Below are positions 1 to 57,242 of a stretch of 57,242 nucleotides of DNA, one piece after another (the stretch's first letter is position 1; every line of letters starts with the position of its first letter). Origin of the DNA: Chloroflexota bacterium (GTDB lineage Bacteria; Chloroflexota; Dehalococcoidia; JACPPY01); NCBI GenBank assembly GCA_016190755.1, contig JACPPY010000051.1, forward strand, positions 1 to 57,242. The letters are read 5' to 3'. The notes under the pieces are model-generated. The model was not told where the DNA came from, ran no database searches, and worked only from the letters and a program-made list of their open reading frames with translations. The translations under genes and the position numbers were made by a program.

Positions 1-106
1 CCTCACCCTGACTACGTGCATGGCGCCGGAGGCTCGCTTTGACATGCCCAACTATAGACATAACGAGGGCCTCTTGTCAAGCATCCTTCTGTCTACATCG
101 TCAAAG

Positions 107-436
107 CTAAACAGCTTCGGATGACTCGGAAGTTGCGACTAGTACCACGGAAGGCTCAGGATGCTGCTGTGGCTTTGGAAGCCGGGCCACAGTTGCCTTC
201 TCCTGCCCGGGCAGAACAGTTGTTCCGGCAAGCTCCGGCGACTGCGGCGTACTGGCCGTGGCGGCAGAGTTCTGCTTCGAAGCAAGCTCCGCTGCGGCCC
301 ACGAGCGGGCCTGTTGCAGCATCGAGTCGGCGGCAGAGACTGCCGCCGCGCCTGCCTGCAACGGGATAAGCTCCAGCACAAGGACTGCGATGAGTGCAAT
401 GGACAGAAGACGGGTCGAGCGACGAAGCCAGGACAT
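107..436 (-). CDS. Small exported Ala/Ser-rich protein, unknown function
   Basis: A 109-residue protein opening with a positively charged stretch (MSWLRRSTR) and a hydrophobic core of about 20 residues ending near AGAAA, typical of a Sec signal peptide. The rest is low-complexity Ala/Ser/Pro sequence with no recognisable domain. A strong GGAGGT ribosome binding site lies nine bases before the ATG, which argues that the gene is real. It follows the formate dehydrogenase gene on the same strand after about 70 bases and may be co-transcribed with it. I do not recognise the family. Confidence 0.55.
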   Translation of the reverse strand: MSWLRRSTRLLSIALIAVLVLELIPLQAGAAAVSAADSMLQQARSWAAAELASKQNSAATASTPQSPELAGTTVLPGQEKATVARLPKPQQHPEPSVVLVATSESSEAV

Positions 437-504
437 AGGGCCACCTCCGCATAGAGGTGCGAACGTACAACCAATACTGGTCGTTGCTTCGTCCTGACGG
501 GGAA

Positions 505-3297
505 CTACCGTGCGCCAGCGCCTACTGGGCTCTCTTCCTTCTCGACCCTTACCGCCGCCACCTTGAACTCCGGTGTCTTGGCCACTGGGTCAAGCGCCGG
601 GCTGGTGAGCACGTTCGTCGGCGACTCCGCAAAGTGGAAGGTCATGAACACGACACCAGGAGGCGAAGATTGCGTCACCTTCACCCTGGCGCTTACCTTT
701 CCTCGACGTGAGATCACCTTCACCGCATCGCCGTCCTTGAGTCCAAAACGTGCAGCATCCGCCGGGTTTATCTCCACCTTCTCTTGCCCGCTCATTTTGT
801 TCAGGCCACGGACCTTGCGCGTCATTGTGCCGCTATGATACTGGTACAGCGACCGCCCGGTGGTCAGTATGAGCGGATACTCGGCGTCCGGCAGCTCGGC
901 AGACGGTATGTAATTCAACGCTGCGAATCTGCCTTTGCCGCGCGAGAACTTGCCCACATGCATTACGGGTGTCCCGGGATGGTCCGGCGCCGGGCACGGC
1001 CATTGCAGAGATGTTTGCTCCAGCCTCTCCAGCGTTATTCCACCATAGGAAGGCGTGAGCGAGGCAATTTCCTTCATGATATCCGACGGGCTCTCGTAGT
1101 CGAAGCCGGCGGCGCCCATCTTCTGGGCCACCTGGCACATTATCAACCAGTCCGGCCGGGACTCGCCGACTGGCGGTATGACCTGGCGCACACGCTGCAC
1201 GCGCCTCTCGGTGTTGGTGAACGAACCGTCCTTCTCGGCGAAACTGGCCGCCGGCAGCACTACATGCGCCAGCCTTGCCGTTTCGGACATGAATATGTCC
1301 TGCACGACTACGAATTCCAGCTTCTTCAGAGCTTCCTCGACATGGTGTGCGGACGCTTCGGTGAGAACAGGGTTCTCACCAACGATGTACATAGCCTTAA
1401 TATGGCCGTCGAGCGCATGATGGAACGTCTCCGTTACGGTCAGCCCGGGCTTGGGGCTCAACGCGATGCCCCAGGCGTCCTCGAACTTCTTCCTGGCCTG
1501 CGCGTCGTCCACGCGCTGGTAGCCGGTGAACACGTTCGGCAAAGCGCCCATGTCGCAGGCGCCCTGTACGTTGTTCTGTCCTCGTAGAGGATTCACGCCG
1601 CTGGAAGGCCTGCCCACGTTGCCTGTGACCATGGCCAGGTTGCCTAGCGACATGACGTTGTCCGTACCGTGGGAGTGCTGGGTTATGCCCATAGTGTACA
1701 GGATGGATGCCGGCTTCGAGGTAGCATACAGGCGTGCCGCCTCGACTATCTGCTGTCGCGGCACTCCGGTTATGCGCTCGACCGTGTCCAGGTCGAACTG
1801 CCGCAAGGACTCTTTCAAGGCATCGAGGTTCTCGCAGCGCTCCCTGATGAACTCCTCATCCGCCAGGTCTTCGTCAAGTATCACCCTGATCATCCCCATG
1901 ACCAGCGGCACGTCGGTGCCCGGGTGCTGCCTTAACCAAATAGTGGCAAACTTGACCAGCGGTATCTCACGAGGGTTAGCTACAATAAGCTTGGCGCCCC
2001 TCTTCACTGCCCGTATTATCTGCAGTGCCAGCACCGGGTGCGCCTGGGTGGTGTTGGTGCCGATCGCCAGTATGCAAGCGGCATCGCCTATTTCCCTGAT
2101 GGAGTTGGTCATCGCGCCGCTCCCGAAGCTCGTGGCCAGACCGGCCACAGTCGGGCTGTGTCAGAGGCGCGCACAGTGGTCGACGTTGTTTGTCTGCATC
2201 ACCACCCGGGCGAATTTCTGCATCACATAGTTGTCTTCGTTGGTACACTTGGCTGAAGTGACCATCGCAAACTGGTCGCCCTTGTACTGGCCCAGCTTCT
2301 CGGCTATCAGGGCAAGCGCCTCATCCCACGTGGTCTCGACAAACTCCTCGCCCTTCCTCACCAGGGGTTTCGTCAGCCGCTCCGGGCTATGCACGAATTC
2401 AGCTATGCCATACCGGCCTTTTACGCATGCCTGCCCGCGGTTGGCCGGGCCCTCCGGGTCGGGCCTGGTCCTTATTATCCTGTCGCCCTTGAGCTCCAAT
2501 ATCAACTGGCAGCCGACGCCGCAGTAGGGACAAATGGTCTTTACGCTACGCTCCGCGACACCCTCCCACTTGCTTCCGCTATCGGTGAGCGCTCCCACCG
2601 GGCACACATCTACACAAGCGCCGCAAGACTGGCACCCCGACTCTATCAACGTGCCGTTCTTCGGGCCCGGCAGCTTGTAACCACCCCTCGGCACGCGTTC
2701 CAGTGCCGCCGCTCCGCGCACCTGGCTGCATACAGCCATACACAGGCCACAGTCGATACACAGGTTATAGTCACGGTCGAAGAATGGGCTATCCTTCTCT
2801 AAGATTATGCCACGGTACTTATAGCCCGGCACTGTCTCGCCTTCCAGGCCTATGTAGTCGGCCGCCTTTTGCAGTTCACAACGCTGGTTCTTGGGGCAGG
2901 TAACACAACGCTCCGTCACTCTAACATTGCGCAGGCATATATCGAAAGGCTTGCAGTGGACCTTGCGCCAGCAGGTGAGGCATGCATTCGGATGTTGCGC
3001 CAGTATCTTTTTGAGCGCCGCCAGTCGGGCCTCTCTCAGCGACGGCGAGTCTATATTGATGACCATGCCATCTGTGGCTTCCGTGAGGCACGCCTTTACC
3101 GGTTCCGGCCTGCCGGCAACCTCCACCACGCACAGGTTGCACGTGCCTGAGGGCTCAAGGCCCGGATGAGCGCACAGCGCCGGGATGTAGATACCGGCCT
3201 GTCTTGCAGCGTCGAGAATGGTCTGCCCCGGCTTGGCTTCCACCGCACGCCCACCGACGGACATCAAGACTGATGCAGACTTGGTCAACGTAGTCAT
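505..3297 (-). CDS. fdhA: Selenocysteine-containing formate dehydrogenase catalytic subunit
   Basis: Molybdenum/tungsten bis-pyranopterin formate dehydrogenase of 930 residues, read through an in-frame UGA at 2161-2163 (residue 379). The UGA sits in CARL-U-HSPTVAGL, the exact selenocysteine context of FdhA/FdhF enzymes, and is followed by a SECIS hairpin. Domains in order: N-terminal [2Fe-2S] ferredoxin domain (cysteines from about residue 42), NuoG-like cysteine-rich segment, two [4Fe-4S] motifs (CIDCGLC near 180, CQSCGAC near 222), then the catalytic domain with its own cluster (CPYCGVGC near 256). This is the cytoplasmic NAD(P)- or ferredoxin-linked layout; no Tat signal is present. The start chosen is the ATG at 3297 behind GGGAG; a GTG at 3360 would add 21 residues but has no ribosome binding site. 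No FdhB or NuoEF-like partner is adjacent. Naive annotation would split it into two genes. Confidence 0.93.
2132..2163 (-). promoter_or_regulatory. UGA(Sec) codon and bacterial SECIS hairpin of fdhA
   Basis: Read on the minus strand, UGA (2161-2163) is followed 12 bases later by a perfect 6-bp stem GTGGCC/GGCCAC closing a GGTCU loop (2132-2148). The loop guanines lie 19-20 bases after the UGA, the same geometry as the E. coli fdhF SECIS, whose apical loop is also GGUCU. This is the element that SelB and tRNA-Sec use to decode UGA as selenocysteine. Confidence 0.9.
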
Positions 3298-3434
3298 TGG
3301 CTTCGATACTCCCGCCCAGATCCGAATATGGTGCCGCTTCTTGTACTCGGGCGCGGACACGCAATTCTATTTCGAGAGTAACTCAAGGGATGTACAAGAA
3401 TTGCGACAAACCTTTTACCAACCACCCACATAGC

Positions 3435-3508
3435 ATCCCATTAGAGTACATGATGTACAGTATATAGCATACATGACGTACAGTATACCTGACATTCTAT
3501 CCCATTAG
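3435..3508. promoter_or_regulatory. Repeat-rich candidate operator upstream of fdhA
   Basis: Two near-identical 18-base units (TACATGATGTACAGTATA at 3447-3464 and TACATGACGTACAGTATA at 3470-3487) repeat with a 23-base period and contain palindromic cores such as GTACA-TGA-TGTAC. They are bracketed by a 10-base direct repeat ATCCCATTAG (3435-3444 and 3499-3508). On the minus strand the units contain TATACT -10-like boxes. The block lies between yjbQ and fdhA and is AT-rich compared with its surroundings, so it looks like a regulator-binding promoter region for fdhA. The regulator is unknown. Confidence 0.5.
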
Positions 3509-3557
3509 CTTCGCGATAGCAATTCAGCCGCCAGCAGTTATACCGGCGGGAGAGGCG

Positions 3558-3974
3558 CTACTCTCCCATTATCTGTACGACCAGGTCCCTGGCCCGGGGC
3601 CTGTTGTCGAAATCGACGAGCACTATCTGCTGCCAGGTGCCGAGGAGCAGGCTCCGGTTGGTGAAGGGTACCGTGAGCGATGGGCCGAGCAAAGACGCCC
3701 GGACATGAGAGTGTCCGTTCCCGTCACCCCAGGCACGGTCGTGCTGGTACTGCATCCCTTTCGGCACGGCCCGTTCCCACATGGCCTTGAAGTCTGCCAG
3801 CAGCCCCGGCTCATACTCGATGGTCGTCACCCCGGCAGTGGAGCCAGCCACGAAAACGGTAGCTGTCCCGCTCTCCACACCGGAATCGTGCACAGCCTGA
3901 ACGACTCGTCCGGTGATATCAAGTATGTCACCATCGCCTTGTGTGTGGACCGATATGCGTTTGGTTACAACCAT
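3558..3974 (-). CDS. yjbQ: YjbQ/UPF0047 family protein
   Basis: A 138-residue protein of the YjbQ (UPF0047) family, whose members are small beta-rich trimers; some complement thiamine-phosphate synthase mutants, but their physiological role is not settled. Diagnostic features are the GSTAGVTTIEYEPG segment and the C-terminal block WGDGNGHSHVRASLLGPS with its metal-binding histidines, followed by TWQQIVLVDFDNRPR. The start is the ATG at 3974 (MVVTKRIS), preceded by GAGG; the frame is open further upstream, but that extension is not family-like. It lies between asd and fdhA on the same strand. Confidence 0.88.
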   Translation of the reverse strand: MVVTKRISVHTQGDGDILDITGRVVQAVHDSGVESGTATVFVAGSTAGVTTIEYEPGLLADFKAMWERAVPKGMQYQHDRAWGDGNGHSHVRASLLGPSLTVPFTNRSLLLGTWQQIVLVDFDNRPRARDLVVQIMGE

Positions 3975-4063
3975 GGCTCGCCTCAGAGGGGAATGTGTCC
4001 AGCGGCAGAACTCAGTTCCATCGGGTAACATGCGGCCCAGCCCAACAGGCGGAGCCACACTAT

Positions 4064-5113
4064 CTAGTTGAGGTAGCCCTTTACTTTCATCAGCTCGGCG
4101 TTCAGTATTGCGGCCCCGGCTGCGCCGCGGACCGTGTTGTGGCCCAGCACCACGAACTTGTAGCCCAGCAGCGGGCACTCCCTTATCCTGCCTACCACCG
4201 ACGCCATGCTCTTTTCCACGTCACGGTCCATCTTGGGCTGAGGCCGGTTGTTTTCCTCGCGCAAGACTATGGGATGGTCGGGCGCGCTCGGCAGGTCCAG
4301 TCCTTTTAACGGGTTGAATGCCTTGAAAGCCGCCTTTATCTCATCTATGCCCGGCTTCTTCTCCAGCTTCACGGAAACGCACTCAGTGTGGCCGTCGTTC
4401 ACGTTTACCCGGGTGCAGTGGGCGCTCACCGTTATGCTTGCGGGTACGAATTTTCCTTCGCCAAGCCTGCCCAGAAGCTTGAGCGTCTCCCGCTCCATCT
4501 TCTCTTCCTCGCCGCCGATGTAAGGTATGACGTTGTCCAATATATCGAGGGAGGCCACGCCGGGATAACCAGCTCCGGACAGCGCCTGCATCGTGGTCAC
4601 GAACACCTTGTTCAGGCCGAACTGCATCAACGGTTTCAATGCGATGACCAAGTGGATCGTCGAGCAGTTGGGGTTGGTCACGATCATGCCCTTCCAGCCG
4701 CGGTTGCGCTTCTGGAAGGCAATCATCCCCATATGGTCGGCATTGACCTCCGGTATGAGCAGCGGCACATCCGGCTCCATGCGGTGGTTCCGTGAGTTGC
4801 TCGATACGACATACCCAGCCTGGGCAAAAGCCTGCTCTATCGGGCCGGCGATCTCGGCATCAAGCGCAGAGAACACAACCTGGCAATCGAGCCCTGGCAC
4901 GCACTCTTTCACGACCAGATTGCCGATCGACTCCGGTATCGCAGTGGGAAGCTTCCAGCGTCCAAACATCGACTCGCCGTAACTTTTACCGGCGGACCTC
5001 TCAGAAGCAGCCACCTCGGTGACCTGGAACCAAGGGTGATTCCCTAGCAGTTGGACAAACCTCTGGCCGACCATACCGGTGGCTCCGAGTATTCCCACCT
5101 TGACCTTATTCAT
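4064..5113 (-). CDS. asd: Aspartate-semialdehyde dehydrogenase (archaeal/fungal-type)
   Basis: Reduces L-aspartyl-4-phosphate to aspartate semialdehyde with NADPH, the branch point to lysine/diaminopimelate, threonine and methionine. The 349-residue protein has the N-terminal Rossmann motif GILGATGMVGQRF, the catalytic cysteine in NPNCST, and the SGAGYPGV and GHNTVRGAAGA blocks. Length and motif spelling fit the archaeal/fungal-type subfamily rather than the E. coli type. A GGAGG ribosome binding site precedes the ATG by nine bases. No other lysine or threonine genes are adjacent, so it appears to stand alone. Confidence 0.95.
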   Translation of the reverse strand: MNKVKVGILGATGMVGQRFVQLLGNHPWFQVTEVAASERSAGKSYGESMFGRWKLPTAIPESIGNLVVKECVPGLDCQVVFSALDAEIAGPIEQAFAQAGYVVSSNSRNHRMEPDVPLLIPEVNADHMGMIAFQKRNRGWKGMIVTNPNCSTIHLVIALKPLMQFGLNKVFVTTMQALSGAGYPGVASLDILDNVIPYIGGEEEKMERETLKLLGRLGEGKFVPASITVSAHCTRVNVNDGHTECVSVKLEKKPGIDEIKAAFKAFNPLKGLDLPSAPDHPIVLREENNRPQPKMDRDVEKSMASVVGRIRECPLLGYKFVVLGHNTVRGAAGAAILNAELMKVKGYLN

Positions 5114-5291
5114 CTATATGTGCCTCCGGAACAATGGATGCTGCGATGGACTACCATTATCGTCATCTCTGTTCCTAGTGTCAACGACGCTTGGCCCAAT
5201 GATATCCGAAGATACCTGTGAAGCACTCATAGATGTGGAATAATTACCATAGTAGCGCCGGACAGGACAAAAAAGCGAGAGGTCAAGCAAG

Positions 5292-5777
5292 ATGAATTTG
5301 GGAGTCACGAATGGTTTCAAGATGGACATTCGTAAGGCCGGTAAAGAAGACATCGATGCCCTGTTGGGTATGGCCCTCTCGCTCTGGCCCGACGAGCCGA
5401 GAGACTATTTGAGGAAATCGCTCAAGAATATTCTGGCTTCGAGACGGCAGGCGGTTTTCGTATGCAAGAGTGAGGACGGGAAGTACGCCGGTTTCATAAA
5501 CGTATCTACCCGAAGGGAATATGTCCCCGGCGCCACATCGTATCCGGTTGGGTATGTGGAAGGAATCTACGTCAGGCCAAAATACCGCCGGAAGGGTATT
5601 GCCAGAAAACTGATGGGGCTTGGAGAGAGATGGGCGGCGGACAAGGGTTGCGAACAAATTGGCTCGGACACCTGGTTATGGAATACCGCCAGTCAAAAAT
5701 TCCACAAAAGGGTCGGATTCAAGGAGGAGGAAAGGGTGGTCTTCTATATCAAAAGACTTGAAGTCTCCCAATCCTGA
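5292..5777 (+). CDS. GNAT acetyltransferase, AAC(6')-I-like
   Basis: A 161-residue GNAT-fold acetyltransferase resembling the chromosomal aminoglycoside 6'-N-acetyltransferase AAC(6')-I group: an N-terminal MDIRKAGKEDIDALL strand-helix, the LWPDEP motif, then VGYVEGIYVRPKYRRKGIARKL, the acetyl-CoA-binding motif A (RRKGIA loop), followed by GSDTWLWNTASQKFH and a GF-x-E-x-ER-VV-x-Y-x-K C-terminus. The ATG at 5292 has a weak AGAGG upstream; an internal ATG at 5322 gives the more usual family start. The natural substrate is unknown, and environmental members need not confer resistance. Confidence 0.8.
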   Translation: MNLGVTNGFKMDIRKAGKEDIDALLGMALSLWPDEPRDYLRKSLKNILASRRQAVFVCKSEDGKYAGFINVSTRREYVPGATSYPVGYVEGIYVRPKYRRKGIARKLMGLGERWAADKGCEQIGSDTWLWNTASQKFHKRVGFKEEERVVFYIKRLEVSQS

Positions 5778-5793
5778 CGGATTGAATATTCGT

Positions 5794-5821
5794 TATAATT
5801 GGCGGGACAGCGCAAGGAGGT
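5794..5821 (+). promoter_or_regulatory. Candidate -10 box and ribosome binding site of lipoprotein gene
   Basis: TATAAT at 5794-5799 is followed by AAGGAGG at 5815-5821 and ATG at 5826. No good -35 hexamer is visible 17 bases upstream. The ribosome binding site decides the start of the lipoprotein against a longer open frame beginning at 5799. Confidence 0.45.
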
Positions 5822-5825
5822 CGGG

Positions 5826-6485
5826 ATGAAATCAATCACAAGGGCCATTTGTCTGGTTCTACTCCTAGCGTTAGGCGTGAGCGTGGGCGCATGCAATGCC
5901 GCCTCTGTTGCGTCGAACACCAGTACAAGTACCAGCGCAAGTTCTGGCGCCAGTACCAATACCAGCAATGAGAAGACTATCACGATTACGACGACGGTGA
6001 CCTGGGCGGGACCCGGCACTTCGACGCCTGAAAATAGGACCACAACTACAACAGAGAAGACAGAAATGACCAGGACGCCGATGCCAGCTACAACAGCAAC
6101 AAAGACACTGGCCAGCACTGCCACCACGAGCGTAGAGCAGGTTAAGTGGGCAGACCAAGGGTTCATATTTGTGGATGGACAGGGGACTTTCAAATACCAG
6201 CGTGTGTTTGAACCGGTTAACGAGGCGGTGGACTTTGGAGGAGTGGTCTTCTCTCCCTATGATTATGGTCAGGGGAAGACGGTATCTGGGCCAGTGGCAT
6301 TTTCCCTGACAGCAAGTTTCCAGGACGGGACAACGGAACAGCTTTCCTACGTAGGGTTGGGTTCTTTGAGTAACGTGACGCTAAGGTTCACAAAACACAG
6401 TAATCCCAGGGCTGGTGTCATGCTTGCGTGGCAACAGATCGGAGGCAGCCTTCGCTCGGTGATGTACTTGTTGGTCAGTTCTTAG
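5826..6485 (+). CDS. Thr/Ser-rich surface lipoprotein, unknown function
   Basis: A 219-residue predicted lipoprotein. The N-terminus has a short basic region, a leucine-rich hydrophobic core and a lipobox ending VGAC, so Cys 23 is the likely lipidated residue. A long Ser/Thr linker (roughly residues 25-105) separates the anchor from a compact C-terminal domain beginning near WADQGFIF, which is beta-rich and of no family I recognise. The ATG at 5826 follows a perfect AAGGAGG. It is a single gene between the acetyltransferase and the SemiSWEET. Confidence 0.75.
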   Translation: MKSITRAICLVLLLALGVSVGACNAASVASNTSTSTSASSGASTNTSNEKTITITTTVTWAGPGTSTPENRTTTTTEKTEMTRTPMPATTATKTLASTATTSVEQVKWADQGFIFVDGQGTFKYQRVFEPVNEAVDFGGVVFSPYDYGQGKTVSGPVAFSLTASFQDGTTEQLSYVGLGSLSNVTLRFTKHSNPRAGVMLAWQQIGGSLRSVMYLLVSS

Positions 6486-6577
6486 CCTGCAAGAGACGAA
6501 ATTGTCAGCAGCGAATCCAGAAAAGCGCACCGGATAGCGTCACAATTTGACTCTCGCTGTCGGGCGGTCGTGCCCAG

Positions 6578-6583
6578 TATAAT
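6578..6583 (+). promoter_or_regulatory. Candidate -10 box before the SemiSWEET gene
   Basis: TATAAT, 33 bases upstream of the TTG start at 6616. No convincing -35 hexamer is visible at 16-18 bases. The spacing to the gene would fit a short leader containing the TGGAGG ribosome binding site. Confidence 0.35.
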
Positions 6584-6615
6584 ACGGCCGACTCTGTTCC
6601 TGTGGAGGACCGAAA

Positions 6616-6873
6616 TTGGCCGGAAATGAGATACTGGGTTTCGTTGGCGGAGCGCTGACCTCGCTATCGCTCGTGCCCCAGGCCTGGCGGTTGTTCAGGC
6701 TGAAGAGCGCCCGTGAGATAAGCCTTCCGTTCTCTTCTCTGCTCCTGGCCGGCATAGCGTGCTGGTTGGTCTACGGAATATCGATGGGACTCATGCCAGT
6801 AATAGTATGGAACGCAGTATCGTTGGTACTGTCTTTTACTATGCTGATTGCCAAGTTGAAGTACGGCAGGTGA
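6616..6873 (+). CDS. SemiSWEET / PQ-loop small transporter
   Basis: An 85-residue, three-helix PQ-loop protein. The signature LVPQAWRLFRLKSAREIS contains the PQ motif and the conserved basic loop of bacterial SemiSWEETs, which work as homodimers transporting sugars down a gradient. The hydrophobic segments are residues 5-22, 39-57 and 60-78, and the length matches the family. Translation starts with TTG behind a TGGAGG ribosome binding site; no in-frame ATG gives an intact first helix. The substrate cannot be read from the sequence. Confidence 0.82.
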   Translation: MAGNEILGFVGGALTSLSLVPQAWRLFRLKSAREISLPFSSLLLAGIACWLVYGISMGLMPVIVWNAVSLVLSFTMLIAKLKYGR

Positions 6874-6943
6874 TGAGGCCCTGGCCGACCGTGTCGAAGC
6901 GGGCCGGCAGGCGGATGCCCATGCACAATGTCTCTCGAACTAT

Positions 6944-7684
6944 CTAGAGCCTCAACAACAGCAGGCCAACGGATAATGATATTATCATGGCTGCTAATAT
7001 TCGCAGTGCGAGCTCAGGCGCAACAAGTAGCGCCTCGGCATCTAGCGGTTCTTTTCTTCCGTCGAGGTAGCTGATAGTCCCTTCAACCTGCAAGGTCTTA
7101 CGCCGAATGGTCCTGGCATACGTGCTCAGCTTGCGTTGCGCCAGGCTCATCGCAAAACAGGCGATGGTCAGCAGTCCTGCCCCGGCACTAAAGCCCTCGG
7201 CGTTGGCCCAATAGGATGCGGCGAATGGAAAGGCACCCCATGCCAGCGCGAACCAGAAGTCAGTATGGAAACGCCCGTGGAACAATTCCAGGTTGTAAGC
7301 CAGTAAGACGAACGTTCCGGACCCCACAAACCACCACATTGAGTGCATTTGCGTGACCGATCCCCATATCCCTACGGACAGGGCTCCCAAGGCTCCGACT
7401 CCCGCCAGGGCCCAGAGTACCCGTCGCGGTATCTGCGTCTTGAGTGGTCTTCCCTTTAACTCGTCGAGTGCGTGCGCGCTCATTCCAACTGCCAGGAAAA
7501 AGGCTATCAGGCCCAATATCAGCCTGTCGATGCGGAAGCCCGGCGCCACTACGGCGCCCAGGACCACGTAGCTCAGGTGCCAGGCTGTGTAAGGCGGGTG
7601 GAGCAATGTTATATAATCCCGCCAGGCGCCAGCCTGAAGAGCGTAGAAAGCCGGCCTGCCCTGCGCCGCCATTTTCGACATCAT
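6944..7684 (-). CDS. Polytopic membrane protein, possible UbiA-superfamily relative
   Basis: A 246-residue integral membrane protein with about seven hydrophobic segments. The motif SAHALDELKGRPL after the second segment recalls the aspartate-rich prenyl-diphosphate site of UbiA prenyltransferases but lacks the full NDxxDxxxD, so the assignment is tentative. It begins two bases after the stop of the methyltransferase gene 7685-8452 on the same strand, so the two are surely one operon. A role in modifying an isoprenoid lipid or quinone is an inference from that pairing. Confidence 0.5.
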   Translation of the reverse strand: MMSKMAAQGRPAFYALQAGAWRDYITLLHPPYTAWHLSYVVLGAVVAPGFRIDRLILGLIAFFLAVGMSAHALDELKGRPLKTQIPRRVLWALAGVGALGALSVGIWGSVTQMHSMWWFVGSGTFVLLAYNLELFHGRFHTDFWFALAWGAFPFAASYWANAEGFSAGAGLLTIACFAMSLAQRKLSTYARTIRRKTLQVEGTISYLDGRKEPLDAEALLVAPELALRILAAMIISLSVGLLLLRL

Positions 7685-8452
7685 TCAGCCTTCCTTGGTG
7701 CCCCACATGACGATGCCGCCGCCAAGCGATAGGCGTTGCGCCCGTACATCCGACATTCCGGCCTTTTTCCACATCGCGGCGATATGCTCCGGGGGATATA
7801 GCTTATAGAAATCTCGAATGCTGCGCCCCAGGAAACGGCCGACCCTGCGCCAACCGGGCGATAGTGGAATGGTCGCCGCCGGCAATACCGCGCCGGTGTA
7901 AACATGCCACAGGAGACGCACGAAGGCACTTTCCGGAACGCCAAACTCAAGGGATAGCATCTGGCCGCCGGGCTTCAGGACACGTGCCATCTCCGCGAGT
8001 GTAGCCTGCGGGTCCGGAACATAGCGAAGCAAATAGGAAAACACTACAACGTCGAAAGCCTCAGAACTAAAAGGCAGACTGTCTGCCGTGCCCCCGACAA
8101 GCTGAACCTGGCCATCCATCGAGCGCTTCCTGACGGCCGCAAGCCCGCTACGCAGCATTTTGAGACTGATATCCAGGCCGACCACCTGTGCATGCCTCTC
8201 TTCCGCTGCCTCCATCGCCACACCTGCGGTGCCTGTGCTGACGTCCAGCACAAGCGCTCCAGGTTTGCTATCCACCTTCGATACCAGCACCCGTCGCCAG
8301 CGAAGGTATTGAAACAGGCACAGCGCCTGCGCCCAGAGGTCATAGGAGGACGCAATGCCGTTGAACAGGTCACGGGCAAACCGTTGTCGGAGTGAGCTGC
8401 CGCCGTCCTCCAGACGCGCGAGGTATTTGTGGCCGCCCCTCTTGTCCTCCAT
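7685..8452 (-). CDS. UbiE/MenG-like class I SAM methyltransferase
   Basis: A 255-residue Rossmann-fold methyltransferase: motif I LDVSTGTAG (variant of LDxGxGTG), acidic motif II VVGLDIS, FDVVVFSYLLRYVPD, and the post-motif ARVLKPGGQMLSLEFG typical of UbiE/MenG and sterol-type methyltransferases. The N-terminal FNGIASSYDLWAQAL segment is also UbiE-like. It lies directly upstream of the UbiA-like membrane gene and 550 bases from a second UbiE-like gene on the other strand. Menaquinone C-methylation or modification of another lipid headgroup are both possible. Confidence 0.78.
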   Translation of the reverse strand: MEDKRGGHKYLARLEDGGSSLRQRFARDLFNGIASSYDLWAQALCLFQYLRWRRVLVSKVDSKPGALVLDVSTGTAGVAMEAAEERHAQVVGLDISLKMLRSGLAAVRKRSMDGQVQLVGGTADSLPFSSEAFDVVVFSYLLRYVPDPQATLAEMARVLKPGGQMLSLEFGVPESAFVRLLWHVYTGAVLPAATIPLSPGWRRVGRFLGRSIRDFYKLYPPEHIAAMWKKAGMSDVRAQRLSLGGGIVMWGTKEG

Positions 8453-8492
8453 TCACCCCATTATCCCATACGACGTAGCCGTGCACATAGCA

Positions 8493-8936
8493 TTACCTGG
8501 ATACGTTTATAGCCGGGAGACCATCGGATGCCCACATCGCCATGCCGCCATGAAGGTTCCACACGTCCCTGTACCCCAGACGCACAAGCGTTTTGGCCGC
8601 CAGAGCGCTCATGTGGCCACTGACGCAGTACAAGACAATTCGGGCTCCTTTGTCTTCAGGCAGCGATGAGATGTTCTGCTCCATGGTGTCGTAGGGGATG
8701 AACAGGTCCGTGCCAGGCAACTCGCCCTGGTAGGGCACATGCACATTGACAAGCAGGAAACGCTTGTCCTTCATCATTGAGTTTAGCTCGGCGGGCATGA
8801 CATCAGTGAACCTGCCACCCTCCACTTCGATCAACTTCGTGCCGGATTGCGCTGCACCGCCACGCGAACAGCCCGCGAGAGTCACCGATACCGCGACGAG
8901 GGCTGCCATCGCAAGACCAAGGTATTTGTTCTTCAT
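8493..8936 (-). CDS. Rhodanese-domain lipoprotein
   Basis: A 147-residue exported protein with a signal peptide ending in a clear lipobox (VTLAGC) and a single rhodanese domain. The active-site loop YCVSGHMS carries the catalytic cysteine in the CxxGxxS arrangement, with upstream VNVHVPYQGELPGT matching the family's substrate-site strand. Rhodaneses of this type move sulfane sulfur or bind reduced sulfur species at the cell surface. The start chosen is MKNKYLG at 8936, which gives a normal signal peptide; an upstream in-frame ATG at 8975 would add 13 polar residues. Confidence 0.85.
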   Translation of the reverse strand: MKNKYLGLAMAALVAVSVTLAGCSRGGAAQSGTKLIEVEGGRFTDVMPAELNSMMKDKRFLLVNVHVPYQGELPGTDLFIPYDTMEQNISSLPEDKGARIVLYCVSGHMSALAAKTLVRLGYRDVWNLHGGMAMWASDGLPAINVSR

Positions 8937-9081
8937 GCGTATTTCTCTAGATCCGTTCTCCAAATGATACTTCACAGAGCAAGACCAAGTCGAGGTACCT
9001 GCAACGCGATCCTTGGATCGTATTTGACCACGTAGACGACAAATGATAGCCTGTGGCCTTTAGGGACACAGGGCATCTCCA

Positions 9082-9774
9082 ATGACCAAAGGCATACAGA
9101 AGATTTTCTCAGAGGTCTCACGGACCTACGAATTGGTCAACCATGTGCTGACCATGGGCCTGGACATCCCATGGCGCAGGCAAGCGGCTCGAATCGCAGT
9201 CAGCGACGGTGGGAGAAAATGGTTGGACATATGTACCGGGACAGGCGAGACAGCGGTCTACCTGGATCGTCTATCACGGGGCAAAGCTCATGTCGTTGCT
9301 CTCGATTTCACTCCGGGCATGCTTCGAACGGCCGCCGCCAAGAAAGAGACGGGGCGCATATCCTTTGTGCTCGGCGATGCCAGGGCCCTGCCGTTTGCGG
9401 ACGCTTCGCTGGACCTCATTACGATTGCCTTCGGCACACGGAACATCAACATCAACCGTGATACCCTCCTGCGTTGTTTCAGGGACTTTACCAGGGTACT
9501 GAAACCCGGCGGGCGGTTCGTTAATGTGGAGACCAGCCAGCCGCAATCGAGGATAGTCCGGTGGATGTTCCATTCCTATATTGGGCTCGTCGTGCGGAGG
9601 ATAGGCGGGCTCATATCCGGTTCATCTGCCGGGTACTCGTATCTGTCGCACACCATCCCGCGCTTCTACGACGCCGAGGATCTCGCTGATATCCTACTGG
9701 AGTCGGGGTTCTCCAGTGTAGATATTCAGAGGCGGTTCTTTGGTATAGCTGCCATACACGTGGCTTATAAATGA
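9082..9774 (+). CDS. menG: Demethylmenaquinone methyltransferase-like (MenG/UbiE)
   Basis: A 230-residue methyltransferase resembling MenG/UbiE more closely than its neighbour does: IQKIFSEVSRTYELVNHVLTMG at the N-terminus, motif I WLDICTGTGETA, VALDFTPGML, then PFADASLDLITIAFGTRNI, which is nearly diagnostic of the UbiE/MenG family, and RVLKPGGRFVNVE. It would add the ring methyl group to demethylmenaquinone or a related quinone. It is transcribed away from the 7-8.9 kb group. The C-terminus IAAIHVAYK corresponds to the family's final strand, so it is full length. Confidence 0.82.
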   Translation: MTKGIQKIFSEVSRTYELVNHVLTMGLDIPWRRQAARIAVSDGGRKWLDICTGTGETAVYLDRLSRGKAHVVALDFTPGMLRTAAAKKETGRISFVLGDARALPFADASLDLITIAFGTRNININRDTLLRCFRDFTRVLKPGGRFVNVETSQPQSRIVRWMFHSYIGLVVRRIGGLISGSSAGYSYLSHTIPRFYDAEDLADILLESGFSSVDIQRRFFGIAAIHVAYK

Positions 9775-9788
9775 CACCGGCCTTATTT

Positions 9789-9808
9789 TGTCTCCTGACC
9801 AGGAGACA
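9789..9808 (+). terminator. Stem-loop just after menG-like gene (weak terminator candidate)
   Basis: An 8-bp perfect stem TGTCTCCT/AGGAGACA with loop GACC, starting 15 bases after the stop codon. There is no downstream T-tract on either strand, so intrinsic termination is doubtful; it could also protect the mRNA end. The remainder of 9775-9965 shows no gene. Confidence 0.3.
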
Positions 9809-9965
9809 CCGCTGGCTTTCAGCAGCCCGGCTCACCCGGGTGGCCGCAACAGGACTGGCGTCTGCGAATCTTGATCAGGTTATTGCGCACTCCGAGGCGA
9901 AGCTTCTGGCGAAAGGGCATCGGACCTCTCCAATTGGTTATGGATGCGGGCAACATACCATTATC

Positions 9966-10877
9966 CTACATTGATCTCAGGGCAGCTACTCTCTTTTCAA
10001 TCGGAGGATGAGTGGAGAAAAGACTGTTTAGCCAGCTCTCGTGGCCTTTGAGGGGGTTCACTATATAGAGGTGGGCCGTGGCCTTGTTGGCCACCTCCAG
10101 CGGCTCTCGGTCCCTGGAAATCTTCTCCAGCGCACTGGCCAGGCCTTCCGGATACCGTGTAAGAAGCGCCCCGGAGGCATCGGCCAGCAACTCTCTGCGC
10201 CGGGAGACGGCAAACTTGATCAACTGTGCGGCGATCGGCGCCAGAATGGCCATTAACAGGGCAACAGCCAACAAGATCGCACCGCCTGCACCTTCACCCT
10301 TTCCGCGGTTGCGTGGCCGAGCGCCGGCGCCGAACCATGTGAACCGGAGAAAGAAGTCCGCCAGTAGCGCTACCAGCCCCACGAGCATCACCACCAAGAC
10401 CATGAGCCGCGTATCGTAGTTTTTCACGTGCGAAAGCTCGTGAGCAATGACACCTTCCAATTCCAGCCTGTTCAGCTTTTGCAGCAATCCGGTAGTCACG
10501 GCTATGCTGGCGTGTTTAGGGTCTCTACCTGTAGCAAAGGCGTTCGGTGCTGTGTCATCTATTATGTAAATTTTGGGCATGGGCAAGCCTGAGCCGATGC
10601 ACAGGTTTTCCACAATCCTGTAAAGCTCGACGTTGTCCTTCTCGGCTATGGGCCTCGCCTCTGACATCGCTAGAACGAGCGATGATGAGGCGTAATAGCT
10701 TATGACGAGATAGATGGTAGACAGCACAAGAGCGATTATGCCAACCTCCCATCCAAGTCCCAGCGCCAGCCCAATGACCTCAACAAATCCGGACACGAGG
10801 AGCGCAAAAAGGAACATGAGAAGATAGGTGGCCCGCTTGGCCGACTCTATATGAGAGTAGATGGTGCGCGATTTCAA
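9966..10877 (-). CDS. htpX: HtpX-like M48 membrane metalloprotease
   Basis: A 303-residue zinc protease of the M48/HtpX family that degrades misfolded membrane proteins. The zinc site HELSH is at residues 146-150, followed by a membrane segment, and [20 protein letters not shown] supplies the third ligand region. Two N-terminal transmembrane helices (residues 17-62) and two more around 155-175 and 195-225 fit the family. The C-terminal [16 protein letters not shown] is also diagnostic. Its ATG overlaps the stop of lemA by four bases, so the two genes are translationally coupled. Confidence 0.93.
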
Positions 10878-11431
10878 CTGAAGCTTACCTTGACCTCAGC
10901 TCGACCCTCTTCACCGGCCTCGAAGAACTGTGATTCCTTGTAGCCGAAGGCATTCGCCAGGAATACAGTGGGGAACACCTTGATCTTAGTGTTGTATTCC
11001 ATCACGTTGGTGTTGTAGAACTGGCGTGCGTAAGCTATCTTGTTCTCGGTGTCTGAAAGCTCCGACTGCAGCTGCTGGAAGTTTTCCGAGGCCCTTAGTT
11101 GAGGGTAGGCTTCGGCGACGGCAAAGAGCGTCTTCAATGCACCGGTCAGCTGATTGTTGGCCTCAGCAGCAGACTTGGCGTCGGTCGCGCCCATAAGTGC
11201 TGCCCGGGCCTTGGTCACGTTTTCGAATACCTGCCGCTCGTGTGCTGCATAGCCCTTGACTGTTTCCACCAGATTGGGTATAAGGCTTGAACGCCGCTTG
11301 AGCTGTACATCAATGCCCGACCAGGACTCCTGCACCCGCATCTTTGACTTCACCAGCCCGTTATAGGTCGCCCAGATGGCGATCAATAGGATAACGATTA
11401 TTCCCAGTATTACCGCGAGGACAATAATCAT
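10874..11431 (-). CDS. lemA: LemA family membrane protein
   Basis: A 185-residue LemA protein: a single N-terminal transmembrane helix (residues 1-27), then a helical-bundle domain with the hallmarks [51 protein letters not shown] and the C-terminal [21 protein letters not shown]. LemA genes are very often linked with HtpX proteases, as here. The molecular role is unclear; envelope quality control is the common suggestion. A GGAGGT ribosome binding site precedes the ATG. Confidence 0.93.
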
Positions 11432-11545
11432 CGGCGTACCTCCGCAGCTATTATGGCAATTTTAGCAGCATCGGCCCCTGGCAACAATACGCTATGTACC
11501 AGAGCACCCGCATGCATGCCTGATCATACCAAGAGAGTAAGACCC

Positions 11546-11830
11546 TCAGGCGGCGGTTACTTCTTCTGACTTGGGCGCATAACCGGATTTCTTCACGGCT
11601 TCTCGCAGCATCTCGACATCCGTCCTTGTGGGGTCGAACACTACCGTCGCTGTCTGGCTTGCTAAGTCGACGTTCATCTTCCTTATCCCGGAGACCTGCC
11701 GCAGCTTGGCTTCAACCGAAGCCACACAGCCACCTCAGTGCATACCCAGGTCTTTGAATACGACCTTTTTGTCTTTGCCTTCTTTTGCCGCAGAATCGTC
11801 TGCAGGCTTCTTCTTTCCGAATATGCCCAT
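11546..11830 (-). CDS. HMA-domain (CopZ-like) protein with in-frame UGA at the metal-binding Cys; probable selenoprotein
   Basis: A 94-residue heavy-metal-associated protein visible only if the in-frame UGA at 11735-11737 (codon 32) is read as selenocysteine. The frame runs from ATG at 11830, behind AAGGAG, to UGA at 11546. The residues around the internal UGA read GMH-U-GGC-VASVEAKL, precisely the GMxCxxC copper/mercury-binding loop of CopZ, MerP and ATPase metal domains, with the first ligand replaced. The remainder (SGIRKMNVDLASQTATVVFD, then LREAVKKSGYAP) completes the beta-alpha-beta-beta-alpha-beta fold. The lysine-rich N-terminus lacks a signal peptide, so it is cytoplasmic. A perfect stem-loop of SECIS type follows the UGA, and the cell must read Sec because of fdhA. 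Alternative: a point nonsense mutation of a Cys codon, made unlikely by the hairpin and the clean frame. Confidence 0.85.
11708..11737 (-). promoter_or_regulatory. UGA(Sec) codon and SECIS-type hairpin of the HMA gene
   Basis: On the minus strand the UGA (11735-11737) is followed after 11 bases by a perfect 6-bp stem GGCTTC/GAAGCC with a GGTT loop (11708-11723). The loop guanines lie 18-19 bases after the UGA, within one base of the fdhA element in this window, and both apical loops begin GGT. This matches bacterial SECIS rules: short stem, and G in the first two loop positions. Confidence 0.8.
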
Positions 11831-11951
11831 CTATTTCTCCTTTCAGTTTCCGGGCCTTACTCATAAGTCCAGTCAAACTGATGGCAATCTGAGTATACGT
11901 CTGCTTTCGCCTACCGTCAAAGGCTCTCAGGTGGCAACGCAGGCTGCCTGC

Positions 11952-11957
11952 TATAAT
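11952..11957 (+). promoter_or_regulatory. Candidate -10 box of mutS2
   Basis: TATAAT lies 30 bases before the mutS2 ATG at 11988. The -35 region is weak. No Shine-Dalgarno sequence is visible before the ATG. Confidence 0.4.
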
Positions 11958-11987
11958 ATGCCAGATACATTAAGAACACATTAGACG

Positions 11988-14381
11988 ATGAACGACAAGA
12001 GCCTGGAAATACTCGAATTCCCAAAGGTCCGCGAGATACTCGCGAGCCATACATCCTTTTCAGCCAGCCGCGAACTCGCGCTCGCCCTGAAGCCTTCATC
12101 AGACGCGGACGTGGTGTCCCTCCTTCTCAAGAGGTCGGCCGAAGCGAGGCATCTTCTCGCCTTGCGTCCGGGATTTTCCGTCGGTGCAGTGAGCGATATC
12201 AGAGAGACTGTCGGAATGGCGGCCAAGGGTAGGGTACTTCAGCCTGCCGAGTTGAGTACCATACACACCTCTCTTTTCGCTATAAGGAGCCTGCGCGGCG
12301 GCCTGGCCAAAGTGGCAGCAGAAGTGCCCAGACTGTGGTCCTTGGCCCGCGATATTGAACCCCTTCCTAGAGTAGAGCATGACGTCGAGCACTGTATTTC
12401 GTCGGCTGGAGAGGTCATGGACTCAGCGTCCGATAGGCTGGCTGACATCCGGCGTGCTTCCAGAGATGCACGTCAGAGGCTGATGGAGCATTTGGAAGCC
12501 ATACTTCGCGCGCCAAGGAGCCGTAAGATCATCCAGGAACCCATCATCACCGAACGAGACGGACGCTATGTCATACCGGTCAAAGTCGAGATGCGCAAAG
12601 ATATGAAGGGCATAGTCCACGACGTGTCTGGGAGCGGGGCCACGGTGTTCGTGGAACCGTTGGCCACAGCCGAACTCGGCAATGAACTGCGCCAGTTGGT
12701 CGCTGAGGAGAAGCACGAGGTCGAGCGAATACTGGCCTCGCTGAGTATGCTCGTGGGCGCACACGAAGAGGAGATAGAACGCGATATCGCTCTGGCCGCC
12801 GAGATAGACCTCGCGCTGGCCAAGGCCAGGTATGCCGATGCGGTGGTGGCGGTAGAGCCGATGGTAGCGCCTACCGGCCAGGCCGATTCGGCTGCAGAGA
12901 CAGCACAACCTCCCGTGCTCAAGCTTGTCCAGGCCCGCCATCCATTGCTCAAGGGAAAGGCCGTACCGCTCAGCGTGGAACTGGGGCGCGACTACTCAGT
13001 ACTGGTGATAACCGGACCAAACACCGGCGGCAAGACCGTATGCCTTAAAACCATAGGCCTGCTCACGCTCATGGCCCAATCCGGAATGCCGATTCCGGCG
13101 TCAGAGGCAAGCTGCATACCGGTGCTGGATGATGTTTTCGCCGACATAGGAGACGAGCAGAGCATCGAGCAGACGCTATCTACTTTCTCCTGGCATATGG
13201 GAAACATAGTTCGCATCATCCGCGGCTCGACCAGGCGAAGCCTCGTCCTCCTGGACGAGTTAGGCACGAGCACCGACCCGGCAGAAGGGGCAGCGATGGC
13301 AAAAGCCATACTGCTCCATTTCAGAGAACAGGGCACGCTCGCCGTGGCCACGACGCATTTCCACGACCTCAAAGTGCTGGCTCAGGCCACTCCTGGCATG
13401 CGCAACGCATCACTGGATTTCGACCCGGTAACGCTCAAGCCCACATACCATTTGACATTAGGGGTGGCCGGAGGGAGCAACGCCATGGCCATTGCCGCAC
13501 AGATAGGATTGCCGGAGCAGATCATCGCCAGGGCAAAGGAGATGCTGGGCCACGGCTCGCAGGAAATGGAAACGCTCACACGCGAGCTCATGGCGGAAAA
13601 ACAACGCGTCAGTAGGTTAGCCGAAGAGATGGAGAAGGAAAGGTCACGGGTCTCCGAAGAGCTAAGACAATCCGAAGCTAAGCTGCAGCAACTCAAAGAG
13701 GAGCAGGAAAAGGCCGTGCGGGAAGCCAGGGACAAGCTGGTACTGGAGATGGCCGGACTGCAGAAGGAAGTCCGGCAGACGACCTCGGAATTGAAGAAAA
13801 CTCGGTCCAGGGAGAAGGTCGAGCAAGCTCGGAAGGCTCTTTCTATTGCACGCGGCAGGTTGGACGCCCAAAGGGTACAAGAGCGTCAGGAAATGAAAAC
13901 CGAGCCTGTCAGGCGCCAGGTCGCGGTAGGCGACAAGGTATGGCTGGCAGATGTTCGCGTGTGGGGTACTGTCCTCTCCTTGAACCGCGAGGAAGGCGAG
14001 ATTGAAGTCCAGGTGGGCAACGCACGCCTGAGGGCAGGCATCGAGGAAATAGAGAGACTGGAGCCAGCCGAAGACAACAGGCCCGCCGTGGCACCTGTAT
14101 TCAGAAGACACCTCGCCGTCAGGCCGGCTTCACTGGAGCTTGATCTACGTGGCAGACGGGCGGACGCGGTGGAACCGGAACTGGATAGCTATCTCAACGA
14201 TGCTTTCCTTGCCAATCTATCGCGCGTCCGCATCATACACGGTGTGGGCACAGGAGTGGTGCGCCAGATCGTGCGCCAGCTACTATCTTCACATCCGCTC
14301 GTCAAGTCCTACCGGCCCGGTGGCAAAGAAGACGGCGGCGACGGGGTCACGGTGGTCGAGCTGACGACTGCGGCATCGTGA
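11988..14381 (+). CDS. mutS2: MutS2 ATPase/endonuclease
   Basis: A 797-residue MutS2. It has the MutS core/clamp domain without the mismatch-recognition domain, Walker A GPNTGGKT at 343-350, Walker B LVLLDELGTSTDP, the ATTHFHDLK switch, a long coiled coil (about 530-620), a KOW-like segment after 640, and a C-terminal Smr nuclease domain (LELDLRGRRADAVEPELDSYL, IIHGVGTGVVRQIV). MutS2 was first linked to suppression of recombination. In B. subtilis it acts on collided ribosomes, splitting them and feeding ribosome quality control. It is followed by a VLRF1-type gene, which supports the ribosome-rescue role here. Confidence 0.96.
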   Translation: MNDKSLEILEFPKVREILASHTSFSASRELALALKPSSDADVVSLLLKRSAEARHLLALRPGFSVGAVSDIRETVGMAAKGRVLQPAELSTIHTSLFAIRSLRGGLAKVAAEVPRLWSLARDIEPLPRVEHDVEHCISSAGEVMDSASDRLADIRRASRDARQRLMEHLEAILRAPRSRKIIQEPIITERDGRYVIPVKVEMRKDMKGIVHDVSGSGATVFVEPLATAELGNELRQLVAEEKHEVERILASLSMLVGAHEEEIERDIALAAEIDLALAKARYADAVVAVEPMVAPTGQADSAAETAQPPVLKLVQARHPLLKGKAVPLSVELGRDYSVLVITGPNTGGKTVCLKTIGLLTLMAQSGMPIPASEASCIPVLDDVFADIGDEQSIEQTLSTFSWHMGNIVRIIRGSTRRSLVLLDELGTSTDPAEGAAMAKAILLHFREQGTLAVATTHFHDLKVLAQATPGMRNASLDFDPVTLKPTYHLTLGVAGGSNAMAIAAQIGLPEQIIARAKEMLGHGSQEMETLTRELMAEKQRVSRLAEEMEKERSRVSEELRQSEAKLQQLKEEQEKAVREARDKLVLEMAGLQKEVRQTTSELKKTRSREKVEQARKALSIARGRLDAQRVQERQEMKTEPVRRQVAVGDKVWLADVRVWGTVLSLNREEGEIEVQVGNARLRAGIEEIERLEPAEDNRPAVAPVFRRHLAVRPASLELDLRGRRADAVEPELDSYLNDAFLANLSRVRIIHGVGTGVVRQIVRQLLSSHPLVKSYRPGGKEDGGDGVTVVELTTAAS

Positions 14382-14437
14382 ACCTGCCGGAACGGCTTCA
14401 GGTTCGGGAGGTTCAGTCGTGACCTTGTGCCTTCGTA

Positions 14438-14443
14438 TATAAT
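14438..14443 (+). promoter_or_regulatory. Candidate -10 box immediately before the VLRF1 gene
   Basis: TATAAT ends nine bases before the ATG at 14452, so a transcript from it would start at or next to the start codon. No ribosome binding site is visible. Either the message is leaderless or the gene depends on read-through from mutS2. Confidence 0.35.
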
Positions 14444-14451
14444 CTCCTGCG

Positions 14452-15207
14452 ATGCTCGTCCCTAAACAGCGCCGCCTCAGTCGCGCCATAACACTCGACC
14501 TGCTGGCTCAATTCACCAGAGAAACCGGGCTCGCGATAACCATATACATGCCGGCAGATATAACCCTGTCCTATGCCGGAGGGCTTCTGGCCGCCGTTCC
14601 CGGGGCCAAAGCCGTGGCCGAGGATATACTCAAAGCTGTGGCAAACTCCACCACCGGCGCCGCGCTATTCTGGGGAGAGCGGCATAAGTGCCTGTTCTCG
14701 CCCCCATTTCCTCTCGCCGCGGAATCCGTCCAGGAAGGCTACCAGGTGGCACCGTTGCGCTCCATGCTTGAACGGGAGTTGATCGTTGCCGTGGTCATCG
14801 TGCGGATGGGAATGTACGGTATAGGCGTGTTCCGAGGTGAGGACCTGCTGTCGAGCAAAGTGGGCACAGGGCTGGTGCACGGCAGGCACCGGCAGGGGGG
14901 CTCATCCGCCCACAGGTTCGAGCGACACCGTGAGAAGCAGATAGAATACTTCTTCTCCAGGGTATGCACGCATGCCCAGGAGAATATCGAGCCATACGTC
15001 AGGGGACTGGACTACGTCGTATACGGCGGTGAACGAAACACCATACGGTCGTTCCGAGAGCACTGCCGGTTTTTGTCCATGACAGATAGCCGGGTGCTTC
15101 CGCGGCTCTTGAACGTGCGCGAGCCACGGCAAAACGCCCTGGAGCAATCAATAGCTGATGTGTGGTCCAGCACAATGATAAGCTGGCACGAGCAAGCCAC
15201 GTGTTAG
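14452..15207 (+). CDS. VLRF1/Vms1-like (acVLRF1-type) putative peptidyl-tRNA hydrolase
   Basis: A 251-residue protein of the eRF1/Vms1-like release-factor superfamily. Evidence is the segment VGTGLVHGRHRQGGSS followed by AHRFERHREKQ (from residue 137): a glycine-rich GGxS loop between basic residues, as in Vms1/ANKZF1 and bacterial VLRF1 proteins that cleave nascent chains from peptidyl-tRNA on split 60S/50S subunits. The upstream strand ELIVAVVIVRMGMYGIGVFRGEDLL is the usual VLRF1 core. Position 153, where family members often carry the catalytic Gln (GGSSQ), is Ala here. Adjacent to mutS2 by 70 bases on the same strand. Assignment by eye only. Confidence 0.7.
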   Translation: MLVPKQRRLSRAITLDLLAQFTRETGLAITIYMPADITLSYAGGLLAAVPGAKAVAEDILKAVANSTTGAALFWGERHKCLFSPPFPLAAESVQEGYQVAPLRSMLERELIVAVVIVRMGMYGIGVFRGEDLLSSKVGTGLVHGRHRQGGSSAHRFERHREKQIEYFFSRVCTHAQENIEPYVRGLDYVVYGGERNTIRSFREHCRFLSMTDSRVLPRLLNVREPRQNALEQSIADVWSSTMISWHEQATC

Positions 15208-15605
15208 AGTCGCACCGGGCACAAGGAGAGCGACCGACACTACCAGTGCAGAGCTGCTCACCGCCTTCGTAATACCAAAGTTCATAACGCCCTCAAGGGT
15301 CAGCAATGGACTGGGAGACACTGACTTAAGTGTAGCATTACGTTCAGAGTAGCATGAAGTGTATGTAATGCAAGAATACTCCTCCTTGACGGTAACAGCG
15401 TAACGGCTGTAGTATAATGGCAATAAGTGCAGGCGCGGCAGAACACCGGCGCTGGGAAACTAAAGCATGTCGCAATAGCCCTTGTCGTGCGGTATATCTT
15501 CGTGGCCGTCGTCCTACCTCTGGGGGAATTAGGTCGTTTTGTTCGTCATGGCTTTGAAAGGATCACCAGGCTTGAATGAATGGACCAAGGACAAGAGGAG
15601 GTTCA
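15208..15605 (+). other. Non-coding leader region before the molybdopterin operon
   Basis: About 400 bases with no convincing gene. A TATAAT box at 15413-15418, with TTGACG 21 bases upstream of it, is the best promoter candidate, giving a leader of roughly 185 bases. A GC-rich imperfect hairpin lies around 15427-15455. No known riboswitch consensus could be matched. The region ends in the strong ribosome binding site AGAGGAGG at 15594-15601. Confidence 0.4.
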
Positions 15606-18185
15606 ATGAGTAAAGCAGAACTGAGCAGTAATCAGACGGGCGAAACGCCTATGAACGACGACGTATGGCTTCATTCCGCCTGCGAGATGTGCTATTCCAG
15701 CTGTGGCATCCTTGTTCATCGGGTAAACGGAGTCGTGGTGAAGATCGAGGGCGATCCCGAATGCCCTCATAACCTGGGCAAGCAATGCGCCAAGGGACAG
15801 GCGGCCATAATGACCCTGTACGACCCAAATCGCGTTAAGACTCCCCTCAAAAGAACGAACCCTCAGAAGGGCATAGGTGTGGATCCCAAATGGGAAGCAA
15901 TTAGCTGGGAAGAGGCCCTTAACATAGTTTGTGAAAGGCTAAAGAAGGTTAGAAACGATGACCCAAGTAGGCTTATAGTCAGTGAGTGGGATGGGAGCTG
16001 GGGATTCTTGACAAAGGCCTGGCAGCTTGCTTTTGGCCGTCGAGAGCCGACAAATCTGGCGACCGCTGCGCGCTGTGGGGCTGGTTTACACTCAGTAACC
16101 TACCTCGTTAATGGAACCTTCCATAACGATGTCGATCTTGAGTACTGCAATTATTGCATATTATGGGGCAGTCAAATGGGCTTTCTAGCCGGGCTCGGCC
16201 CCATGCCTATGGCCCGAAAGATGGCCGAAGCACGGGCGAGAGGCATGAAACTTGTGGTTATTGATCCGAGATGTAGCACCCCGGCAGCCAAAGCAGACGA
16301 ATGGATACCTATCAGGCCTGGCACTGACGGCGCCATGGCACTAGCCATGCTCAATGTCTTGCTTAACGAGCTAGGGATTTATGATCGCGAGTTCATAAAA
16401 AGGCACACCAACGGTTGCTATTTGATAGGGCTGGACGGTCGTTATGTAAGAGACAAGGAGAACGGCAAGCCCTTGGTATGGGACAGCGTAGAGTCGAAAG
16501 CCAAGACCTTTGATGCCGAAGTGAAAGATTACGCCCTTGAGGGAAGTTACTCGGTTGACGGCGTTGAGTGCCGACCAGCCTTTCAATTACTCAAGGAGCA
16601 AGTGAAAAAGTATACCCCGGAGCAGGTGTCTTCTATAACTACTGTGTCCGCCGCCACAATTCGGCGGATTGCTCAAGAATTCGGTGAAGCAGCGAAGATA
16701 GGTTCTAAGATCGTAATTCAAGACAAGGAGCTTCCCTACCGGCCCGCTGGCATCATTTACTACAAGGGTATTGTAGCGCGTAAGCAAGCAACATGGCAGG
16801 AGTTGAGCATCCTGCTTCTGAATCTGGCGGTGGGCAGCTTCTACGCCCCAGGAGGATACAGTGGCATCAATCTGTTTGGCCCTTCGGGCAGGTGGGAGCC
16901 CAGACAGAGCAAAGATGGACTTGTGGTGCCTGCCGACAAAATAACGCACTTCGACCCCTATGCCCCCAGAACAGAATCCCCCCTGGGAGGGATCGGAAAT
17001 CTTCTGACACTCGGGGACGGCCCGGGCCAAATGAGATTCTATAGTATTGCTGACTCAGAAAAGTACCAACTAGCGGTAAAACCGGAAGTCGCGATCATCT
17101 GCCGGACTAACTGGGCACAAGCTCGAGAGAATAAAGAGGACGCAGCCAGGCCTTTGCTAAACATTCCCTTCGTGATTTCTTTCGCCACCGTCTTGGATGA
17201 GACCGCCGAATTTGCTGATGTGGTTCTGCCGGACACTGCTTGTATGGAGAGGTTGGTTCCGTTTCCGAACAGCAGGCAACAAACGCATATCATGCCGGCT
17301 ACAGGCCACTTCTATTGGGGAATGGCACATCCCTTGCTGCGGCCAGCCGGTGAGGCCAGGCACTGGTGTCAGGTCCTGGTAGAAATAGCCGACAGGATGG
17401 GGTTCTTGGATGATCTCAACAGTCGAGTGAACCTTGCCATTTCCAACACAGCCTATAAGCTTGAGCCAAACAAGAAATATAGCATTGAGGAGATAACGGA
17501 TCGAGTTGCAAAGTCAGAATTCGGTTCCGATCATGGCCTTAAGTGGTTTGCGGAGCATGGATACCTACGGGTTGGAAGAAGCGTAGAAGAGAGTTATCCG
17601 ATCGCCGATTTGAAACCCAGGGTCCCGATGTACTGCGAGCACTTTGTTCAAGGTACCGAAGAAGTCAAGAAGACAATAGAAGAACGCCATATCACGTGGT
17701 GGGACATGTCGGATTATGCCGCTTTGCCAAGCTGGAGACCAAGCCCGGCATACGCCAGGCGGCTATCCACGGAATATAACCTATTCTGCATAAATTACAC
17801 GGATCCACTAACGTTCAAAACTATTACACCTGAGAACGCCTGGCTAAACGAAGTAGCTGAGCGTCATTTCCGACTGCATAGAATAGAAGTTAGTGCTGAA
17901 GCTGCCAAGAAGAGAGGGATCAAGGATGGCGACCTTATTTGGGTGGAATCCGTAGCCGGGAAGGTCAAGGGGAAGGCCAGGGTGACCGAATGCATCCATC
18001 CTGAAGTGGTTGCAATAGGCGGTACCTTCGGAAGTTGGGCGAAGGGAAAGCCGATCGCAAGAGGAAAGGGCGTTCACCACAACAGTCTAATCCCTGTGAG
18101 CGACGACCGGATCGATGTACTTTCCGGGGCTATAGAGGATTGCATAGAGGTAAAGGTCTATAAAGCGAAGGAACAAGATGTCTAG
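15606..18185 (+). CDS. Molybdopterin oxidoreductase catalytic subunit (DMSO reductase family, NrfD-type complex)
   Basis: An 859-residue bis-pyranopterin Mo/W enzyme. The N-terminal [4Fe-4S] motif is CEMCYSSC (residues 26-33) with the fourth cysteine in GKQCAKG (61); a probable metal-ligand cysteine is C157 in AARCGAG. WGSQMGFLAGLGP, RGMKLVVIDPRCS, ADEWIPIRPGTDGA and the C-terminal MoCo-binding AAKKRGIKDGDLIWVES domain are typical of the PsrA/PhsA-like and uncharacterised NrfD-linked groups. Unlike those periplasmic enzymes it has no twin-arginine signal, so it is probably cytoplasmic. The ATG at 15606 is chosen because AGAGGAGG lies at ideal spacing. Substrate unknown: sulfur compounds, hydroxylated aromatics and hydration reactions all occur in the family. 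Confidence 0.85.
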   Translation: MSKAELSSNQTGETPMNDDVWLHSACEMCYSSCGILVHRVNGVVVKIEGDPECPHNLGKQCAKGQAAIMTLYDPNRVKTPLKRTNPQKGIGVDPKWEAISWEEALNIVCERLKKVRNDDPSRLIVSEWDGSWGFLTKAWQLAFGRREPTNLATAARCGAGLHSVTYLVNGTFHNDVDLEYCNYCILWGSQMGFLAGLGPMPMARKMAEARARGMKLVVIDPRCSTPAAKADEWIPIRPGTDGAMALAMLNVLLNELGIYDREFIKRHTNGCYLIGLDGRYVRDKENGKPLVWDSVESKAKTFDAEVKDYALEGSYSVDGVECRPAFQLLKEQVKKYTPEQVSSITTVSAATIRRIAQEFGEAAKIGSKIVIQDKELPYRPAGIIYYKGIVARKQATWQELSILLLNLAVGSFYAPGGYSGINLFGPSGRWEPRQSKDGLVVPADKITHFDPYAPRTESPLGGIGNLLTLGDGPGQMRFYSIADSEKYQLAVKPEVAIICRTNWAQARENKEDAARPLLNIPFVISFATVLDETAEFADVVLPDTACMERLVPFPNSRQQTHIMPATGHFYWGMAHPLLRPAGEARHWCQVLVEIADRMGFLDDLNSRVNLAISNTAYKLEPNKKYSIEEITDRVAKSEFGSDHGLKWFAEHGYLRVGRSVEESYPIADLKPRVPMYCEHFVQGTEEVKKTIEERHITWWDMSDYAALPSWRPSPAYARRLSTEYNLFCINYTDPLTFKTITPENAWLNEVAERHFRLHRIEVSAEAAKKRGIKDGDLIWVESVAGKVKGKARVTECIHPEVVAIGGTFGSWAKGKPIARGKGVHHNSLIPVSDDRIDVLSGAIEDCIEVKVYKAKEQDV

Positions 18186-18780
18186 ACTTGGTATGGTGAT
18201 AGATTTGAAAACTTGCATAGCCTGTTATGCCTGCGTAGTAAGCTGCAAGGTTGAAAACGGTACACCGCCCACAGTTTTCTGGGCTAAGGTGCTAGAAAGA
18301 GAAGAGGGGAAATACCCCACTGCAAGAAGAATTATACTGCCTGTGCTTTGTAACCATTGTCAGGATCCACCCTGTCTTCGTGTTTGCCCCAGTGGGGCGA
18401 CCACCAAAAGAGAGGACGGCATAGTTTTGGTGGACGCAAAGAAGTGTGTCGGCTGCAAAGCTTGCATGACAGCCTGCCCTTACGATTCCCGGTATTTCAT
18501 TAAAGAAATAAGGGGTTACTTTGGAGAAGACCTTGTACCCTGTGAACGTGTAAGTTATCAAAAACATCAAGAAGGTGTTGTGGAGAAATGCACCTTTTGC
18601 GTAGAGAGGGTAAAGAAAGGATTAGAGCCAGCCTGCGTGCAGGTATGTCCCGCTAGTTGCCGGCATTTCGGGGACCTGGACGACCCCAATAGCGAGGTAT
18701 CCCGTTTGCTAAAAGCAAGGTTATCCTTTCAGCTTCTTCCCGAAATAGGTACTAAGCCCTCGGTATATTATTTGACGTAG
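18178..18780 (+). CDS. Four-cluster ferredoxin subunit (DmsB/PsrB/NrfC type)
   Basis: A 200-residue electron-transfer subunit with four [4Fe-4S] motifs: CIACYACVVSC, CNHCQDPPCLRVCP, CVGCKACMTACP and CTFCVERVKKGLEPACVQVCP, in the standard DmsB/PsrB order. It overlaps the end of the catalytic gene by eight bases, so translation is coupled. It would pass electrons between the molybdenum subunit and the NrfD-type membrane protein. There is no signal peptide. Confidence 0.93.
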   Translation: MSRLGMVIDLKTCIACYACVVSCKVENGTPPTVFWAKVLEREEGKYPTARRIILPVLCNHCQDPPCLRVCPSGATTKREDGIVLVDAKKCVGCKACMTACPYDSRYFIKEIRGYFGEDLVPCERVSYQKHQEGVVEKCTFCVERVKKGLEPACVQVCPASCRHFGDLDDPNSEVSRLLKARLSFQLLPEIGTKPSVYYLT

Positions 18781-18793
18781 AGGGGTGAATGCG

Positions 18794-19699
18794 ATGGCAA
18801 GACCGTTGGAAGAGTTCGCTTTGACCGCAAAACGGCAAAAGGCGTGGGGTTGGCCCATAGCCGTTGCTCTTTTTCTGGCGGCAGTTGGGAGCGGCTTATT
18901 TCTGATCTCTCTCTTGGTGGAAAGGGTTATGGGAGTGCCCTTCGATTTTGGCCTTATTTTGGGAATAGGGGTTGGTGGAATAGCGACGAGCGCGGCTTTC
19001 GTCTTCGACCTGGGGCGCAAAGGGAGATTCTGGCGCGTTTTGCTCCGGCCGGGCAAGTCCTGGATCAGCCGCGGGATAATCCTGATCAGCATGTTTGTTA
19101 TTTTTGGCCTGCTATATGCCGTCCCCGGTTGGTGGAGCTGGTTACCCTGGACAAAGGAGACCGGGCTGGGGCAGGCTCTAATGGTAATCGCGGCTCTGGG
19201 AGCCTTTGGGACAATGTTCTACTCAGGCTTTGTCTTGTCATATTCCTTAGCTATCTCCATCTGGAATACCAACCTGCTTCCGATATTGTGCGTTGCCTAC
19301 GCCTTTTTGGCGGGCATAGCAATGATGTTTATCATGAATTCTGCTTTGGGCGAAGGCGGCATCAATTTCAGCCTGCTCAAAGTGATGGAAATGTCGCTGA
19401 TCATCTTTACTATGGTCCTATTCTTCGCTTATCTAATGACCACAGGCTACGCCGGAACAGCCTCAAGAGAAGCTACTATGCTCCTGGTCAAGGGTAGACT
19501 GGCCTGGGTTTTCTGGGGTGGAGTGATCGCTATCGGCTTGCTACTTCCGCTATTGATCACTGGCTACACCTACATCAATTCGGACATCGGTGCGCCTTCT
19601 GTGGCACTATTAGCCACAGCCGGAGTTCTGGAACTCTCTGGCGGTCTGCTTTTTAGATACAGCTTACTGAGGGCAGGGGTCTTCGCTCGAGTCGCATGA
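18794..19699 (+). CDS. NrfD/PsrC-type membrane anchor subunit
   Basis: A 301-residue polytopic membrane protein with about eight to nine helices, beginning near AVALFLAAVGSGLFL. This is the NrfD/PsrC quinone-interacting anchor of the complex; the family signature includes GLFGFDLGRKGRFWR-like and SWISRG elements, here DLGRKGRFWR and SWISRG. The ATG at 18794 is preferred to a GTG at 18785 because the AGGGG ribosome binding site is too close to the latter. It completes a three-gene operon that links quinone oxidation or reduction to the catalytic subunit. Confidence 0.88.
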   Translation: MARPLEEFALTAKRQKAWGWPIAVALFLAAVGSGLFLISLLVERVMGVPFDFGLILGIGVGGIATSAAFVFDLGRKGRFWRVLLRPGKSWISRGIILISMFVIFGLLYAVPGWWSWLPWTKETGLGQALMVIAALGAFGTMFYSGFVLSYSLAISIWNTNLLPILCVAYAFLAGIAMMFIMNSALGEGGINFSLLKVMEMSLIIFTMVLFFAYLMTTGYAGTASREATMLLVKGRLAWVFWGGVIAIGLLLPLLITGYTYINSDIGAPSVALLATAGVLELSGGLLFRYSLLRAGVFARVA

Positions 19700-19760
19700 C
19701 CCTAAACTGAAACCAAAATGGAACGCTCATACCTGCTCGGGCTGGGGAGCTACCCAAGCG

Positions 19761-19830
19761 GGGAGTGTACGAAGGGGCTGCGCCCCTTCGAGCAATAGAA
19801 ACAATGCGCCTTTCGCTCTGGAATCAGTAT
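19761..19830. repeat. Dispersed intergenic repeat, copy A (short form)
   Basis: GGGAGTGTACGAAGGGGC begins a unit containing a perfect 9-bp hairpin (CGAAGGGGC, loop TGC, GCCCCTTCG; 19770-19790), then sequence ending CGCCTTTCGCTCTGGAATCAGT. The same outer sequences occur in copy B (about 24988-25128), where an extra second hairpin is inserted between them. It lies between the NrfD gene and the tungsten oxidoreductase gene. The rest of 19700-19921 contains no gene. Confidence 0.7.
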
Positions 19831-19921
19831 GGTAGCTTCGGGAAGCAAGCACAAGGCGAAGACGTTTCTCCGTTTTAACGCTCGTGCATGCGTTACAAGA
19901 GTAAAGACCGGGGAGGAGTAA

Positions 19922-21850
19922 GTGGGCCTTTATGGGTATGCTGGCAAGATCCTTCGAGTGGATCTCGACAAGGGACAATTTAGCTTTGAGCATGAAGACC
20001 CGACCACATTAAGGAAGTACCTCGGCGGCGCGGGCCTCGGAACAAAAATCCTGTACGACGAAGTTCGACAAGGTGTTAAGTGGTCCGATTCCGAGAACCG
20101 CCTGGTCCTCTGCTCCGGCCCATTGGGGGGCGTGGCAAAGGGGTCAGGCAACTTCTCTGTCATCACCAAGGGCCCATTGACTGAAGGCGCCACCTCTACC
20201 CAGGCTAACGGGTATTTTGGAGCCTATCTGAGATTTGCTGGCTTCGACGGTATTATTATCCAAGGCAAGGCAAAAGGCCTGAGTTACCTGTACGTGCATG
20301 ATGGCAAGGCTGAACTCAGGGATGCAAGCCACCTCGCCGGTAAAGATACGTGGGAAACGGAAGACCTGATTAAGCAAGAATCAGGCACTAGCCAGCAGGC
20401 GATGACCGTCTTTAGCATCGGCCCAGCAGGAGAAAACCTGGTGAGGTTTGCTGCACTGGTCGGCGATCGCGGTCATGTGGCTGGCCATAACGGCGTGGGA
20501 GCAGTCATAGGCTCGAAGGACCTTAAGGCCATTGCCATCGCCCGCAGCAAGGTCAGGATCAACGTCTTTGATCCTCACCAGCTTTCTAGTTTATGCAAGA
20601 AGATGCTTGACACCATCAAGGACGATGCCTTGTGGTCACGGACCTATCATTGGGGAACTTTAACGTTCTTGGTAGCAGGCGCCGCCGCTGGCAATGTCGC
20701 CTTCAAAAACTACACTATGCACGGGTGCCCTTTGACCAAAGAGCAGCTCAAGACTTTTGACGCACTATATCTCAGGCAAAAACTCACTCTTGTCAGGCAT
20801 CACCCTTGCTGGGCTTGCCAGATGCACCACTGTGACATAATACGCATACCTGACGGACCATATGCGGGACTTGAAGGCGAAGAGCCGGAGTACGAAGGGT
20901 ATGCTGCGATGGGAACCCAGATAGGTAACTATGACGGTATGGCGGCTACCGCTCTCTCCAACGAGGTTGACCGTCTTGGCCTTGAGATGAACGAGACCGG
21001 CTGGGTACTCGGCATGGTAATGGAAGGTTACGAGAACGGACTGCTTAATAGAAAAGATACCGACGGGCTGGAGATGACCTGGGGCAATGTGCAGGCGGCA
21101 CGAGCCATGATAAATAAGATCAGCCGCCGCGAGGGGATAGGCAACATATTGGCGGAAGGTGTGATGAGGGCGTCTCAGAGCCTCGGTAGAGGAATGGCTG
21201 AACTTGCCATTCACAGCAAGCAAGGCAACACACCGCTAAGTCATGATCATAGGAACAGCTGGTCTTATCTTTTTGACACTTCGGTCTCGGACACCGGCAC
21301 AAACGAATTGCATGTTCAGCCGCGAGCAAGCTGCATGGGATTGAACGAGCCCACCCCGTACTCCCCTCCAGAGATCGCCAGCTTCATCGCAAAGGTGAGG
21401 GGAGTTACTCCCTTCATTGACTGCCTTGGCGTGTGTCGTCAAGCCAACCGGGAAGTCCCTGAGTTATTGGTGGGCATGCTAAACGCGGTCACTGGTTGGG
21501 ACTTCACCTGGGAAGAGGCCATGCAGGTAGGGCTGCGCGTTGTCAACCTTTTCCGGGCCTTTAATGTCCGTCACGGCTACAAGCCCGACGCGGAGGCTCC
21601 TTCACCACGCTATTGCTCGATACCTGTGGACGGCCCGGCAAAGGGCAAAGATATCACCTCAGAATTGGAAAAGATGTCGGAAGTTTTTTACCGCGAGATG
21701 GGCTGGGATCGCGCTAGCGGCAAACCATTACCTGAGACCCTCCGCGGACTCGACTTGGCCAGCATTGTGCCTGACATTTGGGCCGTCTCTAGAAGAACCA
21801 CAGGTGACTTCGACACTCGCAGTCCGACGCCACAAAGCGGGGCAGGATAA
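19922..21850 (+). CDS. aor: Tungsten-containing aldehyde ferredoxin oxidoreductase
   Basis: A 642-residue AOR-family enzyme oxidising aldehydes to acids with ferredoxin, or the reverse, using a tungsto-bispterin. It has the N-terminal YAGKILRVDL, GGAGLGTKIL and GSGNFSVITKGPLTE pterin-binding segments. The [4Fe-4S] ligands are in CWACQMHHC (C296, C299, C304) and a later cysteine of DCLGVC (C505). The start is GTG at 19922 behind GGAGGAG. The neighbouring genes (isochorismatase-type hydrolase, UbiD decarboxylases) suggest aromatic or branched carboxylic-acid metabolism, but the substrate cannot be read from sequence. Confidence 0.94.
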   Translation: MGLYGYAGKILRVDLDKGQFSFEHEDPTTLRKYLGGAGLGTKILYDEVRQGVKWSDSENRLVLCSGPLGGVAKGSGNFSVITKGPLTEGATSTQANGYFGAYLRFAGFDGIIIQGKAKGLSYLYVHDGKAELRDASHLAGKDTWETEDLIKQESGTSQQAMTVFSIGPAGENLVRFAALVGDRGHVAGHNGVGAVIGSKDLKAIAIARSKVRINVFDPHQLSSLCKKMLDTIKDDALWSRTYHWGTLTFLVAGAAAGNVAFKNYTMHGCPLTKEQLKTFDALYLRQKLTLVRHHPCWACQMHHCDIIRIPDGPYAGLEGEEPEYEGYAAMGTQIGNYDGMAATALSNEVDRLGLEMNETGWVLGMVMEGYENGLLNRKDTDGLEMTWGNVQAARAMINKISRREGIGNILAEGVMRASQSLGRGMAELAIHSKQGNTPLSHDHRNSWSYLFDTSVSDTGTNELHVQPRASCMGLNEPTPYSPPEIASFIAKVRGVTPFIDCLGVCRQANREVPELLVGMLNAVTGWDFTWEEAMQVGLRVVNLFRAFNVRHGYKPDAEAPSPRYCSIPVDGPAKGKDITSELEKMSEVFYREMGWDRASGKPLPETLRGLDLASIVPDIWAVSRRTTGDFDTRSPTPQSGAG

Positions 21851-21885
21851 CACCAATTTGTATGGCCCGGTTCACCACGCGCCCG

Positions 21886-22530
21886 TCAGTCCCTCGCTTC
21901 GGTGACCTTAGCTCCAGCCGGAACGTAACGCGACCAAAGTTTGAACAGGTCGGTGGAAGTGCGCACAAAACCGAAAGTCATCCTGATGTTCTGCAGCGTG
22001 GCCTCATGGAATTCCTTAGAACGTGCTGCTGTGCAGTCGCTCAAGAAGACGACGTTGTAGTCCATCATGAATGCCTGCCGGGCGGTGGACTCTACGCATG
22101 TGTTGGTGGTGACTCCGCTCATGATGACAGTCTTGACCCCGGCGTTTCTCAGCACCAGATCTAGGTTAGTGCCAATAAACCCGCTGAATCGGTACTTGAC
22201 CACCACGCGCTCGTCTGGCAACGGCGTTATCCTATACAATTGAGCGCCCCAACTGCCTTCCTCGCAGAGGTTTGGTATATCTCCATTCTTGTTCACCCAG
22301 GCCTCGGAGCGCGTCCACCTGGTGTGCCCAGTGCGAATGAAGATGATTGGCACCTTTGCCCGCCGTCCCTGGTCAACGAGGTTGACGATGTTCGGCACCA
22401 CGCCCATCATAAGGGAAACATCAACCCCTTTCTTGGCCACTCCGCCTTCCGGATGACAGAAATCGTTCTGGATGTCGATAACCAGCACCGCAGCGTTTCT
22501 TGGGTTGACCATCTCCTCTAAAGTGAGCAT
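21886..22530 (-). CDS. Isochorismatase-family cysteine hydrolase
   Basis: A 214-residue cysteine hydrolase of the isochorismatase/nicotinamidase superfamily. The expected triad is present: D19 in VLVIDIQNDF, K112 in VVVKYRFSGF and C145 in SGVTTNTCVES. The conserved cis-peptide region precedes the cysteine. Members hydrolyse isochorismate, nicotinamide, ureidoacrylate, biuret or N-carbamoyl compounds; this one is not specific enough to choose. The start is the ATG at 22530 after AGGAGGT; a GTG one codon earlier is too close to the ribosome binding site. It is convergent with the tungsten oxidoreductase gene. Confidence 0.88.
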   Translation of the reverse strand: MLTLEEMVNPRNAAVLVIDIQNDFCHPEGGVAKKGVDVSLMMGVVPNIVNLVDQGRRAKVPIIFIRTGHTRWTRSEAWVNKNGDIPNLCEEGSWGAQLYRITPLPDERVVVKYRFSGFIGTNLDLVLRNAGVKTVIMSGVTTNTCVESTARQAFMMDYNVVFLSDCTAARSKEFHEATLQNIRMTFGFVRTSTDLFKLWSRYVPAGAKVTEARD

Positions 22531-23163
22531 CACGACCTCCTACGTCTGGTTTTCTCATATCAACCCCCTCGAACCGCCCCGTTTCCTCTTGAGTCTTGCC
22601 GCCAACGGCAAGTCAGCTGTTGCGTGCCTCTCTCGGCAGCACCTGCTGGGCATTTTTATTTGCTCAACCGCTATAGCACCGGGTCAATGCTTGTCGAATG
22701 CGGCGATGAAAGCGGCCTCCTGAGCCGCCATATACTGTTCTTTCATCTCATTCTGCTTTTTTATTAACAGTCATGATACTCTCTGCCGCTCTCTATTTGC
22801 AAACTTTTGATCGTAGCTTCATACTGGTGCCATCTACTGACCAGAGGCCGTCCTTTTTCTTTCCCCCATTAACGTTTCAGGCTACTTCGATTTGAATTGG
22901 TATCGCCTCATTGACATGCCTTAAACTGTGTAGTAACATTCTTGCCATGGCCCCACCATCTATTTCATACTTTGTTTAAGGAGGCTTTGCTGGCATGAAG
23001 GCGGAAGCCGTTAGTGCTCCGCTTTCAGGCACGAAGCAAGGAAGGAGGCACCGAGAAAGTCTTTAATTTGCTCTGCCGTCGGTTCCTCTTGAGCACCGGA
23101 GGCCGAGCAGCAGATGAGGTTACAAGATGAGGTTACAAGAAGACACCTAGGGGAGGATAGATT
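22531..23163. other. Long intergenic stretch without a supported gene
   Basis: About 630 bases, AT-richer than the surroundings. It contains a 13-base perfect tandem repeat GATGAGGTTACAA at 23113-23138, a 23-codon ATG frame at 22995-23066 behind AAGGAGG with no family resemblance, and a short minus-strand frame near 22680-22745 without a ribosome binding site. None is convincing as a gene; the region may hold decayed sequence plus the promoter of the solute-binding protein. Confidence 0.4.
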
Positions 23164-24834
23164 ATGAAAAGAATATTGACGGTCACCTTATGCTTCGTCT
23201 TAGTAGTGTTAGCTCTCGGTTGTTCCAAAGCCTCTGTTACCACAACTCAAAAACCAACGACATCTTCTTCGGCTGCACCAAAGACGACAGCCACAACCTC
23301 GGCACAGACAACGGCAAAGACGACATCGGCTCCGCCGCCCACTTCGGCAGCACCAAAGACTACTGCTCCGGCAACAACCGCGCCTCAGCGGGGCGGAACC
23401 CTAAAGATTATCTTCGCCAGCGCCCCGTCAGTCCTGGGCTACCCGGCAAAAATGGGCGTCTTCGATTGGTTCAGTGCCGAACCTGCTCTGGAGAGTCTTG
23501 TGGTGCGGACCACCAAGCTTAATCCCGGGCTGGCTACCGACTGGAAGCCCGGACCAGACGGCAGGTCCCTTATCCTTAACTTGAGGAAAGGCGTCAAGTT
23601 CCATGACGGCACTGACTTCAATGCCGAGGCTGTTAAGTTCAACATCGATTTGCTGAAGCAAGAGAAAGTAACCGACGCCGGCGTTATAACCTCGGCTGAT
23701 GTCCTGGACACATATACGGTGCGGTTGAACCTTGTCGAGTGGAACAGCGCTCTCCTGGATGCGTTGTCATTCTATGCCTTTCCCATGATCTCACCCACTG
23801 CGGTCAAGACCAAGGGCGTTGACTGGGTTAGGGTCAATCCTGTTGGCACCGGGCCCTTCAAGCTAGCCAGCTTTCAGCGCGACGTGTCGGTCAAATACGA
23901 AAGGTTCGCAGATTACTGGGACAAGGGCAAACCGTATCTGGATGGCATCGAAATTCGGTATGTCGCGGACCCACTGACCGCGCTGGCGTCATTCTCAGCC
24001 GGTGAAGCCCAAGTCTACTTCGGTACCGCTTCCGCCAACCCCAAACCGCCTGCTGATGCAGCCCAAAAGGGGTTCCGGGTGGATACTGTTCCTTCAAACG
24101 TCGCGGGGCTTATGCCTGATTCCAGGAACCCTGACTCTCCATTTGCCGATAAGCGGGTGCGCCTAGCCCTGCAATACGCTGTGGACAATGCTGCTATCGT
24201 CAAAGCAATAAGTTACGGGCAATGGTCGGTAGCCACCCAGGTACAAGGCCCCAGCAGCCCGGCCTACAGCAAAGATATCAAACCATATCTCTTTGACCCG
24301 GCAAAGGCCAAGCAGCTACTTTCTGAGGCAGGATATGCCAACGGGTTCAAAACCCGCATCCTGGCAACGTCACGCTATGCCAACAGAGATGCCCTCGTCG
24401 CGCTCCAAGGCTACCTCAAGGGTGTAAACATACAGGCCGATATCGAGATGGTGGAGATTGGGCCGTGGGAGGGCTTGCGAAAAGAGGGGTGGAAGAATGG
24501 TCTCATGCACGCCACATTCCTGAATTCAAACGGGCCCTTTGCCGGCGACCTGCGACGGCTGTTCCCTGCCGATTACACCTTCTATCCCTCAACACAAAGG
24601 CCGCCAGGTTACGGGGAGTTGGTGAGCAAAGCTATATCGGCCACCGACGCGGACGTAGCGGCCAAGCTGAACCAGGATCTCAACAAGTTGCTTTACGACG
24701 AGGTAATGTGGGCCAGCTACTGGCACACGTCCATGTTTGGTGCCAAGTGGCCTGAGGTCCATGATGATGGCATGGCTACATCTCAAACTACACGATGGTT
24801 ACCAGGAGACGCCTGGCTGAGCAGCAAAAAGTAG
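23164..24834 (+). CDS. ABC transporter solute-binding lipoprotein, family 5 (peptide/nickel type)
   Basis: A 556-residue extracytoplasmic binding protein. The signal peptide ends in a lipobox (LALGC), followed by a long Thr/Ala/Pro linker (about residues 25-75). The mature domain shows the family 5 hallmarks: GGTLKIIF, LATDWKPGPDGRSLILNLRKGVKFHDG, NPVGTGPFKLASFQRD, RVRLALQYAVDNAAI and FDPAKAKQLLSEAGY. Such proteins bind oligopeptides, opines, Ni chelates and small carboxylates. No permease or ATPase genes are adjacent, so it is an orphan here. A GGGGAGGA ribosome binding site precedes the ATG, and a strong terminator follows the gene. Confidence 0.92.
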   Translation: MKRILTVTLCFVLVVLALGCSKASVTTTQKPTTSSSAAPKTTATTSAQTTAKTTSAPPPTSAAPKTTAPATTAPQRGGTLKIIFASAPSVLGYPAKMGVFDWFSAEPALESLVVRTTKLNPGLATDWKPGPDGRSLILNLRKGVKFHDGTDFNAEAVKFNIDLLKQEKVTDAGVITSADVLDTYTVRLNLVEWNSALLDALSFYAFPMISPTAVKTKGVDWVRVNPVGTGPFKLASFQRDVSVKYERFADYWDKGKPYLDGIEIRYVADPLTALASFSAGEAQVYFGTASANPKPPADAAQKGFRVDTVPSNVAGLMPDSRNPDSPFADKRVRLALQYAVDNAAIVKAISYGQWSVATQVQGPSSPAYSKDIKPYLFDPAKAKQLLSEAGYANGFKTRILATSRYANRDALVALQGYLKGVNIQADIEMVEIGPWEGLRKEGWKNGLMHATFLNSNGPFAGDLRRLFPADYTFYPSTQRPPGYGELVSKAISATDADVAAKLNQDLNKLLYDEVMWASYWHTSMFGAKWPEVHDDGMATSQTTRWLPGDAWLSSKK

Positions 24835-24863
24835 CCGGCACTCCTGAAAGTAACATCTTACCA

Positions 24864-24917
24864 GGACACACCCCGAATTATGCCGGAGCAGGCCAGAGGT
24901 TCGGGGTGTGTCCTTTT
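24864..24917 (+). terminator. Strong intrinsic terminator of the solute-binding protein gene
   Basis: A perfect 14-bp stem, GGACACACCCCGAA pairing with TTCGGGGTGTGTCC, with a 22-base loop, followed by TTTTGT. It lies 30 bases after the stop codon at 24834 and ends the transcript on the plus strand. Confidence 0.88.
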
Positions 24918-24987
24918 GTCCATGAGCCAATCCCCCGGCTGTCCCTAAATGTAACCCTCATAACCGCTCAGGCAGAACTCCAGCCCG

Positions 24988-25128
24988 AGAGGGGAGTGAA
25001 CGAAGGGGCGCAGCCCCTTAGAGTAATACAACCCCTCTCCCACCTGAACGTAGCGAAGGTAGGGAGAGGGGATCACAGGGGTGTGGGCTCCTTAATACAA
25101 ACAGTTCGCCTTTCAGTTTGGAATCAGT
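24988..25128. repeat. Dispersed intergenic repeat, copy B (long form)
   Basis: It has two hairpins: AAGGGGC/GCCCCTT (25003-25019) and CCCCTCTCCC-ACCT pairing with AGGT-A-GGGAGAGGGG (25032-25071), followed by ACAGGGGTGTGGGCTCCTTA and on through GTTCGCCTTTCAGTTTGGAATCAGT. The second half (from about 25024) is nearly identical to copy C at 28400-28493; the first half and tail match copy A at 19761-19830. It lies just downstream of the solute-binding protein terminator and next to the 3' end of a UbiD gene. Confidence 0.8.
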
Positions 25129-25145
25129 CCAAAGTCTTGAGAGAA

Positions 25146-26600
25146 CTAATTCGCCTTTTTCAACTTCAATAGACTGCCCCACTTTTGGAGTACCCTGTTT
25201 TGCAGCTCGGCACTCGGGATGACTAACCTGTGCCAGCTTGGGTCCCACTCCACAGGGCGGCAGGCGTCGATAACGGCAGCAGTTTTGTAGGTCGCCTTCA
25301 AAGGCATGATCGGGTAGCCAGCGCTAAAGGCAAAACGTGAGGGATCGATCTGGGACATGTGACTGCTCCAGCAGTAATCCAAAACTTGTATTGCTCGCTT
25401 GGCATCAGTCCTGGTAACCGTTGCCCAAATTACATCATTGAGCACAGTAGGATCGATCTCCTCATCCACTACGATGACCCAGTTGCCTAGATAGTTGCCG
25501 GCATGGCATTGGGAAGCGATCAGCCCTGCCTGACGAGAATGGCCGGCATAAGAATTGCGGATAGAGACGACCGTGAGGTGGTGGCCAAAGAAACAACCTA
25601 CGCCTTTTATCTCCCTCACCCCGGCTTTTTCAAGCTGATCCCATATCAGAGCAGCCTTCTGAAACTCCTGGGGCAGTTCTCCCTTACCAGGAGGATGGTA
25701 TTGTGGAGGTCTCGCCGTAATAATGGGGTCATTTCGGTGGTAAAGACCTTTGACCCTGACCACGGGCAGATTCCGGGGCTCACTATAGCCGGTGCCTTCT
25801 CCGAAAGGCCCTTCCATTGCCATATCCCCCGGCGGGATTTCCCCTTCGATAGCGATTTCGGCCCTCGCCGGAATCGGCAGGCCGGTGAATTGTCCTTTGA
25901 TCACCTCTTCCGGCGACCCTTTCAACCAACCCGAATAATCGAACTCGGTCAACCCATCTTGATGGGTCATGTGGGCTCCGGCAGCGAGATAAAGCGATGG
26001 GTATATCCCGAACACAGCAACAATGGGGCAGGGGTTTCCCTGGCGAAGGTACTTGTCTTTGATGATATAGCTGTCTTTCCCCTCCGAGATGTGGATTCCC
26101 AGGGTCGCCTTGTCATGCACCTGCATCCTGAACATGCCGAAATTGATACGGCCGGTCTCGGGGTCCTTGAGTATTTGGATCCCCTCTGTGCCCAGATATC
26201 TTCCCCCATCTTCCTCATGAAGTTTGGGAACGGGGAATTTCCACAGGTTCACATCCTTCCCGATGGCAACGTTCTCCATAATGGGACCATCGCTCACCCA
26301 TTTGACCGGCACTGATTTGAATTCCTTCAAATGCTCTTTCCAGGCTTTGGTCAGTGCTAACCCCTTCCCCTCCGCCGACCAACCGGTGGCAAGGGAGAAT
26401 CGTTGTCCTGATCCGCCCACCATGTTCACCAAGGTCCGAAAGCCGGCGGGGTAGCCGGCAAATTTGTCCATAAGCACTGCGTTCGAAGACATAAAACAGA
26501 TGGCCCCCACTTCTCCGTCCCAGTTCACGTTGTCAAGGCGGGTAAGTTCTCCTGCTTGATCAACAGCATTGATGAACTGCCTCAAGTCCGTGTACGACAT
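25146..26600 (-). CDS. UbiD family (de)carboxylase, copy 1
   Basis: A 484-residue UbiD-family enzyme that would use prenylated FMN to decarboxylate, or carboxylate, an aromatic or alpha,beta-unsaturated acid. Evidence: N-terminal DLRQFINAVDQAGELTRL, the GRINFGMFRMQVHDKATLGIHI region that lies at the cofactor/metal site, EGPFGEGTGYSEP containing the family's conserved glutamate, and VVDEEIDPTVLNDVIWATVTR. An AAGGAGG ribosome binding site lies ten bases before the ATG. No UbiX prenyltransferase is in the window. It is a paralogue of the gene at 26775-28265 on the same strand, 174 bases away. Confidence 0.92.
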   Translation of the reverse strand: MSYTDLRQFINAVDQAGELTRLDNVNWDGEVGAICFMSSNAVLMDKFAGYPAGFRTLVNMVGGSGQRFSLATGWSAEGKGLALTKAWKEHLKEFKSVPVKWVSDGPIMENVAIGKDVNLWKFPVPKLHEEDGGRYLGTEGIQILKDPETGRINFGMFRMQVHDKATLGIHISEGKDSYIIKDKYLRQGNPCPIVAVFGIYPSLYLAAGAHMTHQDGLTEFDYSGWLKGSPEEVIKGQFTGLPIPARAEIAIEGEIPPGDMAMEGPFGEGTGYSEPRNLPVVRVKGLYHRNDPIITARPPQYHPPGKGELPQEFQKAALIWDQLEKAGVREIKGVGCFFGHHLTVVSIRNSYAGHSRQAGLIASQCHAGNYLGNWVIVVDEEIDPTVLNDVIWATVTRTDAKRAIQVLDYCWSSHMSQIDPSRFAFSAGYPIMPLKATYKTAAVIDACRPVEWDPSWHRLVIPSAELQNRVLQKWGSLLKLKKAN

Positions 26601-26710
26601 TTTCGACTTCCTCCTTATTTCTATCCGTATTTCTATCCGTCAGCTATTTGCTGAGCCACACTTTGAAACTCCCGTGGTTGGGCCTTGCGACACTCTATAG
26701 CAGACGGAGG

Positions 26711-26761
26711 CTAACAACAAAGAGCTGTTGAGATCACTATGGCAGCCAGAGTCTTCTTCAT
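26711..26761 (-). pseudogene. Truncated lipoprotein signal-peptide stub
   Basis: Between the two UbiD genes is an ATG behind a good AAGGAGGA that encodes only MKKTLAAIVISTALCC and then stops. The peptide looks like an intact lipoprotein signal sequence whose mature part is missing. It could be the remnant of a binding-protein gene, or less likely a translated leader for the downstream UbiD gene. Confidence 0.35.
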
Positions 26762-26774
26762 GTATCCTCCTTCA

Positions 26775-28265
26775 TTACTCCGTTGTGGCAGGAATTGGTC
26801 TCGCTGTTGTTGAGTCCTGATGTTTACCCAGTAAGCTCCCCCACTTGGCCTGCACCTTATTCCTTAAATCAGCTCCATATTCCACGTTACGCTTTAATTT
26901 AGGGTCCCATTCAACAGGCCGGCACGCGTCAATGACGCACCTTGAATTATAGACAGGAGCTATAGGTATCGGGTTTTTCTTTTCTTCGTAGGAAATCGCG
27001 GAGTCCATGCGGTCGCTCCAGCAGTACCTTGTGATGTCGATAGCCCTCTGCGGGTCGGCCCTCCTCATGACAGCCCACATGACGTCGTCGATATCGTACG
27101 GATTAATATCCTCATCCACAACAATAATGTATTTGCCCAGGACTCCACCGGCACGGCAATGGGTCGCCAAATGGCCGACCTGCCGGGCCTGCCCGGCGAA
27201 GGTGTTCTTGATAGAGATAACCGTCAGGAATTTCGTGTATCTGGCCACACCCTTAATACCTCTGGCCCCCGCCATCTCCATCTGTTGCCATAGCACGCCC
27301 GAGGCCATTGTCTCACCTCTCAGGCCCGGCTCTCCAGGCTGGCGGTATGTGCTCGGCGGGCGTGTAGCGACAGTCGGTGAGGAGACCGTAAGTATCGGGT
27401 TATTCCGATGCATTAGCCTTTTCACCCGGATTACGTGAGTTTCCCTTGGCTCGCTATATCCTGTCCACTCTCCGAACGGTCCCTCCAAAGCCATGTCGCC
27501 GGGGACTACCTCTCCTTCTATGGCAATCTCTGAGTTGGCAGGGATAGGCAGGCCGGTCAGTTCGCCTTGGACAACTTCGACGGGCTCGCCTCTAAAGCAC
27601 CCAGCGTAGTCATACTCTGACATCCCTCCATAGCTGGACGTTTCGATACAGGAGGCAATGAGAATTGACGGGTCAATCCCTAGAACTGCAGCAACGGGGC
27701 AAGCCTTACCCCGCTTGTGATATTGCTCAATAATCTGTGCAGTATCTTTACCGTGAACAATATGCAAGCCCAGCCTGTTGTGTCCATGAGCCTGCAGCCG
27801 GAACGTGCCGAGATTGATCCGGCCTGTATCTAAATCTCTGGTTATGATGGTATCGTCAGTACCCGCATATCTGCCGCCGTCCTCCGGATGGATCTTGGGA
27901 ATAGGGAACTTGAAGACATCGACATCTTTTTTCTCTTGTACATTCTCAAGAACCACGGCATCAGAAACCACCTTCGGAGGCATAGCATGTATGCTTTGCA
28001 GTCGCTCTTTCCACTCCTTGGCCAGGGCGTTTTGTCGATTGGATGTCAACATGTTAACTGCCAAGAGCCACCTTTGGCCTTTAACCATGTGAATGAGCAT
28101 CCGGTAGCCATGGGGATAGCCGGGAAAGTCGTCGAACAAAATCGCGTCAGGGCACATCTCGGCGAGAGCACCAACCTCCAGGTCCCAACTGACGCCACTC
28201 AATTTGGTCAGTTCTCCCATCGAATCTAGTTGCTCAACGTATTCTCTCAAGTCTTTAAACCCCAT
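26775..28265 (-). CDS. UbiD family (de)carboxylase, copy 2
   Basis: A 496-residue paralogue of the neighbouring UbiD protein with the same blocks: DLREYVEQLDSMGELTKLSG, TGRINLGTFRLQAHGHNRLGL, LEGPFGEWTGYSEP (conserved glutamate segment) and IIVVDEDINPYDIDDVMWAVM. The two differ in loops between these blocks, so they are either different subunits or enzymes with different substrates. The start follows AAGGAGG at ideal spacing. Paired UbiD genes are known for multi-subunit aryl carboxylases/decarboxylases. The nearby tungsten AOR would be compatible with anaerobic aromatic acid metabolism, which is an inference. Confidence 0.92.
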   Translation of the reverse strand: MGFKDLREYVEQLDSMGELTKLSGVSWDLEVGALAEMCPDAILFDDFPGYPHGYRMLIHMVKGQRWLLAVNMLTSNRQNALAKEWKERLQSIHAMPPKVVSDAVVLENVQEKKDVDVFKFPIPKIHPEDGGRYAGTDDTIITRDLDTGRINLGTFRLQAHGHNRLGLHIVHGKDTAQIIEQYHKRGKACPVAAVLGIDPSILIASCIETSSYGGMSEYDYAGCFRGEPVEVVQGELTGLPIPANSEIAIEGEVVPGDMALEGPFGEWTGYSEPRETHVIRVKRLMHRNNPILTVSSPTVATRPPSTYRQPGEPGLRGETMASGVLWQQMEMAGARGIKGVARYTKFLTVISIKNTFAGQARQVGHLATHCRAGGVLGKYIIVVDEDINPYDIDDVMWAVMRRADPQRAIDITRYCWSDRMDSAISYEEKKNPIPIAPVYNSRCVIDACRPVEWDPKLKRNVEYGADLRNKVQAKWGSLLGKHQDSTTARPIPATTE

Positions 28266-28399
28266 GGCCAGTCCTCCTTCGAACCACTTAATCTGCCCCT
28301 TACTTACTAATGAATAAGACTTTCTTCAATCCGCGTGACAGTAATACGAGTTCCTATGATACATACTCATACCGCTACTGTCAATGCGAGAGGCAATAG

Positions 28400-28493
28400 G
28401 TAATACAGTCCCCTCTCCCACCTGAACGTGGCGAAGGTAGGGAGAGGAGACTACAGGGGTGTGGGCTCCTTAATACAAACAGTTCGCCTTTCA
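28400..28493. repeat. Dispersed intergenic repeat, copy C (hairpin module only)
   Basis: From GTAATACAGTCCCCTCTCCC to GTTCGCCTTTCA this is almost identical to the second half of copy B; the last 40 bases are an exact match. The stem CCCCTCTCCC-ACCT/AGGT-A-GGGAGAGG is retained with changes in the loop and outermost pairs. It lies between UbiD copy 2 and the tubulin-like locus. The remaining sequence of 28266-28554 shows only a TATAAT at 28531-28536. Confidence 0.8.
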
Positions 28494-28554
28494 CTCAAAC
28501 ACCTAACTCCCGCGTGTCTTTCGCAAGCGCTATAATTGATTGACAGCCGTTTAA

Positions 28555-29541
28555 GTGTTGCTTATTATTGCGACACGACAGGGGGGTGCTCCTATTAATA
28601 CAGGTTTTGGTCGCCGAATTGTATTCACATCGCTGGTGCTGGCCTTGTTGGTTTGGCTCACAATAGTGCCCGGAGCGGCCGGTGCAGAGGCTGTGCCGGT
28701 CCGCATCTCTTCCTTCGAGATCAGCACTGTGGACGGCAAGTCGGTCAAGGACGCACCGCTGATGGCGGGAGCCATGTATAAGGTCCAATTGACTATCGAG
28801 GTCGGCCCAGGAATAAAGGACAAGGGATTACTCAAGACAGGCCTCGCCATTTCCGGTGACAGGTACTGGACTTTGAACGGTAAGTATTCCGGAATTGACA
28901 CTGCAACATGGCGTCCAGGTCAGGCAGAGCTGTCTTTCGAAGCTATTGAAGGTATAGTGCAGCTTCAACTTCAGGGCATGGTCCCTCCCGATTTCGTGAC
29001 CGCGGATTTGCCCAACGGGGGCCAACTGCATACAGCCAGGCCGATCAGCCTGGTACGACTTTCCCTGGGATCGGGCAACGTGCTGGACGACAGGTCGCAG
29101 GAAGTCATAGACACGGCCATCGAGAAATACCGCTCGACTCTCGCGGCGAAGGCGGCCATGGTTGATAAGACAACGGCCGACCCACGATATGTCGACTTCG
29201 TTACCGCGGTCATGACCAAGGCAAAGGCCGAGGCCGCCTCCGGCTACACCGAGCAGGCCACCGAAGTGCTGCAGGCCATACCGAATTCAGACTGGATATC
29301 ACCCCAGGGTTCTACCACGCTGCAATGGATACTGGCGGGCGTGTTCTTGCTCGCCGCACTATTTCTGGCATTCCTGCTGATGAGGGCTCGCGCAGATGCC
29401 TCCTTTGTAAGGCAGCAGGCGGACGAGCAGGCCAAGAAACTGGAACTGCTGGCCGCGAAAGCCTCGCGTACCGGCGATACTGCCCTGTCCAACGAGATCA
29501 CTCGTGTTCGGCAGGACCTTGAAGAGGTCGGAGGAAGGTAA
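28555..29541 (+). CDS. Membrane-anchored protein with exported domain, first gene of the tubulin-like locus
   Basis: A 328-residue bitopic protein. An N-terminal hydrophobic signal/anchor (about residues 20-44) precedes a beta-rich outside domain (45-160, from VPVRISSFEISTVDGKSV), then a helical stretch rich in Lys/Ala (175-250), a second membrane segment (256-280, LQWILAGVFLLAALFLAFLL) and a charged coiled-coil tail facing the cytoplasm. I recognise no family. The start codon is uncertain: GTG at 28555 has no ribosome binding site, and a GGGGGG stretch at 28581 precedes only non-standard codons. Its stop is four bases before the tubulin-like gene. It is probably the outside sensor or anchor of the system. 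Confidence 0.75.
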   Translation: MLLIIATRQGGAPINTGFGRRIVFTSLVLALLVWLTIVPGAAGAEAVPVRISSFEISTVDGKSVKDAPLMAGAMYKVQLTIEVGPGIKDKGLLKTGLAISGDRYWTLNGKYSGIDTATWRPGQAELSFEAIEGIVQLQLQGMVPPDFVTADLPNGGQLHTARPISLVRLSLGSGNVLDDRSQEVIDTAIEKYRSTLAAKAAMVDKTTADPRYVDFVTAVMTKAKAEAASGYTEQATEVLQAIPNSDWISPQGSTTLQWILAGVFLLAALFLAFLLMRARADASFVRQQADEQAKKLELLAAKASRTGDTALSNEITRVRQDLEEVGGR

Positions 29542-29545
29542 ACAC

Positions 29546-32284
29546 ATGGCCGAGAACGGCACGAAGAGATTTTATTGTCCCCATTTTGTTGGGCTTGGCG
29601 GCACTGGAGCCGAGATACTTGCTTCCCTCATGAGGAACAAGAACCTGGTACTGCCTTTGCTGAAGACCGAGGGTGTCCGCATCTCGTGTATGGCGCTGGA
29701 CGTCGCCGACGGTGAAGTAAGGACTCTGCTTTCCGCATATGATGAGCTGAAGAAAGAGCTGCGGCTGAGGAATATACCCAGCGAAAAGATACTGCTTACT
29801 ACTAAACTGCTCAAGTTTAATACGCCGCAGGTCATGTTCGATGCCGTCCAGGAATATCCGGAGTATTTGAAGCGTGAGGGCTGCCGGATACCCACCGACT
29901 ACAAGCCATGGCTTACTTCAGCCATGGACATACCGCCTCTGGCTGGCGGCGTAGGCCGTAGGCGTGCCCTGGCCAAGGGTATATACGCACTCAATTATCA
30001 CTTATTGGGAAACGTCAACGAGTCCATTATTTCCTTTAAGGAGCACATGGTGGGCTCGACCTGGCAACCCATCGTCTTCGTCATATATGGCATGGGCGGT
30101 GGTTCAGGCGGTGGGATGGCCCTTGATTTTGTCCGGCACCTGCGCAAACAGCTTGGCAGCGGCGTGCCTGTCATAGGTATCACCATACTGCCCTGTCCGG
30201 GAGACGATCCGCCAGCCAAAGGGGCATCGGCCTTTGTCTCCCTGCTGGAGCATAGCCTTTTGCTGGACAGGGCGGGAAACAACATGGTGGTGAATGAGTT
30301 CGGGTCCTGCTATCAGACCCCGTTCAACGCCTTCTTCATGATGCCGCTTGGGCCTGCCTGGGGTCAGGGAAAGGGCATCCTCTATGCCCGACAGATCATT
30401 GATGATGCGATCGGCGACACGCTGGTGAATTGCATGAACTTCGATCTTGCAGACCTGCTCGCCCATATTGGCACCAACGTTGACCTGGAAGGCAAATGGA
30501 TAAACACGCTGTCCACGGTCAGCCTGTCCTATCCGGTGGAAGAGCACGTAAACCTGACCAAGAGCTATCTTGATAAGCTGGACAAGATAAGGATCCTGCA
30601 GAAGCAAAAACGGGAGATATTTGGCGGGGCCGGCGTCTCTGAGACCGGCGGCGTAAAACGGCTGCTGGAGGCCTGCCGCGGCGAGCTGACCGACATATAT
30701 CGAAGATGGCTCACACAGCGTGGACGGTATGACCCGGAAAAGTTCCCGGAGGCCGTCCGGGCGCTAATCTATGAGGACCGATCAGTCGATTCAGATTATG
30801 TGGTCTACCTGAGAAGCGTACATGAATCCATTCAAGCCCACCTGGATGAGTTGTTCCAATCAGTAAAGGCGGTCGGCCTTGACGCTGCTGAAGGCACGCT
30901 GGAGGCCAGGATCAGGAAGCTCATGCTCGAATTCTATGAGCTTACCAGTGAGCTTCCGAGGAAGCCTCACGAGTTCGAAGCCCGGGTGCCGGAGATCGTG
31001 GCCGGGCTCCCCGAAGACCTGCTCACCGCTCACCATCTGACACCGCGCCAGGTAGAGTTGCTCAGGGACGTGCTTGACCTTGCCCTGCTGATTCAGGACT
31101 ACATTGCGGGCCTGCGCGCCTACCTGGAAATACACAAACTGGCTGACCGACTACACCGGATGGTCGAGGCATCGGCCCAGGGAGAAGACTCTCAGAAGGC
31201 GCTGGAGCTAATCCGGCGCATTTCAAGCCCGGAACTGGTAGTGCTATTCTCGTTCATATCTGCCCTTCACCGCCCCCTAGAGGCCGAATTGAAGAGTCTG
31301 GACGAACACCTCACAAACTGCAGGCGCATGCGGCGTTTGCTGGCAGAGGAAGAACGCGACGCCGAGAGCCTGTGCCAGGGTATCGAGGACCAGCGCCTTT
31401 CCGCTGAAGCTGAGAAGAAGAGGGTGGTCAGGGAGATCGGGCAACTGAGGCCCTTGCTTTCCCCACCGGGTAAGAAGAAGGCGCTCATGGCAAAGCAAGA
31501 CGAGATAAACCAGCGCCTTCAGCTTCTCGACCAGCAGCTGGAGAACTATCGAGTTGACCTGCTCAAGGTACAAAGCAAGATCAAGGAATACGCGACAATA
31601 GAGAGGAAGTATGAGGTAGGCTCGGAGTACAGGGCTCTCATCGTCGAGATAATTGAGATGTCGAGCCAGTATTACGAGAAGCTTAGCGAACTGGGCCGCG
31701 ACCGTGGCTTCTATGATCGGACGGCCGACATGACCGAGAGCGAACGGCTGAAGATAATGCAGGTCATTCTCAAGGGCGACGAGCGGGCGTTGAGCAGGGA
31801 GAACATGCTCAACGAGATAGTCGACCGCGACCACCTGCGCCGTTCGCTGGTCAGTGTAATAAACCTCTTCCGGATGCCGGAAACGCTTGGCCTTACATCA
31901 GACTACAAGACGGACTTCATCTGGTTCACTGTATCCGCGCCGCCCGGCATATGGAGCAAAGACCTGGAGCATGATATAACCACCGCCCTTTCGGGCTACG
32001 TGAGAGAGGATGTCAACCGGTCGGTGTACCTCCGGCACATAGAATCAGCCGACCCGTGGAAGGTCAGATTCCTTGCGGTGGCTGCGAAAGCATGGCCGGG
32101 CTGCCTGGACCTGTATAAGTCCATGAAACACGATTATGAGTCCGCCAACCTGGACGTCAGGCAGCGGTCTCACTCTTTCCTGCTGGAACAAGGGAGAGTA
32201 GTGAAGGACACCGATGGCGGACGGGCTGTGGCACTGGGGCTGTTCGACGACATGGCCATGAAAGCCGGAGACAACAGGCCCTGA
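29546..32284 (+). CDS. Large tubulin/FtsZ-superfamily GTPase (Tubulin_2-like) with coiled-coil tail
   Basis: A 912-residue protein with the tubulin-superfamily plan. Visible features are an N-terminal nucleotide loop FVGLGGTGAEIL (residues 14-25), a variant tubulin signature YGMGGGSGGG (GGGSGGG at 184-190, in place of GGGTGSG), and an intact T7-type loop NFDLAD (298-303), the NxDxxD that acts on the GTP of the next subunit in a filament. After about residue 370 the chain is helical, with strong coiled coil around 590-700, far beyond FtsZ length. The ATG at 29546 follows GGAGGAAGG; an upstream in-frame ATG lies inside the previous gene. It is close in plan to Pfam Tubulin_2/FtsZ-like proteins linked to membrane remodelling. 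Polymerisation is inferred. Confidence 0.8.
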   Translation: MAENGTKRFYCPHFVGLGGTGAEILASLMRNKNLVLPLLKTEGVRISCMALDVADGEVRTLLSAYDELKKELRLRNIPSEKILLTTKLLKFNTPQVMFDAVQEYPEYLKREGCRIPTDYKPWLTSAMDIPPLAGGVGRRRALAKGIYALNYHLLGNVNESIISFKEHMVGSTWQPIVFVIYGMGGGSGGGMALDFVRHLRKQLGSGVPVIGITILPCPGDDPPAKGASAFVSLLEHSLLLDRAGNNMVVNEFGSCYQTPFNAFFMMPLGPAWGQGKGILYARQIIDDAIGDTLVNCMNFDLADLLAHIGTNVDLEGKWINTLSTVSLSYPVEEHVNLTKSYLDKLDKIRILQKQKREIFGGAGVSETGGVKRLLEACRGELTDIYRRWLTQRGRYDPEKFPEAVRALIYEDRSVDSDYVVYLRSVHESIQAHLDELFQSVKAVGLDAAEGTLEARIRKLMLEFYELTSELPRKPHEFEARVPEIVAGLPEDLLTAHHLTPRQVELLRDVLDLALLIQDYIAGLRAYLEIHKLADRLHRMVEASAQGEDSQKALELIRRISSPELVVLFSFISALHRPLEAELKSLDEHLTNCRRMRRLLAEEERDAESLCQGIEDQRLSAEAEKKRVVREIGQLRPLLSPPGKKKALMAKQDEINQRLQLLDQQLENYRVDLLKVQSKIKEYATIERKYEVGSEYRALIVEIIEMSSQYYEKLSELGRDRGFYDRTADMTESERLKIMQVILKGDERALSRENMLNEIVDRDHLRRSLVSVINLFRMPETLGLTSDYKTDFIWFTVSAPPGIWSKDLEHDITTALSGYVREDVNRSVYLRHIESADPWKVRFLAVAAKAWPGCLDLYKSMKHDYESANLDVRQRSHSFLLEQGRVVKDTDGGRAVALGLFDDMAMKAGDNRP

Positions 32285-32308
32285 TCGGCGCCTGCGGGAG
32301 ATAATTCC

Positions 32309-34636
32309 TTGGAGCTCAAGGAAGTAAAGGACCTGCAGGTCAAGGAGCAGGCGTTCAGGCTAACAGCCCTGAACGGCCTGACGTCAGCGTTCATATTTCT
32401 GGCATCGCTGATGCTGCTCCTGCAGGTGCCGCTCTTGCCTCCACAAGTATCTGCCATAAGCGCAATCGTCCTGGGAATTGTCGCGTTCAAAACCCCTCGA
32501 CTGGCCCTCGGGCTAATGTTTCTACTGGCTGTGCCGGCATATACATACCAGTTCGGTCTTCCCTTTGAAGTCCTATTCGGTATGTCATCGGTGCTCCTGG
32601 TAACGACAGTGGCCACAGGAGGCACCGGGTCAGCCCTGGGCATCGCTACCGGCGCCATAGCCGCAATGCTTATGTTTACTCCATTTTTCGTACTTGCTGT
32701 TCCCCTTGTCGTTGCCGTGCCTCTCCTTACCGAACGGGGAGGCAAAATAGGCAGCATGGGGGCCGTTGTGACCTTCATCACCCTTTATGTGCCCTTGCTG
32801 GTATCATCCATAACCGTTCCGTCATTGAACAGGGATGCATTCGTGCCCTTGCTGCAACAGGTCTCCACAGTCATGAAACTACCACTGACCCTGGTCGACC
32901 TCAATACCGTGGTATCTGTGGTGAACGACAGCATCAGTCGGGGCGCTGCGGCTGACTCGCTCCTGGACAAAACAAACATCTATATCACTGTGTTCAGGAC
33001 AACTGACTTACCGGGCAGATTACTCGGAGTCGTGCTTGGTGGATTCCTTCTGGCCAGTTCCGTGGTCGCGTTCGGCTCGGTTGCCCTGCTCAGGTGGTTG
33101 GAGCATCGCGAAGTCGGCGGGAAGAACCTCCTCTGGATCACGCCCGCGGCCGCGATGGTTGCTGCATCTCTTGCATTCCTTGTCTTGCTGGGCATCCTGG
33201 GAGAGTCCTTCAAATACCAGGTGGTCCTCGATGGCGGAGCAGTATTCGCCTTTCTGGCGAGCGCCATCACACTTGGTGAAGTTGGCTCTCTCATAGAGTA
33301 CTGGCTGCGGCAGAGGGACATCGCCATCAAGCTTAGAGGCACAGTATTCCACGCGGAACCCATCATAATGGAAAAGAGCGTTATCCTCCGGCAGCGGGTC
33401 AAGAACGCAACAGAAGTCTCGCCCGCATTGAGTTTGTATGGCGAGGAGGCACTGGCGCAGGAGGCCGAGCAGGAGTTGTCGTTCACGTCTACAGCCACCG
33501 TGGAAGAGATGGACACTGAGGGACTCGATCAGAAGGTCACTCTATTCCAGGACCTGGAAGCACGGCTGGATGCTTCCCTCCACGAGACGTTCCGCAAGAC
33601 CCGCCTCAATTACGAAGATGGCGTACAACGATACAACGAGTCCCTGCGCATAGCCTCGGAATACGGCTACTCCCTTGGAGGCCCAGTAGAAGGGCTCTCC
33701 CATGCCGTTCTGGATTCTATGTCGTTCGAGGACATATTGAAAGAGCAGGCTGTTCTCAACGCGCTCTATCTGAAGGCGTCCGAGTCGATAGTACATTCGG
33801 CCGATGAGTTGGAGCAGACACTGCACTCTGAAGTAGACCGGGAGTTCAAATCGGTCTCCCTGGAGATAGCTCGAAATTACCTCTCCCAGTGGAAGCACAT
33901 TGAGGCCATGGACGCCGTGCTCGGTGAACTGTCGAACATAGACCGTCTGCTTGAGAAGCGCGCGGCTGGCCTCGAAGCCCGTTTGGTCTCCACCATAGAA
34001 GACATGACGGAGGTATTCCAACTGTCCCTGGTCCCAGCTATCGAGGTGTCCGGCGATCCCGCCGGCGCAAAGCAATACGTCAACCTTCTTACCAGCCCCG
34101 GCGGTCCGTTCGTATATCGATCTGAGAAGAAACGACTTCCCGACCTTCTAAGCATGGTCAAGAAGACGAGGGACATAGGTGATACGGCTGCGTCCGTGGT
34201 ATCGGACCTCTCTCACAGGATAGCCGCCATCGAAAAGGAGATCGAGTCCAAAGTCCCGGAGGGCTACGATTGGGGTAAGGACTCGAATACCAAGGTCGAG
34301 AAGGACATCGGTCATACGCTATCCAGCTACAGAGAGACCGGCGGATGGGCCGATGTTGACACTCGAATGAGCAATATCGGTGAGGCGATAGCTGTAATCC
34401 GGGATGCATCTGCCTTGTTGAAACAGCGTGTGACAACTCGCGAGTTCCTCATCAATTACGCGAACGTTGAGTACCTTGCGGAAGATGTTCTCCAGCGGAA
34501 TGGCGTTGTAGTAGAAGCTGACCTGCCTGTGCTGCCCGCGTTCGCACGCCAGTACCTGAGACTGTACGCCGGAAAACATCCGCGTGAGTTCGTATTCGAA
34601 ACGGATGCCTCGAGGCTCAGACCAAGGCAGAGTTAG
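32309..34636 (+). CDS. Polytopic membrane protein with long helical cytoplasmic tail
   Basis: A 775-residue protein. Roughly residues 18-170 contain five to six membrane helices, residues 171-237 form a predicted outside loop (PSLNRDAFVPLLQQVSTVMK onward), and three more helices lie at about 238-333. The remaining 440 residues are soluble, highly charged and helical, with coiled-coil character at 385-600. There is no similarity I can name. The start is TTG at 32309 with GGGAG at eight-base spacing. It lies 24 bases after the tubulin-like gene and is the obvious candidate for a membrane receptor or scaffold for its filament. Confidence 0.75.
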   Translation: MELKEVKDLQVKEQAFRLTALNGLTSAFIFLASLMLLLQVPLLPPQVSAISAIVLGIVAFKTPRLALGLMFLLAVPAYTYQFGLPFEVLFGMSSVLLVTTVATGGTGSALGIATGAIAAMLMFTPFFVLAVPLVVAVPLLTERGGKIGSMGAVVTFITLYVPLLVSSITVPSLNRDAFVPLLQQVSTVMKLPLTLVDLNTVVSVVNDSISRGAAADSLLDKTNIYITVFRTTDLPGRLLGVVLGGFLLASSVVAFGSVALLRWLEHREVGGKNLLWITPAAAMVAASLAFLVLLGILGESFKYQVVLDGGAVFAFLASAITLGEVGSLIEYWLRQRDIAIKLRGTVFHAEPIIMEKSVILRQRVKNATEVSPALSLYGEEALAQEAEQELSFTSTATVEEMDTEGLDQKVTLFQDLEARLDASLHETFRKTRLNYEDGVQRYNESLRIASEYGYSLGGPVEGLSHAVLDSMSFEDILKEQAVLNALYLKASESIVHSADELEQTLHSEVDREFKSVSLEIARNYLSQWKHIEAMDAVLGELSNIDRLLEKRAAGLEARLVSTIEDMTEVFQLSLVPAIEVSGDPAGAKQYVNLLTSPGGPFVYRSEKKRLPDLLSMVKKTRDIGDTAASVVSDLSHRIAAIEKEIESKVPEGYDWGKDSNTKVEKDIGHTLSSYRETGGWADVDTRMSNIGEAIAVIRDASALLKQRVTTREFLINYANVEYLAEDVLQRNGVVVEADLPVLPAFARQYLRLYAGKHPREFVFETDASRLRPRQS

Positions 34637-34687
34637 CGGTCCGAGATTGCGGCAACACAACTGGTCGAAAGTGACTGCAAGAGGCTC

Positions 34688-35755
34688 ATGAGCGGAGTCG
34701 AAAACGAAAAGAAAAACATGTCAAAGCTGAAGACGAATGGAAAGCCTGTAGGCGACGTCCTTGCCGACGTGCAGGTGGCGGCATGGCGAAATCCAAAGGT
34801 TTACCGCCTGATGGTGCTGCCACAGCATCTCCTTTTCTACAGCAGAGGACCTCTCTGGCGCCGGCTCAAGCTGGAAGAGAAGCTTGAGGTACACAGCATT
34901 ACGGGCTTTCGGCTCTCCGGCAGCAGTCTGGCTATCGATATCAAGGCGGGTGGGGAAACCTCACGGCCTGAAGAGATCGCCTTTGATACTGTAGACCAGG
35001 CAGCTATGGTGCGAGCTGCCCTGGCCCAAATTCTGGGGCCCCTGGACGAAATTGCGGAGAAGGCGAGACTGGAACTGGAGGAAGAGGAAAGACGAAAAAA
35101 GCGAGAGCAAGCCCTCCGGTCGTTCCAGACCCTGATACGGGCAAAGTTGTGTTGCCTTTGGGAGACGACCAAGAATGCATACGGTATGGCGATAGCAGTT
35201 ACGTCCCAGGACTGGGACCAGGCGCACGCGAAATATGACCTGCTATTTCGGTATGTAAATGACTTGCAGAAGGAAAACGGGCCGGACGTGACAGGAGACA
35301 TGGAAGCCCTGGGCATGGCCACCGGCGCGAAAAACGGCGGAGATGTTATCGGGCAAACTGCATCCCTCCTCAGCAGGATAGCCGATGAGCTTTCCAGGAC
35401 AAGGCCCCGAGGGCCGGAGGCCCAGGAAAGCTGGGTCGAGGAATCGGCATCGCCAAACTGGGGGGACGCACTGTTCTTTTTCCTGTTCTCCGTGGCGTAT
35501 TACGACGCGCTTCTGTCTCGGCAGGCGGGTGATTGGCTCGGCATACAGCGATGTGTGCGGCAGATCTGCGAGCTAGGGCCGGTCATGGAAAAACGCTTTT
35601 CCATCGTTTGTGATGGCCGTTTCAAGGAACTGAAAACACAGGCGGATAGGCGGGATGCGGTACAGTTCCTTCAGGCGCTCGAAAAACTGGGGGAGGAAGT
35701 GGAGGCAAACTGCAAGCAGGTCACTTCTGCATGCGGGTTAGGGGCGACTGAATGA
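34688..35755 (+). CDS. Soluble protein with PH-like N-terminal domain and helical C-terminus
   Basis: A 355-residue soluble protein. Residues about 35-125 alternate short strands ending in a helix (VYRLMVLPQHLLFYSRGP, KLEVHSITGFRLSG, then AAMVRAALAQIL), which looks like a bacterial PH-type fold; this is a guess from the pattern. It is followed by a charged helix rich in Glu/Lys/Arg (126-146) and an all-helical domain. There is no catalytic motif. Its stop overlaps the start of the FtsZ-like gene by four bases (ATGA), showing translational coupling and suggesting a stable complex with that protein. Confidence 0.65.
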   Translation: MSGVENEKKNMSKLKTNGKPVGDVLADVQVAAWRNPKVYRLMVLPQHLLFYSRGPLWRRLKLEEKLEVHSITGFRLSGSSLAIDIKAGGETSRPEEIAFDTVDQAAMVRAALAQILGPLDEIAEKARLELEEEERRKKREQALRSFQTLIRAKLCCLWETTKNAYGMAIAVTSQDWDQAHAKYDLLFRYVNDLQKENGPDVTGDMEALGMATGAKNGGDVIGQTASLLSRIADELSRTRPRGPEAQESWVEESASPNWGDALFFFLFSVAYYDALLSRQAGDWLGIQRCVRQICELGPVMEKRFSIVCDGRFKELKTQADRRDAVQFLQALEKLGEEVEANCKQVTSACGLGATE

Positions 35756-37026
35756 TTCGTTGCCCCGACAGACATGAGAATCCGCAGACACTGGCACACT
35801 GCAGGGTGTGCGGGCTTCCTCTGATAGACCCATTGCGTGAGATCGGCCCGTTCATAGAGAATCTCAGAGCCAGGACCATACTTGGCATGCCAAAGTCAAT
35901 GAATGTGCTGATTGGGACAGGCTCCGTGGGCAAAAAACTGGTTTTGGAGGCGGCCATCCCGGGCAACAACGGTCAAGGCGAAGCGTACTCATATCTCATC
36001 GCGGATTCAACGGCCGTATCTGATCTGGCAACAGGCAAGACACTATTCAACGTGCGAATTGGGGATGCCGGTTCACATGGCGCGCTCTTCTGCGGCAGTG
36101 CTGAGCACGCCGCAGAAGGGGACTTGGCCCTGGTCCCTGCCCTGAAAGGTTGCGGATTGAGGAGCAATGATGACCGGCAGACCGTGATCCTGGTTACGGC
36201 TCTAGGCGGAGGTACTGGTAGCGGTACTGCGCCGGTCGTACTCAGGCATTGCCACGCATTAAACCCAGGCCTCAACGGCTTTGTCCTCGCCATCAGCCCG
36301 GGCGAAGACGAATCGGTGCACGCGCACGTGAACGCCCTATATGGTCTGGCGCGACTCCTCGACAATGGGCCTATGTCGGACGGCGTGGTGGTTGTACAGT
36401 ACGACAGGCTCAAACATGTGCACGGCATCGGCAATACCGGCGAGGAGATCAAAGGTGAGGCGCTAATAACATCCATACTTCAGCTCATGCTGTCCGCGCT
36501 CCGATCGCCGAACTCCATGAAGTTCAGCAGACTGAATCGCGCTATGCAGACACACGTCCTTGTCCCCTGTCTGGCCCTAGGCCGCAGCCTGAAAATATTC
36601 GGAAACCTGGGCAACGTGTTTCGAAGCGCGCTGGCCTATCCTTTAGCTCCATTGATAAAAGATAATGTTACTATCTCCTACCTGCTCCTGCGTATACCGC
36701 GAAGGCTGGCTCAGGAATGCACGGACAACCTTGTCGCCGACGAGCTATCGGCTTTTAACCGGAAGTACCTGCCGGGGGTCAGGGCGATGCTGTTTCAAAC
36801 GACCATCGTCGAAGGACAATCAGACCGGATAGATGCCTGCCTGTTGTTGGGGGGCGATAGCATTGCCAATGCCGCGCCCGCTGCCAGGGCAAACTACGAG
36901 AAGTTCAGACGGCAACTTGGAGACCGCTGGCCGGCCTATGGCCTGACTGAAGAGAGGGGCAGGTCAGCCGAGCAATTGATCGCCAGCTACGACGCGCGGA
37001 TGGAAGAGCTGAGAGAGTCTGGTTAA
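35752..37026 (+). CDS. Second FtsZ/tubulin-like GTPase with N-terminal zinc-ribbon motif
   Basis: A 424-residue protein. The first 21 residues contain a zinc-ribbon-like cysteine set (C4, C17, C20, with H8 and H16). The FtsZ-like core follows: VLIGTGSVGKK (53-63), the exact tubulin signature GGGTGSG at 152-158, ESVHAHVNALYGLARLLDN matching the FtsZ helix that contacts the guanine, and VVVVQYDRL corresponding to VIPNDRL. The segment aligned with the FtsZ T7 loop reads MKFSRLNRAM (K257, R260 where Asp is expected), so the residues that activate GTP hydrolysis in the neighbouring subunit appear lost. Last gene of the five-gene locus; its 3' end overlaps a convergent restriction-enzyme remnant. 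Confidence 0.85.
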   Translation: MIRCPDRHENPQTLAHCRVCGLPLIDPLREIGPFIENLRARTILGMPKSMNVLIGTGSVGKKLVLEAAIPGNNGQGEAYSYLIADSTAVSDLATGKTLFNVRIGDAGSHGALFCGSAEHAAEGDLALVPALKGCGLRSNDDRQTVILVTALGGGTGSGTAPVVLRHCHALNPGLNGFVLAISPGEDESVHAHVNALYGLARLLDNGPMSDGVVVVQYDRLKHVHGIGNTGEEIKGEALITSILQLMLSALRSPNSMKFSRLNRAMQTHVLVPCLALGRSLKIFGNLGNVFRSALAYPLAPLIKDNVTISYLLLRIPRRLAQECTDNLVADELSAFNRKYLPGVRAMLFQTTIVEGQSDRIDACLLLGGDSIANAAPAARANYEKFRRQLGDRWPAYGLTEERGRSAEQLIASYDARMEELRESG

Positions 37027-37352
37027 GCGCGATGCCTTGATATCTCGGCGCAACCCGAGTTGAACTCGACCAGCTTGTTCCAATCAATCAGGTCATTTCG
37101 AACGAAATCAAGCAAGGTTTCTCTCACGAACTTGTTGGTGATCTGGGCATAAACTGTATGAAACCGCTCGTTCCTTTCCTTCGCTCTATGGCCCAGTGGC
37201 TCGATAATCTCAACATACAAATCATTATTGCCAGAAATGAAGGACCAGAAACGCTGTCCACACAGTTTCCAATATGCACCCTTGTCCGGTCTGTTATCTC
37301 TTCCATAGCAACCCGGGGCAACACGAATCAGGATAGGTGGCTGGCGCCATGT
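37023..37352 (-). pseudogene. Remnant of a PmeII-family type II restriction endonuclease (C-terminal part)
   Basis: A 109-codon open stretch without a start codon context, beginning directly after the dnaE2 stop in the same frame. It matches, as I recall the family, the C-terminus of PmeII-type endonucleases: PGCYGRDNRPDKGAYWKLCG, then RFWSFISGNNDLYVEIIEPL, GHRAKERNERF, NKFVRE and IDWNKLVEFNSG. The N-terminal catalytic half and any methyltransferase partner are absent. It is interpreted as the debris of a lost restriction-modification cassette at the boundary between the tubulin-like locus and the mutasome. Confidence 0.75.
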
Positions 37353-40300
37353 TCATCCCCAGTTCTTGGCTTTGGGCAGTCTCTCCATGGCTGAGAAGGA
37401 CGACTCGACGCCGGTTACCATTATGTTCTCCGTGCCATCGCGGCGGGATACCTTGCCACGCACCACCAGGAAGGGGTCCTTGAAGCGGTTCTCGTAGCGC
37501 TCATACACCTGAGGCCACACCATGAGCGGTATGTGCCCGAACTCGTCCTCCAGCGTGATGAATACCGCTTTGGATAGAGGCCTTTGCCTGCGTATTACCA
37601 GGCCCGCGGTCATAACCTCGGCGCCGTCCTTTAGCCGCGCTATGTCCCTGCTGCAAGTGATTGCGCCTTCAAGGCTCGGGCGCAACCGGGCCATAATGTG
37701 CCCCGCCGGGAACAGGCCGAGCACGCTGTATTCGTCCCGCATGGACTCCCAGTCTCCCGGCTTCTCCAAGTCTATCAGGTCCTGCTCCACGGGCAGGGGC
37801 AATGTTAACTGTGAATTCACTGGCCGGTATCTCAGGCCTATCTCCCACTTAACCTTCCTGCGGTTAGCTTCCAAACAGTCAAACGCCCCAGCGCTGGCCA
37901 AATTGACCGCAGCCTCTTCCAATATGCCGGTACGCTCCAGGAAATCACCTATGCTGATGAAAGGCCCGCCCTTTTCCCTGCCCTTCAGCACCGCTTCGGT
38001 GGAAGCCGCGCCCACGTCGAGCACGTTCAGAAGACCAAGGCGCAGCGCGCCGTCCTCTACAGCGCATCGGCCTTCACTCTTGTTTATGTCAGGGTTAAGC
38101 ACTTTTATTCCATGCCTCTTTGCGTCTTCCTTGAGTGTCTCCAGGTTGTAGAATCCCATGGGCTGCTGGTTGAAGATGGCGACGAAGAACTCAAGAGGAT
38201 AGTAACGTTTCAGCCATGCCGCCTGGTACGCCGTGACGCCGAAGGCAAAGGCATGAGACTCGGGAAACATGTATTCGCCGTTGAACTTGCGAAAGATCTT
38301 CTGTGCCGCCTCTTCGCCGACCCCTCTGCTTATTGCGCCTTCGCGGAACTTCTGCCAGTAGCGCCCGATGAGTTCCGTATTGTGTTTACGGCCAAAGGCC
38401 CGGCGCAGCCGGTCGGCCTCGCTGGGGGTGAATCCGGCCACATCCACAGCAACCTGATTGACTTGGTCCTGGAAAAGTATCACTCCCAAAGTCCGCTCCA
38501 GGGCCCGTTTCTCCAGCGGTGTGTCATATGTCACCGGCTTCCGGTGGGTGCGCCGCATCAAGTACTCCCGTACACCGTCATTCACACCCACGCCCGGCCT
38601 CACAGCACCGACCTCATGCGCCATATCCACCAGGTTCCTGGGCTTCAGCCGGATTATCGTCTGCATCTGTGCCGCCGACTCTACCTGGAAGATGCCTATA
38701 GTATCGCCGCAGCACATCATGTCGTAGACCGAAGCATCGTTGAAGTCGATACGTGAAAGGTCAACCCTTCTGCCCGTGCGGTCCTTTATCATCCCCACCG
38801 CTTCCTGGAGTTGGGAGAGCGCGCCCAGTGCCAGGAAGTCTATCTTTATGAATCCGGCGTCGTCGATGCTATCCTTATCCCATTGACAGACGTAGCGGCC
38901 CTCAATGGCACCGTGCTGCACGGGCACCATATCCGTAAGCGGTGTCGAGGAGAGTACCATACCTCCGGGGTGTTGTCCCAGGTACTTGGGAAAGCCATCC
39001 ATCTCTGCGGACAGGCGGGCAAGGTCATTCCACACCGGTGTGCCTGCCTTTTCGCAAAACCCGGGCAACTTCAACATCTGCGCCTCGACTTCCTTCGCGC
39101 TGCCATAGCCGACATGCCTGGCCAGACGGTCGACCTCGTCCTCCGGAAGCCCAAGCGCTTTGCCCAGTCCCCTTATCGCTCCCTTTATCTGGTAGGTGAC
39201 TATGGTGCCCGTAAGTGCGGCGTGCTTCCAACCCCACCTTTGATGCACCCTCAGTATAAGCTCCTCCCTTATACTGCGCGGGAAGTCCAGGTCTATGTCC
39301 GGCACGTTGACCATCGTGTCCTGGGGCAGGAACCGCTCCAGCGATAGCTCGTACTGGAGAGGGTCGATGTGGGAAAGGCCTATCAAATAGCCCACCAGCA
39401 GCGCAACGGAAGACCCGCGTCCCCTGCCCGGAGGATCTTCTTCCAGCGTCAGCGACGGATCGCTCAGACCCAGGTCGAGCATGGCCTCACGCCCAAGCCT
39501 GATTACCTCGTGATACTGGAGCAAAAAACCGGACAGGTTATATTTCTCTATGAGGCTGAACTCTTCGTCCAGCCTCCGGCGCACCCGGGGCGTGACCGTC
39601 CCGTAGCGCCGTACGGCAGCATCCTCACACAGTTTTCTCAGGTAGCTTCCTACCGTGTATCCTTCAGGTACCTGATAATCCGGGAAAGCATAGTCCAGCT
39701 CCGAAGCCAGGTCGAAGGAACACATTTCGGCTATCTTCAGCGTGTTGGACCTGGCTTCGGGCCATTCTCTGAATAGGGACTGCACCTCGCGGATGGGCCT
39801 CAGGTAAAACTCCGAATTGGGCCGCCTTTCCCGGTGGGTCTCCTCCAGGCTCTTGCAATTCCTTATGGCTACCAGGGAGTCTTGTAGCTGGTGTCTCTCG
39901 CGCACGTGGTAGTGCACATTCCCTGTTGCTACCAACCTGGCGCCCGTCTTTTTACTTACCTCCACGAGCTTCCTGTTGCGCGCCGTATCGCCGTAGACCA
40001 GGTTCTGCTGCAACTCGATGTAGTAGTTTTCCTCACCGAACCACTCCAGGTACTGTCCGACCAGGGCAAGCGTACGTGACAGGTCTGGCCCGGCCAGTGA
40101 GCACGCTACCTCTCCACGCGGGCAGCCCGAGAGTGCTATCAGGCCGCCGGCGTGCTGCGGCAACAAGGCAGGGTCCAGCTCAGGCCCGTTGCGCCGGCCG
40201 GAGATATGGGCAGATGTGATAAGACGGCACAGGTCGCTGTAGCCCTGTCTGTTACGCGCCAGCAGCGTTAGATGGTACCCTCCTCTGAGAGTTACCTCAG

Positions 40301-40499
40301 CACCAATAATGCCTCTCACGCCCACAGAGCGGGACAGATGTGCGAACCGCATCGCACCGCACAGGTTATCATGGTCAGTGATGGCCAGAGCGCTGTACCC
40401 CAGGTCCTTGGCCCGCAGCAATAGCTCCTCAAGAGAGGAAGCGCCATCATGGAATGAGTAATAGCTGTGGCAGTGCAACTCAGCGTAGCCGCCTTCCAT
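37353..40499 (-). CDS. dnaE2: Error-prone DNA polymerase III alpha subunit (DnaE2/ImuC)
   Basis: A 1048-residue C-family polymerase of the DnaE2/ImuC type, which performs mutagenic translesion synthesis in the SOS response together with ImuB. The N-terminal PHP domain starts AELHCHSYYSFHDGASS. The polymerase catalytic acids are in VPDIDLDFPRS and GFIKIDFLALGAL, so it should be active. QHPGGMVLS, the tandem HhH region and a C-terminal OB fold (VVRGKVSRRDGTENIMVTGV) complete it. Length and the shortened C-terminus separate it from the replicative DnaE1. GGGAGG precedes the ATG. It is downstream of imuB and a DUF6504 gene in one operon. Confidence 0.93.
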   Translation of the reverse strand: MEGGYAELHCHSYYSFHDGASSLEELLLRAKDLGYSALAITDHDNLCGAMRFAHLSRSVGVRGIIGAEVTLRGGYHLTLLARNRQGYSDLCRLITSAHISGRRNGPELDPALLPQHAGGLIALSGCPRGEVACSLAGPDLSRTLALVGQYLEWFGEENYYIELQQNLVYGDTARNRKLVEVSKKTGARLVATGNVHYHVRERHQLQDSLVAIRNCKSLEETHRERRPNSEFYLRPIREVQSLFREWPEARSNTLKIAEMCSFDLASELDYAFPDYQVPEGYTVGSYLRKLCEDAAVRRYGTVTPRVRRRLDEEFSLIEKYNLSGFLLQYHEVIRLGREAMLDLGLSDPSLTLEEDPPGRGRGSSVALLVGYLIGLSHIDPLQYELSLERFLPQDTMVNVPDIDLDFPRSIREELILRVHQRWGWKHAALTGTIVTYQIKGAIRGLGKALGLPEDEVDRLARHVGYGSAKEVEAQMLKLPGFCEKAGTPVWNDLARLSAEMDGFPKYLGQHPGGMVLSSTPLTDMVPVQHGAIEGRYVCQWDKDSIDDAGFIKIDFLALGALSQLQEAVGMIKDRTGRRVDLSRIDFNDASVYDMMCCGDTIGIFQVESAAQMQTIIRLKPRNLVDMAHEVGAVRPGVGVNDGVREYLMRRTHRKPVTYDTPLEKRALERTLGVILFQDQVNQVAVDVAGFTPSEADRLRRAFGRKHNTELIGRYWQKFREGAISRGVGEEAAQKIFRKFNGEYMFPESHAFAFGVTAYQAAWLKRYYPLEFFVAIFNQQPMGFYNLETLKEDAKRHGIKVLNPDINKSEGRCAVEDGALRLGLLNVLDVGAASTEAVLKGREKGGPFISIGDFLERTGILEEAAVNLASAGAFDCLEANRRKVKWEIGLRYRPVNSQLTLPLPVEQDLIDLEKPGDWESMRDEYSVLGLFPAGHIMARLRPSLEGAITCSRDIARLKDGAEVMTAGLVIRRQRPLSKAVFITLEDEFGHIPLMVWPQVYERYENRFKDPFLVVRGKVSRRDGTENIMVTGVESSFSAMERLPKAKNWG

Positions 40500-40509
40500 G
40501 GCGCCTCCC

Positions 40510-40794
40510 TCAGTATGATTGCCGGTACCAGCACCCGTTGGTCAGGTCTTTATACACCACCAGCCTCTGCCCCGATTTGAGCACGATGGCGAAATAGAGG
40601 CGTGATACCATTTCGGTGCGCCACCACTCATCATCTATGCGCCATTTATCGGCAATGATCGCGACTGCTTGTAACCCCTTCGATCTCAGCCGCACAGGAA
40701 AACCTCGTGAGTCTTCTTCGACGCGCACCAGTTCGGGTATATTTACCGGCCGGATGGTGTCAGGGCTTGACGCCTTTCCGGTATTCTGGACCAT
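40510..40794 (-). CDS. DUF6504-type small protein of the mutasome operon
   Basis: A 94-residue basic protein of the type found between imuB and dnaE2 in many bacteria. The recognisable part is the C-terminal half: KWRIDDEWWRTEMVSRLYFAI, LKSGQRLVVYKDLTNGCWYRQ. Its start overlaps the end of imuB by about 50 bases in another frame, and it ends ten bases before dnaE2, so the three are one transcript. The function is unknown; association with the ImuB/DnaE2 mutasome is inferred from position. Confidence 0.82.
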   Translation of the reverse strand: MVQNTGKASSPDTIRPVNIPELVRVEEDSRGFPVRLRSKGLQAVAIIADKWRIDDEWWRTEMVSRLYFAIVLKSGQRLVVYKDLTNGCWYRQSY

Positions 40795-41921
40795 GGCTCC
40801 ACCTCTTTAATACGGAACACTTGAGGACTACCCAGGCGAAATTCCATCTCCTTAATATCCTTCTCAAGCTGGTCCCTGGCCCTGATGTCGGTAAACAGGC
40901 TCTTCTGGTGTCCACTCTCGTGACACAGGCCGCCAAGCCTTATCCCCAACTCCTCTACCGGACCGGGCAGGGTTTCCCTCGCAAGCACATGCTTTATACG
41001 CGATAGTGCTCTCCCGGCATCCGTGGCTGGCTCCTTGAACGCAATGCGTCGCTCCCAGCAACCGGCGCCCGGCGTCCGCACCCATAGCGAGACGCTTCGG
41101 ACACCCTTGTCCCGCAGGCACTTCCGGGAGAAAGCCCGACTCAGCAGTGACTCCACAGCTACCAGCAGCACATCCAGCGAGGTTGATAAGGAGGGCAAAC
41201 ACATATTCTCTTCTACGGCCTCCTCGCTCGAACGGGGATACAGCGGCGACTCATCTTGACCCCTGGCCAGGTCCCTTATTCTCCTGCCTTCCGGGCCGAA
41301 CTGAGACTGGAGCGGACCGAGTGGCAGGGCAGCCACCTGCCCCAGAGTGCGCAATCCGAAGGCGCACAGTTTCTTTTTGTCTTTCCAGGAAATAGGCAAA
41401 ACATCGCAGGGGAAGTCCTTCAGGAATGCGCCTGCATCACCCGCAACGACACTACACCCGCCGAGAGGGCTATTGAGTGCTCCCAGATAGGACAGGAATT
41501 TACCTATGGCTAAACCAAGCTGCACGGGGAAGTGCGACGGTATAGCCTCACGTATGGCAAGTATAAGCTCCTCATCGTTGCGATAGACCCACTCCATCCC
41601 ATCCAGTCCAATATAGGCACAACCCAGGTCGGACCCTTCGACCAGCGGGCTTTTCATTTCCAGCGCATCCAGTATCCGGTTGAACTCTGACCAGTAGCAG
41701 GGCATATCTCCGGGTATAAGTTCGACCTCGCTATGCCGGGAAAGGGCCTCCTGCAGAGGCATTCCAGGCTGGAGGCCGTCGAGTTCGAGTGAGAAGTCCA
41801 GCACCGTTTTCCAAGAGCCCTCAGTGCGGGTAACCAGCGTCAGCCGCCCCTCCAACTCTGGGTGTCTATGGATCTCGCATCCAAGTGGAAAATGCGGGAG
41901 CAGAATACAAAGCACTTTCAT
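40743..41921 (-). CDS. imuB: ImuB-like inactive Y-family polymerase
   Basis: A 392-residue Y-family polymerase homologue acting as the hub of the mutasome, recruiting DnaE2 to the sliding clamp. The N-terminal strand reads VLCILLPHFPLGCEIHRHP, so the first catalytic aspartate (DxDxFF in active enzymes) is missing, and the second site YIGLDGMEW keeps only one acid. This loss is the ImuB hallmark. A helix-hairpin-helix region follows (LCAFGLRTLGQVAALPL), then the little-finger domain. It is the first gene of the operon, directly behind a LexA-type operator. Confidence 0.9.
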   Translation of the reverse strand: MKVLCILLPHFPLGCEIHRHPELEGRLTLVTRTEGSWKTVLDFSLELDGLQPGMPLQEALSRHSEVELIPGDMPCYWSEFNRILDALEMKSPLVEGSDLGCAYIGLDGMEWVYRNDEELILAIREAIPSHFPVQLGLAIGKFLSYLGALNSPLGGCSVVAGDAGAFLKDFPCDVLPISWKDKKKLCAFGLRTLGQVAALPLGPLQSQFGPEGRRIRDLARGQDESPLYPRSSEEAVEENMCLPSLSTSLDVLLVAVESLLSRAFSRKCLRDKGVRSVSLWVRTPGAGCWERRIAFKEPATDAGRALSRIKHVLARETLPGPVEELGIRLGGLCHESGHQKSLFTDIRARDQLEKDIKEMEFRLGSPQVFRIKEVEPWSRIPERRQALTPSGR

Positions 41922-41946
41922 GATTACCGCCGTTCAAGCAGGGCCC

Positions 41947-41976
41947 AGTATAATAGAACATATGTTCTAATGTCAA
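41947..41976 (-). promoter_or_regulatory. SOS promoter with LexA box for imuB-DUF6504-dnaE2
   Basis: On the minus strand, TTGACA (41971-41976) and TATACT (41947-41952) are separated by 18 bases that contain the perfect 16-base palindrome TAGAACATATGTTCTA (41954-41969). The GAAC-N4-GTTC core is the Gram-positive/Chloroflexi-type LexA recognition site. Its place between the -35 and -10 means LexA binding would block RNA polymerase directly. The box is about 25 bases upstream of the imuB ATG. Confidence 0.92.
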
Positions 41977-42168
41977 GACGGTGACGCCAGTATGGAGAAC
42001 AACCGCCGCGAGCAGGCTTATGTATCGGGCCGGTATTGCTCCCGCCTACATAATGTTTTCAGAAAAGCGCTGGGCGAGGTCTCCCTATTTCAACCGGCCG
42101 AAAGAAAGGCTATACTTTGATTACGCCACGGTAAGGCATAAGCCTGTGCGTGACAGAGGAGGCGGGCA

Positions 42169-42891
42169 ATGAGGCATATATTCATCCTGACGATCGTGCT
42201 AACACTTCTTGCACTGGGGTGCAACACCACTCCCCGATCGCCAACGCCAACTGTGACCCCCACACCTACACCAACGCCAGCACTGACCGCCCAGCAGATC
42301 ATTCAACAAGCCAGTGCGAACACACAGGCCCTTAACAGCTTCCACTTTGAGCTGGAACAGACGGGCGGCACGCCTATTGCCATGGGGCTGGCGCTACTCG
42401 GGGCATCAGGGGACATCGTCCGTCCGGGCAAGACCAGGATGACGATCTCGGCATCCTTCTCAAATATGTCCCTGAAAGTTCAGGTCATCACTGTCGGCGA
42501 TAAGACGTACATGACAAACCCGCTTTCAGGGCAATGGGAATTGCTCCCGGTGGAGTTCAATGCCGTAAAGCTGTTCGACCCTGATACGGGTCTGAAGGCG
42601 ATAATGGCCGGAATGACCTCGCTATCGAGATTGCCGGATGAGGACGTATCCGGCGTGGCGTGCTACCGTCTGAGAGGTATGTTACTGTCGGGCGACCTGC
42701 GTGCCATCACCTCGGGGTCCGCAGTTGAAGGCATCTCCGTCCCGACCGATGTGTGGATAGGCAAAAGCGACTCGTGGCCACGGCAGGTAAAGGTAACAGG
42801 TACTGTCGTCCAGGGGGAACAATCTGATATCTCCCGCACGCTAAGATTCTCGAACTTCAACCAGCAGGTCAGCATCGAGGCGCCCTTTTAG
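42169..42891 (+). CDS. LppX/LprAFG-family lipoprotein
   Basis: A 240-residue lipoprotein with signal peptide and lipobox (LLALGC), then a Thr/Pro repeat linker of about 20 residues. The mature domain resembles the LppX_LprAFG family: ALNSFHFELEQTGG, KVQVITVGDKTYMTNPLSGQW and SVPTDVWIGKSDSWPRQVKVTG. These proteins have a half-barrel with a hydrophobic cavity that carries lipids such as triacylated species across the envelope. GAGGAGG precedes the ATG. The next gene encodes a 14-helix MFS exporter 55 bases away, the same order as lprG and Rv1410c in mycobacteria. Confidence 0.83.
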   Translation: MRHIFILTIVLTLLALGCNTTPRSPTPTVTPTPTPTPALTAQQIIQQASANTQALNSFHFELEQTGGTPIAMGLALLGASGDIVRPGKTRMTISASFSNMSLKVQVITVGDKTYMTNPLSGQWELLPVEFNAVKLFDPDTGLKAIMAGMTSLSRLPDEDVSGVACYRLRGMLLSGDLRAITSGSAVEGISVPTDVWIGKSDSWPRQVKVTGTVVQGEQSDISRTLRFSNFNQQVSIEAPF

Positions 42892-42946
42892 CGTGGAAAG
42901 ACCCGGATCAGCCTGAAAACGAGGTGAACACACTGAGGTCCCAGGC

Positions 42947-44398
42947 ATGACGGCGCCAATAATGCGTACGCTCCCCGAGGCCAGGTCACGGGCGGCGTTT
43001 GCCATGGTGGTGCTGTGCTCCGGAATCTTCTTCGCTGCCCTGGACCAGGCAGTAGTTTATGGCGCGTTGCCTGCCATAATGCTAGACCTCAATCTGCCCG
43101 TGACCGAGCTGGACCGCGTGGCGTGGGTGGTTATCAGTTACCTGCTGGGATATACAGCCGTCATGCCTCTCACGGGCCGGGCCTCGGACGTCTATGGACA
43201 TGGCAGGGTGTTCGTGGCCTGCTTGCTGCTCTTCGTTGTCGGTTCTGTGTTGACGGCCGTTGCGTCCAGCCTTCATTGGATGGTAGGAGCAAGGGTTGTC
43301 CAGGCTATAGGCGGCGGGGCCATGGTCCCGGTGACGATGGCCATCGCCGGTGGCCTCTATGCTCGTGAAGGCAGGAGCGTTGCTCTGGGAGTGATCGGGG
43401 CGACTGTCGAGGCGGGAGGCGTCCTGGGCCCACTCTACGGCGCAGTGGTGGCGCAGCACTTCGGCTGGCGGTGGGTCTTCTGGATCAATGTTCCCGTCGG
43501 TCTGCTGGTGCTGTTGCTTTCGTATTCCCTCCTGACCAGGGACTACCCTCGAGTTCGGGGGCATGTGGACTATCCGGGAGGGGTACTTCTGGCTATTGGA
43601 CTAACATCCGTTTCACTGGCCCTGTATCTTGGGCTGGGCCGTGCACACCAGTCTCTTGATTTCGTATGGCTTGCCAGCGTTGCTGCCATCTCATTCGCCT
43701 TGTTCCTGTACCGGCAGAGCAAAGCAGCCGAACCACTATTTCGGCTGTCGCTCTTTCGCGGCGGCGTTTTCTCCGCCGCGAACGTCGCCCACCTCCTGGT
43801 CGGCGGCGCATTGGTCATAGCCCTGGTCAGCATACCACTCATGACTGACACCATAATGGGCCAGTCGCCTCTGGAAGGGGGACTCAGGCTGATGCGATTC
43901 ACTCTCGCCATACCATTTGGCGCAGTGGCTGGAGGGTTCATCTGCCGCCGTTCCGGCTACCGCCTGCCAATGGTTCTTGGGTTATCGATGTCTGCACTCG
44001 GATTCTGGCTGATGAGTCGCTGGACGCTGGACGTTGCCGACCCGGCCATAACGGTGCATCTGGCTACCACCGGATTGGGCTTTGGCCTGGTAGTCGCGCC
44101 TGTAGGCACGGCGGTGCTGGACTCAGTGCAGGACACGGACAGAGGCGTGGCCTCGGCTCTGGTAACGCTCATGCGCCTCGCAGGAATGATCATCGGGCTT
44201 TCCGCACTGAGCTCCTGGGGCATGGGTTACTTCGCCCAACTGACCTCAAGCATCTCGTTGAATGACCTGATCGCCTCGCCAGAGCTGATCAACCGACCCG
44301 TGCTATCCTTGTTCCAGAGGTTCTTCCTGATAGGCTCCAGCATCTGCCTGGCCGCACTCATACCATCGCTGTGGATGAGAAAACGTAAGGGATCTTGA
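42947..44398 (+). CDS. MFS transporter, DHA2/EmrB-like (14 helices)
   Basis: A 483-residue major facilitator of the DHA2 drug:H+ antiporter type, with about 14 membrane helices. The motif RASDVYGHGRVFVACLLLFVVG contains the family motif A (GRxxDxxGxRR variant), and VGATVEAGGVLGPLYGAVVAQHFGWRWVFWINVP is the antiporter motif C region. It follows the LprG-like lipoprotein gene on the same strand and is probably co-transcribed. By analogy with the mycobacterial LprG-P55 pair it may export lipids rather than drugs, which is an inference. Confidence 0.88.
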   Translation: MTAPIMRTLPEARSRAAFAMVVLCSGIFFAALDQAVVYGALPAIMLDLNLPVTELDRVAWVVISYLLGYTAVMPLTGRASDVYGHGRVFVACLLLFVVGSVLTAVASSLHWMVGARVVQAIGGGAMVPVTMAIAGGLYAREGRSVALGVIGATVEAGGVLGPLYGAVVAQHFGWRWVFWINVPVGLLVLLLSYSLLTRDYPRVRGHVDYPGGVLLAIGLTSVSLALYLGLGRAHQSLDFVWLASVAAISFALFLYRQSKAAEPLFRLSLFRGGVFSAANVAHLLVGGALVIALVSIPLMTDTIMGQSPLEGGLRLMRFTLAIPFGAVAGGFICRRSGYRLPMVLGLSMSALGFWLMSRWTLDVADPAITVHLATTGLGFGLVVAPVGTAVLDSVQDTDRGVASALVTLMRLAGMIIGLSALSSWGMGYFAQLTSSISLNDLIASPELINRPVLSLFQRFFLIGSSICLAALIPSLWMRKRKGS

Positions 44399-44515
44399 CC
44401 TTTACAGGGAGGCCTGACCGATTTCTGCACAGCATGACAGAAGCCCATCCTGCGGCCTCACCAGCCAGTGAGTGTGCGTTTGACTCCATAACGGCACTTT
44501 CTTAGACTGTGGCCC

Positions 44516-45454
44516 GTGGTCAGAGTACAGAAGCATCCAAGCATACCGGGGCTGTCGCTTATCGACACTGGCGACGCTGTGCCAGGCATGGAGGGGTTCA
44601 TCTGCTCCTATGTTCTCCAACGTGGCAAGACAGCCATTGTCGATGTCGGGCCATCAAGCTGCATACCAGGCTTACTTGAAGGCCTGGCGCTATTGGACAT
44701 CTGCCCGGCGGATGTGGACTATATTCTCACCAGTCATATACATTTAGACCACGGCGGCGGATTGGCGGCGGCGTTAGGCTTCATGCCGGGGGCAAAGGCA
44801 TTCGTGCATCCGAACGGCATCAGGCATACGGAAAGGCCAGTGAAGCTATGGGAGGCTAGCCTCCGCACGCTGGGCAATGTAGCTGAGATGTATGGCCGGC
44901 CGGGACCAGTGCCCTCAGATAGATTGGTACCCGCCGAGGACGGCATAGCTATATCCCTTGGCAACACTGCACTGACAGTGTTGTTCACACTGGGACATGC
45001 GCCACACCATATGTCTTTCCTGGACCAAGACGGCGGGCTGCTCTTCGCCGGTGAGGTGTGCGGCGTGCGCGCCCGTGGCGTAAGGAGGCCGGCCCTGCCA
45101 CCTCCGCTTTACCTCGACCAGGAGCTTGATTCACTGGACAGGCTCATTGCGCTGCGGCCATCCGTAATATGCTACGGTCACTACGGTTGGGAGGCCTCGG
45201 CTGGAGCCAGGCTTCGCGCCCACCGCCGTCAGCTCCTGATGTGGCGCGATATCGTGGCTGAAGGCCTTGACCAGAAGTACGGCCCGGAGCAAATAGCGCA
45301 GGAAATCGTCCGGCGAGGCGAACTGTCATCCAGTTTCGACCGCCTGACCCCCTTGCAGAGGGAACGAGAGATGTTCTTTGTGCTCAACGCAGTCGTTGGG
45401 CTAATCGGCCATCTGGAGCGTCGCCCCCTACATGTTTTGGGGCAGGACTCTTAG
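44516..45454 (+). CDS. MBL-fold metallohydrolase
   Basis: A 312-residue metallo-beta-lactamase-fold hydrolase with the metal motif SHIHLDHGG (HxHxDH), a later histidine in TLGHAPHHMSFLD, the aspartate/glutamate region LLFAGEVCG and a terminal CYGHYG. The C-terminal 80 residues are helical, typical of glyoxalase-II-like or lactonase-like members that act on small thioesters or esters. The start codon is GTG at 44516. The substrate is unknown. It converges with the DUF89 gene, from which it is separated by no bases. Confidence 0.85.
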   Translation: MVRVQKHPSIPGLSLIDTGDAVPGMEGFICSYVLQRGKTAIVDVGPSSCIPGLLEGLALLDICPADVDYILTSHIHLDHGGGLAAALGFMPGAKAFVHPNGIRHTERPVKLWEASLRTLGNVAEMYGRPGPVPSDRLVPAEDGIAISLGNTALTVLFTLGHAPHHMSFLDQDGGLLFAGEVCGVRARGVRRPALPPPLYLDQELDSLDRLIALRPSVICYGHYGWEASAGARLRAHRRQLLMWRDIVAEGLDQKYGPEQIAQEIVRRGELSSSFDRLTPLQREREMFFVLNAVVGLIGHLERRPLHVLGQDS

Positions 45455-46369
45455 CTACCTGAGAATAGCGACGTAGCTGCCGAGGGGCACCCCCAGCGAG
45501 CGGGCGACAGGCGCGCATTTGGCCACCAGAAGGTGGAATACCTTACCATTCGGGCTGAGTTCCGACAGCGTCTCCCAGTGTCCCATGCCCTTGGCCACTA
45601 TAAGGTCGGCCGAGGCGAACTCCTTGCGGAACTCCCCCGAAGTCAATGACAGGTCCAGCCCCGGCGTATCGGTGGCGGAGACGACCTCGGCAGCCATCTT
45701 CGGATACAGCCCAGAAAGCAGCAGGTCTTCCTCAGTCAGATCGTTCTGCACGGGACTCTTTTTGACCACATAGGACACCCGCATCAGTCCCGCCATCTCA
45801 TTGACGATGGGCAGGTCGAAGAAACATTCCCCCGCATTGTCCGCCAGGAAAAGGGCTTTCTTCATGCACAGGTTCACACCGGGGACAAAGCAGAGCACGT
45901 CTTCCATCCTATCGTCAGACATGAACAGGGCGCTCCGGGCTGCGTCCAGGAACTCGGTAACCTTGTCTATATGATCGACACCGAATTGCACCGGCCGCGC
46001 CATTTCCTTCTCCACTGTGGAGACGTCTTTGAAGAAGTCCATGGCATTGCCGACCAGGGACAGGGTGAGCAAAGATTGGATCCCATCCCGGTACGACGCC
46101 CGTACGGAAGTGAACAGCCGCCCGGCCTGATCCATCTCCCTGTCCTTCCACTGGCGGTACGGGTCCCTGTTGCCCGTAACGGCCCTTATGACCCGCTGCG
46201 CCTCCCCGGAGACCTGCGTGGGCACCTTGTCCGGAGACAGAACAAGCCTGACGGTGTCCATGGCTTCGTCAATGGCACGACGCTGGAGTCCCTCGTCGTT
46301 GGTGGCGTACTTCGCCGTCTGGCGTACCAGCCGCTCCAGGCATTCAGGGCACTCTGCGGCGATTCTCAT
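45455..46369 (-). CDS. DUF89/ARMT1-family damage-control phosphatase
   Basis: A 304-residue DUF89 protein. Members are metal-dependent phosphatases proposed to clear damaged or side-product sugar phosphates. Evidence: N-terminal CPECLERLVRQTAKYA with the CxxC pair of subfamily I, LFLADNAGECFFDLPIV (metal-binding DNAGE), and LIVAKGMGHWETLSEL, a variant of the KGxGNxE motif with His in place of Asn. It ends KCAPVARSLGVPLGSYV, as is usual in the family. GAGGT precedes the ATG. It is transcribed away from mfd. Confidence 0.88.
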   Translation of the reverse strand: MRIAAECPECLERLVRQTAKYATNDEGLQRRAIDEAMDTVRLVLSPDKVPTQVSGEAQRVIRAVTGNRDPYRQWKDREMDQAGRLFTSVRASYRDGIQSLLTLSLVGNAMDFFKDVSTVEKEMARPVQFGVDHIDKVTEFLDAARSALFMSDDRMEDVLCFVPGVNLCMKKALFLADNAGECFFDLPIVNEMAGLMRVSYVVKKSPVQNDLTEEDLLLSGLYPKMAAEVVSATDTPGLDLSLTSGEFRKEFASADLIVAKGMGHWETLSELSPNGKVFHLLVAKCAPVARSLGVPLGSYVAILR

Positions 46370-46547
46370 ATTTCATAACCTCGGCGCACTTACGGACGGA
46401 ACCAGTGTACCGGAAACGCAGCGGAATGACAAAAAGTAACTCAACTGCTACAATTCATAGGCAAGGCTAGCTTACCAGGCATGTCCGGTGGGCTGGCCTC
46501 TTGCATGTTTGCGCCGGTTTCGCACTATACGGGACGTAATCGATATC

Positions 46548-49500
46548 ATGGAACAGGTCAAACAGACCAGAGAGACGCTCAACCTTTCCGGCATGCTGTC
46601 CTTCGTAGAGCAGGCGCCGGAGTTCACCGAACTCTTGGAACTTTTGAAGAAGGGCCGGGGAAATCTCAATGCCGTAGTCCTGGACTCGGCGCTTCCGGCG
46701 TTCATCGCCGCACTGCACCGCAGCCAGCGCAAGGCGATACTGCTGCTGACCGCATCTCCGGAGCGTGTGCGGCGGGTTGCAGAGCAAATACTCTCGTGGA
46801 AGGGAAGCGATAATGTTCACGCGCTTCCCGAGCCGGACATTCTGCCCTACGAAAGGCTGAGCAGCGACCAGGCCACTGAGTGGGAGAGGCTTAACCTGCT
46901 GTGCGCCATATCGGGCGAAACATCGCCCATAGTGGTGGCGTCGGCGGCTGCCTGCGCCGCCAGGACGATGGCAAGGGCTCAGTTCACCTCGTCAGTATCC
47001 ACCATCAAACCCGGCATGAAGTTGAACTTGGAAGAGACATTGCGACACTGGCAATCCCTGGGGTACGAGCCTGCGGAAGAGGTCGAGGTACCCGGAACGT
47101 TCAGCCGCCGCGGGGGCATACTGGACGTTTACTCGCCCTCCAGTAGCCTTCCGGTGAGAATTGAGCTCTTCGGTGAGGAGGTCGAAAGCCTACGCATGTT
47201 CGACCCGGCGACACAACTCTCTCGTGAGCCCATCGCCGAGGCGACGATCATTCCGGCACGTGAGCTGCTCGTACCCGGACACAACGGAAAGGGTGGCGCC
47301 GGTAAGGCTCTCTCTCTGCCGGTCATGGCCACAACACAGGAGAGCAAGCTTGGACGGGAGGCCCGGCGTCGCATAGAGGAGGACCTGTCCAACATCGAGG
47401 AGGGTCGCTGGTTCGCCGGTGCAGAGTTCTATGCACCGCTGTTCAACACAGGAAGTGTGACGGAGTACCTGCCCGCCGAAACACTCGTAGTATGGGATAA
47501 CCCTCAGGCTATCTCCGCGGCGCTGGACACCTTGGACGGGCAAGGGGCCGAGATGCGGCAGGAGAGGGTGAACGCCGGAGAGCTGCCGGCGGACTTTCCA
47601 TCGCCATATTTCAGCAGGCAGGAACTGGAACAGAAGCTCAGCACAGCCGGGACAGTACTTCGTCTGCTGCCTTGGGAAGGACACGGCGAAGACGTGGTAG
47701 TGCTGCCCTTCGTGGTGGCACAGTCCTTCGGCGGCAAGCTCGAGGCCCTGGTAGAAGAGGCGCAGCATGCCCGGAGTGATGGGCGCAGAGTGGTGCTGGT
47801 GAGCCAGCAGGCTGCACGACTATCGGAGTTGCTGGGCGAGAAGGGTATACTGGCGGCGCCAACTCACGGCACCGGGGACACGCCGGCACCCGGATCGATA
47901 ACCGTAGCGCAGGGCACTATACCCCGAGGTTGGGTACTGAAAGGTGCTTTGACCGTGCTGGGCGACGTGGAGATATTCGGATCGGCCAAGGAGCAGCGCA
48001 TACCCGTCAAGAGGCCTGTGCACCGCCAGCTCCTGCGCTCTGAGATATCCCCCGGCGATTATGTAGTGCACATAGACCACGGCGTGGGCATGTTCACCGG
48101 TGTGACCACAATGAGGAACAACGGTGTGGAGCGGGAGTACCTGACACTGGAGTACGCCGGAGGGGACAAGCTGTATGTTCCGGTAGATAGCGTAGACCGG
48201 GTGAGCCGATACGTTGGCGGGGCCACACCTATTCTGAGCCGCCTGCGTACTCACGACTGGTCACGGGTCAAGGAGAGGGTGCAGAAGTCTGTCGCCGACA
48301 TGGCGCAGGAGCTACTGCAACTCTACGCCTCACGTGAGGTCGTCACAGGGGTTTCCTTCCCGCATGACAGCCCATGGCAGGCCCAGTTGGAGGCTTCTTT
48401 CCCGCACGTTGAGACGCGCGACCAACTGACGGCCGTGGAGACGGTGAAAGACGAGATGGAGAAAGGCCGGCCCATGGACCGCCTGATATGCGGAGACGTG
48501 GGCTACGGCAAGACCGAGGTCGCGCTGCGCGCCGCGTTCAAGGCCGTCACCGGCGGAAAGCAGGTGGCCATACTCGTGCCTACCACAGTACTGGCGCAAC
48601 AGCACTATGTGACTTTTACCGAGAGATTGCGCGCCTTCCCGGTCAAGGTAGAAATGCTCAGCAGGTTCCGCACCGAAAAGGAGCAACAGGAGGCCCTGAA
48701 AGGACTGTCCGCCGGCACAGTGGACATAGTCATCGGCACTCACCGCCTGCTGCAAAAAGACGTGGCGTTCAAAGATCTGGGACTGGTGATCATCGACGAG
48801 GAGCAGAGGTTCGGCGTAGCCCATAAGGAAACCCTCAAGCGGATGCGCCGCGAGGTGGACGTGCTTACCCTGAGCGCCACACCGATACCGCGCACCCTGC
48901 ACATGGCTCTCGCCGGGGTGAGGGACATGAGCCTGGTCGAGACGCCGCCTGAGGAAAGGTTGCCCATCAAAACCCTGGTGGGTCAATGGGACAACCGTAC
49001 CGTTCGCGAGGCCATACTCCGCGAGATGAAACGCAATGGGCAGGTGCTCATGGTGCACAACCGTGTGCAGTCTATACAGGCCATAGCTGCGGAGATAGGC
49101 AGGCTGGTGCCTGAATGCCGGATAGCGATAGCACACGGCCAGATGCCGGAGGACGAACTGGAGGATGTGATGACGGACTTCGTTTCCGGCAAGAGCGATT
49201 TGTTGTTGTGCACCACCATTATTGAGTCCGGGCTGGACATGCCGCGGGCGAACACGCTCATCGTTAAGGACGCCGAAAGGCTGGGCTTAACCCAGCTATA
49301 CCAGTTGCGCGGACGCGTCGGCCGCGGCTCATTACGGGCCTACGCCTACTTCCTATACCACGGAGGAGGGAAACTGACGCGTACCGCGGAAGAGCGTTTG
49401 AACACCATTTCCCAGGCGAGCGAGTTGGGCGCCGGGTTCCAGGTGGCGATGAAGGACCTCGAAATACGCGGTGCGGGCAACCTGCTGGGTGCGGAGCAGA

Positions 49501-50036
49501 GCGGCCACATTGCAGCCGTCGGCTTCACCCTCTACTGCCACATGCTGGAAGAGGCAGTCAGCGAACTGAGAGAGAAGCAAACGGGGGTCAAGACAAAGAA
49601 GCCCTCGCTCCTGGGGCCGAACATCGACCTGCCGGTAGGCGGCTACCTCTCACACGAGTACGTCTCCGACCTGGCCACCAGGCTGGCGCTTTATCACAGG
49701 TTGGCCGAGGCCCAGGATGAACAAGGTGTAGACGCAATAGATGCTGAACTGCGCGATAGGTTCGGTCCTGTACCACTTCAGGCGCAGAACCTGCTGTACG
49801 TGGCGAAAGTCCGCCTGGCGGCCATGCGCGCCGGTGTAGAGTCAATCGTCGCGGAGGAAAACCAGATCGTGGTCCGATTGAAGCCCGGCAAGGAGCAGCG
49901 GCTCCAGTTCCTGGGCGCAGTCTACGGGAGCAAGATAAAGGTGCTCAGCAACCAGATACGGCTGGATATCAGCCGGCTGGAGGAGAAGTGGCGCGAGTTG
50001 CTGTCCGAGCTTCTTACGAAGCTGTCCAAGGCCTAA
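46548..50036 (+). CDS. mfd: Transcription-repair coupling factor Mfd
   Basis: A 1162-residue Mfd. It displaces stalled RNA polymerase from DNA lesions and recruits UvrA. Order of domains: UvrB-like N-terminal module (to about 390), RNAP-interacting domain with GDYVVHIDHGVGMFTG, RecG-like translocase with Walker A GDVGYGKTE, DEEQRFG box, SATPIPRTL and RVQSIQ segments, and the TRCF C-terminal domain (LPVGGYLSHEYVSD). The ATG at 46548 is chosen because homologues begin just before NLSGML; a GTG at 46488 would add 20 residues. There is no clear ribosome binding site before either. It stands alone. Confidence 0.95.
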   Translation: MEQVKQTRETLNLSGMLSFVEQAPEFTELLELLKKGRGNLNAVVLDSALPAFIAALHRSQRKAILLLTASPERVRRVAEQILSWKGSDNVHALPEPDILPYERLSSDQATEWERLNLLCAISGETSPIVVASAAACAARTMARAQFTSSVSTIKPGMKLNLEETLRHWQSLGYEPAEEVEVPGTFSRRGGILDVYSPSSSLPVRIELFGEEVESLRMFDPATQLSREPIAEATIIPARELLVPGHNGKGGAGKALSLPVMATTQESKLGREARRRIEEDLSNIEEGRWFAGAEFYAPLFNTGSVTEYLPAETLVVWDNPQAISAALDTLDGQGAEMRQERVNAGELPADFPSPYFSRQELEQKLSTAGTVLRLLPWEGHGEDVVVLPFVVAQSFGGKLEALVEEAQHARSDGRRVVLVSQQAARLSELLGEKGILAAPTHGTGDTPAPGSITVAQGTIPRGWVLKGALTVLGDVEIFGSAKEQRIPVKRPVHRQLLRSEISPGDYVVHIDHGVGMFTGVTTMRNNGVEREYLTLEYAGGDKLYVPVDSVDRVSRYVGGATPILSRLRTHDWSRVKERVQKSVADMAQELLQLYASREVVTGVSFPHDSPWQAQLEASFPHVETRDQLTAVETVKDEMEKGRPMDRLICGDVGYGKTEVALRAAFKAVTGGKQVAILVPTTVLAQQHYVTFTERLRAFPVKVEMLSRFRTEKEQQEALKGLSAGTVDIVIGTHRLLQKDVAFKDLGLVIIDEEQRFGVAHKETLKRMRREVDVLTLSATPIPRTLHMALAGVRDMSLVETPPEERLPIKTLVGQWDNRTVREAILREMKRNGQVLMVHNRVQSIQAIAAEIGRLVPECRIAIAHGQMPEDELEDVMTDFVSGKSDLLLCTTIIESGLDMPRANTLIVKDAERLGLTQLYQLRGRVGRGSLRAYAYFLYHGGGKLTRTAEERLNTISQASELGAGFQVAMKDLEIRGAGNLLGAEQSGHIAAVGFTLYCHMLEEAVSELREKQTGVKTKKPSLLGPNIDLPVGGYLSHEYVSDLATRLALYHRLAEAQDEQGVDAIDAELRDRFGPVPLQAQNLLYVAKVRLAAMRAGVESIVAEENQIVVRLKPGKEQRLQFLGAVYGSKIKVLSNQIRLDISRLEEKWRELLSELLTKLSKA

Positions 50037-50054
50037 GGGCTTCCGCCCACGCGG

Positions 50055-50213
50055 TTAAGTAGCGCTCCTGGTATTATGCTCCAGAGGTTGCCCTTTCATA
50101 TGCTTGTGCAGTATGCATCCCACGACACCGGGATGACACTCACGGTAGACGAGCTTGCATTCGCCTCCTGATTCATGCGGACACCCCCAGCCTCCACCAC
50201 CACCGGGTTGCAC
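50055..50213 (-). CDS. Tiny Cys/His-rich protein
   Basis: A 52-residue protein starting at GTG, with a glycine stretch and then CPHE near residue 11, ECKLVY, ECHPGVVGC and ILHKH. The CPHE...C...CxPGxxGC arrangement looks like a small metal-binding module, and I believe similar short proteins occur in other Chloroflexota, but that is from memory. It is 67 bases downstream of the HAD gene on the same strand. The ribosome binding site is weak, so the start is uncertain. Confidence 0.5.
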   Translation of the reverse strand: MQPGGGGGWGCPHESGGECKLVYRECHPGVVGCILHKHMKGQPLEHNTRSAT

Positions 50214-50280
50214 GTGCGCCCTATGCGGCCCTGTTCCAGCCGTGTGCCCTGGTTTCGACGTATCACGCAATGGAGCTACC

Positions 50281-50982
50281 TTAAACGAACTTGAGGACTT
50301 CTTCGAGCGACGCAATGCGTTGGCAGTCGGTCTCGGGACAATCGCCATGCCTGTCGAGGAGCATGGGCACCATACCGGCGTTGCGGGCACCGACAACATC
50401 CATGTGGTACTGATCGCCAACGTGCAGCGCTTCCCACGGCTGCACGTTGGCTTTGGACAGGGCGTACTGGAATATCTTCTGATCAGGCTTATCCGCTCCT
50501 GCCTCCGTTGAGGTGATGACGTGGTCAAGGAGAGACGACACGCCCAGCTCAGCGAGCACATGGGTCATGTCCTTGGGCATATTGGATATCAAGCCGGTTG
50601 TTACCAACATCATCTTGAGTTTATTCAACGTTGGCAGAACATCGTCAAACAGTGCAAACTTGCGAGACGCCGCCATATCCCGCACCCTCATGTAGATGGG
50701 AAGGGCCATGCCACGAGGTACGCCGGCACCGGCTTTCTTAAGGACGATATCCTCGTAGTAGGTATAGATCTCGACCTGTTCGCTGGGCGTCCTCTTGTCT
50801 ATCCTCAACTTGGCGTTTTCTTCATAGATGTAACGGTCAGCCTCCGCCAGCCCGGCCCTCAGGAGCTGCGGGTCAATAGTTATACCGTAACTGCGACACG
50901 CTTCAAGTTGTAGTTCCTCATTAGGCGGGTCGTGGTGGGCCAGGGTGTTGTACCAATCGAAAAAGATGGTCTTGAACGCCAT
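50281..50982 (-). CDS. HAD-superfamily hydrolase (2-haloacid dehalogenase-like subgroup)
   Basis: A 233-residue HAD phosphatase/hydrolase. Motif I is FFDWYNTL, with the nucleophilic Asp and a Tyr two residues on, a spelling shared with the haloacid dehalogenase subgroup. Motif II is in LVTTGLISN, motif III is the Lys in GADKPDQKIF, and motif IV is LHVGDQYHMDVVGARNAG. A cap domain lies between. The start is ATG at 50982 behind AGAGG, five bases away; a longer frame upstream is unlikely. It follows acpP, so it may take part in lipid or phosphate metabolism, but this is not shown. Confidence 0.85.
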   Translation of the reverse strand: MAFKTIFFDWYNTLAHHDPPNEELQLEACRSYGITIDPQLLRAGLAEADRYIYEENAKLRIDKRTPSEQVEIYTYYEDIVLKKAGAGVPRGMALPIYMRVRDMAASRKFALFDDVLPTLNKLKMMLVTTGLISNMPKDMTHVLAELGVSSLLDHVITSTEAGADKPDQKIFQYALSKANVQPWEALHVGDQYHMDVVGARNAGMVPMLLDRHGDCPETDCQRIASLEEVLKFV

Positions 50983-51034
50983 TTTGCCTCTTCTGATTAC
51001 GTGTTGGAACACCTCAACTCCGGCATGTGCCGGC

Positions 51035-51295
51035 TCAGGCGTCCTCTATACCGTGCTCTTTCAAATAATCCAGGGCATCCTGTACGGTGGCTATCTTAGG
51101 CGCATCCTCGTCCGGTATCTCAAGTTTTTTGGTCGGAGTGCTGAACTCCTCCTCGATAGCCATTATGAGTTCCACCAAGTCAAGTGAATCAGCGTTGAGG
51201 TCTTCGGTAAAAGAAGCGGCGGGCGTAACCTCGCTCTCTTCGACGCCAAGCTGATCCACAATGATCTTCTTCAAACGGTCGTATGTAGCGGCCAT
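51035..51295 (-). CDS. acpP: Acyl carrier protein
   Basis: An 86-residue acidic acyl carrier protein carrying growing acyl chains on a 4'-phosphopantetheine arm. The attachment serine is in [20 protein letters not shown], an exact family match. It lies in a leftward cluster with fabD and fabK, downstream of nusB, and is the fatty-acid synthase carrier. Confidence 0.96.
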
Positions 51296-51382
51296 GATTT
51301 CACCTTCCTAACATTGCAATGACGCATATATTATCACAAAAGGGTACCTGTTTTGCAGGTGTGTCGCCACGCGAGCCTGGAG

Positions 51383-51802
51383 TCAGGTTTGCCCGGCATC
51401 GGACGGCATGCATGCGGAGCCAAGCACACCGTTGATGAACCGTGGCGAGCTGTCAGAGCCGAAGAGCTTGGCCAGTTCGACCGCCTCGTTTATTACCACC
51501 TTCACAGGTGTCTTCTTGTCAATCATAGCCTCGTATATCGCCAGGCGCAGCATGTTGCGGTCGATGGCCGACAGCTGGTTCAGAGGGAAAAGCGGGGCAC
51601 ACCTGGTAATGATGGCATCTATCTCGTCGCGGCTTTCCAGTACCCCCCGGACAAGCTGGCCCGCATACTCCGCGGCGGCGTCAGGCAGAGCATCTTCCGA
51701 CAGGATGTTACTAAGCGACTCATCGCTGGAATGTCCCGTGAGGTCTATTTCGTACAGGGCCTTCAGTGCCGCTATCCTTGCCTTACGCCTTGGACCTGGC
51801 AT
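51383..51802 (-). CDS. nusB: Transcription antitermination factor NusB
   Basis: A 139-residue NusB: N-terminal [17 protein letters not shown], central [20 protein letters not shown], and [21 protein letters not shown] with the terminal FINGVLGS. It binds boxA RNA with NusE to drive rRNA antitermination. It is seven bases downstream of fabD and appears to be co-transcribed in the fatty-acid cluster. Confidence 0.95.
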
Positions 51803-51809
51803 AACCTGC

Positions 51810-52739
51810 TTACCCCGTCCTTAGCCAACCCGAGATGTCGGGGCAGCAGCCTATGTTGAGGGTTTGCACGTCCTTGCTTGTCCTCCTGATCAGCCCGGAT
51901 AGCACTTGCCCGGGGCCGATCTCGATAAAAGTGGACACACCGGCGTCCACCATGTATTGCACAGACCGCTGCCACTGTACGCAGCCGCATATTTGCCCGA
52001 CAAGTTCAGACCGCAGCTCCTCCAGGTCCATAACAGGACTTGCCGTCACATTGGCTACCAGTGGGACGGTGATATCCCGGATATTGCACCTCCGGACCGC
52101 CTTCTCCAGGCCATCATAGGCAGGACGCATCAGCCGCGAGTGGAAGGCCCCGCTCACCTCAAGAGGGATGAATTTGCGTATGCCAACGGACTGCCCGATC
52201 TGGACCGCTCGCTCCAGGTCCGATTTTGCCCCGCTAATGACTATCTGTCCGGGGCAGTTGATGTTGGCGATTTCAGCACCCGACTCGCGGCACAGCGCCG
52301 CCAGGGGCTCCATGTCGGCGCCTACCGCCGCCAGCATGCTACCCGGCTGTGCCTGTCCGGCCTCGTGCATGAGCCTGCCGCGCTCCCTCACCAGACATAC
52401 GCCTTCTTCGAGTGTAAGCGCACCGGCGGCCACTAACGCAGTGTACTCTCCAAGGCTGTGGCCGGCCACGAAAGATGGCGCAGGCAGATTATCCGCAAGT
52501 GCAGTGCGCGCAGCCTCCAGGCATGCCAGGCTGACCACCATGACCGCCGGCTGTGCGTTGATAGTCAGCCTGAGCTCTTCTGAGGGACCTTCGAAGCATA
52601 GCCGGGAAAGCGAGAAGCCCAGGGCCTCATCGGCACGTTCGAAGATATTTCTGGCAGCGGGGAACACCTTGAAGAAGTCACCACCCATGCCCACCCGCTG
52701 GGCTCCTTGGCCCGGGAAGACATAGGCCGTCAGGGACAC
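51810..52739 (-). CDS. fabD: Malonyl-CoA:ACP transacylase
   Basis: A 309-residue FabD. The first block is [14 protein letters not shown], the active-site serine is in [18 protein letters not shown], the arginine in [12 protein letters not shown], and the histidine in [12 protein letters not shown]. It transfers malonyl groups to the acyl carrier protein encoded downstream. It starts one base after the fabK stop. Confidence 0.96.
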
Positions 52740-52740
52740 T

Positions 52741-53691
52741 TTATCCTCTGGCGCGCAGGGCCGTCATACGGTCAATCACCGTCTCGGCCTCTGCGACTAT
52801 CCCCCGAATTATGTCGGCGACGGGCCTGATATCCTTGATCAATCCGGCTATCTGCCCGGCCATTAAGGAACCCCAATCCGTATCGCCCTGAATGACACCC
52901 AGGGGCAACTTGCCGGTGCCCAGCTCTTCCAGTTCCTTAACCGTGGCGCCAGCCCGTTCCATCTCGAGGAACTTGCGAGTGAGCTTGTTTTCCAGACAGC
53001 GTACCGGGTGTCCGGTGGATAGCCCGGTGACGGCGGTATCGCGGTCTCCGGCCTTCACGATACGCTCCTTGTATTTGGGATGGGCAATGCACTCGACCGA
53101 GCAAGCGAATCGAGTACCCATCTGCACGCCCTGAGCGCCCAGCGCCAGCGCCGCGGCCATTCCCCGGCCGTCGGCGATGCCGCCAGCGGCTACGACCGGT
53201 ATCTGAACGGCATCCACAACCTGCGTCACCAGAGGCAGGGTCGTGGTTTCACCGATGTGGCCACCAGATTCCATCCCTTCCGCGACCAGCGCGTCGGCGC
53301 CCGACCTCTGCAAACGCTTGGCAAGCGCAACGGCGGAGACGACCGGCATTATCTTGATGCCGGCCCCTTTCAGTCGCGGTATATATATGCCCGGGTTGCC
53401 GGCGCCGAACGCCACTACCGGCACCCTTTCCTGATAGATAAGCTCCATCACCTCGTTGACCAGAGGCGAAAGGAGAAGCACGTTCACCGCGAACGGCTTC
53501 CGGGTGCGTTCGCGCGTTGAACGTATCTGCTGCCGCAGCCATTCGATGGGTGAGTTGCCGGCGGCGATTGTACCCAGGCCCCCTGCCTCAGACACCGCCG
53601 ATGCCAACTCCCAGGTCCCCAGCCATGCCATGCCGCCCTGGATTACGGGGTACTCTATGCCCAGAAGGTCACAGATAGAAGTATGAAGCAA
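52741..53691 (-). CDS. fabK: FabK-type enoyl-ACP reductase / nitronate monooxygenase family
   Basis: A 316-residue FMN TIM-barrel protein. YPVIQGGMAWLGTWELASAV, VEGMESGGHIGETTTLPLV (catalytic His region) and AAGGIADGRGMAAALALGAQGVQMGTRF are shared by FabK enoyl-ACP reductases and nitronate monooxygenases. Its place next to fabD in a fatty-acid cluster supports the FabK role, the last reduction step of chain elongation. Confidence 0.92.
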   Translation of the reverse strand: MLHTSICDLLGIEYPVIQGGMAWLGTWELASAVSEAGGLGTIAAGNSPIEWLRQQIRSTRERTRKPFAVNVLLLSPLVNEVMELIYQERVPVVAFGAGNPGIYIPRLKGAGIKIMPVVSAVALAKRLQRSGADALVAEGMESGGHIGETTTLPLVTQVVDAVQIPVVAAGGIADGRGMAAALALGAQGVQMGTRFACSVECIAHPKYKERIVKAGDRDTAVTGLSTGHPVRCLENKLTRKFLEMERAGATVKELEELGTGKLPLGVIQGDTDWGSLMAGQIAGLIKDIRPVADIIRGIVAEAETVIDRMTALRARG

Positions 53692-53723
53692 GGTCGGATT
53701 CTAACCTCCCTCGTAATTGCCTG

Positions 53724-53921
53724 CTATTCCGCCTTTTTCTTGGTCTTTATCTTGATCACCTCTCTGCCATCGTATGTTCCGCAGGTAGGGCAGACATGGT
53801 GATTAAGCTTCGGACTATGGCACTGCGGGCAGTACGAGGTCGGGGGGCGTTCGGCATTCAGGTGGCTGCGTCGTTTACCCTGTCTGGATTTGGGATATTT
53901 TTTCTTGGGCAGTGGTGCCAT
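53724..53921 (-). CDS. rpmF: 50S ribosomal protein L32
   Basis: A 65-residue L32: APLPKKKYPKSRQGKRRSHL followed by a zinc ribbon (CPQC and CPTCGTY). All four cysteines are kept, so it is the zinc-binding form. It lies 21 bases downstream of the DUF177 gene, the common yceD-rpmF arrangement. Confidence 0.97.
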   Translation of the reverse strand: MAPLPKKKYPKSRQGKRRSHLNAERPPTSYCPQCHSPKLNHHVCPTCGTYDGREVIKIKTKKKAE

Positions 53922-53942
53922 CGGATATTCCCTCGCTTGAGT

Positions 53943-54494
53943 CTAACGTTGGCCAGTCTTAGGTCGCCTGGTGGCGGTCTTCTGCTCGGATAAGTCTTCT
54001 GTCTGTGAGAGTAGTTGCTGGAGTTTCTCCCAGCGTGGATCTTGCAATCTGGCCGGGCAGGAGCACTTTCCTTCGTTCAGGTTATGACCGCACTGTTCAC
54101 ACAGACCAAGGCAGTCTTGCCGGCACAGAGGCTTCATGGGCAGAGACAAGAGGGCATACTGCCGTATCGCCTCTCCCAGGTCCAATATGTGATGTTCATC
54201 TATCGTGAATGCATCCCTGTCTTCCGGCGATGGAAGTGGCGCTCCGCTGAACACCTCGATCGTCGGGAAGACCTCTTCTTCAAGGTCAAAAGTGACGGGG
54301 CAAGAGAAGGAGCACAGACAACGGCTGCACGTGGTTTCCACGCAGGTGCTCAGCCGGCCTCTGACAAGTATGCCACGGTCGGTGCGGACCATTTCGATGT
54401 CCCCGCGAACATCTGTGCCGTCTTCTCCGCAAAGCTTGTGATGCCGCGTAGAGCCTACCGGCTCTCTCAATAGTTGAGCGACGTTGAATTCCAT
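53943..54494 (-). CDS. yceD: DUF177/YceD family protein
   Basis: A 183-residue DUF177 protein, of the family that sits before rpmF and is implicated in 23S rRNA or large-subunit assembly. It shows MEFNVAQLLREPVG at the start, GRLSTCVETTCSRCLCSFSC with the family's central cysteines, and a C-terminal CRQDCLGLCEQCGHNLNEGKC zinc-ribbon-like motif. The ATG at 54494 is preferred over an upstream TTG because family members begin at this strand. Confidence 0.9.
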   Translation of the reverse strand: MEFNVAQLLREPVGSTRHHKLCGEDGTDVRGDIEMVRTDRGILVRGRLSTCVETTCSRCLCSFSCPVTFDLEEEVFPTIEVFSGAPLPSPEDRDAFTIDEHHILDLGEAIRQYALLSLPMKPLCRQDCLGLCEQCGHNLNEGKCSCPARLQDPRWEKLQQLLSQTEDLSEQKTATRRPKTGQR

Positions 54495-54621
54495 GGTGTT
54501 TATATCTATACAGATTTGGCGCAAAGTCTGTTCATTATAGATTCAATCCTTATGTAGTGTCAAGATGCGCCAGACTCGACACACTTGGTCCATAGCCTGA
54601 AATCTACATCAGAAGACGCGA

Positions 54622-54650
54622 GCAGGGCTGAGGTCCAGCCCCAGCCCTGC
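54622..54650. terminator. Stem-loop between the lipoprotein gene and DUF177 (weak terminator candidate)
   Basis: A perfect 9-bp stem GCAGGGCTG/CAGCCCTGC with an 11-base loop. On the minus strand it follows the gene ending at 54694, but only a mixed TCGCGTCTTCT comes after it, so intrinsic termination is uncertain. A second small stem CAGGAC/GTCCTG lies at 54666-54682. Confidence 0.4.
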
Positions 54651-54693
54651 ATAGATGCTCCCTGTCAGGACCAAGAGTCCTGCCATGAGCCTT

Positions 54694-55272
54694 TTATTTC
54701 CGAATGAGCGGGTCTCCTACTATTCCGCTGGCGGGCGTTCCAGCAAGCTTCACCGGGCCTTCTGTGACCATGTCCCACTGGCCGTCTATGACGCCCGACT
54801 CAACAACGCCCATATCAGTTACGATCGTTGCCCTGTGACGCGTTATTACCTGGGCAAGCATCTTGCCCGAGCGGTCGCCGTATCCTGGCTGGGCGCTTTC
54901 GAAATCGTACACGAACTCCCAGCGGTATGTGCCCTTCAGAGCCACAGTGCTGACCAACTTCACACTATACGGCAGACCGTCAAAAGTGTAGGTCTTGCTG
55001 GCTTTCAAGAAAGCCAGTGCGGCGCGCTCGCTTTCCTCCTGAGTTATAGCCCTGATCGAAGGCCTCGAACCATCGGGGACAATCTGCCCTTTATCGGGTT
55101 GGCTTATCGGTATAGGGGTAGTGGTATCGCCGTCCGGCTGGTCTGCGGGCGTGCCCGCGACTGCGCTAGCGCATGCGGCTGTTACAACGGCCGCCAGGCT
55201 CACGACTGTAAACATCGGTCCCAGTTTGGATTGGACGAACTTGTTCCTTACCCAGTTGGATCCAGTAGTCAT
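54694..55272 (-). CDS. Predicted lipoprotein downstream of the sigma/anti-sigma pair
   Basis: A 192-residue exported protein with a signal segment ending in a lipobox-like TAAC, a Pro/Thr-rich linker, and a mature domain beginning EESERAALAFLKASKTYTFDG. That part resembles the small repeat often seen in secreted proteins of Chloroflexota, containing YRWEFVYDFESAQPGYGDR and HRATIVTDMGVVESGVIDG. No enzyme motif is seen. AAGGA precedes the ATG. Its position downstream of an ECF sigma operon suggests that it may be part of the regulon. Confidence 0.7.
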   Translation of the reverse strand: MTTGSNWVRNKFVQSKLGPMFTVVSLAAVVTAACASAVAGTPADQPDGDTTTPIPISQPDKGQIVPDGSRPSIRAITQEESERAALAFLKASKTYTFDGLPYSVKLVSTVALKGTYRWEFVYDFESAQPGYGDRSGKMLAQVITRHRATIVTDMGVVESGVIDGQWDMVTEGPVKLAGTPASGIVGDPLIRK

Positions 55273-55477
55273 TTCCTTGTCCTCCTTCGATTATGTCAAC
55301 TATTGCTCTGCCGCATGGCTCGTTTCGTTTTCCACCACCACGACGGCGTCTTCTGGCTTTTTATACGATGCCTGAGCGGGTGTATGACACATCGATAGGA
55401 GAAATGTCAGGACCAGAATGCGGAGAAGAATCCGAAGGAATCCGGGGGGGCTTGAGAGATATCTTAATACCGTAAAG

Positions 55478-56308
55478 TTATTTCAATTGGACCGTGAACT
55501 CCCACGGTCCCTTGGTGTCGCCAAGGCTGGACACCCTTATTATCATTGCAGTCGCGGTGTCTGGTATCGGGACGGCGATACGCCATGTGTGCAATATGCC
55601 TTCATCAAGGAATTCGACCTCGGACTGTCCGGCGCTGCTGAACGTTCTCCCGTCGAAGCTGTATTCCGCCTTGGCGCGAACGGGCGCCCGGGCCATTTGA
55701 GGGGAAGTCTTGCTATAACCCTGTGGGACATTAAGCACGGAGAAGTTGGCCTCGCTTGCCCCACGTTCCACCCTTTTCAACACCATCACAATGCCATTTG
55801 CTGTTCGAGACTGGTCCGTAAGCGTCTCCGGCTGGGTACTCTGAGCAGACATTGCAGGCACGGTCGCCATTGTTCCGAATGGAGCAGGTTGTGGAGAGGG
55901 TTCGATCTGGGTCACGGACGCCTCGGGCGAGGCCGTCGAGAACATGCCGATCCTCCACAGCGCGGCCAGAGATAGGAGAGCAAAGACAAACGTCATGGTT
56001 GCAGTGCTCAAGGCGGGGTTCCGAGCCATAAGGCTGCCCAATCGGCGCCACAAAGGCAGGCCTTCTCTGCGGCGCTCGCTCTCCCGCATATCCACCTCTT
56101 GCTCCATCAGCCTGGACGTCAGCCGGTGTTTGAGCTGCGCCTGGAAGGCAGGACGGATATCAGCCCGGCACTCGATCAGTTTCCGCGACACGGTCAGGGC
56201 GTCCCGATACTGTTCGCTTGTCTGGGCACCGGAGTCTACCTCCTGGCCGGCAAGCTGTCGGTCTACGTCCTCGGAGAACCTCTTCTCTTCGCTATTTCCA
56301 TCACGCAT
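55478..56308 (-). CDS. Membrane anti-sigma-like protein
   Basis: A 276-residue single-pass protein. The N-terminal 95 residues are cytoplasmic and charged; a membrane helix lies at about 98-118 (ALSTATMTFVFALLSLAALW), followed by a Pro/Ser/Thr linker and an outside beta-rich domain (from about 165) ending WEFTVQLK. Its ATG overlaps the stop of the sigma factor gene by eight bases. The layout is that of a regulated anti-sigma factor; no classical zinc anti-sigma HxxxCxxC motif is visible, so this rests on gene order. Confidence 0.72.
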   Translation of the reverse strand: MRDGNSEEKRFSEDVDRQLAGQEVDSGAQTSEQYRDALTVSRKLIECRADIRPAFQAQLKHRLTSRLMEQEVDMRESERRREGLPLWRRLGSLMARNPALSTATMTFVFALLSLAALWRIGMFSTASPEASVTQIEPSPQPAPFGTMATVPAMSAQSTQPETLTDQSRTANGIVMVLKRVERGASEANFSVLNVPQGYSKTSPQMARAPVRAKAEYSFDGRTFSSAGQSEVEFLDEGILHTWRIAVPIPDTATAMIIRVSSLGDTKGPWEFTVQLK

Positions 56309-56834
56309 TTTCGAGCTCCCGCAAGCACTCTCGAAGCTTGCCCATGGCCCGGTACAGCCTTGTCCCTACGTTCACGTCCGAAAGCTTAACCATCTTTGCA
56401 ATCTGCCGGTTATTGATCTCCGCCCCGAACTTGAGCCTGATGATCTCCTGGTCCTGCTCTGGCAACCTGGACAGGCAAATCTTCAGGCACTCCTGCTCAC
56501 CCTGCTTCTCCATTTCCTCCTCTGGAAGCAGCCCTGTCGCGGGCATCGTCGCAGCAGCCTCCAGCGGTGCGTTCTGCCTCTTCCCATGCACCCTGAAGTG
56601 GTCGATTACCATTGTATTGGCTATCGTGAATATCCAGGTCGAGAACGCCGCCTTATCCTTGTCATACTTCGAAAAATTCAGCAGCGCCTTCTCGAACACC
56701 GCCGATGTCAGGTCTTCCGCCAGCGGTGAATCGTTCACCTTGTAATGGATATACCTGAACACCTTCTGCACATACTCGTCGTACAGTCGTCCAAACGTTT
56801 CTTTTGTGCTCGGGACGTCCGTGACTTCGATCAC
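56301..56834 (-). CDS. ECF-type RNA polymerase sigma factor
   Basis: A 177-residue sigma-70 family ECF factor. Region 2 is FGRLYDEYVQKVFRYIHYKV, then PLAEDLTSAVFEKALLNFSKYD and FSTWIFTIANTMVIDHFR; region 4 is LSRLPEQDQEIIRLKFGAEINN, ending in a helix-turn-helix. It directs transcription of an envelope-response set together with the overlapping anti-sigma gene. The start codon is GTG at 56834 after a weak AGAGA. Confidence 0.92.
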   Translation of the reverse strand: MIEVTDVPSTKETFGRLYDEYVQKVFRYIHYKVNDSPLAEDLTSAVFEKALLNFSKYDKDKAAFSTWIFTIANTMVIDHFRVHGKRQNAPLEAAATMPATGLLPEEEMEKQGEQECLKICLSRLPEQDQEIIRLKFGAEINNRQIAKMVKLSDVNVGTRLYRAMGKLRECLRELENA

Positions 56835-57106
56835 TCTCTGTCAACCGTTTATACGATAGACCCGCGAAAGTATTACAGCCCGTTGGCCTCAGGTTCCGTC
56901 GTTCGTCTCGGAGCCGGAGACCTGATTGTTAGCGTATGTTCTAACACAAAACATCCCCGCTCCGCCAGTGGCGCGGGAAACCCTGTGCCACGAGGTCGGA
57001 AGACGGGCAAACCAATGCGTGCGAGCTCGTGACTTGGCGATAACGGCGAACCCATCGGGTAATAGCGGCATTGATCCCGCAGAATACGTTGCAGAGGAGA
57101 GCGTGG
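56835..57106. other. Intergenic region between sigma factor and tRNA
   Basis: About 270 bases with no gene seen. It should hold the leftward promoter of the sigma operon (a TATAAA-like box near 56849 on the minus strand) and includes an interrupted inverted repeat GTTAG-N8-CTAAC near 56930-56947, as well as GC-rich partial stems around 56960-56985. Confidence 0.35.
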
Positions 57107-57135
57107 TTGCATCCGTGCGCTGTCTACCCTATAAT
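57107..57135 (+). promoter_or_regulatory. Sigma-70 promoter of tRNA-Val
   Basis: TTGCAT (57107-57112) and TATAAT (57130-57135) with an optimal 17-base spacer, about 30 bases upstream of the tRNA 5' end. Confidence 0.8.
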
Positions 57136-57164
57136 GCAAAAACGACGCTGAAACGTGTCTCCCC

Positions 57165-57242
57165 GGGCGGTTAGCTCAGTTGGCCTAGAGCGCTGCGTTG
57201 ACATCGCAGAGGCCACTGGTTCGAATCCAGTACTGCCCACCA
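57165..57242 (+). tRNA. tRNA-Val (anticodon GAC)
   Basis: A complete cloverleaf: acceptor stem GGGCGGT/ACTGCCC, D-arm with AGTTGG, anticodon stem CTGCG/CGCAG around loop TTGACAT (anticodon GAC), T-arm with GGTTCGAATCC, and an encoded CCA end. It finishes exactly at the window edge; 78 bases including CCA. Confidence 0.96.

What the first reader, a model, noticed from the sequence alone, without database searches (positions are those of the whole stretch)
28555..37026. Five-gene locus with two tubulin/FtsZ-like GTPases and two membrane proteins
Five co-directional, tightly spaced genes (gaps of 4, 24 and 51 bases and one 4-base overlap) encode an exported/membrane-anchored protein, a 912-residue tubulin-like GTPase, a 775-residue polytopic protein with a long helical tail, a PH-like/helical protein and a second FtsZ-like protein with a zinc-ribbon start. 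Seen: nucleotide-loop and GGG(T/S)G(S/G)G motifs in both. Known: FtsZ-like families outside cell division, notably the FtsZl-1 and FtsZl-2 families described by Makarova and Koonin, have been linked to membrane remodelling. Inferred: this is a membrane-tethered cytomotive machine; I know of no experimentally described system with this exact gene set.
Basis: partly seen in the sequence, partly recalled or inferred. Interest (0 to 1): 0.9.

Follow-up and report, generated by a model that had tools for sequence, protein, structure and literature searches.

The report
Paired tubulin-like membrane module, one inactive
A block of five neighbouring genes, kept together in some bacteria and in several groups of archaea, encodes one apparently working and one catalytically broken relative of tubulin plus two membrane proteins, and looks like an unstudied filament machine at the cell membrane.

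Summary
Gene B (29546-32284) is a diverged Tubulin_2/FtsZl1 protein; gene E (35752-37026) has the complete two-domain tubulin/FtsZ fold (AlphaFold pTM 0.83; Foldseek E 4e-16 to CetZ). The block is not a one-genome curiosity. A-B-C-D-E recurs in about ten Chloroflexota (Dehalococcoidia) genomes, and the same families recur in Thaumarchaeota and Bathyarchaeota. 25 loci hold A, B, C and E side by side, with distances that track each other (r 0.93-0.97) and no other widely recurring neighbour. The key new point is an asymmetry. B keeps the GTP loop (30/31; the other is truncated) and the T7 catalytic acids xDxxD (31/31), a region the 2010 description of FtsZl1 could not find. E lacks the T7 motif in all 29 members, usually with Lys/Arg there, and has lost even the GTP loop in 18/29, all archaeal. 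Best explanation: B polymerises with GTP, E is a non-hydrolysing cap or partner, and A and C tie the filament to the membrane. The cell-biological purpose is inferred only. Relatives are described, but not, in the papers read, this gene set or this asymmetry.

The parts
28555..29541 (+). gene A: N-terminal signal/TM (res ~17-47), ~200-residue exported domain, second TM (res ~252-282), conserved ~45-residue cytosolic helical tail; exact start uncertain (probably downstream of 28568)
   Evidence: ORF; same two-TM topology in bacterial and archaeal homologues; homologues adjacent to B
28540..28568 (+). promoter-like site TTGACA-17-TATTAT upstream of/overlapping the proposed start of A
   Evidence: 11 of 12 matches; consensus match only
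29546..32284 (+). gene B: FtsZl1/Tubulin_2-like GTPase; T1 res 16-21, T4 GGGSGGG res ~184-190, H7 278-298, T7 NFDLAD res 298-303, coiled coil 331-717, C-terminal alpha/beta part ~780-870
   Evidence: Pfam PF13809 36 bits; AF2 model pLDDT 80.9; Foldseek hits to CetZ/FtsZ/tubulin; T7 invariance
30437..30454 (+). codons of the T7 motif NFDLAD (B residues 298-303), aligned with FtsZ NLDFAD
32309..34636 (+). gene C: polytopic membrane protein (about 8-9 TM in res 18-323) with a ~450-residue soluble helical C-terminal half; no known family
   Evidence: hydropathy in 8 homologues; no Pfam
34688..35755 (+). gene D: soluble protein, beta-rich N-terminal ~100 residues (PH/GRAM-like pattern, unproven) and helical rest; fastest-evolving member
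35752..37026 (+). gene E: zinc-ribbon start (CPDRHENPQTLAHCRVCG) plus complete two-domain tubulin/FtsZ fold; T4 GGGTGSG present, T7 acids absent (FSRL in place of FADV)
   Evidence: Pfam PF00091 39 bits; AF2 pLDDT 85.7, pTM 0.83; Foldseek; T7 comparison

Best explanation
The five genes encode one membrane-anchored, GTP-driven filament complex. SHOWN: the genes travel and diverge together across bacteria and archaea; B keeps both halves of the tubulin-type catalytic site (GTP loop T4 and T7 acids), while E has a tubulin fold without the T7 acids and, in most archaea, without the GTP loop. INFERRED: B subunits stack head to tail, so that the T7 acids of one complete the GTPase site of the next, giving a dynamic filament. 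The long coiled coil, set between core strands S7 and S8 of B, projects as an arm that docks on the soluble helical half of membrane protein C and/or the cytosolic tail of A. E joins the filament as a non-hydrolysing partner or end cap, because its T7 face cannot trigger hydrolysis. This is analogous to beta-tubulin, whose Lys replaces the catalytic Glu of alpha. D is an adaptor. Through A's exported domain and C, the filament bends the membrane or organises/moves surface components. Membrane remodelling is slightly favoured, and the purpose is the least certain step.
For: Superfamily membership. B catalytic motifs: T4 intact in 30/31 (the other is truncated at its 5' end) and xDxxD in 31/31; profile alignment puts B NFDLAD opposite FtsZ NLDFAD. 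E: NxDxxD in 0/29, T4 in 11/29, mostly Lys/Arg where FtsZ has the second Asp in the 18-row alignment. Linkage; A-E are the only widely recurring genes around the loci. Co-divergence: congruent trees; distance correlations 0.93-0.97, 0 of 2000 permutations as high. Topology conserved in both domains. Not the cell-division FtsZ: canonical FtsZ is present as well in all four Chloroflexota genomes searched and in three Bathyarchaeota.
Against: No experiment on any member. Polymerisation, B-E contact and membrane binding are untested, and only single-chain models could be made. B's match to the tubulin fold is partial (target TM about 0.45), and the assignment of its C-terminal strands to the tubulin second domain is my reading of the model; profile comparison did not confirm it. 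E keeps its GTP loop in all Chloroflexota, so it may still bind or even hydrolyse GTP there. One B locus has no convincing E (L132) and one only a weak match (L135). Neighbours give no direct clue to function.
Confidence: 0.5

Rival explanations
1. B and E form an obligate alpha/beta-like heterodimer that copolymerises 1:1, rather than E capping or regulating B filaments.
For: Constant pairing and co-divergence of B and E (r 0.948); complementary retention and loss of T7; E keeps a full fold.
Against: E degrades its nucleotide loop in archaea and diverges much faster than B (17-45% identity to the window's E against 33-60% for B). A subunit at every second filament position should be under tighter constraint, so a cap or adaptor fits better.
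Confidence: 0.2
2. The module is a biological-conflict (defence) system in which tubulin-like proteins assemble on invasion, like the tubulin/GTPase systems of Firmicutes and Actinobacteria (PMC7159879).
For: Those systems also carry tubulin domains with coiled coils, sometimes two per locus; patchy, horizontally mobile-looking distribution.
Against: No vWA, MoxR, TRAFAC GTPase, HSP70 or effector gene recurs next to the module; no hit in the defence library beyond coiled-coil noise; no variable effector slot; the gene set is constant.
Confidence: 0.1
3. The module is a specialised secretion or surface-protein transport/gliding device, with A and C as the channel/anchor and B-E as the cytoplasmic motor.
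For: Two membrane proteins with a conserved exported domain; large surface proteins (Big_1/transglutaminase, TIG, InlB-repeat) lie next to some loci.
Against: The surface-protein neighbours are not conserved between lineages; C has no similarity to known channels.
Confidence: 0.2
4. A DNA- or plasmid-positioning system like TubZ/RepX.
For: Short B-like pairs occur on Rhodococcus megaplasmids.
Against: The module is chromosomal-looking, has two membrane proteins and no DNA-binding partner; no viral or phage relatives.
Confidence: 0.05

Closest known systems
FtsZl1 family and its operons (Makarova and Koonin 2010, PMC2875224)
   Same: B: N-terminal FtsZ-like domain with GGG(S/T)G motif, long coiled coil, further C-terminal region; associated with membrane proteins; occurs in genomes that also have FtsZ.
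   Different: B carries an FtsZ-type T7 NxDxxD, which that paper could not identify in FtsZl1 and which 12 other Chloroflexota Tubulin_2 proteins tested here lack. No vWA, kinase, P-loop GTPase or OmpA partner; instead a fixed set A, C, D and a second tubulin-fold protein E.
Tubulin-containing GTPase conflict systems (Kaur et al. 2020, PMC7159879)
   Same: Tubulin domains fused to coiled coils, sometimes two genes per locus.
   Different: None of the defining GTPase, vWA, HSP70 or FNIII components is present.
CetZ / FtsZ / bacterial tubulin BtubA-BtubB
   Same: E has the complete two-domain fold; best Foldseek match CetZ 3zid; alpha/beta tubulin shows the principle of a pair with only one catalytically complete T7 face (general knowledge).
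   Different: E is about 13-18% identical to any of them in the Foldseek alignments, has a zinc ribbon (bacteria, Thaumarchaeota) and no T7 acids; B has a ~390-residue coiled-coil insertion.
Non-canonical archaeal FtsZ-like proteins (Culexarchaeia paper, PMC9723716)
   Same: That paper notes unassigned FtsZ-like proteins in Bathyarchaeia and Nitrososphaeria (Thaumarchaeota), the groups where E and B occur.
   Different: No operon or partner set is described in the passages read.

Membership tests
FtsZl1 (Pfam PF13809 Tubulin_2), for B | N-terminal FtsZ-like GTPase domain with GGG(T/S)G(S/T)G | tested here: met
   PF13809 36 bits over cut-off 27; motif in 30/31 homologues; Foldseek to CetZ/FtsZ
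FtsZl1 (Pfam PF13809 Tubulin_2), for B | extended central coiled coil | tested here: met
   AF2 helices 331-717
[quoted passage not shown]
   AF2 shows alpha/beta 792-849 in the order S8-H10-S9-S10, but profile comparison gives no significant match
FtsZl1 (Pfam PF13809 Tubulin_2), for B | no recognisable T6-H7-T7 | tested here: not met
   H7 278-298 then NFDLAD; D300 and D303 invariant. B is therefore filed as a distinct, T7-positive branch
FtsZl1 operon system | vWA protein, P-loop GTPase, kinase or OmpA-like partners | tested here: not met
   only A-E recur widely across loci; sampled neighbours carry none of these
Tubulin/FtsZ superfamily, for E | two-domain tubulin/FtsZ fold and GTPase-domain profile | tested here: met
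   PF00091 39 bits; 16/18 members hit PF00091; AF2/Foldseek
Tubulin/FtsZ superfamily, for E | catalytic T7 acids (NxDxxD or equivalent) | tested here: not met
   0/29
FtsZl2 | all conserved nucleotide-domain motifs incl. T7, ~300-aa alpha/beta C-terminal extension | tested here: not met
   E has no T7 motif and ends with the tubulin second domain
FtsZl2 | limited to Proteobacteria | tested here: not met
   E found in Chloroflexota and archaea
CetZ | CetZ-specific clade in a superfamily tree | not tested
   only fold similarity was measured
GAP1-N2/DO-GTPase conflict systems | paralogous TRAFAC GTPases with tubulin, vWA/HSP70 | tested here: not met
Any cytomotive filament | GTP-dependent polymerisation | not testable with these tools
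   needs purified protein

The most novel reading that the evidence does not exclude
A previously undescribed cytoskeletal machine shared by some bacteria and archaea. A membrane-tethered filament is built from a catalytically complete tubulin-like GTPase carrying a giant coiled-coil insertion, plus an obligate, evolutionarily decaying pseudo-tubulin. It is an independent invention of the 'one active, one inactive subunit' principle of alpha/beta tubulin, coupled to a dedicated two-protein membrane anchor.
Probability: 0.4. Interest if true: 0.88.

Novelty: new variant of a known kind. Interest (0 to 1): 0.68.

Why it matters
FtsZl1-type proteins have had a predicted but untested role since 2010, partly because their catalytic and polymerisation elements could not be found. 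This branch keeps a recognisable T7 motif, so filament formation becomes directly testable. The fixed partner set supplies candidate membrane anchors, and the decaying second tubulin fold offers a natural comparison for how asymmetric tubulin pairs arise. The conserved block across two domains gives many homologues for structure work.

Tried and rejected
Canonical cell division: rejected as the primary role, because ordinary FtsZ is also present. Phage or plasmid origin: no relative in IMG/VR or phage records; only distant, short B-like pairs on Rhodococcus plasmids. Known domains in A, C and D: none significant in Pfam, NCBIfam or PADLOC, nor in PDB sequences for A and C (D was not searched there); weak hits to coiled coils, apolipoproteins and F-BAR for C are composition noise. 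D as PH domain: pattern only; CheF-arch in 2/12 members at E 0.056 is not evidence. Profile proof that the C-terminal part of B equals the FtsZ C-domain: failed; the partial second match of the Rhodococcus protein is only suggestive. Conserved functional neighbours outside A-E: none. FtsZl2 label for E: rejected (no T7). My TM counts are simple hydropathy, not a trained predictor.

Full report
Observation. The five ORFs, their strand and spacings are exactly as reported. B passes the Pfam Tubulin_2 cut-off (36 bits, cut-off 27) and E passes the Pfam Tubulin cut-off (39 bits, cut-off 33); A, C and D match no family. E also reaches the NCBIfam FtsZ model weakly (23.6 bits against a cut-off of 295), so it is not a cell-division FtsZ. 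The genome holds its own canonical FtsZ (409 bits) on another contig, as do the three nearest carriers.

Linkage. B and C homologues occur in 4 of 60 relatives (the window's own genome counted), the same four genomes; strong E matches occur in those four as well. In them the order A-B-C-D-E is kept; one genome is split over two contigs, and one has a second copy without A. Six more Chloroflexota genomes carry C; five of these show the full order A-E with overlaps or gaps of a few bases to a few dozen, and the sixth is broken. A scan of named genomes brought in Dehalococcoidia/Chloroflexi MAGs and, unexpectedly, Thaumarchaeota and Bathyarchaeota MAGs with B 33-46% identical over its full length and, in most of them, A, C and E next to it. 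A further 398 genomes of that archaeal phylum gave 23 with C; most of the strong ones hold A-B, then E on the opposite strand, then C. In Chloroflexota as a whole C is very rare (1 of 400 drawn across the phylum). Clustering all ORFs around these loci, A-E are the only widely recurring genes; other neighbour families recur in at most four loci. Over 25 loci with A, B, C and E, pairwise distances correlate at 0.93-0.97, and no permutation out of 2000 reached that. Trees of B, C and E agree in their main splits. The set is therefore an inherited unit, not a chance neighbourhood.

Anatomy. A has a signal/TM at the N-terminus, an exported domain, a second TM and a conserved short cytosolic tail, in bacteria and archaea alike. 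C has about eight to nine TM segments in its first 325 residues, then about 450 soluble, largely helical residues. D is soluble; its first 100 residues look beta-rich, the rest helical (from the alignment pattern). B has no TM. The AF2 model of E (15 sequences; pLDDT 85.7, pTM 0.83) matches CetZ, tubulins and FtsZ over its whole length. The AF2 model of B (pLDDT 80.9, pTM 0.70) has an N-terminal GTPase domain, helix H7, a strand, a coiled coil (331-717), and a C-terminal alpha/beta part in strand-helix-strand-strand order. Foldseek returns CetZ2, FtsZ, gamma-tubulin and TubZ, with modest target TM around 0.45. I read the C-terminal part as the second tubulin domain, separated from the first by the coiled coil. 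Profile comparison does not prove this. A shorter Rhodococcus plasmid relative, which aligns to B 2-272 and weakly again to 777-888 with the coiled coil missing, is consistent with it.

The asymmetry. In tubulin-type filaments the GTP bound by one subunit is hydrolysed with the T7 acids of the next (established knowledge). B has NFDLAD directly after H7. A profile alignment puts it opposite FtsZ NLDFAD, and the two acids are invariant in all 31 B sequences; the GTP loop is intact in 30, the other being truncated. Makarova and Koonin could not identify T6-H7 in FtsZl1, and their reviewer asked whether it can polymerise at all. Twelve other Chloroflexota Tubulin_2 proteins with a recognisable GTP loop have no NxDxxD after it. 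E is the reverse. None of 29 has the motif; at the second catalytic position, where FtsZ has Asp, most of the 18 aligned members have Lys or Arg, although many further Bathyarchaeota-type sequences have Glu there. The GTP loop survives in 11 of 29 (all ten Chloroflexota and one Thaumarchaeote) and is degraded in the rest; the zinc ribbon is lost in Bathyarchaeota. The swap of an acid for a basic residue recalls beta-tubulin (from general knowledge; the placement in E rests on alignment).

Mechanism. Most likely B is the GTP-driven polymer former, E its non-hydrolysing cap or partner, and A and C the membrane anchors that B's coiled-coil arms or E/D contact. Shown: fold membership, motif retention and loss, linkage, co-divergence, membrane topology by hydropathy. 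Inferred: polymerisation, contacts, anchoring and the purpose. Membrane remodelling, suggested for FtsZl1 in general, is slightly favoured over surface-protein organisation or secretion; nothing here decides.

What is known. FtsZl1 operons with vWA, GTPase, kinase and OmpA partners (PMC2875224), tubulin-containing conflict systems (PMC7159879) and unassigned FtsZ-like proteins in Bathyarchaeia and Nitrososphaeria (PMC9723716) are described. Text searches for FtsZl1 names and PF13809 found no paper on this gene set, but only open-licence papers were searched and the 2010 supplement was not readable. I therefore call it a new variant of a known kind. Origin: the archaeal carriers are more numerous and more diverse, which suggests transfer from archaea into Dehalococcoidia, but the trees are unrooted.

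Noticed in passing
L136:11854-15434 (Rhodococcus jostii plasmid pRHL2) and 12 other plasmid records: Two tandem short B-like proteins (514 and 568 aa) without the coiled coil; the second keeps GGGTGSG, neither has NxDxxD. A possible plasmid-borne tubulin-like pair.
   Followed up: partly
L130, L131, L133, L134: C-like polytopic proteins in archaea without A, B or E nearby; three share a ~105-aa upstream ORF. C may belong to a larger membrane protein family.
   Followed up: no
window 28540-28568: Near-consensus sigma-70-type promoter match overlapping the proposed GTG start of gene A; the translation start is probably downstream, perhaps at ATT 28594.
   Followed up: partly
L044:17493-21923, L045:8702-13117, L050:17117-19954, L051:6122-8824: Very large surface-type proteins (Big_1/transglutaminase, TIG, InlB-repeat) beside the module in several genomes, not conserved across lineages.
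   Followed up: partly
window 25146-28265: Two adjacent long ORFs (484 and 496 aa) on the minus strand that look like related UbiD-type decarboxylases (from general knowledge; not profile-tested) upstream of the block; the locus L049 has a relative near its own module.
   Followed up: no
G009 (L027/L041 and L028/L049): One Dehalococcoidia genome holds two diverged copies of the module, one of them without gene A.
   Followed up: partly
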